Shown piece after piece: positions 1-26,564 of a DNA stretch of 26,564 nt. The stretch's first letter is position 1; the number at the start of each line of letters is the position of its first letter. The DNA lies in IMG/VR virus record IMGVR_UViG_3300044950_001782, positions 1 through 26,564 of that record. One strand, written 5' to 3'. The position numbers and the translations under genes are program-made. The stretch comes from a virus. The notes beneath the pieces are model-generated. The model ran no database searches, was not told the origin of the DNA, and worked only from the letters and a program-made list of their open reading frames with translations.

Positions 1-87
1 AAGCCAGGAGGCTGGTTCGAAGTGGGTGCGAATGACCTGAGCCTGCGCAAGTGCCTAGAGACCAAGGTGGATATTTTCCGGGCCTGA
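1..87 (+). CDS. C-terminal end of an unidentified gene (partial)
   Basis: An open frame enters from the left edge and ends at a TGA at 85-87, giving 28 residues that end in VDIFRA. I do not recognise the family. It runs opposite to the lysis genes and converges on the lysozyme stop only 14 bases away, so it would mark the end of the leftward late block. With so few residues a chance open frame is possible. The residue mix (GWFEVGAND, then LRKCLETK) looks protein-like, but no function can be assigned. Confidence 0.4.
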   Translation, partial: KPGGWFEVGANDLSLRKCLETKVDIFRA

Positions 88-101
88 GAAGGGTCGGGTG
101 A

Positions 102-560
102 TCAGTCATGTAGAAACGCCGCCTCAGCATCACGCCGTACCACTAGCCCGCTCAATATCTTTCCACCGCCATAAATCCATCGGTGCAGCTCTTGCGCGGC
201 GCTTGGCCAGTTCCGCTGATTAATCCGCCGGCGCAGCGTTGAAGTCTGCAACCGCCCCGCACCGAGGTTGAAGGTGAAGTCGACGATAGCAGCGAGCCGG
301 CCATCCGGCTCTGTGGCCAGCACCGGGCAGTAGCGTAGCGTGGCGTTCAGCGCAGTCACCAGATCGCGCGCCAGATAGACATCGGCTTCGGCCTCCGTGA
401 TCGGCGGGTGTTTCGGATCGCAAAGATGCCCGTATCCGATCGTCCAATATCCCGCAGGGCAGACATACGGGTGCGCCCGGCGCAAAGGATCCGCCTTCGG
501 CACCCGATGAAATCCCTCAAACCGCTTGGCCAGATCGATGGCCGCTTGGGGTACCTGCAT
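102..560 (-). CDS. Phage endolysin, GH24-type lysozyme
   Basis: This 152-residue protein should cleave the beta-1,4 bond between N-acetylmuramic acid and N-acetylglucosamine and lyse the host at the end of infection. Reading from the ATG at 560, the catalytic glutamate is in FEGF (E15), followed by the YVCPAGYWTIGYGH block with C34 and T40. This is the E...(D/C)-5aa-T triad of T4/P21-type lysozymes, in the Cys version. The E-to-C gap is about 18 residues rather than the usual 8, because of an insertion around residues 18-32. There is no signal peptide or signal-anchor segment, so release should depend on the adjacent holin. The ATG overlaps the holin stop by one base; a GTG one codon upstream (563) is the alternative start. 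It is the last gene of the leftward block. No Rz/Rz1 spanin pair is seen after it. Confidence 0.93.
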   Translation of the reverse strand: MQVPQAAIDLAKRFEGFHRVPKADPLRRAHPYVCPAGYWTIGYGHLCDPKHPPITEAEADVYLARDLVTALNATLRYCPVLATEPDGRLAAIVDFTFNLGAGRLQTSTLRRRINQRNWPSAAQELHRWIYGGGKILSGLVVRRDAEAAFLHD

Positions 561-1033
561 CACCGCATCCGATCAAACACGCGGCCGAGGAACCAGAAAT
601 TCAGCACGCCAGCCCACAACGCCTGATCGGCATCCGTCCATGCATGGACCACCGCCACACTCCACAACGCCCCGCCATTGATAGCTGCCACAAAGGCTGC
701 TGTCTTGGCGGCGCAGTAAAGCGCCATGAACCAGTAGGTGATTACCGGCCGCACGCTCGACGAGATCGCATCGGCCCAAGCCACTCCCGTTTTCTCACCC
801 TGGGTGCGCACGGCATCGCGCAACGCCTCGATGGCCCCGGTGTTCCAGGCCGCCTCGGCACTTGCCCCGATCTCGGCCATACGCTGTGCGCCCCGAATCT
901 TTTCGAATTCCAGCGCTTTATCCTGCATCGCCAGTTCGTGGCCGCGTTCGCCTTTTCGGTCCAGCCACTTCAGCACCTCGGGCGCCAGTCGAAATGCCCC
1001 GCCCAGCAATCCACCCAGCAAGGTCTCGATCAT
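560..1033 (-). CDS. Holin of the 3TM (GTA_holin_3TM) type
   Basis: This 157-residue protein resembles the three-transmembrane holins found next to lysozymes in many proteobacterial phages and gene transfer agents. The N-terminus has a short hydrophobic glycine-rich segment (residues 1-16). A charged helical stretch follows at about 25-90, then two hydrophobic helices at about 97-118 (TYWFMALYCAAKTAAFVAAI) and 121-150. The family is expected to insert in the inner membrane and open holes that release the endolysin. The start overlaps the stop of the upstream gene (ATGA) and the stop overlaps the lysozyme start, so the lysis genes form a tightly coupled cassette. The assignment rests on pattern and context. 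Confidence 0.82.
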   Translation of the reverse strand: MIETLLGGLLGGAFRLAPEVLKWLDRKGERGHELAMQDKALEFEKIRGAQRMAEIGASAEAAWNTGAIEALRDAVRTQGEKTGVAWADAISSSVRPVITYWFMALYCAAKTAAFVAAINGGALWSVAVVHAWTDADQALWAGVLNFWFLGRVFDRMR

Positions 1034-1323
1034 GGCGCGCTCCCGAAGATCTTCAGCTTCAGCACCGTGCCGGCGACGACCGCCAAGACCAGGCCGGTGA
1101 TCAGCATCTTCACAATGGTCAGGCCAGCGGTCTTCTTGGCCTCATTGAAAGCATCGAGCAGATTGCGCAGCTCGCGGATGTCATGGGCGGCGTCCTCACC
1201 GTCCAGGCCCACGCTGTGCAGCGCCGACTTGGCTCCCTTGGCTGCGGCGCATTCCAGGATGCGTTCAAGTTCTTCCTGCGGCAGCGTCACCGACTTGCGA
1301 CGTTCGATCAGGGGTTCGGTCAT
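1030..1323 (-). CDS. DUF6127-family protein with one C-terminal membrane helix
   Basis: This 97-residue protein looks like DUF6127, small phage proteins encoded just upstream of 3TM holins. Residues 1-60 are charged and helical (ERRKSVTLPQEELERILECA, then GLDGEDAAHDIRELRNLLDA). Residues 66-92 form a hydrophobic segment ending in LKLKIFG, consistent with one membrane span. I start it at the ATG at 1323: a GGAGG lies about 8 nt before it, and that GGAGG would fall inside the coding sequence if the in-frame ATG at 1338 were used. Its position suggests an accessory holin, antiholin or spanin-like role in lysis. That role is inference; no function is established for the family. Confidence 0.75.
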   Translation of the reverse strand: MTEPLIERRKSVTLPQEELERILECAAAKGAKSALHSVGLDGEDAAHDIRELRNLLDAFNEAKKTAGLTIVKMLITGLVLAVVAGTVLKLKIFGSAP

Positions 1324-1346
1324 GTTGCAGTCCTCCATAAACGCGA

Positions 1347-1367
1347 AACCCGCCTCAAGGGCGGGTT
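1347..1367 (-). terminator. Hairpin between tail-tip genes and lysis cassette
   Basis: On the minus strand the arms AACCCGCC and GGCGGGTT form a perfect 8-bp stem with a 5-nt loop, followed by TCGCGTTT. It lies in the only real gap (1324-1392) between the tail genes and the lysis genes. The T-rich tail is short and interrupted, so this is more likely an attenuator or leaky terminator than a strong stop. It could set the ratio of lysis to structural mRNA. An mRNA stability structure is an alternative. Confidence 0.5.
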
Positions 1368-1392
1368 CCAGGGATGAGAAAATAAATGGGTG

Positions 1393-1644
1393 TTACTGGG
1401 TGTTCTGTTGGGTGCCGGGCGGTTTGCCAGGGAAGCTGCCGTGGGGCCGCCTGGCGTGGTCGCCGGCGACCTTGTTGGTGTTCTGCCGCAGGTACTGGCG
1501 CATCGCCCGGGCACTCCGCCCCGGGTTGAAGCCGGACTGCTCCATGCTGTCGTGGGTGTCGATCAACGCCACCAGGGTGTCCTTGTCCTCGCCTGCCGGC
1601 AGGCCATCGATGACCGGCTGCATGCGTTCCTTGAATGTGCTCAT
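1393..1644 (-). CDS. Small hypothetical phage protein
   Basis: This 83-residue protein has no family I recognise. The N-terminal half is helical (MSTFKERMQPVIDGLPAGED, then a DTLVALIDTHDSMEQ segment). The C-terminal third is basic and rich in Pro, Gly and Gln (ARRPHGSFPGKPPGTQQNTQ), so probably disordered. A strong Shine-Dalgarno (AAGGAG) lies about 8 nt before the ATG and supports a real gene. It is the last gene before the 1347-1367 hairpin, at the tail-tip end of the late block. It may be a small virion or assembly protein, but nothing in the sequence proves this. Confidence 0.6.
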   Translation of the reverse strand: MSTFKERMQPVIDGLPAGEDKDTLVALIDTHDSMEQSGFNPGRSARAMRQYLRQNTNKVAGDHARRPHGSFPGKPPGTQQNTQ

Positions 1645-1656
1645 GGGTTGTCTCCT

Positions 1657-1875
1657 TCAGACGGGATAAATGTGTCGGGCCACCGGTGCGCGAGTGGCCA
1701 TGCCGTGGCGGACCAGCACTCGGTCGCCGATCGCCAGGACATCGAGGGAACGCGCCGTCACCGCCCCGCGCTCCGTGGCCACGCGCACCAGATTGCCGTT
1801 GAATCCCACCACCGCGCCGACCAGGGTTGTGTCCGGGGCGACGAGGCGGGTGAGTTCCTGCAGCGGGAAGGTCAT
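1657..1875 (-). CDS. Small beta-rich tail-tip protein (hypothetical)
   Basis: This 72-residue protein is rich in alternating hydrophobic residues (TTLVGAVVGFNGNLVRVAT, then LAIGDRVLVRHGMATR) and ends in HIYPV. The pattern suggests a small beta barrel of the OB or SH3-like kind common in baseplate hubs. Its start overlaps the stop of the upstream gene (ATGA), so the two are probably translated together and may work together. I infer a structural role at the tail tip from context. No family name can be given with confidence. Confidence 0.6.
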   Translation of the reverse strand: MTFPLQELTRLVAPDTTLVGAVVGFNGNLVRVATERGAVTARSLDVLAIGDRVLVRHGMATRAPVARHIYPV

Positions 1876-2168
1876 CGCGGCTGTTCCAGGTTGAGCCGGG
1901 TATCGATGGCTGCCTCGGTCACCGTAATCTGGATGCCGGTGACCTTGGCCCGATAGGCGCTGGCGGTGGACGGGTCGGTCGCCTCGACAATCTGTCCGAG
2001 CCGGAACCCCGGCCGGAAGACCACTTCCAGTTCGACCTGGTTGAACGCGTGGGCATGGGCATCCATCTCGGCGATGCCCCGTTGCAGCAAGGCCTCGTCC
2101 GACAGCAGCGGCTCGACGATGGGCGCGCCCTCGCGTAGACCGTCCCCGCGATAGACCTCAAGGATCAT
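1872..2168 (-). CDS. Predicted baseplate/hub fragment-like tail protein
   Basis: This 98-residue protein has a helical middle (SDEALLQRGIAEMDAHAHAF) followed by a beta-rich part with FRLGQIVEAT and YRAKVTGIQITV. An A..RG..E.D helix followed by a G-Q-x-V strand is a pattern I associate with the C-terminal part of phage tail hub proteins. It may therefore be a separately encoded piece of the hub whose larger part is the 582-residue protein at 2686-4434. The start overlaps the upstream stop (ATGA). The hub assignment is inference from pattern and position; a real but unrelated tail protein is the alternative. Confidence 0.6.
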   Translation of the reverse strand: MILEVYRGDGLREGAPIVEPLLSDEALLQRGIAEMDAHAHAFNQVELEVVFRPGFRLGQIVEATDPSTASAYRAKVTGIQITVTEAAIDTRLNLEQPR

Positions 2169-2674
2169 GTCGCGCTCCCCTTGATCAGGGCGAGGATGCT
2201 GAAATCGGTTTCCCCGTTGAGGGAGGCAGGCGAAGCCAGGGCATAAACCTGGGCCTGGGCCTCGTAGGTGACCTTGGCCACGCCCACACCCTTCACGGCG
2301 GCTTTCACCGTCACCTTGTCGGACTGAAGCGTGAGAGTGCCCAGGCTGCGGCCATACCAGACCGAGGTGTCGATTCCCGCCCGGGCCGGCACGCTGAGAC
2401 TGGCTACATCGGTTTCCTCGAACATCAGTTCGTCGGTAACCGTCACGGTTGCCGTGCCCTGGGCGGACAACGAGCCCGCCGAGCAAATTGTCTCGGTGAT
2501 GCTGACGTTGTCCGACTTGTAGACAAGGATGTAGACCGTCTCGCCGGGGCTGAATGACGTTTTGCCGCCATTCAAACCCTGCGGCCGGGCATCCACCTCG
2601 GCGGATAGATGCCCCTCGCTGGCACCCTGGCCGTCAGGGCTGCCGAACTGCACGCGGATGGTGGCATTGGCCAT
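2165..2674 (-). CDS. Beta-rich virion protein, tail-tip region (hypothetical)
   Basis: This 169-residue protein starts MANATIRVQF, after a strong Shine-Dalgarno (AAGGAG, 7 nt upstream of the ATG at 2674). It is nearly all predicted beta strand: TVYILVYKSDNVSITETICS, ATVTVTDELMF, GTLTLQSDKVTVKAAV, GVAKVTYEAQAQVYAL. There are no membrane helices and no signal peptide. The central part has an immunoglobulin-like or beta-sandwich look. It lies between the repeat-bearing hub-like protein and two small tail-tip genes, so a structural role in the tail tip is likely. I cannot name a family. Confidence 0.62.
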   Translation of the reverse strand: MANATIRVQFGSPDGQGASEGHLSAEVDARPQGLNGGKTSFSPGETVYILVYKSDNVSITETICSAGSLSAQGTATVTVTDELMFEETDVASLSVPARAGIDTSVWYGRSLGTLTLQSDKVTVKAAVKGVGVAKVTYEAQAQVYALASPASLNGETDFSILALIKGSAT

Positions 2675-2685
2675 GCATTACTCCT

Positions 2686-4434
2686 TCAAGCGTCGACCAG
2701 GATGAACTGGACTTCCTCGGCGGCGGCGAGCGTGACGCGCCAGTCGAGGGAGGTAGTGGTGTAGGTGACATCGAGCAGGCTGTAGCCGGGCACCGCCGCG
2801 ACCAGCGCCAGGCTGTCTGCCGTCACGGCCCCGAGATCGGTGTGCTGCCAGGCGGCGCTGGTGATGGCCGTGATCGGATATCGGGTGCTCGCGCGCCCTT
2901 CGATGAATTCAACGACTTCGGATTCACTGCGCATCACTTCGCCCAGGGCGGCGATGACCGTTGCTGGATGCCCGGTGTGTGTGAGCAGAACGGGGCGCGT
3001 TGATGCCAGATAAGCCCGAACTGTGCCCTGGTTGGTGTCGTCCGCATCGGCGACATATTCGATGCGATCGGCGGCGCTCCCGCTCGCCCCGTCCTCGTTG
3101 GCCAGGGTGACCCGGTTGTAGCCGCGCGACGGGGCAATCTGGGCACGGCTGGCCAGCACATCGGCATCGAACAACTGGTGAGCCACCGGCGACTGCCCAT
3201 AGTCAGGGATGCTCACCGTATACCGGCGGCGGCAGACCACCGTGCCATCCGGATTGCTCTCGATGATTCCGCCGATGGCGGCGACCACGCTGCGGGCCGC
3301 CGCGAGCGGTGTCACGCCTTCCATCAGCAGCAGACCAGCGGGGATGGTCCAGTCTGGCAATTGCCAGTCCACGTCGCCGATCAGTTCCTCGACCGCCGTG
3401 CGCGCCGACACCGCCCCAGGCTGGTAATACCGGGTCGTGGCCGCGAAAGGGGCATCGAGTAGCGCCAGCGGCGAGATGGCGGTCAGTTCGCAACGCTGAC
3501 TGGTTTGGGATTCTCGCGATAGAGTCTTGCCGTCCACCACCAGCGCGAAGGTTTCCTGGCCAAGGACCAGGGTGATCGGGTCGCCGATGGCGATAGCAGC
3601 GAAGTCCGCAACCTGCGCGATCTCGACGGTCGCGATCCATACCGGACTGCCCTCATCGCAACTCAGGGTGGCCTGGAGAATGCGGATCGTCTTGTCCTGC
3701 CAGACCAGTTCCGGCGTGTTCATGACCGCTTGCAGATGCTGATCAGCAAGCAACGACCAGGATGCGGTGAGCTGCTTTTTGAGCGGGTTTACATTCGTCA
3801 CGGCGTAGCCAAGGACGAGGTGCGTGGCGACTTCCTGGGTCAGCCAGTAAGTGAGGCGCATGCTTTTTTGGCAAACGCCGAGCTCGGAATACAGAACGAT
3901 GTGCCGCTGCCGGAGCCGGGTCACTTGACTGTAGGGCAGCGTGATTCGTGCCTGAAGCCGGGTTACATCGCCGTATGGCAGGGTGACTTGGGCATGAAGC
4001 CGACTCACCTCAGCGTAGGGCAGAGTGACTCGGACATGATGACGACTTGCCTCGCCGTAGGGCAGATCAATTCGGGTCCTTAGCCACTGCACATCTCCGT
4101 AAAGTAGCGTCACTCGTGACCGGTGTTGGCGGGTATCTCCATAGGGCATGGCCAGGTGCCGCCGATGCTGGCGCAGGTCGCCATAGGGCACCCGGTTCCC
4201 TTTTTCCAGGCGCAAGCCATAGCGGGTCCGGTGCGTGCCGGCAAAGCGCAGCGACCACCCCGACACATTCCGCCACGCCTTGATCTGGGTGAGATCCCAC
4301 GTTGTTACATTGGATGTAAAAACCTCGGTCGTGCCCCAGGCGGCAGAGAACCGAGTACGCACCTTCGCCGGAGCCGCGTCAGCATGAATACTCAGGTGCA
4401 GCGTCAGGCCGATGGTCAGGCCGGTGTCGAACAT
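2686..4434 (-). CDS. Tail hub-like protein with 14-residue tandem repeats
   Basis: This 582-residue protein has two parts. Residues 1-80 are beta-rich. Residues 83 to about 222 are tandem 14-residue units with the approximate consensus LPYGDVxRLxxRVT. Tyrosines fall at exact 14-residue spacing at 84, 98, 112, 126, 140, 154, 168, 182, 196 and 210, the last units being degenerate. Residues 225-582 resemble the body of a siphovirus tail hub, with a helical segment containing TPLAAARSVVAAIGGIIESN, beta-rich stretches, and a C-terminal strand pair ending in VQFILVDA. The start overlaps the previous stop (TAATG). The hub role is inference from position after the tape measure gene. A host-binding or adaptor role for the repeat region is possible. 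Confidence 0.7.
   Translation of the reverse strand: MFDTGLTIGLTLHLSIHADAAPAKVRTRFSAAWGTTEVFTSNVTTWDLTQIKAWRNVSGWSLRFAGTHRTRYGLRLEKGNRVPYGDLRQHRRHLAMPYGDTRQHRSRVTLLYGDVQWLRTRIDLPYGEASRHHVRVTLPYAEVSRLHAQVTLPYGDVTRLQARITLPYSQVTRLRQRHIVLYSELGVCQKSMRLTYWLTQEVATHLVLGYAVTNVNPLKKQLTASWSLLADQHLQAVMNTPELVWQDKTIRILQATLSCDEGSPVWIATVEIAQVADFAAIAIGDPITLVLGQETFALVVDGKTLSRESQTSQRCELTAISPLALLDAPFAATTRYYQPGAVSARTAVEELIGDVDWQLPDWTIPAGLLLMEGVTPLAAARSVVAAIGGIIESNPDGTVVCRRRYTVSIPDYGQSPVAHQLFDADVLASRAQIAPSRGYNRVTLANEDGASGSAADRIEYVADADDTNQGTVRAYLASTRPVLLTHTGHPATVIAALGEVMRSESEVVEFIEGRASTRYPITAITSAAWQHTDLGAVTADSLALVAAVPGYSLLDVTYTTTSLDWRVTLAAAEEVQFILVDA
3811..4188 (-). repeat. About nine 42-bp tandem repeats inside the hub-like gene
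   Basis: The DNA here repeats every 42 bp, matching the 14-residue protein units. On the plus strand, adjacent units at 3937, 3979, 4021 and 4063 each begin with CAG followed by a GTGA-like stretch and end near CCGTA(G/T)GG. Units beginning at 3979 and 4021 are clearly similar base by base, while outer units have diverged. No indel breaks the 42-bp register. This points to expansion by duplication, followed by drift under selection to keep the protein unit length. Confidence 0.85.
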
Positions 4435-5261
4435 TAGAGTGCCGTGAAGCTGGTCGGTGCGGGCAAAGCAAGCGGCGCGTAGTCATTGGTGAACGCCCAC
4501 CATCCTGGCAGCGGCGCTTCGCCCCAGGCATAGCCGCTGGTCAGCTTCATGATGTGTTCGATCTCGCCTTGCAGGTGTGCGCCCGGCGAGTTGTTGATTT
4601 CGCAAAAAAGTGGGGCGACCAGCCGCGGCAAGGGCGATGCAGCATGCCGCTGCATACCCGCAAGCGGTGACCAGAGTGTGCCGACTACTTTGGTATTGAT
4701 AGTGCCCGTTGCAGCGATGGCGTAGGGCGTACGCCAATCTCCACCGTCATAAATGCCGTAGCGACAGACCAGTCCGACATGAAAGTCGGCAGCGTAGCGA
4801 CGCGTCTTCGAGGCCACTGCGCTCGCCTCGAACCAGTTTCCCCACTCAGGGTGCGCGGCGTCCCATTGTTTTGAGATCAGCCACCACCAGCCCGCGTTGC
4901 CATCCGCAGCGAAGGAAATGGCCCGATAAGAGGCCCACTGCGGATCGGTATCGGCATTGAGCAAATACACGCTGTGTGAGGAGCGACTATCGCTATCGTT
5001 GTCATTGACGCCCCAGAGGGCGCGAGCGCGAAGGTTGGGGTAGCTGCCGCCGCCTTGCTCGATGCGCCAGTGCGGGATGTCATCACTGATCGTGCCGGCC
5101 GCGTGGCCAGCAGGAAGCACTTCAAATGCATCGGCCTGGTCCAGGATGACAACAAATCCCGCCGCTTCAAAAAATCCCTTCAGCGTGGCAAACATGGCGG
5201 TCAGTGCCACCGAGTCGAAGTCGCCAGCGGAGTATTCCTTGGTGAAACCCACCGTGGCCAT
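4434..5261 (-). CDS. Tail-tip or virion structural protein (hypothetical)
   Basis: This 275-residue protein begins MATVGFTKEYSAGDF and overlaps the previous stop by one base (TGATG). The N-terminal 50 residues are partly helical (SVALTAMFATLKGFFEAAGF). The rest is rich in Trp, Gly, Ala and Asn with many aromatic pairs (GWWWLISKQWDAAHPEWGNW), typical of globular beta-rich surface proteins. It contains no catalytic motif that I recognise. Its place between the tape measure region and the hub-like gene suggests a tail-tip component, possibly one that contacts the host surface. The exact role is unknown. Confidence 0.65.
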   Translation of the reverse strand: MATVGFTKEYSAGDFDSVALTAMFATLKGFFEAAGFVVILDQADAFEVLPAGHAAGTISDDIPHWRIEQGGGSYPNLRARALWGVNDNDSDSRSSHSVYLLNADTDPQWASYRAISFAADGNAGWWWLISKQWDAAHPEWGNWFEASAVASKTRRYAADFHVGLVCRYGIYDGGDWRTPYAIAATGTINTKVVGTLWSPLAGMQRHAASPLPRLVAPLFCEINNSPGAHLQGEIEHIMKLTSGYAWGEAPLPGWWAFTNDYAPLALPAPTSFTAL

Positions 5262-6268
5262 CACGAACTCTCCCCATGAATCGCCAGTGACGCGAAGTCG
5301 TTGGCGAGGCTGAAGGTGCCGGCTGGAACCTGGCGGCGATACCAGATGGCAATCGCCGCTGGATGCGTGTCGAAATGCAGGCTCTCGTTGGCCTGGAAGG
5401 TGCCGCTCCATCCCGCCGCCTTGATCGTGAAATACGGCGTGCCGGTGGCCGGGTTCACCGGCGCGAAGTCGGCGCTGGTGGAACCCATCGCGGGCAGCGC
5501 GCCCACCGTATTGCCCGACACGTTGAACCCCTGCCCGGTGAAGGTCAGGGTCCAGGTCTGCTCGATGGCTCCCTTGTTGTGGGCGACGAGGTTGCCGACC
5601 GTAGCCGAATCGAAACTGCCTGCGGCACTGGTGAGCGCCAGATTCGACCAGGCGCCAGCAACACTGGCCTGCTGATAAACCGTGCTCACCAGGGAGGGTT
5701 GGATCGCGTAGGTATTCACCAGCGCCGGCGTGAAATCCAGGGTGGCGTAGTCTGGTCCATAGGCCACGCCGGTGAGGGTCACCCACTCCTCATTGCCCGC
5801 ACCGCCGGTGCTCGGGCGATCAGACACCCGGACGAGGTCGCCGACCCGGAACGGCTGCAGGGTGGCGTATTCGGCGTTGTGCTCGCACAGCACCTGGATC
5901 TGACTCGCGCCACCAGCCACCGGCGCGAACAGGGTGCCGATGCCATAGGTGCGGCCCGCGACCTGGTCCTGGGTGTCGGTCGCCGTGCCAAGCTGGAACA
6001 CCACGAAGTCGCCTGCCGGCGTGGGCGCATCGATGAACAGCCGCACATTCTGCAGCGCAGCATCCTGGGCGCTGTTGATGTGGATGAAGGCTTTGCGCAA
6101 TTTCACTGAACCTGCGCCGCGTTCGCTTTGCGACACGTCCGGAAAGAGGTTGTTCTTCACACCGGAGACCAGTTGCGCGAAGGCCATACGGCCGCCGTTC
6201 TGCGCGGGTGTGGCGTCAGACAGCAAGGCGGCGGGCCGCCAGAGGATTTCATTGTCGAGGATGGGCAT
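5261..6268 (-). CDS. Large tail-tip structural protein (hypothetical)
   Basis: This 335-residue protein begins MPILDNEILWRPAALLSD, with a GGAG Shine-Dalgarno about 8 nt before the ATG at 6268. After a short N-terminal segment it is beta-rich and low in lysine. One segment carries several strands (VRLFIDAPTPAGDFVVFQLG), and an immunoglobulin-like stretch (IEQTWTLTFTGQGFNVSG) lies in the C-terminal third. Proteins with this N-terminus occur, to my recollection, as virion structural proteins in proteobacterial siphoviruses, but I cannot verify this here. Context places it in the tail tip together with its coupled neighbour at 4434-5261. Confidence 0.7.
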   Translation of the reverse strand: MPILDNEILWRPAALLSDATPAQNGGRMAFAQLVSGVKNNLFPDVSQSERGAGSVKLRKAFIHINSAQDAALQNVRLFIDAPTPAGDFVVFQLGTATDTQDQVAGRTYGIGTLFAPVAGGASQIQVLCEHNAEYATLQPFRVGDLVRVSDRPSTGGAGNEEWVTLTGVAYGPDYATLDFTPALVNTYAIQPSLVSTVYQQASVAGAWSNLALTSAAGSFDSATVGNLVAHNKGAIEQTWTLTFTGQGFNVSGNTVGALPAMGSTSADFAPVNPATGTPYFTIKAAGWSGTFQANESLHFDTHPAAIAIWYRRQVPAGTFSLANDFASLAIHGESS

Positions 6269-6276
6269 GGGGACTC

Positions 6277-6657
6277 CTACACGGTCATGAGTTTCAGGGT
6301 GGCAAGATAAAAATCGCCGGGCTGGGGGTGGGCCAGGTTGAACAAGGGCTTCGCCTCGAAGGCGGGTGGCTCCTGGTGGCGGAACATCACCTGGAAGGTC
6401 TGGTCACGAAGTTCCAACGTGAAGACGCCGCCCGGGCTGTCAGATCTGAGCTTCAGTGCCTCCACCTGGGTGCGCGTGAACCAGCCAGCGTCCGGTTCGG
6501 ATTCCAGGGTGATGGTCAGGCCGCCGCTGTGCTGGCCGTAGAACACCACCACTGAACCATCCAGGGTACGGCGCACGGTCTGGGCCACCGCCTGGGCGGC
6601 AAATTCATCGGTCCACACCAACCCATCCGGCAGAACCACGGTATCGAGTCGGATCAT
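6277..6657 (-). CDS. Small tail protein, possibly distal-tail (Dit)-like
   Basis: This 126-residue protein runs MIRLDTVVLPDGLVWTDEF, then TLDGSVVVFYGQHSGGLTIT, a WFTRTQVEALKLR helix, and FTLELRDQTFQVMFRH. A 'value-of-target' N-terminus, a glycine hairpin, a helix and a C-terminal strand pair are typical of small beta-barrel tail proteins encoded after the tape measure gene. Distal-tail proteins have this kind of fold, but I cannot confirm homology by eye. The start at 6657 overlaps the upstream stop (ATGA). The protein probably links the tail tube to the larger tip proteins. Confidence 0.65.
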   Translation of the reverse strand: MIRLDTVVLPDGLVWTDEFAAQAVAQTVRRTLDGSVVVFYGQHSGGLTITLESEPDAGWFTRTQVEALKLRSDSPGGVFTLELRDQTFQVMFRHQEPPAFEAKPLFNLAHPQPGDFYLATLKLMTV

Positions 6658-8447
6658 GGCGACAGGGTCTGGATGCGGTGCATCGGGCCAGGCACGGGCA
6701 AATAATCGAAATCGGTGCCATTCGCCTGGCGACGCCGATTGTTGGCCTCGTAGTAGAGGGTGAGTTCGACGTTCACAGTCGGCGGCGCATTGCCGGCCAG
6801 CTTTAGCGTGAAGATGCGCGGCAAGTCGATGTCCCCGGCGACGCATAGGATCTGCTGGGTCTGCATGGTGCCGTTCGGCCAGGTCACGCGCACATAGCCC
6901 CAGACACAATCAAACGCATCGCAAGGCGCGGCATAGTCCATGACGCGGAAAGTCAGGGTATGCAGCCAGCGCAGGGGTGTGCTGTATGTGTCGGTGGCGC
7001 TCCAACCAACGATGGCTACCCGAGCCTGGCTGTCGATATCCGGGTGGAAGGCATCGCAGCCATTCCAGGACACCGGAACGCGCAAGATGACATGCGGAAA
7101 CCAGCCCTGCGGCGGGTAGCCCACGTCGACGCCACCCATCGGAATAAAGCGAATATCCACATCCCGGTCCCAGTGGTAAACGTGGCGTTCCAGGGTGAGC
7201 CGCAGCTTGATCGTCTCCGGCGTCGCCCCAGGCAGAACCGTGATGCCGATGACGCCGTCCGACTGAAACAGGTTGAAGTCCTGGACGGCGTCCGCAGCGA
7301 GTTCCACCTTGCCGACCAGACATTCGGGCAGGACCACGACCACTTCCTGCGTCACACCCAGCGCAGCCAGCCCGACATCGACCTGGGGCAGCACGATATG
7401 CGGCGTGCCGGGGCTGTTGAAGATTCGGTGCCGGGCGACGATGGGGCGCGAGTCGATCGTGCCGACATGGTTGATCGAAAGGGTGATCGTATCCAGTGTC
7501 TCGCCACTGCCGGATCGGATGCGCACCAGGGTGATCGCGCTGGGCAGCGCCCGGATGAGGACATCATCGATGCACCCTGGCGGCACGTGGTTCCAGTTGA
7601 ACACGGGGGGCGGGTTTACCCAATGCGAACAGACGCCCAGGTAATAGCAGTAGAAGTCGGTGTAGGCGTCTTTGTTGTTAACACTCAGACTGGTGGCCGA
7701 CCAGGTATCCAGGACCGCGCCGGTGTTGGCCCACTCGGCGGAGAAATCCAGACGGATAGACGCCACTTCCAACTCAGTTTGAAGATCGTCGTAGACCTGT
7801 ACCTGGGCTGGGATCGGCAGGAAGCGGTGGTCCGAAATTCTTACCGCGCCCTGTATGCTCTCGGCGGTGAGTTGCAGATCCCGCAACGACAGTGGATTGG
7901 CTGGATTCAGCAGACTATTCACCGGCCGCATCGCTTGCTCAATCGCATCCAGGTCATAGGTGGCGCTGCTCCCTTTCCAGAAGATCGAGCGCGGCACACT
8001 GACCGGCGGTGCATTCGGATCGACGGGATAACTGGGGTGGTCAGGATCGAAGTTCGGATCGAACGGATCGCACGGCGGCGGCATCCCGCCTGTCGGGGTG
8101 AAATGCACGTTGAGTTGAGTCGACAGCGCCACGGTGGGCTGGCTTTCGCTCATGGCTGTCCGCGCTGCGAGTTTCGAAGCCACCCGCAGTTGCAAGCCGC
8201 CTGGCGTTTGCGTGTCAGTCACGCCACCTTGCAGGCAATCCTGATATTCCTGCTCGGCCGACTCCAGCGCTGCCTGGTAGGGCTCATCCCATTTGGCAAT
8301 AAACCAGTTGCGCGCGTAGTCGGTCATCTCGCCGCCGTACTGGTTGAGATACCCCGGAATCCACTCGAAACCGGGTGGCGTACAGACTTGGGGATTGGGC
8401 TCGCGCCGGACACACGCTTTCAGGGGAATACGCACGCTGGCGTCCAT
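6654..8447 (-). CDS. Large cysteine-containing tail protein with Asp/Pro linker
   Basis: This 597-residue protein follows the tape measure gene. Residues 1-115 are mixed, with a helix around KWDEPYQAALESAEQEYQDC. Residues 120-150 form a Pro/Asp-rich linker (DPFDPNFDPDHPSYPVDP). The remaining 440 residues are mostly beta strand (for example TLVRIRSGSGETLDTITLS). About a dozen cysteines are spread over the chain, which is unusual for a phage tail protein. I take the ATG at 8447, which overlaps the tape measure stop (TGATG); a GTG at 8450 is the alternative. The position is where distal tail or tip proteins lie. I cannot assign a known family. Confidence 0.7.
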   Translation of the reverse strand: MDASVRIPLKACVRREPNPQVCTPPGFEWIPGYLNQYGGEMTDYARNWFIAKWDEPYQAALESAEQEYQDCLQGGVTDTQTPGGLQLRVASKLAARTAMSESQPTVALSTQLNVHFTPTGGMPPPCDPFDPNFDPDHPSYPVDPNAPPVSVPRSIFWKGSSATYDLDAIEQAMRPVNSLLNPANPLSLRDLQLTAESIQGAVRISDHRFLPIPAQVQVYDDLQTELEVASIRLDFSAEWANTGAVLDTWSATSLSVNNKDAYTDFYCYYLGVCSHWVNPPPVFNWNHVPPGCIDDVLIRALPSAITLVRIRSGSGETLDTITLSINHVGTIDSRPIVARHRIFNSPGTPHIVLPQVDVGLAALGVTQEVVVVLPECLVGKVELAADAVQDFNLFQSDGVIGITVLPGATPETIKLRLTLERHVYHWDRDVDIRFIPMGGVDVGYPPQGWFPHVILRVPVSWNGCDAFHPDIDSQARVAIVGWSATDTYSTPLRWLHTLTFRVMDYAAPCDAFDCVWGYVRVTWPNGTMQTQQILCVAGDIDLPRIFTLKLAGNAPPTVNVELTLYYEANNRRRQANGTDFDYLPVPGPMHRIQTLSP

Positions 8448-11407
8448 CACGATCCCCGCGACAGTTCACGCAGCGCGCTGGCCAACTGCATGGCGGTGTC
8501 GCGGCTGGATTGCACGGTGTGCGGCTTGCCGCCGACATGAAAGCGAAGGTCGACCACGTCGCGTGCGGGAGTCGAGGAAATATCGCCTCCCATCGTCGCC
8601 TGCGCCACAGCATTGGCCACGGCCCCCCCCGCCGCAAAACGAGGTATCTGAGGCACAAAGCCGGCATTGAGCGCTGCGAAGAAGCCCTCGCCGAACTTGC
8701 GCACCGAAGCCGCGCGCATCACGAATTCGCCGTGCGATAGCAGCGCCGGCACCGAGTCCGAGGTTTCTGTGCCGGGACCGAAGATGCGCCCTGACATTTT
8801 TCGGAACCCGTCCATGACGGATTGACCACCCTCGGCGAACCGCTGAATCATCCCGCCCTGGGCATTGGTTGCCACCCTCGTCACATAGACAGTGTGGCGG
8901 CTCGAAGTGGGACGCATCAGTTCCGCCATCGCCGCGCGGTACTGGCCGAGATCAGGCTGCGGCGTGTGTGTCGCCGTCGTTGGGTTGGATAACACCGTGC
9001 GCGCATCCTGCGCGAACGACGTCAGTTGCGCCCGGGGCTGGTCGAAGGACACTAGCGCCGGGATCTCCACCTTGGCTGCCGACAGCGTGCCCTTCAACTG
9101 CTCGATGTCGGTCATCACCTTCGTGGTGTCGGCCTCGACCTTGGCGACCAGGGCGAGGTTGCCCGTGTTGGTTTTCAGCTTTTCCAGAGATGCTTCTGCT
9201 TCTTTCGTGTCGGCCTGGATCTTGGCGATCAGTTGTTGGGCGTCGGTCAGCGCTTTCAGTTTCTCGATGCCGGCTCGCGCGCCCTCGATATCGACCTCGA
9301 GTTTCAGCTTGTCCTGGGAGAGCAGTTGCTGGCGCAGCTTGCCGAGTTCATCGGAGACCGAGGCCAGCGCACGATTGGCCTCATCGGCGCCAGCCCCTGC
9401 CGCTGACGCGGCTTGTTTGTGGGCATCACCAAGTCCCTTGAGCGCTACGTCGGCAATGCCGGCCGACTCCTTGATTTGCCCGATGGCGGTGGCAGCGGCT
9501 TGGCCCTCGGACACCATCGTCTGCGTGACCGTCTTGCCGTTCTGCTCGACCTGCTGGGTGACGGCGGACGCCGAACGCTCAGCCAGCGCAATGGCTTCCT
9601 CAGCAAGTTTGCGGGCCTGCTCGTAGTTGCCCGCATCCAAGGCTGCCTTGGCCTGGGCCTGTTTCTCGTCGATCTGGCGCAGCCGGTCCTGATAGGCGGC
9701 GTAGTCGTCCAGACCCTTGCGCCCCAGTTCGCGGATGCGATCCTCGACCGAGAGCTTCAGGGCAAGCCTTGCTTCTTCGGCCGCCTTGGCGGCATTGAGA
9801 TGCCGTTGTTCCTCGGCGATCAGCCGGTCGACCGTGGCGCGATAGGCGGATTCCAATTGGCCGTACAGGGCGACGCGCGCCTCCACCGCCTGGCGTTCGA
9901 TGGCTGCCACATCCTGACCCGCAGCCCGCGCCAGGGCGATAGCCTGGCCATAGGTGGTTTTCCAGGCAGCTTCCATTTGTTTCGCACCGGCTTCGACAGC
10001 GGCCAACTTCTCCCGCTCGGCGGCGAGCAGGCTCTGGGCGGAATTCTGGATAGCGGCCGACTCGGAACGGGCCGCGCTCTGCGCCGCCGCCTCCTGGCGC
10101 TTGTAGTTGCTCTCGACCTCGGCCACGCGCGCATCCCAGATCGCCTTGATGTCGGCGGCGACCTGTTTGTAACTGGCGGACAGCTGCTTGACCGTCTCTG
10201 CGGCCTTTTTGGTTTCCGCATCAAGCGCCTGGCGGATGGCTTCGCCGGCTTGCGTGGCCGCGCCCTGAATCGCGCGCAGGGCGTCCGCCGTGCCAGGCAG
10301 CGCTGCTTTCAAGCGTTCGGCCGCCAGGGCGGCCAGTGCCATCTGGGTTTTTACGCTCACCGTGCCGGTTGCGGCCAGTTCCTGCAGCGCGGCATCGAGT
10401 TGATCGATCTGCGCCCGCTGTCGGCCCATCTCGTCGATGGCGCGATTGGTCTCACGGATGTCCTGCACCGTCTTGACGAGCCCCTTGCCCATCTCCCAGA
10501 CGGCTACCGCCGCCAGGATGGGCAGGAAACGGGTGAATGCGACCTTCAACAAGTTGACTGATTCCAGCAGTTTGGCCGCCGCTGCGACGCCCTTGACCGC
10601 CAGCACCGCCACCAGAACTTCGCCCAGTGCGCGCATCACGGCCAGAATCTCGTCGCCGTGGCTGGCCAGCCCCACGAGGGCGTCAGCCAATCGCTGCAAG
10701 GCGGGGAGTGCCGCTTCGGCCACGCGCAGGGCAATGCCGGACAGCGCCTGTTTGACCGTGTCGAGCGTGTCGTTGAATTTCTCGGCAGCCTTCGCGGTGT
10801 CGCCGCTGATCTCCAGGCCCAGTTCCTTGAACTTCTGCTTCAGTTCCTCGATGCCGGCGCGGCCCTGGTTCAGGAACGGGATCAACTCGACGCCGGCCTT
10901 GCCAAAGATCTTCACGGCTAGCGCCGATTTCTCGGCCCCATCCGGCAGGGCGGCGAAGGCGTCGGCCAGATCGAGCAGCACTGCCTCGGTCGGGCGAATC
11001 TGGCCAGCGGCATCTTTCACCGAAACGCCAAGCCGACTGAAGGTTTCAATCTGCTCCTTGGACCCGCCCGCCGCCTCGACCATCGCGGTCGCCAGCTTCT
11101 GCATGCCCTTGGCCAGGCCCTCCAGCGAAATGCCGGATTGCTCGGCGATGGGTTTCAGCAGTGACAGCGACTCGACCGAGATACCGGTCTTCTGCGACAG
11201 CTTGGACAGATCGTCGGCGGTATCGAGTGCGGCCTTGCCAGCGGCCATCAACCCCGCGACCGACAGCGCCGCGCCCAGTCCGGCCAGCATGCCATTGACC
11301 GATTTGGCTGCGGTGGTGATCCCCTCCAGGCCGCTCTTGACCGAGGCGAACGCCTGCTTGGTTTGGTCGATGGCAGCAATCAGGATCTGGGCGCGTTCAG
11401 AGGCCAT
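8447..11407 (-). CDS. Tape measure protein
   Basis: This 986-residue protein should set tail length and be ejected into the host envelope during DNA entry. The N-terminus (MASERAQILIAAIDQTKQAF) leads into a helical region with hydrophobic segments at about 38-60 and 265-310. A long Ala/Lys/Glu/Gln coiled-coil stretch spans about 380-780 (repeated AEEA, ALDA and KLKTN-like motifs). The C-terminus carries the GPGTETSDSVPALLSHGEFV block, characteristic of many siphovirus tape measures. It is the longest gene in the window and follows the chaperone and tail-completion genes, as expected. At roughly 0.15 nm per residue it would suggest a tail near 150 nm, a rule-of-thumb estimate only. Confidence 0.95.
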   Translation of the reverse strand: MASERAQILIAAIDQTKQAFASVKSGLEGITTAAKSVNGMLAGLGAALSVAGLMAAGKAALDTADDLSKLSQKTGISVESLSLLKPIAEQSGISLEGLAKGMQKLATAMVEAAGGSKEQIETFSRLGVSVKDAAGQIRPTEAVLLDLADAFAALPDGAEKSALAVKIFGKAGVELIPFLNQGRAGIEELKQKFKELGLEISGDTAKAAEKFNDTLDTVKQALSGIALRVAEAALPALQRLADALVGLASHGDEILAVMRALGEVLVAVLAVKGVAAAAKLLESVNLLKVAFTRFLPILAAVAVWEMGKGLVKTVQDIRETNRAIDEMGRQRAQIDQLDAALQELAATGTVSVKTQMALAALAAERLKAALPGTADALRAIQGAATQAGEAIRQALDAETKKAAETVKQLSASYKQVAADIKAIWDARVAEVESNYKRQEAAAQSAARSESAAIQNSAQSLLAAEREKLAAVEAGAKQMEAAWKTTYGQAIALARAAGQDVAAIERQAVEARVALYGQLESAYRATVDRLIAEEQRHLNAAKAAEEARLALKLSVEDRIRELGRKGLDDYAAYQDRLRQIDEKQAQAKAALDAGNYEQARKLAEEAIALAERSASAVTQQVEQNGKTVTQTMVSEGQAAATAIGQIKESAGIADVALKGLGDAHKQAASAAGAGADEANRALASVSDELGKLRQQLLSQDKLKLEVDIEGARAGIEKLKALTDAQQLIAKIQADTKEAEASLEKLKTNTGNLALVAKVEADTTKVMTDIEQLKGTLSAAKVEIPALVSFDQPRAQLTSFAQDARTVLSNPTTATHTPQPDLGQYRAAMAELMRPTSSRHTVYVTRVATNAQGGMIQRFAEGGQSVMDGFRKMSGRIFGPGTETSDSVPALLSHGEFVMRAASVRKFGEGFFAALNAGFVPQIPRFAAGGAVANAVAQATMGGDISSTPARDVVDLRFHVGGKPHTVQSSRDTAMQLASALRELSRGS

Positions 11408-11410
11408 GGG

Positions 11411-12073
11411 TTACAGACCCTGTGTGTTCAGTTGTTGCAGGATGTTTGTTGCCAACTTGGGCAGTTGAGCGCGCACGATGCCGGGCAGATCGAAGCGACC
11501 GCGCAGGGTCACGCTCGGCACCAGCACAGCAATCGGAATCTCCTGTCCACGTTTGATGGATTTCGCGCCAGTGCGGCCCCGTTCGGCGCGCTTGAACCGG
11601 CGCAGTTCGGACGTGTTGTCCTTGATGTTTTCGGCCATCAGGATGACCTTGCCGTGCCGCTCGATGAAGAAGGCGTTGCCGGCGCGCATCAACCCATCGA
11701 TCACGCGCTTGAAGGCACGGCGGCCGATGCGCTGGTGCTCGGGCAGCAACGGGATCAGAAGCTTGCCGCGTTTGCCGGTGAGGGTGCCGCCCTTCATATG
11801 CAGGCCCAGCCAGGAAATCTTCGAGCCGATGAGCAGCGCCGGAAAGCGTTCCGGGTTGCCGGCATAGACCTTGGATCGCATCGACTTCAGGAACCCGGCT
11901 TTCCGCACCTTGAACGCCGATTGCATCCGGCTGCGCGCGGCGTCGGCCATTTCGCGGCCAACAGTTTTCATGGCGGATTCCACTGCTTTGCGGATCGCCC
12001 GGCGCTTCTCCGGCACCCAGCTATCCAGCCGCTTCGGGTCGAGCAGGCCGGATGTGGTCAGCGACAGCTTCAT
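11411..12073 (-). CDS. Tail completion protein, DUF6441/gpZ-like
   Basis: This 220-residue, strongly basic protein begins MKLSLTTSGLLDPKRLD. An N-terminal helical region (residues 20-55) contains many Arg and Lys residues (ARSRMQSAFKVRKAGFLKSM). The middle has GKRGKLLIPLLPEHQRIGRR, and IPIAVLVPSVTLRGRFDLPG lies near the C-terminus. The family is probably DUF6441. The layout (basic helical start, core strands, IPIAVLVP motif) recalls lambda gpZ, which helps finish the tail end that joins the head. Here it sits between the G/GT chaperone and the tape measure gene. Its start overlaps the stop of the frameshifted T extension (ATGA). Confidence 0.7.
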   Translation of the reverse strand: MKLSLTTSGLLDPKRLDSWVPEKRRAIRKAVESAMKTVGREMADAARSRMQSAFKVRKAGFLKSMRSKVYAGNPERFPALLIGSKISWLGLHMKGGTLTGKRGKLLIPLLPEHQRIGRRAFKRVIDGLMRAGNAFFIERHGKVILMAENIKDNTSELRRFKRAERGRTGAKSIKRGQEIPIAVLVPSVTLRGRFDLPGIVRAQLPKLATNILQQLNTQGL

Positions 12074-12635
12074 GGCTTGAGTTCACGCAGGAGGGATTTG
12101 ATTTCACTGTTGCCGCCGCGCTGCGCGGTGACCAGTAAGGCGAACTGGGCGGCGAGTTCCAGGCGCTCACTACGTTCGATCGCTTCGATGAACGCGCGCA
12201 CCTGGGCCACCGTGTAGTTCAGGACTTCGGGGTAGCGGTGGCCGTTCCCGACGAGGCGTTGGAGAAGCGCGCCCCAATCGTCTCCACCCGGCTCGCCACC
12301 CGCGCGAGCACCGGGGCCAGGCGCTGGATAAAAAAATCGGCGTTCACTTCGAACACCGCCTCACTCAAACGAATCGCTTCATCCAGTTCCCGCGCCGCCA
12401 CCCACTCGCGCGGCTTGCGGATGGCCACGGCCAGGGCGGAGACCAGGTCTTCACCGCGCTCGCCGAACAGGACAAGCCAGTCCAAGTCCTGGGTCAGGTG
12501 CTGGGCGAAGGGGCGGATGGCGCGGATGAAGGTCGGCAACTCGCCCACCTTCAAGGGGGCAATCGCCAAGGTCTCGCCGGCAATGTCGACGACAACCGGC
12601 TCAGGTACAAAGGTATCCAAGGTCATGGCGCTCAT
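12070..12635 (-). CDS. Tail assembly chaperone, -1 frameshift fusion (gpGT-like)
   Basis: In the G frame, codons 100-102 read GAT TTT TTT, giving an in-phase X-XXY-YYZ heptamer (T TTT TTT, 12336-12330). A -1 slip there continues at TAT (12330-12328) and stays open for 86 more residues to a TGA at 12072-12070. The extension begins with a Pro/Gly-rich linker (YPAPGPGARAGGEPGGDD), then a compact helical domain (WGALLQRLVGNGHRYPEVLN, and on through an AQVRAFIEAIERSERLELAA helix), ending LLRELKP. Total length would be 188 residues. This linker-plus-T architecture and the position match lambda gpG/gpGT. The extension stop overlaps the next gene by ATGA, which further supports translation of this frame. 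Confidence 0.85.
12219..12635 (-). CDS. Tail assembly chaperone, short form (gpG-like)
   Basis: This 138-residue protein has a small beta N-terminus (FVPEPVVVDIAGETLAIAPL) followed by helices, with FIQRLAPVLARVASRV near the end. It lies between the tail tube and tape measure genes, where lambda gpG lies. The family binds the tape measure protein and recruits tube subunits during tail assembly. A T-T-T-T-T-T-T heptamer at codons 100-102 allows a -1 shift into an overlapping frame, giving a longer GT-type product (see separate entry). The ATG at 12635 overlaps the tube stop (ATGA). A second ATG at 12626 with GGATGAG upstream is an alternative start. Confidence 0.8.
   Translation of the reverse strand: MSAMTLDTFVPEPVVVDIAGETLAIAPLKVGELPTFIRAIRPFAQHLTQDLDWLVLFGERGEDLVSALAVAIRKPREWVAARELDEAIRLSEAVFEVNADFFIQRLAPVLARVASRVETIGARFSNASSGTATATPKS
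12330..12336 (-). other. Slippery heptamer for programmed -1 frameshifting
   Basis: Seven T residues on the minus strand are split T TTT TTT by the zero-frame codons of the chaperone gene. Both P- and A-site Phe tRNAs can re-pair perfectly after a -1 slip. The -1 frame downstream encodes a linker and the T-like domain. No clear pseudoknot was worked out, but the downstream sequence is very GC-rich. Confidence 0.82.
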
Positions 12636-13387
12636 CCAATTTGCACAATGCGGCCAAAAGTTCCAAGCACCGCGTCGTAGGGTTTCGAGGCATCCGCCAG
12701 CAGCGAGCCCTCTAATTCGAACTTGTTGTAGTCGTTGGAAATCAGCGCCAACTCCTTCAGCGGGTCGAACGCAACTCGATACAGTTCGACCAGAACCCGG
12801 GCATTGCCCGCCGCCGTGTTGACACCTTCTAGACGCAGGAAGCGTTCCGGCAGCGGCTGGGTGAAGAGGCCGATCTCGGTCACCACGCCGAAGGCGTAGC
12901 TGGCCTTGAAGGGCGCGGTCAGGCTGGTGATGTCCAGAAACTGGACGGCACCGAAATCGGTATCCGCCGTGAAATGCGTGCCCAGCGTCAGGGGTGCAGG
13001 CGTGGCCGCGCTGTCCTGCACCACCAGGGTGGAAACCTTCGGATGCGCCAGGAAGTAGCGGTCGCCAATCACTGGTGCCGCGCCACCCACTGGTTCGTCG
13101 GTGACCGTGCCGGTACTACCGGTGACGGAAGTACCGTACAGGGCGAGGGCCAGGTTCTCTGCAGTGAATTCCTCGATGGTCAGATTCACGCTGGCCGACT
13201 TGGACTTCACCATGCGGTGATCGAGTGAGCGCTGGCCGGATTGTGATTCGTAGTGCTCCAGCACCTCGGTCTTGAGGGCGAGTTTCAGTTCCGCCACGTT
13301 GCCAGGCGAACGGACTTCAACCGGATTGCCGGCGGCGTCGCGCTTGCCCAGATAGACGCGGCCCTGGAAGGAAGCATAGGTACTCAT
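12632..13387 (-). CDS. Major tail tube protein (gpV-like role)
   Basis: This 251-residue protein begins MSTYASFQGRVYLGKRDAAG. The N-terminal strand plus loop leads to GNVAELKLALKTEVLEHYES, a common tail-tube motif in which the chain reports 'levels' and then a target sequence (SVNLTIEEFTAENLALALYG). Repeated strands follow, and the C-terminus has FDPLKELALISNDYNKFELEG, a pattern widely seen in siphovirus tube proteins. It should polymerise in rings around the tape measure. The gene precedes the G/GT chaperone exactly as in lambda. The ATG overlaps the previous stop (ATGA). Confidence 0.87.
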   Translation of the reverse strand: MSTYASFQGRVYLGKRDAAGNPVEVRSPGNVAELKLALKTEVLEHYESQSGQRSLDHRMVKSKSASVNLTIEEFTAENLALALYGTSVTGSTGTVTDEPVGGAAPVIGDRYFLAHPKVSTLVVQDSAATPAPLTLGTHFTADTDFGAVQFLDITSLTAPFKASYAFGVVTEIGLFTQPLPERFLRLEGVNTAAGNARVLVELYRVAFDPLKELALISNDYNKFELEGSLLADASKPYDAVLGTFGRIVQIG

Positions 13388-13617
13388 GAAGAAGTCTCCT
13401 CAGACGAATTGGAAGGGGTGATGGGTGGTGAGGTGTGGATGGATGACGTCCGTCGTCGGGCGTGCAGTGGTCTGTCCTGATCGCTGACCAGGACTGGACG
13501 CGCCACACCAACTTCCACCAGCCAGCGGGCCAGCGACGTGTCGAGATCGATGCGGTCACGCGGCGGGTGGTCGCGGCCGGCGTGGGTGTGGGGTTTCAGG
13601 AGTTCAACGAGGGGCAT
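13384..13617 (-). CDS. Small DUF7210-like phage protein
   Basis: This 77-residue protein starts MPLVELLKPHTHAGRDHPPR and continues DRIDLDTSLARWLVEVGVAR. 'Leu-Lys-Pro-His-Thr-His-Ala-Gly' followed by 'Pro-Pro-x-Asp...Leu-x-x-x-x-Ala-x-Trp-Leu' matches my memory of DUF7210, small proteins in phage head and tail clusters. The C-terminal third (from about residue 45) is rich in Ser, Thr and Pro and looks disordered. It lies 3 nt after the tail terminator gene and overlaps the tail tube start (ATGA). Its function is not known; an adaptor or assembly role is inference. Confidence 0.65.
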   Translation of the reverse strand: MPLVELLKPHTHAGRDHPPRDRIDLDTSLARWLVEVGVARPVLVSDQDRPLHARRRTSSIHTSPPITPSNSSEETSS

Positions 13618-13620
13618 GGC

Positions 13621-14076
13621 TCATCCCTGGCGGGCAATGTCGTGCGCCAAGGTGCGGTAGGTGATCTGGTAGCGGGCCGGGATGGCAGCTGCCGTGGCAT
13701 CGGCGTCCTCCACGTCCCACTCGCAGTCCAGTTCCTTGATGCCCAGACACAGGCCGCCGAGGTTGGCGTTGTTGTTCACGGCACCGAGCAGCGCCGCGTG
13801 TGCCGCCACCAGCAGCCGGTCGGCGATGGTCTCCGGCGCTTCGCCTGAGGTTTCGCGCGCTAGTGCTACCAGGCGCACGACCAACTGCCGCTCGACGCGG
13901 TCATTTGCACGCTGGGTGAGGGCTTCGGATTCGGGAAATATCAGCAGCGCTGGAGACTGCTCACGCGTGATGCCGGTGGTCGGCGAGCGGTGAAACGTCG
14001 CACCCAGAGACTGGGCGACGGGCAATAGCAGGCCCGCCACTGCCTGCAGGATTTGCTCGCGGATCGAGTTGGGCAT
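13621..14076 (-). CDS. Tail terminator/completion protein (gpU-like position)
   Basis: This 151-residue protein begins MPNSIREQILQAVAGLLLPV. An N-terminal helix is followed by an alpha-beta core with SPALLIFPESEALTQRANDR, RQLVVRLVALARET, a helix (ETIADRLLVAAHAALLGAV), and a final strand (PARYQITYRTLAHDIARQG). This helix-strand order, with the signature 'helix after ET/GEAPE then AALL', is typical of phage tail terminators or minor tail proteins of the gpU type. These cap the tail end and join it to the head. The position between the head joiner and the tube gene fits. I chose the ATG at 14076, 8 nt after the upstream stop. Confidence 0.68.
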   Translation of the reverse strand: MPNSIREQILQAVAGLLLPVAQSLGATFHRSPTTGITREQSPALLIFPESEALTQRANDRVERQLVVRLVALARETSGEAPETIADRLLVAAHAALLGAVNNNANLGGLCLGIKELDCEWDVEDADATAAAIPARYQITYRTLAHDIARQG

Positions 14077-14084
14077 GGTCAGTC

Positions 14085-14369
14085 CTACAGTTGAGTCAGT
14101 GTGGCGCGGGCCTCGGTGCCATCGCCCGTCACAGTAATTTCCCGCACGCGATAGCTGCGCCCGGAGATCCACAGGGTGTCGCCGGCAGCAAGCGCCGGCA
14201 GTCGGCTCAGGGGATAGCGGATGCTGTAGTTGCGCGAGACGCCCAGGCCATCGAGCACGTCCTCATCGGGCGCACGGAAGTCGACCATGACCTCCGTACT
14301 TCCAAATGCAGCGCGGGTCAGCATTCCGGACCGGGCCGCCGCGTCATACAGGGATTCGATGGCTATCAT
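14085..14369 (-). CDS. Head-tail joining protein (gpFII-like)
   Basis: This 94-residue protein begins MIAIESLYDAAARSGMLTRA. It resembles lambda gpFII (about 117 residues) in layout: an N-terminal 'LYDAAxA' helix, a strand block (STEVMVDFRAPD), then PALAAGDTLWISGRSYRVRE and a C-terminal strand (EARATLTQL). The 'L-x-x-GDTL-x-I-x-x-x-x-Y-x-V' pattern is the clearest match. gpFII completes the head neck and provides the tail attachment surface. An upstream extension to 14528 is open but lacks family character and crosses the rightward moron, so I use the ATG at 14369. Confidence 0.72.
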   Translation of the reverse strand: MIAIESLYDAAARSGMLTRAAFGSTEVMVDFRAPDEDVLDGLGVSRNYSIRYPLSRLPALAAGDTLWISGRSYRVREITVTGDGTEARATLTQL

Positions 14370-14405
14370 TGCACTCAGTTCTGAAGGGGGTGGAGGATCA
14401 AAAAC
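14360..14405 (+). promoter_or_regulatory. Candidate -10 and ribosome binding site of the moron
   Basis: A TATCAT hexamer at 14364-14369 is one base from the sigma-70 -10 consensus and lies 37 nt before the moron start. The sequence 17 nt upstream (GCGTCA) is a poor -35 match, so this is a weak candidate. Just before the ATG at 14406, GGGGTGGAGGA gives a strong Shine-Dalgarno. The combination fits a moron carrying its own signals. Confidence 0.35.
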
Positions 14406-14693
14406 ATGAAGAAAGCGAAGACAGCGGCAGACGCGTTGGTACTGGAGGCCATCCCCAACATCGGCCCGGCGGTTGCCGGGTATTTGCGCGAGGTCGGCAT
14501 CCACCAACCGACGGACCTTGTGGGGCAAGACCCCTACGTCCTGTTTCAGCAGTTGTGCGGGCAGAACGGGGTCAACTACGACCCGTGCCTGCTCGACACC
14601 TTCATCGCCGCCACTCGCTTCATGGCTGGCGACCCGCCGCAGCCCTGGTACCGCTACACCAAGGAGCGTCAGAAAGCGCTCAAGACATCGTGA
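14406..14693 (+). CDS. Helix-hairpin-helix (Cdd1-like) moron
   Basis: This 95-residue protein begins MKKAKTAADALVLEAIPNIG and continues PAVAGYLREVGIHQPTDLVG, QDPYVLFQQLCG and DPCLLDTFIAATRFMAG. This is the Cdd1/'pathogenicity locus' family: a helix-hairpin-helix (IPNIGPAVAGYLREVGI, residues 16-32) that typically binds DNA non-specifically, followed by a helical C-terminal half with a conserved Cys-Leu-Leu-Asp-Thr-Phe. It is the only plus-strand gene within the minus-strand late block. It has a strong Shine-Dalgarno (GGAGGA) 9 nt before the ATG, and its end overlaps the capsid gene by 14 bp. It looks like a moron that adds a host- or phage-benefit function. That function is not known. Confidence 0.85.
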   Translation: MKKAKTAADALVLEAIPNIGPAVAGYLREVGIHQPTDLVGQDPYVLFQQLCGQNGVNYDPCLLDTFIAATRFMAGDPPQPWYRYTKERQKALKTS

Positions 14694-15687
14694 GCTTCAC
14701 TAGCAGCCCGGGGCGGTGGCACATGGGCAGCGGATTGCTCTGCGTGTGCAGATCGGTGCCGCGATCGAACTTGCGCGGCTCCTGCTTGGCATAGAGCGGC
14801 TGGCCGAGCGTGTTCACCGTCTCGTTGAAATCCGCCGGCGCGAAGTAGGTGGCGAAGGTGTCCACCGTACCCAGGGGGAAGGCGTGGCCCTCGTCCTCAC
14901 CGATGAAGCTGCGCGTGGTGGTGCCATCCGATGCCTCGCCGAAGTATTCCTCGAAGGTCATGCCGGCGAAGGTGAATCCCGTGCGCAAGTCAGAACGCAG
15001 CGCCAGTCCGGTCTGCCAGTCCTTGTAGGCCTCCTTCACATTGTCATGTCCGGTCAACGCGTCGAAGAAGCTGGACGAGACCAGGCAGTGGATGCCGGTC
15101 ATGAACTCGCCCTGCAGATTCTTGGAGACATAGCGCTTGATCCCCAGACAAACCTTCTTCACGTCCAGGTCGGTGTTGCTGAACTTGAAGTCCACCACCT
15201 TCGGCGTGATCTGGAATTCGTCATAGAGGTCGTAGAGCATCGAACCATCCGAATCCAGGATTACGCCCTTCAAGGCGCCCATGCGCAGATGTTCCAGGGT
15301 GATGGCGTGCTTGTTCCGCATGGTTTGCAGATGCTCGACCATGACGTTGGAGATGGACTGCAACTCGGATTCCATGCCGAAGGCGCGGATGCCCTGTACT
15401 TCTTCCGGCAGCACTACGTCCTCGTGCGGGATATGGGGGATGGCGAAGGAACGCAGCTTGCGTTTGCCGCGCACGCCCACCGTACCAGGCGAGCCCACCG
15501 GCAGCGTCGGCAACAGGCTCAGGACGCCGTTCTTCTCCTCGATGGCGATCTGGCGGAAACGCACTGGCTTGGCCGGAAACAAATTCATCTGGTCCATCAG
15601 CCCATAGTTGTTGGGCAGGATGTTGATGGCGGTGGACAGCGCCGACATGGAGAACGCGGGGTTGTCGAAGGGATTGTTCATGGGCAT
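14680..15687 (-). CDS. Major capsid protein, lambda gpE family
   Basis: This 335-residue protein has the E-family N-terminus (MPMNNPFDNPAFSMSALSTA, then INILPNNYGLMDQMNLF) and the typical QIAIEEKNGVLSLLPTLPVG and GKRKLRSFAIPHIPHEDVVL blocks. Family members form the HK97-fold shell with a decoration protein on top. The length agrees with the family (about 340). An AAGGA Shine-Dalgarno lies about 8 nt before the first ATG (15687); a second ATG two codons later is less likely. The gene follows the decoration protein with a 2-nt gap, as in lambda (D-E). The stop overlaps the rightward moron. Confidence 0.95.
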   Translation of the reverse strand: MPMNNPFDNPAFSMSALSTAINILPNNYGLMDQMNLFPAKPVRFRQIAIEEKNGVLSLLPTLPVGSPGTVGVRGKRKLRSFAIPHIPHEDVVLPEEVQGIRAFGMESELQSISNVMVEHLQTMRNKHAITLEHLRMGALKGVILDSDGSMLYDLYDEFQITPKVVDFKFSNTDLDVKKVCLGIKRYVSKNLQGEFMTGIHCLVSSSFFDALTGHDNVKEAYKDWQTGLALRSDLRTGFTFAGMTFEEYFGEASDGTTTRSFIGEDEGHAFPLGTVDTFATYFAPADFNETVNTLGQPLYAKQEPRKFDRGTDLHTQSNPLPMCHRPGLLVKLTMS

Positions 15688-15689
15688 GG

Positions 15690-16076
15690 TCAGATTCCTT
15701 TGCGAACGAGGATGCCCAGCGCCTTGAGTTGGGCGATGGCGGATTTTTTCTCGGCCACGGTGATGCCCGTGGGCCAGACCAGAGCGTGGTCAGCGACGAT
15801 GGCGTGGCGGGCGACGATGAGCCCGTCATCCCGGTCGGCCAGGTTGGCGTTCACCGCCTGGATCAGGACGCCAGCGGCGACCTCGGAACCATCGGTAGCA
15901 GAGGGATCCACTACTTTGACCTTGGAGCTGGCGGTGATCACACCGACGACCGCGCCGAGAGCCAGGACCTGGCCGGCGGCGACGGTGACCTGGTCGCGGG
16001 AATACAGATTGGGGGCTTCGTACTTGAGGAGGTCCCCCAGGTTGAGGCCTTCGGTGAATACAGGTTTGGTCGGCAT
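15690..16076 (-). CDS. Head decoration protein, lambda gpD-like
   Basis: This 128-residue protein begins MPTKPVFTEGLNLGDLLKYE and has the gpD/HDPD pattern: 'E-x-Y/L...D-LL-K-YE...YSRDQVTVAAGQVLALGAV', a middle strand region (SEVAAGVLIQAVNANLADRD) and a C-terminal helix (AEKKSAIAQLKALGIL). gpD-like proteins trimerise on the capsid at the three-fold sites and stabilise the shell after expansion. The gene sits between protease/scaffold and capsid, as in lambda (C-Nu3-D-E). An AAAGGAC upstream of the ATG supports the chosen start. Members of this family often use an extended N-terminal arm; residues 1-20 may serve that purpose. Confidence 0.9.
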   Translation of the reverse strand: MPTKPVFTEGLNLGDLLKYEAPNLYSRDQVTVAAGQVLALGAVVGVITASSKVKVVDPSATDGSEVAAGVLIQAVNANLADRDDGLIVARHAIVADHALVWPTGITVAEKKSAIAQLKALGILVRKGI

Positions 16077-16079
16077 GGG

Positions 16080-16430
16080 TCAGTCCTTTCCGGCACGAGC
16101 GCGTGCCTGGGCGATGAGGGGGTTGTCCTTGAGGGCTTCCGGCTTCGCGGCCATGGCTTCAGGGGTCAGGTGGGATGCGATCTCGGGACCGTCGGCGCGC
16201 AGCGCCAGCAATGTGCGGCGCACGTTGGCCACAGGGGTCTGGGCCGAGAGGTAGCTCGCGGTGCGCTCGGGCACGCCAGCCAGTTGGCAGAGTTCAGCCA
16301 CTTCGACGGCATCGGCATAACTCAGGGCGGTGGCGGTCGGTTCAGCCACTGTTGCAGAAGGAGTCCTGTCAACAACAGTGCTGGCAGGGATTCCGGAATC
16401 AGAAGTGGTGTCAGAAACGGGGCCATTCAT
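16080..16430 (-). CDS. Nested scaffold protein (Nu3-like internal start)
   Basis: An in-frame ATG at M301 of the protease gene is preceded by AAGGAG, about 7 nt upstream, a much stronger signal than most starts in this block. Translation from it gives a 116-residue protein (MNGPVSDTTSDSG onwards). It has an acidic, Ser/Thr/Pro-rich start, a central helix (YADAVEVAELCQLAGVPERT), and a basic C-terminal helix ending with ARARAGKD. Lambda Nu3 is expressed in just this way from within gene C and acts as the prohead scaffold. By analogy this product is the free scaffold and the full-length protein is the protease-scaffold fusion. Expression itself is inferred. Confidence 0.75.
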   Translation of the reverse strand: MNGPVSDTTSDSGIPASTVVDRTPSATVAEPTATALSYADAVEVAELCQLAGVPERTASYLSAQTPVANVRRTLLALRADGPEIASHLTPEAMAAKPEALKDNPLIAQARARAGKD

Positions 16431-17330
16431 GTGTATCTCCTTGTCGGTGGATGGCGGGGGTGAAGCGAATGCCTCGGCCCGCGCGCTTGCAAGGCGCTGC
16501 ACGGTTCGAGGGGTGAGGAAATCGGCCATCTCGGCCAGGGTGTCGTCGAAGGTGGCCACGGCATCGGCCAGTCCAGCCGTCACGGCGGCGTCGCCAAAGT
16601 AGAGGCCCGCCTCGGTGGCGCGCAGGGCATCCGCAGTCAGGCGTCCGTGGCTTACCACCGTGTCGATGAAGAGGCCATAGAGCCGGTCCACTTCAGCCTG
16701 CAACATGGCGCGTGCCTCATCGGTGATGGCGGTATGCGGCGAGAGGTCGTTCTTGTGGGCGCCAGCGATGATCGGCGTGTACTGCAGCCCCGCCTTCGCA
16801 TCCAGGCCGGACTGGTCGATGTGCATCGCGATCACGCCCACCGAGCCGATGCCCGCCGTGCGCGTGACTACCAGACGCGAGGCCGCGCTGGCCAAGGCAT
16901 AGGCCGCCGAGAAGGCGGACTCGTTGGCGATGGCCCAGACGGGTTTCACCTTGGCCGCCGCTGCAATACGGTCGGCTAGGTCGAACACGCCGCCGGCTTC
17001 GCCGCCCGGCGAATCCACATCGAGCAGAATGCCGGCAACGGACGGATCGGCAAGCGCTGCTGCCAGTCCGATTTGAATCGCCTGGTAACTCAGTAGCCCC
17101 GATTCCGCCTCCATCCCCAGGGTGCGGCGCACCAGGGAACCGTGGATAGGCAGGATGGCGATACCCGGTGTGGGCGAGGCGACTGGCCGGGAGGAAGGCA
17201 GCGCCGCTTGTGGCAGCGTGCCGTCCAGACCGAGCCGGGGAGCCATAACCGAGAGAATCACGTCCAGCTTGGTACGATGGATCAGCAGCGGCACGCCAAA
17301 GAGGCGTCCCGCCAAGTGCGGATAGAGCAT
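16080..17330 (-). CDS. Head maturation protease, S49 family (gpC-like)
   Basis: This 416-residue protein has a peptidase S49/ClpP-like core at about residues 55-265. It shows GIAILPIHGSLVRR, the oxyanion motif DSPGG (106-110), NESAFSAAYALAS with the likely nucleophile S141, and GAHKNDLSPHT with K193 as the general base of the Ser-Lys dyad. It should cleave the scaffold and prohead proteins after assembly. The C-terminal 115 residues are low-complexity and helical and form the scaffold-like part. An internal in-frame ATG at 16430 with a strong Shine-Dalgarno starts this part on its own, as lambda Nu3 does in gpC (see separate entry). The gene starts 12 nt after the portal stop. Confidence 0.93.
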   Translation of the reverse strand: MLYPHLAGRLFGVPLLIHRTKLDVILSVMAPRLGLDGTLPQAALPSSRPVASPTPGIAILPIHGSLVRRTLGMEAESGLLSYQAIQIGLAAALADPSVAGILLDVDSPGGEAGGVFDLADRIAAAAKVKPVWAIANESAFSAAYALASAASRLVVTRTAGIGSVGVIAMHIDQSGLDAKAGLQYTPIIAGAHKNDLSPHTAITDEARAMLQAEVDRLYGLFIDTVVSHGRLTADALRATEAGLYFGDAAVTAGLADAVATFDDTLAEMADFLTPRTVQRLASARAEAFASPPPSTDKEIHMNGPVSDTTSDSGIPASTVVDRTPSATVAEPTATALSYADAVEVAELCQLAGVPERTASYLSAQTPVANVRRTLLALRADGPEIASHLTPEAMAAKPEALKDNPLIAQARARAGKD

Positions 17331-17342
17331 GGGATGGACCTT

Positions 17343-18878
17343 TCAGATCAGGGAAGTCGGATCGGTCGCCGGATCGGCAGGTGTAGCTTCTGCCGGTGTA
17401 TTCCTGGCGGGCATGACGGCGGTGGGCTGGTCGTGCCGGGGGTCGGACTCGAACACCAGACCCAAGGCATCCGCCCGTGCGTTGTCCGCCGCAATCTCCC
17501 GATCGATGTCCTCGGCGTCGTAGCCGAAGGAGGAAATCGCCTCCGAGCGGGACAGCAGCCCGGCGCGGATGGCGGTGACCATGGCATTGAATTCCTTCTG
17601 CGGATCGACCCACTGCCAGCCCTGCGGGATCCATTTGCAGGCCAGATATTCACGCCGACGTTTCGCATAGCCGGGCAATTTCAGCGCGCCCGACAGCACC
17701 GCCTGCTCCATCCAAGCCGACCAGATCGGCCGGCATAACTGATGCACGATCACGCCGTGCTGGATGGCCTCGCAGCGGCGGCGAAACTCGAGGAGCCCGG
17801 CCCGGATCGAGGAGTAATTGACCTGGGTGAGGTCGCCGGTCAACTGCTCATAGGTCACGCCCATGGCGGCGGCCACGGCCCGGAACTGCATGCGCAGGAA
17901 CTCGCCGTAGGACGCACCGACGTCGGCTGGCTGCGAGAATTTGACGTCCTCACCCGGCTCCAGAATCTGCAAAGTGCCGGGTTCCAGACCCACCAGGGCG
18001 ACGCCGTTCTGGTCTGAATTGCCTTCTCCCATCAGGTTGTCCTCGGGGGAGAGGCGGGTGATGAAGCCGGCGAACATGGCGGCGGTCTTCTTCCTCACCA
18101 GTTCGGCGTCGTCGTACTGGTCGAGCTCATTCAGCTTCACCAGTGCGCGAGAGAGCCAGGGCTCGCCGCGAATCTGGCCGGGCCGCAGTGGACGGAATAG
18201 ATGAATGATCTCGGCGGCATCCACCCGCACGGTGTCGATACCACCTTGGCTGGACATCGGAGCCAGGGCACCATCCTCGGGATGGCTGCGGTACAGGTGG
18301 TAGGCGACACGGCGGCCCAGCTTGTCGAACTCGATGCCGGCGCGAATCACATAGCCCGATGGCAGATCACTATTCATGGATACCGGCAGGTGCTCGGGTT
18401 CCAGCAACTGGATCTGCAGCGGTACTGCCAGTCCATCTTCTTCACGGCGGGGGCGCAACCGCACCAGACATTCGCCGCCTTCGAGCATGGCGCGGCAGGC
18501 CATGGCTTGCAGGCCGTAAAAATCGGTCAGGCTGGCAGCATCTGCTTCCTCACACCAGTCTCGCCAGAGCGACTGGATGCGCTCGCGTTGCGCGGGATCC
18601 GCGAGCATGGACTGGGGCTTGATGCCGGTACCGATGGCATTGGCAACGAAACCTTCCAAAGCCGCATTGGCCCAGGCGTTACGGCGCACCAGATCGCGGC
18701 TCTTGGTGCGCAACTCGGACTGGGTGGCCAGCATGGCGGCCACCGCACCCGGATTACCTGGCATCCATGCCCAGGCGCGGCGTCCGCTGCCGGCCGCCTC
18801 ATGGATTGGGGGTCGCCCGAATAACGCGCCGATCTTGCCGAACCAGCCTGCCGACGCTTTGGTGTTTTTCCTGGCCAT
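17343..18878 (-). CDS. Portal protein, lambda gpB family
   Basis: This 511-residue protein starts at ATG 18878 (MARKNTKASAGWFGK), overlapping the gpW stop by one base; the upstream extension in the same frame is not used. It has the lambda portal pattern: RRNAWANAALEGFVANAIGT, then LWRDWCEEADAASLTDFYGL, GECLVRLRPRREEDGL, and the clip/crown region GEFLRMQFRAVAAAMGVTYE followed by NYSSIRAGLLEFRRRCEAIQ. Twelve copies form the DNA channel at one head vertex and bind terminase and gpW. The C-terminal tail (about the last 40 residues) is Pro/Ala-rich and may be disordered. Length is close to lambda gpB (533). Confidence 0.95.
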   Translation of the reverse strand: MARKNTKASAGWFGKIGALFGRPPIHEAAGSGRRAWAWMPGNPGAVAAMLATQSELRTKSRDLVRRNAWANAALEGFVANAIGTGIKPQSMLADPAQRERIQSLWRDWCEEADAASLTDFYGLQAMACRAMLEGGECLVRLRPRREEDGLAVPLQIQLLEPEHLPVSMNSDLPSGYVIRAGIEFDKLGRRVAYHLYRSHPEDGALAPMSSQGGIDTVRVDAAEIIHLFRPLRPGQIRGEPWLSRALVKLNELDQYDDAELVRKKTAAMFAGFITRLSPEDNLMGEGNSDQNGVALVGLEPGTLQILEPGEDVKFSQPADVGASYGEFLRMQFRAVAAAMGVTYEQLTGDLTQVNYSSIRAGLLEFRRRCEAIQHGVIVHQLCRPIWSAWMEQAVLSGALKLPGYAKRRREYLACKWIPQGWQWVDPQKEFNAMVTAIRAGLLSRSEAISSFGYDAEDIDREIAADNARADALGLVFESDPRHDQPTAVMPARNTPAEATPADPATDPTSLI

Positions 18879-19099
18879 CAGAACCCCTTGCTGGTGGTGA
18901 CCCGGATCTGCCGGGGCGCTTGTGGCCACAGGCCGGTGTCCACCGCCTGGCGGTGCAGATCGGCTTGCACCTCACGGATCGCGGCTTTGAGTTCATCGAC
19001 CGTGCGGTATTCCACGGTCTTGTCGGCGAAGGTGACGCGCTTTTCTCCCTTGGCCAGGGCGGTCTGGAGGGCTTCGAGTTGTTCTTGCGTGTAGGCCAT
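18878..19099 (-). CDS. Head-tail connector protein gpW
   Basis: This 73-residue protein runs MAYTQEQLEALQTALAKGEK, then RVTFADKTVEYRTVDELKAA and IREVQADLHR. It is the gpW family (lambda gpW is 68 residues). Helix one ends with GEKRV, then come 'Y-R-T' in a two-stranded sheet and a second helix. gpW binds below the portal and completes the head before tail joining. The gene is one-base coupled at both ends (TGATG) to the upstream fibre-tip gene and the downstream portal gene. In lambda W lies between A (large terminase) and B (portal); here it is separated from TerL by three extra genes. Confidence 0.93.
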   Translation of the reverse strand: MAYTQEQLEALQTALAKGEKRVTFADKTVEYRTVDELKAAIREVQADLHRQAVDTGLWPQAPRQIRVTTSKGF

Positions 19100-19488
19100 C
19101 AGCGGTAGACCACGACGTTGATCTCGCTGGAGTCAGACAACGTGCCGGAGGGTGTGGCGCAGACCAGCTCGACGTCATCGGTCGTCTTGTCATCGCAGCT
19201 CACGCGGGCGGCGGCCATCTTCATCGACTTGTCGCTGTTGCGGGCGAAGGCCAACCAGCAGTAGTGCTCGTCGGGCATGGATTCGGCGAAGACCACTCGG
19301 TACTTGCCGGGAGCCAGCCGCATGACTTTCTTCACGTTGTGCCCGGCGTGAACCACGACCTCACCCCGTACCCACCCGAAGCACACCCAGGCGCGGGCGA
19401 GGCCCGGATGCTCTGGGGTGACCCGGGCCTTCAGTTCCTGGCCGATGCGCGTGGCGAGTGCCGCGATGTGCTGCGCCAGCGTCATCAT
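19099..19488 (-). CDS. Small fibre-tip-like virion protein
   Basis: This 129-residue protein starts at ATG 19488 (one-base overlap with the upstream stop); an in-frame GTG at 19491 is an alternative. The N-terminal 25 residues are helical (LAQHIAALATRIGQELKARV). The rest is strand-rich, with KYRVVFAESMPDEHYCWLAF, a DKSMKMAAARVSC block and SGTLSDSSEINVVVYR. 'Gly-Lys-Tyr-x-V-x-F-x-x-x-M-P-x-x-x-Y' followed by a final V-V-V-Y strand is typical of C-terminal tip domains of phage tail or head fibres. It may be the receptor-binding end of a fibre whose stalk is encoded at 20330-20821. This is an inference from pattern. Confidence 0.65.
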   Translation of the reverse strand: MMTLAQHIAALATRIGQELKARVTPEHPGLARAWVCFGWVRGEVVVHAGHNVKKVMRLAPGKYRVVFAESMPDEHYCWLAFARNSDKSMKMAAARVSCDDKTTDDVELVCATPSGTLSDSSEINVVVYR

Positions 19489-20264
19489 CACAGGCGAACC
19501 GTGGCGGTTAGTAGCCGACGCTCGGCGGCAAGGCGCTTGATCAGCGTGCGGTCACCCTGATACTCGATCTGGTAGTTCTGTGGCGAGGGGACCAGGATGC
19601 GTTGCGTGGGCGGGGCGTAAAACTGAACTTCGGCGATGGCCAGGGCACCTTCGTAATCTGGCCTGGCGGTTGCCGTGACGTTGATCTCCCAGCAAGTAAA
19701 ACTGGCCGATTGGGACAGGCTGAATTCACGTCGCTGACTGTTGCTCCAGACCACACCGGTACGTGCGTCCACCTGCGTCCAGTTCACCCCGTCGTAGGAA
19801 CCGCGCAGTGTCCAGTCTCGTGGCGCACTGTCGCCATACGCGCTGCGCGAGGTCATGGCGTAGCTCAGCAGGCTTTTGGGTGTCGTGAAACAGCAGCGCC
19901 ACCAACCACTGGTGAGGTAAGAACCGGCTGTCCAGTGCATGGCGAGATTGCCATCGACCGCGCGCCAGGGGCCGGCAATAGTGGGATGGGTCGTCGACGC
20001 AGATATCGTGCACTGGGACGAGGTGTTCCCAGTCATCACCGGAATTAGGCTGCCGCCCGGCTCGATGACCTGTTCCGCCAGCGAGATCAGGCGTTGATAT
20101 TCCGGATCGCTGATATGGACGATCTCCAGGGATTCGCCCGGGCCCAGATCCAGTGTCTGCCGGCTGCCAGGCAATACAGTGGGAACCGGCGTGGTGGGAT
20201 TACCCAGTCGCAGCTGGGTGATCCAGTCGCGAACCGTGCCCAGATGGGTGTCGAGTGTGCTCAT
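19488..20264 (-). CDS. Discoidin (F5/8 type C)-like virion protein
   Basis: This 258-residue protein has a helical N-terminus (MSTLDTHLGTVRDWITQLRL), then a beta-rich body. Residues 95-225 resemble an F5/8 type C or galactose-binding-like domain: HPTIAGPWRAVDGNLAMHWT, YLTSGWWRCCFTTP, DWTLRGSYDGVNWTQVDART, a CWEINVTATARPDYEGALAI stretch and AIAEVQFYA. The order 'DGN...W...W...L-x-GS-x-DG-x-x-W-x-x-x-D' and the closing 'x-I-A-E-V/I-x-F' strand are the main signs. Such domains bind glycans. It lies between the fibre-stalk-like gene and the fibre-tip-like gene, within the head module. It may decorate the capsid or be part of a host-binding fibre. Confidence 0.75.
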   Translation of the reverse strand: MSTLDTHLGTVRDWITQLRLGNPTTPVPTVLPGSRQTLDLGPGESLEIVHISDPEYQRLISLAEQVIEPGGSLIPVMTGNTSSQCTISASTTHPTIAGPWRAVDGNLAMHWTAGSYLTSGWWRCCFTTPKSLLSYAMTSRSAYGDSAPRDWTLRGSYDGVNWTQVDARTGVVWSNSQRREFSLSQSASFTCWEINVTATARPDYEGALAIAEVQFYAPPTQRILVPSPQNYQIEYQGDRTLIKRLAAERRLLTATVRL

Positions 20265-20289
20265 GAGATGCCTCGATCAAGAATTGGGA

Positions 20290-20321
20290 GCCCGGCCCTG
20301 CCCTAAGGCAGGAAACCGGGC
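20290..20321 (-). terminator. Two-part stem-loop between fibre-stalk and discoidin genes
   Basis: The arms GCCCGG (20290-20295) and CCGGGC (20316-20321) flank a second perfect stem, CCTGCC (20297-20302) with GGCAGG (20307-20312), closing a 4-nt CTAA loop. An unpaired C and an AAA separate the two stems. It sits in the 65-nt gap after the stalk-like gene. There is no T-tract on the minus strand, so it may act as an mRNA stability or attenuation element rather than a full terminator. Confidence 0.5.
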
Positions 20322-20329
20322 GGACAGGT

Positions 20330-20821
20330 TTAGATCAGAGCGGCTTCGAAGGCAGCGACGAAGTCGAAGGCGGTGTCGCCCACGTCAGCGGCGGCGACCG
20401 CACCGATGTTGCTGCGGGCCTGGGCCTGTTCGGGTGCAGTCAGGGCCTGGGCTGCGTCATAGCGAACGCGTTTGTTGACGGCGTCCAGCAGCGCGGTTGC
20501 GGCGCTCTCACCGGTCTGGATGGCCTGCTGGATTTCCAGCAAGGTGTCGAACGCGGCATCGGCGCCACCCAGGATGTCAGCCTTCAATGCGTCGAGCAGG
20601 CCGACGATCTTGGAAGACGAGTAGGTGGTGCTGGTGGTGATCGCGCTGTCATCGATGCTGGTGGACGCATTGACCGCGTTCTTCAGTTCGTTGATGGCCG
20701 ACACCAGGCTGGTCTTGTCGGTGGTGGACAGGGAGGCCAGCGAGCCGATCTTGGTGGAGACCGCGTTGAATTCCTGGGCAGCGCGAAGGACGAAGCTCTG
20801 GATCTGGGTTTGCAAACTCAT
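20330..20821 (-). CDS. Fibre stalk-like virion protein
   Basis: This 163-residue protein has an N-terminal helical segment (MSLQTQIQSFVLRAAQEFNA). A linker 'SLASLSTTDKTSLVSAINEL' follows, a motif common in phage fibre proteins, then a long helical/coiled-coil stretch (SSSKIVGLLDALKADILGG, then DTLLEIQQAIQT). The C-terminal part, VRYDAAQALTAPEQAQARSN followed by IGAV, is another well-known fibre motif. An AAGGA Shine-Dalgarno lies about 10 nt before the ATG at 20821. It is the first gene after TerL in the head module, so it could form a head fibre or an unusually placed tail fibre stalk. Localisation is inferred. Confidence 0.7.
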   Translation of the reverse strand: MSLQTQIQSFVLRAAQEFNAVSTKIGSLASLSTTDKTSLVSAINELKNAVNASTSIDDSAITTSTTYSSSKIVGLLDALKADILGGADAAFDTLLEIQQAIQTGESAATALLDAVNKRVRYDAAQALTAPEQAQARSNIGAVAAADVGDTAFDFVAAFEAALI

Positions 20822-20869
20822 GGTGAGATTCCTTAAAGAAGATTGAAGGTTTTGGGCAAGACGCCCACA

Positions 20870-22822
20870 TCACCCGATCCAGCGGCTCTTGATGACGCGC
20901 CGCGCGGGTTTCGGGATTCCAGAAACACCGAGGCCACCGCTGGGGGTGGCCTCGATAGGGAATTCGGTTTCAGTCGTTTGTGGATCCGGGGGCGATAGCC
21001 CCATCTGCCGCTCCAGTTCGCGCCAATGGCGTTCCTCGAAGCGGTCCAGCCCAGCGGCAGCAGCGGCGGCCCTGGCATAGACGTAGCAGTCCAGTGCCTC
21101 GTTGCGCTCGCGGGTCTTCTGCCACTCCCTCACCGGGAAGCCGTTGCGGTTGCGGCGGGTGATCAATTGTTCGGCGCAGAGTTGCTGGATGAACTCTGCG
21201 TCCACCTTCGGCAGATGCACGAAGCCAGCAGGAAAGATGACCGTGACGCCGTCCTCGTCCACCTCGGCGGCTTTGCGCAATGCGTTGTAGAACTCCAGCT
21301 TGGCGATGCCCACCGCCACCGAATAGACCTTGATGCCCCGGCGCAGCTTCTTGCCGGCCTGGGTCACATCCACCGCCGTGGGCGTGCCGATCAACGCCGC
21401 CCCACGCGGTACGCCCTTCACCGCCATCAGCCGGTGATCCTTTGCCACCCGCACGAAGGCATAGGCCTCTTGCGTGGCGAAGCCGGTGTCCAGCGCGAAG
21501 CGAACCAGCGGCAGTCGCGCGCCGGAGGTGTGGGTCCAGGTTTCGGTCAGTATCTGGGCCAGCTGACGCCAAACCGTGTCCCGCGCGGTATCGCCCATCA
21601 GCACGCGATGCTCGATCAGCCATGCCTCTTTGCCGCGCCCGAAGGCCCAGATCGAGGCCTCGATACGATCCTTCTGCACGTCGGCCCCACCCGCCAGCAG
21701 CAGCCCGCCAATGGGGATGGAGCCGATGCGGTACTCCTCGCGCCGCTCCAGCAGCCGCTGCCAGTCCGGCGCCTCGCCTTCCTCGATCCAGGTCTCACCC
21801 AATTCCGTGTTCTTGAAGGTTTTGATCGCCGAGGCCGAGCCGGATTCTTTGTTCACAGCAGACTCCCAGGCGGCGGCAATGTCGCGCCAGGACCGCCAGC
21901 CAATCGGGCTGTAGAGCGACGACAGGTGGAAGCCTGCCGTCTTTCCATTACTCGTTCCCAGCGCCCGCCACTCGCCGGCTGCCAGCATCGAAGTCTTGTG
22001 ATGCTCGGCGATGGCGGTGTCGCAGGTCTCGCAGACGTAAGCTGCCGTCTCCGGCTGATGCTTGTCCCAGCGCAGTTGTTCGAAGCGCAGCCATTGTTGA
22101 TGCCCGCAGTGCGGACAGGGCACGAAGTAGCGGCGCTGGTCGGACGCCTCGTACTCGCGCTCGATAGCCGACACCCCGGCGATGGTCGGGGTGGAGACGA
22201 TAAAAATCTTGCGCCGCGCGAAGGTGCGGGTGCGGGCCTCGGCCAGCGAAATCGCATCGCCCTCGCCATCCACGTCCAGGGGATAGCCATCCACCTCGTC
22301 GAGAAACAGATAGCGCACCGGCATTGAGCGCAGGCCGACAGCACTGTTTGCACCGGTCATCACCAAGACGCCGCCCCGGAACTCCTTGGCCAGAATGGTG
22401 TTGCCTGAGTCGCGGCTGCGGGCTGGCGAGATCAGCTCCTTGAGGGTGGGCGACTCCTCGATCAAGGGGTCTATCCGCTGCTTGGAGTTGCGCTTGGCCA
22501 TCTCCACCGTGGGGGAGACCGCCATCATCGGGCCTGGCGCGTGGTGGATCACGTAGCCGATCCAGTTGTTGCCGCACTCGGTCTTACCCAGCTGGCCGCC
22601 AGCCATGAACACGATGCGTTCGATCGGCGACGTCGGCGACAGGCAATCCATGATCTCCTTGAGATATGGCGTGCGGCTGGTGCGCCAGCGCCCTGGCTCC
22701 GAGGAGGACTTGCTGGAAAGAATCCGGTGCCGGTCGGCCCATTCCGACAGCGTCAGCATCGGATCCGGAGTGAGCCCCTCGCGCCAGGCGCTTTCGATCT
22801 CCAGAGCACCTTCGTAGTCCAT
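20870..22822 (-). CDS. Terminase large subunit, lambda GpA family
   Basis: This 650-residue protein starts at ATG 22822 (one-base overlap with the TerS stop); the preceding in-frame TTG is not needed. It packages DNA into the prohead. The ATPase domain has Walker A AGGQLGKTE (about 74-82, Lys 80), Walker B YLFLDEVD (about 171-178) and a motif III STPT near 210. A zinc-finger-like set, CPHC (236-239) and CETC (264-267), lies between the ATPase and nuclease domains. The C-terminal nuclease domain contains FALDTGFATQEAYAF (first acidic motif) and further conserved Asp/Glu residues. Length and order agree with the GpA family (lambda 641). The start is preceded by AAGGTGG. Confidence 0.95.
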   Translation of the reverse strand: MDYEGALEIESAWREGLTPDPMLTLSEWADRHRILSSKSSSEPGRWRTSRTPYLKEIMDCLSPTSPIERIVFMAGGQLGKTECGNNWIGYVIHHAPGPMMAVSPTVEMAKRNSKQRIDPLIEESPTLKELISPARSRDSGNTILAKEFRGGVLVMTGANSAVGLRSMPVRYLFLDEVDGYPLDVDGEGDAISLAEARTRTFARRKIFIVSTPTIAGVSAIEREYEASDQRRYFVPCPHCGHQQWLRFEQLRWDKHQPETAAYVCETCDTAIAEHHKTSMLAAGEWRALGTSNGKTAGFHLSSLYSPIGWRSWRDIAAAWESAVNKESGSASAIKTFKNTELGETWIEEGEAPDWQRLLERREEYRIGSIPIGGLLLAGGADVQKDRIEASIWAFGRGKEAWLIEHRVLMGDTARDTVWRQLAQILTETWTHTSGARLPLVRFALDTGFATQEAYAFVRVAKDHRLMAVKGVPRGAALIGTPTAVDVTQAGKKLRRGIKVYSVAVGIAKLEFYNALRKAAEVDEDGVTVIFPAGFVHLPKVDAEFIQQLCAEQLITRRNRNGFPVREWQKTRERNEALDCYVYARAAAAAAGLDRFEERHWRELERQMGLSPPDPQTTETEFPIEATPSGGLGVSGIPKPARRVIKSRWIG

Positions 22823-23358
22823 CAATCCACCTTGGGGCGCAGTTCGCCCAGTTCCATCAGGTGCGTGCGCACCGCCGCATCCAGCGCGATGTGCAGGGTG
22901 TGTGCATCCATGCCGAGCGTGGCTGCCATCTGCGCCGACACCCGCGCCGGCCAGTTGAGCCAGGCATCGCGTTCATTGCGCGCCAGCTGGAAGACATGGG
23001 CGATGGCCTGGGAGCGATCGACCAAGTCGCCCTTGAGCCGGGCCAGGCGCACCTTGTTGGTCTGCGCCTTGACCACTTCGTTGACGGTGCGCGCCTGCAG
23101 CAATGAGGTGCCGCCGGTGCCCAGACTGGGTGTTTGCGGCTCGGATGGTGCTGGCGCTTCCTTGATGGTGATGGTCTCGGCCCGGCGCTGGGTGCCTTGT
23201 GCCGGGGCCTCGGTGTTCTTGTTCCACTCCCGATCGACCTTGTTCGGATCCAGCGTGCCGTCCGCTTCGGGCGTGATGCGGCCAGCGCGGATCGCCTTGT
23301 GAACGGCGGTGTCGGACACCCCCCGATGGCGGGCGTAGGCGCGAATCGAGAGACCCAT
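22822..23358 (-). CDS. Terminase small subunit, Nu1-like
   Basis: This 178-residue protein begins MGLSIRAYARHRGVSDTAVH, a winged helix-turn-helix that should recognise the packaging site (cos or pac). KAIRAGRITPEADGTLDPNK and the 'D-R-E-W' segment follow, as in Nu1-type proteins. Residues 60-95 form a Pro/Glu/Ala/Thr-rich linker. The C-terminal half is helical (SLLQARTVNEVVKAQTNKVR, then LARLKGDLVDRSQAIAHVFQ) and should form the oligomer and bind TerL. It is the first gene of the leftward block and is coupled to TerL by TGATG. The ATG at 23358 has only a weak Shine-Dalgarno. Confidence 0.92.
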   Translation of the reverse strand: MGLSIRAYARHRGVSDTAVHKAIRAGRITPEADGTLDPNKVDREWNKNTEAPAQGTQRRAETITIKEAPAPSEPQTPSLGTGGTSLLQARTVNEVVKAQTNKVRLARLKGDLVDRSQAIAHVFQLARNERDAWLNWPARVSAQMAATLGMDAHTLHIALDAAVRTHLMELGELRPKVD

Positions 23359-23397
23359 GGAATCCAGAGAGAAATTGATGGTTTTGTTCGAGATTCA
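23359..23397. other. Divergent intergenic gap between late block and accessory block
   Basis: These 39 bases separate the TerS start (leftward) from the first promoter-like repeat (rightward). The leader of the late mRNA and perhaps its promoter must overlap this gap and the repeat. I see no clear sigma-70 hexamer pair for the leftward direction here; transcription of the packaging genes may start further right or need a late activator. A cos site cannot be recognised by eye. Confidence 0.5.
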
Positions 23398-23428
23398 GCT
23401 TGGCTTGTCTCTGGCACAGCGCGTTCAT
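23398..23428 (+). promoter_or_regulatory. Promoter-like repeat, copy 1
   Basis: This is the first of six 31-bp elements: GC, TTGGCTT, an 11-nt spacer, then AGCGCGTTCAT. TTGGCT and GTTCAT sit 17 bp apart, the normal -35/-10 distance. The leader to the ATG at 23463 is 34 nt with a GGAG Shine-Dalgarno. The spacer is GTCTCTGGCAC in this copy. Confidence 0.75.
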
Positions 23429-23462
23429 GACCACACCATCAACCACGTCCACGGAGACGAAC

Positions 23463-23732
23463 ATGACCACGCAAACCCCCGAAAAACGCCAGGAAATCGT
23501 TGACGAACTACGCGATATCCAGATGCAGATGCTGGAGTGCCTGGAGCAAGCCAAGACCCTGATCAAGCAAAGCGGCCAGGAGATGACGCTGCAACGGGCC
23601 GAGTCCTACTGGCTTGCCCACACCAAGATCGCCCTGACCAACGACCACAGCTACTTGGGCGGCTCGATGTGCTCGATGGAAGACACCATCGCGGAAATCG
23701 AAGATGCCACGGAGGACGACGACGAGGACTGA
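23463..23732 (+). CDS. Small acidic accessory protein (hypothetical)
   Basis: This 89-residue protein starts MTTQTPEKRQEIVDELRDIQ, then runs MQMLECLEQAKTLIKQSGQE as a helical stretch. It continues TLQRAESYWLAHTKIALTND, then HSYLGGSMCSMEDTIAEIED, and ends in a very acidic tail (DATEDDDED). It is likely soluble and helical. I do not recognise a family. The start is the ATG at 23463 with GGAG at a good distance; a longer reading from the TTG inside the repeat is not supported. It is the first gene of the rightward accessory block. The acidic tail could mimic DNA or bind a basic partner, but that is speculation. Confidence 0.75.
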   Translation: MTTQTPEKRQEIVDELRDIQMQMLECLEQAKTLIKQSGQEMTLQRAESYWLAHTKIALTNDHSYLGGSMCSMEDTIAEIEDATEDDDED

Positions 23733-23740
23733 TCGAGATC

Positions 23741-23769
23741 GGGAAGCCCGGCGAAATGCTTGGCTTCCC
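23741..23769 (+). other. Inverted repeat overlapping repeat copy 2
   Basis: GGGAAGCC (23741-23748) and GGCTTCCC (23762-23769) are perfect 8-bp arms around a 13-nt loop. The right arm includes most of the TTGGCTT block of copy 2. It could be an operator or a hairpin at the 3' end of the preceding gene. No T-tract follows. Confidence 0.45.
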
Positions 23770-23788
23770 GCTCGAACAGCGCGTTCAT
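23758..23788 (+). promoter_or_regulatory. Promoter-like repeat, copy 2
   Basis: Same layout as copy 1: GC, TTGGCTT, spacer CCCGCTCGAAC, AGCGCGTTCAT. The leader to the ATG at 23824 is 35 nt with AAGGA. The first part of the leader is identical to that of copy 3 (CACATCACCATCAAC). Confidence 0.78.
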
Positions 23789-23823
23789 CACATCACCATC
23801 AACGACCTCAGAAGGACACGACC

Positions 23824-24033
23824 ATGACCCAGATCGACACCATTTACGCCCTGATCGCCCAGAAGCACCTGCGCATCGACACCCTGGAAACCCGCCATTC
23901 GGATCGCCTCGATTTCCACGACTTGGCGGTCTGGAGCGTCCGCGACGCGCTGGAAGCCGCGTTCAAAGCGGGCGTCGAAGTCGGCATGAACGTGTCGCGC
24001 CCCTCCGAGCAGGACATCGCCAGCGTTGACTGA
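23824..24033 (+). CDS. DUF6900-like small protein
   Basis: This 69-residue protein reads MTQIDTIYALIAQKHLRIDT, then LETRHSDRLDFHDLAVWSVR and DALEAAFKAGVEVGMNVSRP. The pattern 'H-L-x-I-x-TLETR-x-SD-x-LDFHD-x-AVW-x-V-x-x-ALEAA-x-x-AG' matches DUF6900, a family of short proteins in phages, plasmids and integrative elements. It is helical and probably soluble. No biochemical role is known to me. The ATG at 23824 has an AAGGA Shine-Dalgarno. The frame that reads through the repeat is not in phase with this gene, which confirms that the repeat is a leader and not coding. Confidence 0.85.
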   Translation: MTQIDTIYALIAQKHLRIDTLETRHSDRLDFHDLAVWSVRDALEAAFKAGVEVGMNVSRPSEQDIASVD

Positions 24034-24043
24034 ATTCAGATCG

Positions 24044-24070
24044 AAGCCCAAGCCCGAAACGCTTGGCTTC
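24044..24070 (+). other. Inverted repeat overlapping repeat copy 3
   Basis: AAGCCCAAGC (24044-24053) pairs with GCTTGGCTT (24061-24069) around a 7-nt loop, with one bulged C; a flanking G-C pair extends the stem. As in copy 2 the right arm is the TTGGCTT block. Copies 1, 4, 5 and 6 lack a clear left arm of this kind. Confidence 0.45.
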
Positions 24071-24091
24071 ACCTCGGAACAGCGCGTTCAT
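24061..24091 (+). promoter_or_regulatory. Promoter-like repeat, copy 3
   Basis: GC, TTGGCTT, spacer CACCTCGGAAC, AGCGCGTTCAT. The leader to the ATG at 24126 is 34 nt with GAAGGA. The right half and the start of the leader are the same as in copy 2. Confidence 0.78.
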
Positions 24092-24125
24092 CACATCACC
24101 ATCAACCACCCCGAAGGAACAGCAA

Positions 24126-24662
24126 ATGACCACCCTCCAACTCACCGCCACCCAGCACGCCATCCTGGCCTATGCCATCCACCACACTGACGGCAAGATC
24201 GATTGGTTCCCGGAGAACATCAACGGCGGCGTGCGCAAGAAAGTCATCGCCGGATTGTTCAACCGCGCATTGATCACCCCCAACGGCACGGACTGGTTCG
24301 TCGCCGCCGAGGGTTACGACGCGCTGGGCTGCACACGCCCCGCGCCCATCACGCCGGAAGCGGGCGAGGCCGACGCCAGCCACGACGAAGATCCGGAGAT
24401 CGAAGCGGCTGTGGCCGCCATCGAAGCCAAGGCGCACGCCGAAGCAAAGCCACCCCGCACCCGCGAGAACAGCAAGCAGGCCACCGTGATTACGCTACTC
24501 AAACGTCCGGAGGGCGCGACGATCGCACAGATCTGCAGCGCCACCGGTTGGCTGCCCCACACCGTGCGAGGCACCTTTGCCGGGGCGTTTAAAAAGAAAC
24601 TGGGCCTTGTCCTGACATCGGAGAAGGCCCAGGGCGGCGACCGGGTTTACCACGTCGCCTGA
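24126..24662 (+). CDS. DUF3489-domain protein (winged-helix-like)
   Basis: This 178-residue protein starts MTTLQLTATQHAILAYAIHH, an N-terminal helical domain with KIDWFPENINGGVRKKVIAG and LFNRALITPNG that looks like a small winged helix. Residues 75-115 are acidic and Ala/Glu-rich. The C-terminal 65 residues (ENSKQATVITLLKRPEGATI, AQICSATGWLPHTVRGTFAG, then AFKKKLGLVLTSEKAQGGDR and VYHV) are the DUF3489 domain, a helix-turn-helix-like unit with 'ATIAQI...TGW-x-PHTVRG'. The family is common in phages and plasmids and probably binds DNA; targets are unknown. The start has GAAGGA. The gene may regulate the repeats in this block, but that is speculative. Confidence 0.88.
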   Translation: MTTLQLTATQHAILAYAIHHTDGKIDWFPENINGGVRKKVIAGLFNRALITPNGTDWFVAAEGYDALGCTRPAPITPEAGEADASHDEDPEIEAAVAAIEAKAHAEAKPPRTRENSKQATVITLLKRPEGATIAQICSATGWLPHTVRGTFAGAFKKKLGLVLTSEKAQGGDRVYHVA

Positions 24663-24668
24663 TTTAGT

Positions 24669-24689
24669 TGGGGCGGCTTTTCCGCCCCA
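24669..24689. terminator. Hairpin between convergent genes
   Basis: TGGGGCGG and CCGCCCCA form a perfect 8-bp stem with a CTTTT loop, between the stop of the DUF3489 gene (24662) and the stop of the HU-like gene (24694). It could terminate transcription from both sides, although neither side has a long T-run after it. Confidence 0.6.
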
Positions 24690-24693
24690 TCCA

Positions 24694-25026
24694 TTATTTC
24701 TTCTTGGCGGGTTTAGCCGCTTTGGTGGCCTTGGTGGTCTTGGGCTTCTTCACCGGATTTACCAAGGCTTTCAAGGTGGCGCCTGCTGTGAATTTCGGCA
24801 CCGTTGCAGCAGCAATTTTGAGCTTCTCTCCCGTTTGGGGATTCTTGCCCTCTCGCGCGGCACGCTGGCTGGTCTTGAAAGTGCCAAAGCCGATCAAGGT
24901 GACTGACTCCCCCTTGGCCATCGTTTCAGACAGGGTATCCAGAACAGCGGCCAGTGCGCGACCTGCGTCGGCCTTGGTAAGTTCGGACTTGGCAGCGATG
25001 GCGGCAATCAGCTCGGTTTTATTCAT
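24694..25026 (-). CDS. HU-family DNA-binding protein with lysine-rich tail
   Basis: This 110-residue protein starts MNKTELIAAIAAKSELTKAD at the ATG at 25026. It has the full HU/IHF fold: N-terminal helices, the VTLIGFGTFKTSQRAAREGK strand region, the DNA-binding arm with NPQTGEKLKI, and FTAGATLKALVN. About 18 residues are added after VN, a KKPKTTKATKAAKPAKKK-like tail, giving histone H1-like basic character. HU bends DNA and compacts it. A GGAG lies 8 nt before the ATG. The gene runs against the flanking accessory genes and has its own promoter candidate upstream. It could be used in packaging, recombination or control of the accessory block. In-frame extension upstream is not used. Confidence 0.95.
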   Translation of the reverse strand: MNKTELIAAIAAKSELTKADAGRALAAVLDTLSETMAKGESVTLIGFGTFKTSQRAAREGKNPQTGEKLKIAAATVPKFTAGATLKALVNPVKKPKTTKATKAAKPAKKK

Positions 25027-25053
25027 TTTGCGTCTCCGGGTTTTGGAGGTCGC

Positions 25054-25083
25054 ATTGTCACCAAGGAATTCATGGGCTTGCAA
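25054..25083 (-). promoter_or_regulatory. Candidate sigma-70 promoter for the HU-like gene
   Basis: On the minus strand TTGCAA (25083-25078) and GACAAT (25059-25054) match four of six bases each of the -35 and -10 consensus, with an 18-nt spacer. The start point would lie about 20 nt before the HU ATG, leaving room for its GGAG. The region does not resemble the six rightward repeats. Confidence 0.35.
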
Positions 25084-25114
25084 GCGATGAACCGGCAATC
25101 TTCTGCTTGGAATA

Positions 25115-25145
25115 GCTTGGCTTCATTCCATGTCAGCGCGTTCAT
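25115..25145 (+). promoter_or_regulatory. Promoter-like repeat, copy 4
   Basis: GC, TTGGCTT, spacer CATTCCATGTC, AGCGCGTTCAT. The leader to the ATG at 25179 is 33 nt with CCGGAG. This copy lies back to back with the HU-like gene, about 90 bp from its start, and drives two coupled genes. A partial GCTTGG also occurs 10 nt upstream. Confidence 0.75.
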
Positions 25146-25178
25146 GGGGGCGTCATCCACGACCCCCGGAGCCACCCC

Positions 25179-25319
25179 ATGGACTTCCACCTCTACAAAG
25201 CCATCCGCGCCGACGGCACGGTGTACTTCTTCCACCACCGCAGCATGGAGGAGGCCAAGGCCTTCGCCAGTGACGCGGTAAAGGTGATCGATTGCCACAG
25301 CCAGGAGGATGCGCAATGA
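25179..25319 (+). CDS. 46-residue accessory protein (hypothetical)
   Basis: This small gene encodes MDFHLYKAIRADGTVYFFHH, then RSMEEAKAFASDAVKVIDCH and SQEDAQ. The first half suggests a beta hairpin (LYKAIRADGTVYFFHH), followed by a helix (MEEAKAFASDAVK). The start follows repeat copy 4 at the usual distance and has GGAG. Its stop overlaps the start of the next gene (ATGA), so the pair forms a small operon. No family is recognised. The compact alpha-beta pattern suggests a folded protein rather than a random frame. Confidence 0.72.
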   Translation: MDFHLYKAIRADGTVYFFHHRSMEEAKAFASDAVKVIDCHSQEDAQ

Positions 25320-25579
25320 ACACCATCGCCATCGATACCTTGGGGCAACAACTCGGCACCGCAGCCCTGACCACCCTGGTTCGCCTCTGCCCCGAGATCA
25401 GGACCGCCAGCCCGGCGCGACAGGAGGCCGCGTGTGCCGCGATGCGCGCCAAGTCCAAGGATGCCATCGACGAGTTGCTGTCGGACGCCAAGGCTGCGCC
25501 CTGGCTGGCCGAGGTGGCGTTTGCCAGCGCGGTTCTGACCCTCGCCAATGAAGGCATCAGGGTGCTGCGGGCAGGCTGA
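25316..25579 (+). CDS. Small accessory protein, second gene of pair (hypothetical)
   Basis: This 87-residue protein begins MNTIAIDTLGQQLGTAALTT, then LVRLCPEIRTASPARQEAAC and AAMRAKSKDAIDELLSDAKA, ending LTLANEGIRVLRAG. It is almost wholly helical with an Ala-rich middle. The ATG overlaps the stop of the 46-residue gene, so translation is likely coupled. No family is recognised. It has no membrane helix long enough to be sure of, but the segment LAEVAFASAVLTLANEG is fairly hydrophobic. The only gene in the block without its own repeat, it depends on copy 4. Confidence 0.72.
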   Translation: MNTIAIDTLGQQLGTAALTTLVRLCPEIRTASPARQEAACAAMRAKSKDAIDELLSDAKAAPWLAEVAFASAVLTLANEGIRVLRAG

Positions 25580-25607
25580 TCAAACTCACGGAAATGCAGG
25601 TGAATAC

Positions 25608-25638
25608 GCTTGGCTTCTCAATCACACAGCGCGTTCAT
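25608..25638 (+). promoter_or_regulatory. Promoter-like repeat, copy 5
   Basis: GC, TTGGCTT, spacer CTCAATCACAC, AGCGCGTTCAT. The leader to the ATG at 25673 is 34 nt with AGGAG. In this copy the minus-strand frame is broken after six codons (TGA), which argues that the element is not a coding sequence in that direction. Confidence 0.78.
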
Positions 25639-25672
25639 CCTGCCATCACCGGATTCAACCCAGGAGCGCCCC

Positions 25673-26047
25673 ATGAGCATCACCCTGCAGATCGACCGCC
25701 AGCAAGAGATGAACCTCAACTACAACAACCGCAACGCAGCCCTGGTCCTGGGCCTACTGAACATCGATGTCGAAGCCGGCTACGGGTGCATCACCCTGGC
25801 AGAAATTCCCAAGGCTCGACGTGCCATCCTCGTGGCCCTCAATGGCACGACCCCGCTGCCTAGCGTCGACCAGGAAGAGGCGTTTGCAACCCGCGTGATC
25901 GATCAGGGCGGCATGCCGACCATCCACCGGTCACAGCGCTACCTCGATCCCGGCATCGACCAGGAAGGCGTTGAACGACGCTTGCGCGAGGTGGCCTCCT
26001 TGTTGGCTCGGGCCAGCGAACTGCAATCCGATGTTTCCTGGTACTGA
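25673..26047 (+). CDS. Accessory protein, 124 residues (hypothetical)
   Basis: This protein begins MSITLQIDRQQEMNLNYNNR, then NAALVLGLLNIDVEAGYGCI and TLAEIPKARRAILVALNGTT. The middle part (VDQEEAFATRVIDQGGMPTI, HRSQRYLDPGIDQEGVERRL) leads into a C-terminal helix (REVASLLARASELQSDV). It mixes an N-terminal alpha-beta part with helices and is probably soluble. No family is recognised. The ATG at 25673 follows copy 5 with AGGAG; longer readings through the repeat are in phase but have no better start. It is the fifth gene controlled by a repeat if the pair at 25179 is counted as one unit. Confidence 0.75.
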   Translation: MSITLQIDRQQEMNLNYNNRNAALVLGLLNIDVEAGYGCITLAEIPKARRAILVALNGTTPLPSVDQEEAFATRVIDQGGMPTIHRSQRYLDPGIDQEGVERRLREVASLLARASELQSDVSWY

Positions 26048-26063
26048 ATTTCAATCAAGATAA

Positions 26064-26094
26064 GCTTGGCTTCCCTGGCACACAGCGTGTTCAT
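26064..26094 (+). promoter_or_regulatory. Promoter-like repeat, copy 6
   Basis: GC, TTGGCTT, spacer CCCTGGCACAC, AGCGTGTTCAT (one change, C to T, in the right block). The leader to the ATG at 26132 is 37 nt with AGGAG. The distance between blocks is again 11 nt. Confidence 0.75.
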
Positions 26095-26131
26095 ACGGGT
26101 GTCGAAACCAACCACCCCGCAGGAGAAAACG

Positions 26132-26500
26132 ATGACCAACACCAACACAATCCCCGCCCCTCAAGTCGAAATTTGGGGCTTCTATGGCACGATGAACGAA
26201 CACGCCGAAGCAGCCTGGCCCATCGCGATGCGCGCGATTGCCGAGTCCACCGGCCAGTCGCTGGAAACGGTCCGAATCTTTATGGACAGCCGCCACGGAC
26301 GCCATTTTGCCGACAGCGTGCTCAACCAGATGCACCACGGCGCGAATCTGGATGCCGCCATCGCCGCCGCCACGCAAGAGTGGATGGGCTGGACAATCGG
26401 TCGCATCACCAGCAAGGAATACGGGATCCCGCGTGGGCTGCCTTACCTGACAGGGTTTGTGATCCACACCGAGATCATCGACGAGGCTCAGGCTGCGTAG
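26132..26500 (+). CDS. Accessory protein of plasmid/phage type (hypothetical)
   Basis: This 122-residue protein begins MTNTNTIPAPQVEIWGFYGT, then MNEHAEAAWPIAMRAIAEST, GQSLETVRIFMDSRHGRHFA and DSVLNQMHHGANLDAAIAAA. The final part (TQEWMGWTIGRITSKEYGIP, RGLPYLTGFVIHTEII) has a conserved look, with 'GRRTS-x-x-YGIPRGLPYLTGFV'. I recall similar proteins from plasmids and integrative elements but cannot name a function. It is helical and soluble. The start has AGGAG. Its last 26 bases overlap the end of a leftward open frame from the right edge (26475-26564). Confidence 0.78.
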   Translation: MTNTNTIPAPQVEIWGFYGTMNEHAEAAWPIAMRAIAESTGQSLETVRIFMDSRHGRHFADSVLNQMHHGANLDAAIAAATQEWMGWTIGRITSKEYGIPRGLPYLTGFVIHTEIIDEAQAA

Positions 26501-26564
26501 ATTTGCGCTCGAAGTTGCGGTAGTGAAATGGCAGGAAGTGTTTTTCCACGTCGTGCAAGGCCTT
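26475..26564 (-). CDS. C-terminal end of an unidentified leftward gene (partial)
   Basis: A minus-strand frame enters from the right edge and ends at TGA (26477-26475), giving 29 residues including VEKHFLPFHYRNFERK and a basic, Pro-rich end. It converges with, and overlaps by 26 bp, the gene at 26132-26500. The residue pattern looks like a real protein end, but the family cannot be told. If real, the next module to the right is again leftward. Confidence 0.4.
   Translation of the reverse strand, partial: KALHDVEKHFLPFHYRNFERKSTQPEPRR

Follow-up and report, generated by a model that had tools for sequence, protein, structure and literature searches.

In-frame 14-residue tandem repeats of variable copy number on the N-terminal side of a predicted siphophage tail hub

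Tail hubs decide when a phage fires. To our knowledge, none of the solved hubs of the Mu gp44/T4 gp27 type (1wru, 3cdd, and 3d37), which have a body fold in common with residues ~240 to 582 of the protein described here, carries a 14-residue array. Short strand-turn repeats with a Gly/Pro turn, in numbers that set the length of the structure, form the triple beta-spiral of the adenovirus shaft (PF00608), in which the unit is 15 residues rather than the 14 found here. The excerpted text of a study of gpJ-like hubs, including those of lambda and Jersey (PMC13243795), describes variable additions on the N-terminal side, as in the hub studied here, that extend downward into a zone called hypervariable and presumed to lie close to the cell wall. 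The additions in that excerpt are globular or Ig-like domains, with no tandem 14-aa array mentioned, and the evolution of the outer additions of hubs is poorly described.

The window analyzed here is the whole 26,564-nucleotide stretch of IMG/VR record IMGVR_UViG_3300044950_001782, a 26.6-kb contig encoding terminase gpA, a lambda-type portal, an S49 protease, capsid protein E, a major tail protein, a tape measure protein, and lysis genes. Within the tail module, the hub gene (2686 to 4434) lies downstream of the tape measure gene (8447 to 11407), and the lysis genes come next (endolysin, 102 to 563). Gene order around the hub is kept in IMG/VR relatives and in betaproteobacterial metagenome-assembled genomes (MAGs) (Thiobacillus, Sulfurimicrobium, and Rhodocyclaceae). 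The hub gene has the following parts.

2686 to 4434, minus strand: hub gene carrying the array, 582 aa (open reading frame, translation, PHROG 24698/6079, relatives in IMG/VR and betaproteobacterial MAGs)
3811 to 4188, minus strand: nine exact 14-aa (42-bp) units, residues 83 to 208 (autocorrelation and shuffles, TRF, AlphaFold model of the sister protein L002)
3937 to 4062, minus strand: units 4 to 6, mutually the most alike at 71 to 79% DNA identity (unit-by-unit DNA identity matrix)
3742 to 4299, minus strand: quasi-periodic N-terminal region, about residues 46 to 231, with diverged outer units (aromatic spacing, the same in relatives)
2689 to 3717, minus strand: predicted gp27/Mu gp44-like hub body, about residues 240 to 582 (Foldseek, PHROG 24698)

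A hub-like body had been proposed in a preliminary description of this sequence, and Foldseek agreed: the modeled body gave 17 PDB matches at E <= 0.001, hubs and VgrG proteins among them, which assign it the gp27/Mu gp44/VgrG fold. The matches included 3d37 (the best, E 8.9e-7), Mu gp44 (1wru, 4.9e-6), MuSo2 (3cdd), Milano (8fqc), VgrG, and a Neisseria tail protein. Profile matches to PHROG 24698 (E 2.3e-39) and PHROG 6079 (E 4e-24) begin at hub residues 280 and 310, beyond the array, and the window's own array matched neither profile. A sequence search with the hub protein found no match to any PDB chain; the T5-type hub 8hqz, a weak match (E 0.58), was set aside as a sequence relative. Together, the predicted fold, the PHROG matches, and the conserved gene order identify the product of 2686 to 4434 as a siphophage tail hub that bears a long addition on its N-terminal side.

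Within that addition, window positions 3811 to 4188 (minus strand) correspond exactly to residues 83 to 208, that is, to nine units of 14 aa or 378 bp: PYGDLRQHRRHLAM, PYGDTRQHRSRVTL, LYGDVQWLRTRIDL, PYGEASRHHVRVTL, PYAEVSRLHAQVTL, PYGDVTRLQARITL, PYSQVTRLRQRHIV, LYSELGVCQKSMRL, and TYWLTQEVATHLVL. Tyrosines stand at positions 84, 98, 112, 126, 140, 154, 168, 182, 196, and 210. BLOSUM autocorrelation of residues 83 to 210 peaked at lag 14 (1.97; 41% identity) and lag 28 (1.64) only, and the lag-14 score was matched by 0 of 20,000 shuffles, bearing out the 14-residue tandem repeats and ten tyrosines of the preliminary description. Its 42-bp units without indels were likewise recovered, the 378 bp making nine units and TRF reporting a 42-bp array with 0% indels at 3931 to 4066, where the units are least diverged. 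Among 16 major window proteins, the hub protein alone had 14 as its top period.

Looser units flank the exact array, marked by aromatic residues at 46, 60, and 72 before it and 226 after it, with spacings of 14, 12, 12, and 16. The array as first described is correct and somewhat larger than it had been drawn. One point required correction: the repeats had been viewed as inserted between the hub and strands at the N terminus. The periodic pattern instead makes up most of the N-terminal region, and most of the relatives tested, short Vibrio versions included, have a 14-residue period ahead of the hub. The tape measure protein (8447 to 11407) has a period of its own, of 11 residues (z 5.3 at lag 11), unlike the hub's 14.

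No named domain had been recognized for the unit, and our searches agree. A search for known repeat families with profiles from Pfam, NCBIfam, PHROGs, and the PDB gave no match to the window array. DUF2016 (PF09436) touched an idealized L002 array in four short stretches (best, 15 profile positions; 24.5 against a cutoff of 24.3) and was rejected, these being fragments of a 74-residue domain that has no match in the window array. A search of the open-access literature found no description of a 14-residue hub repeat. With respect to Pfam, NCBIfam, the PDB, and that literature, the 14-residue beta-repeat extension is undescribed, and it sits on a known hub fold.

Periodicity was then measured in 27 homologues from widely different phages, several of them close kin and so not independent, with the distant ones taken from named phages and genomes. 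In the region before the hub, the mean z was 4.1 at lag 14 (4.07), 3.7 at lag 28, and 1.7 at lag 42; the remaining lags were close to zero apart from a mild excess of even over odd lags, as expected of alternating beta strands. The 8-residue period of a T4 gp5-type triple-stranded beta-helix was not found (mean z 0.75 at lag 8 versus 4.07 at lag 14), and the 27 hub bodies averaged -0.35 at lag 14. With the window's close kin removed, the means at lags 14, 28, and 42 were 3.7, 3.2, and 1.3. The lag-14 signal was weak or absent (z < 1.9) in four of the 27 (AS1, HS6, L080, and L046). Unit sequences differ across the family: Vibrio SIO-2-like phages have FxSxYxV, Acidovorax and several proteobacterial prophages have QDAxxLR with W/Q anchors, and others have RLRMPW; the L034 array alone matches positions 74 to 171 of PHROG 6079 (E 3.9e-9). 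Judged by sequence periodicity, the 14-residue period before the hub is kept in most of the distant homologues tested, and because it is kept while the unit sequences are unrelated, what is conserved is the period and not the motif.

Array length among relatives was compared by counting residues from the start codon to a common anchor. This N-terminal length is 180 aa in most relatives and 194, 208/209, 236, 251 (the window), or 275 (L002) in others, equivalent to +0, +1, +2, +4, +5, and +7 units with 1 to 4 residues of variation at the N-terminal end. L032 and L034 are four units plus one residue apart, and odd steps occur (+1 in L038 and L028; three units between L003 and the window). L008, L011, and L030 depart from whole-unit steps owing to other indels. 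Copy-number change between units, as had been suggested, thus stands to the extent that relatives differ by exact whole units, both in N-terminal length and in the DNA unit matrix. One MAG (G003) carries five hub versions on five contigs (L057, L062, L065, L067, and L069) with repeat numbers that are not all equal, which suggests several related prophages or co-binned phages.

The outer units of the window and L002 are orthologous (90 to 100% DNA identity) and the middle units are not (71 to 86% across the two, with L002 units 5 and 6 mutually 93% identical), pointing to gain, loss, or homogenization in the middle of the array. By DNA identity, recent copy-number turnover relative to L002 maps to midarray, at units 4 to 6. 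On the hub tree, array length varies inside the window's clade and in separate lineages, and several relatives retain the 180-aa version unchanged over considerable divergence, so that variable length is not needed by all. Such lability in one clade and fixity in another would agree with selectively neutral expansion, through replication slippage in a tolerant, poorly structured linker whose length has no role. We consider this quite improbable, because the period persists in most distant homologues after complete change of the unit sequence and whole units are kept in frame, which together argue that strand length is constrained.

Other genes of the window also vary. Adjoining the hub is a 263-aa protein (4437 to 5225) that is 97% identical in L002 and ~35 to 40% identical in most other relatives, with neighbors that are far better conserved, making it a second hypervariable tail gene. 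A 598-aa protein between the tape measure and tail genes (6654 to 8450) matched nothing in Pfam, PHROG, or NCBIfam; at its position, L006 and its kin encode an unrelated protein of ~570 aa, so the gene behaves as a swapped module and its product is perhaps a receptor-binding protein. Homologues were detected in the window, L002 to L005, L008, L019 to L021, and L038, all with extra array units, and L018, whose contig ends before the gene, was added to this group by hub similarity. Association with longer arrays was rejected as independent evidence, the group having a single origin on the hub tree and the association being one of shared ancestry. In the head gene region, near the terminase and portal, a protein with an F5/8 type C (galactose-binding-like) domain (19488 to 20264) is a possible capsid decoration. 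In the early region (23394 to 26094), a 35-nt direct repeat (GCTTGGCTT ... ACAGCGCGTTCAT) occurs six times, mostly directly upstream of a small open reading frame, and it resembles a phage promoter or regulatory element present in several copies.

Residue preferences within the hub unit were tabulated from 145 unique units of the window and 15 relatives, some out-of-phase windows included. The aromatic residue at position 2 is given by construction; P, G, and D/E are preferred at positions 1, 3, and 4, Arg predominates at positions 9 and 11, and position 14 is hydrophobic in 80%. These preferences fit a single beta strand whose outer face is basic, together with a tight turn. AlphaFold gave low confidence for the array in the full-length window protein (pLDDT 25 to 41) and pLDDT 56 to 70 for the array when the N-terminal region of L002 was modeled with 30 sequences. 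The L002 model does contain a repeating unit: twelve strands of 8 to 11 residues are parted by turns, with one strand of 9 to 11 residues per unit in the exact array and a turn at LPYG[D/E] in each unit. At this confidence, the strands may pack as a solenoid, a meander, or a trimeric stalk. It is thus supported at modest confidence that each 14-residue unit is one beta strand plus a turn. The beta repeats with a YGD turn of the preliminary description are upheld to that degree; its choice of stacked hairpins or a solenoid found no significant fold match, the best PDB comparison of this modest-confidence model reaching E 0.11 and TM 0.36, with solenoid-type neighbors.

Those neighbors (the SufB/SufD beta-helix, LRR, hemolysin, and pectinase), nonsignificant as they are, would agree with a self-contained beta-solenoid in each monomer, two 14-residue strands forming a 28-residue coil and the whole serving as an independent receptor- or carbohydrate-binding arm. 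The same reading would account for L063, L073, L074, and L075, in which the 28-residue period is stronger than the 14. We regard it as unlikely. No fold matched the N-terminal model at E <= 0.001, very regular monomeric solenoids are usually predicted with higher confidence, and the odd unit changes noted above disfavor a strict 28-residue coil.

Somewhat easier to entertain, if still doubtful, is an intertwined trimeric beta fiber, similar to a triple beta-spiral, in which each unit would form one layer of a rigid central needle or plug that must open for ejection. In its favor, the hub's structural relatives are trimeric, the array tolerates any whole number of units, monomer models have low to modest confidence, and the 15-residue adenovirus shaft repeat is similar in unit length and in its Gly/Pro turn. 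Set against this are the absence of any Pfam match, PF00608 included, for either the protein or the array, and a period of exactly 14, not 15.

When the L002 array was searched against 50,697 phage records, only Aeromonas chi-like phages were returned, and an Aeromonas unit used as query added one further phage, 13AC503A. The Aeromonas arrays have ~14 to 25 recognizable 14-residue units (e.g., PPYGLRSTVQAELL or APYGLQPGVIADLT) at the extreme C terminus of a gpJ-like hub protein of 1,396 to 1,526 residues, the core of which is homologous to the JBD30 hub (8rk3, E 1.7e-55) and the Chi tail tip (8vjh, E 1.5e-70). Phages phiA034 and vB_C4 are 97.7% identical outside the array and nine units apart; AVP3 and BUCT552 have different unit sequences in proteins otherwise 98.7% identical. 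Five other phages with related cores were examined: JG012 and AL-2 end shortly beyond the core, and Chi-like iEPS5 carries a Pro-rich tail in place of an array. In AhMtk13b (L098:1035-5414) the hub ends in another reading frame of the array (GSDSPLRADRWVPA repeated), which reflects either a frameshift within the array or an error in sequencing. Beyond P-Y-G, homology between the window units and those of Aeromonas did not survive a column-shuffle control, columns 4 to 14 in register scoring -10.3 against a shuffled mean of -9.2. Because the columns are no more alike than shuffled ones, we claim analogy, in P-Y-G, period, and composition.

The model we favor, at somewhat less than even confidence, is that the array extends the hub trimer as a beta-repeat structure of adjustable length that probably faces the cell and acts as a tip stalk or antireceptor platform. 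The extension would be modular and lie on the N-terminal side of a gp27/gp44-type siphophage hub, each unit contributing a single strand, roughly VxRLxxRVT, and a single tight turn, LPYG[D/E]. The hub would be trimeric like its structural relatives, in which case three arrays would project together from the tail tip, probably beneath the hub and facing the cell. There they could form a stalk or platform, the number of units setting its length and the exposed faces able to contact the cell envelope. Whole units would be gained or lost, with the frame intact, by unequal recombination or slippage between 42-bp units. Trimeric packing, the cell-facing position, and the stalk or antireceptor role are inferred, the cell-side location by analogy with other hubs; the Aeromonas C-terminal arrays, the fast turnover of units, and the tolerance of any whole unit number make a cell-facing stalk or platform the likeliest reading.

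The opposite placement would have the N-terminal region line or plug the hub lumen or contact the tape measure protein, its length mattering little. In the excerpted account of gpJ-like hubs, an AlphaFold assembly of the Jersey hub did put the N-terminal region in the lumen, a placement that its authors judged implausible (PMC13243795). A lumen that holds the tape measure and later DNA would need room for up to seven extra units (98 aa per chain), and the analogous Aeromonas array is at a C-terminal tip; we think an internal element very improbable.

Beyond the favored stalk or platform, we suspect, with more doubt than conviction, that an unnamed repeat of one strand plus a turn in exactly 14 residues serves siphophage tail tips generally as a building block, preceding the hub in one lineage, following it in another, and tunable in length and surface. 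If so, gain and loss of whole units would set the length and sequence turnover the surface of a tip stalk or antireceptor that phages can adjust. Of the new points, the strongest is that most of the family keeps the period; function is the weakest. A length quantized at 14 residues, with a period that outlives the sequence, is a concrete structural constraint to explain, and unit number offers a simple handle on how hub length and surface affect adsorption. Cultured Aeromonas phages with analogous arrays make such experiments possible.

Among described systems, one sequence relative of the window hub, in Psychrobacter Y8A, is annotated as Mu-like gpP, and others belong to PHROG 6079 (tail protein) and PHROG 24698 (unknown), among them proteins of Vibrio SIO-2 (VPEG_00094), Stenotrophomonas S1 (gp21), and Acidovorax ACF1. 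Members of these PHROGs have a homologous body, preceded in most of those tested by the 14-residue period, and in the Vibrio phages the gene order resembles that of the window. Their units (QDAxxLR..., FxSxYxV..., and RLRMPW...) are unrelated to the window's and usually degenerate, and no exact array like the window's was seen in the members examined. Arrays are found in the Casjensviridae phages vB_C4, BUCT551, BUCT552, AVP3, phiA034, PhAER-6, 13AC503A, and AhMtk13b, in which the array is C-terminal and attached to a different hub lineage (JBD30 gp53/Chi type), whereas the window array is on the N-terminal side of the hub. These Aeromonas arrays and that of the window nonetheless have in common a period of 14, a P-Y-[GN] turn, strand-like units, a location on a hub protein, and a variable copy number, which in Aeromonas differs even between near-identical phages.
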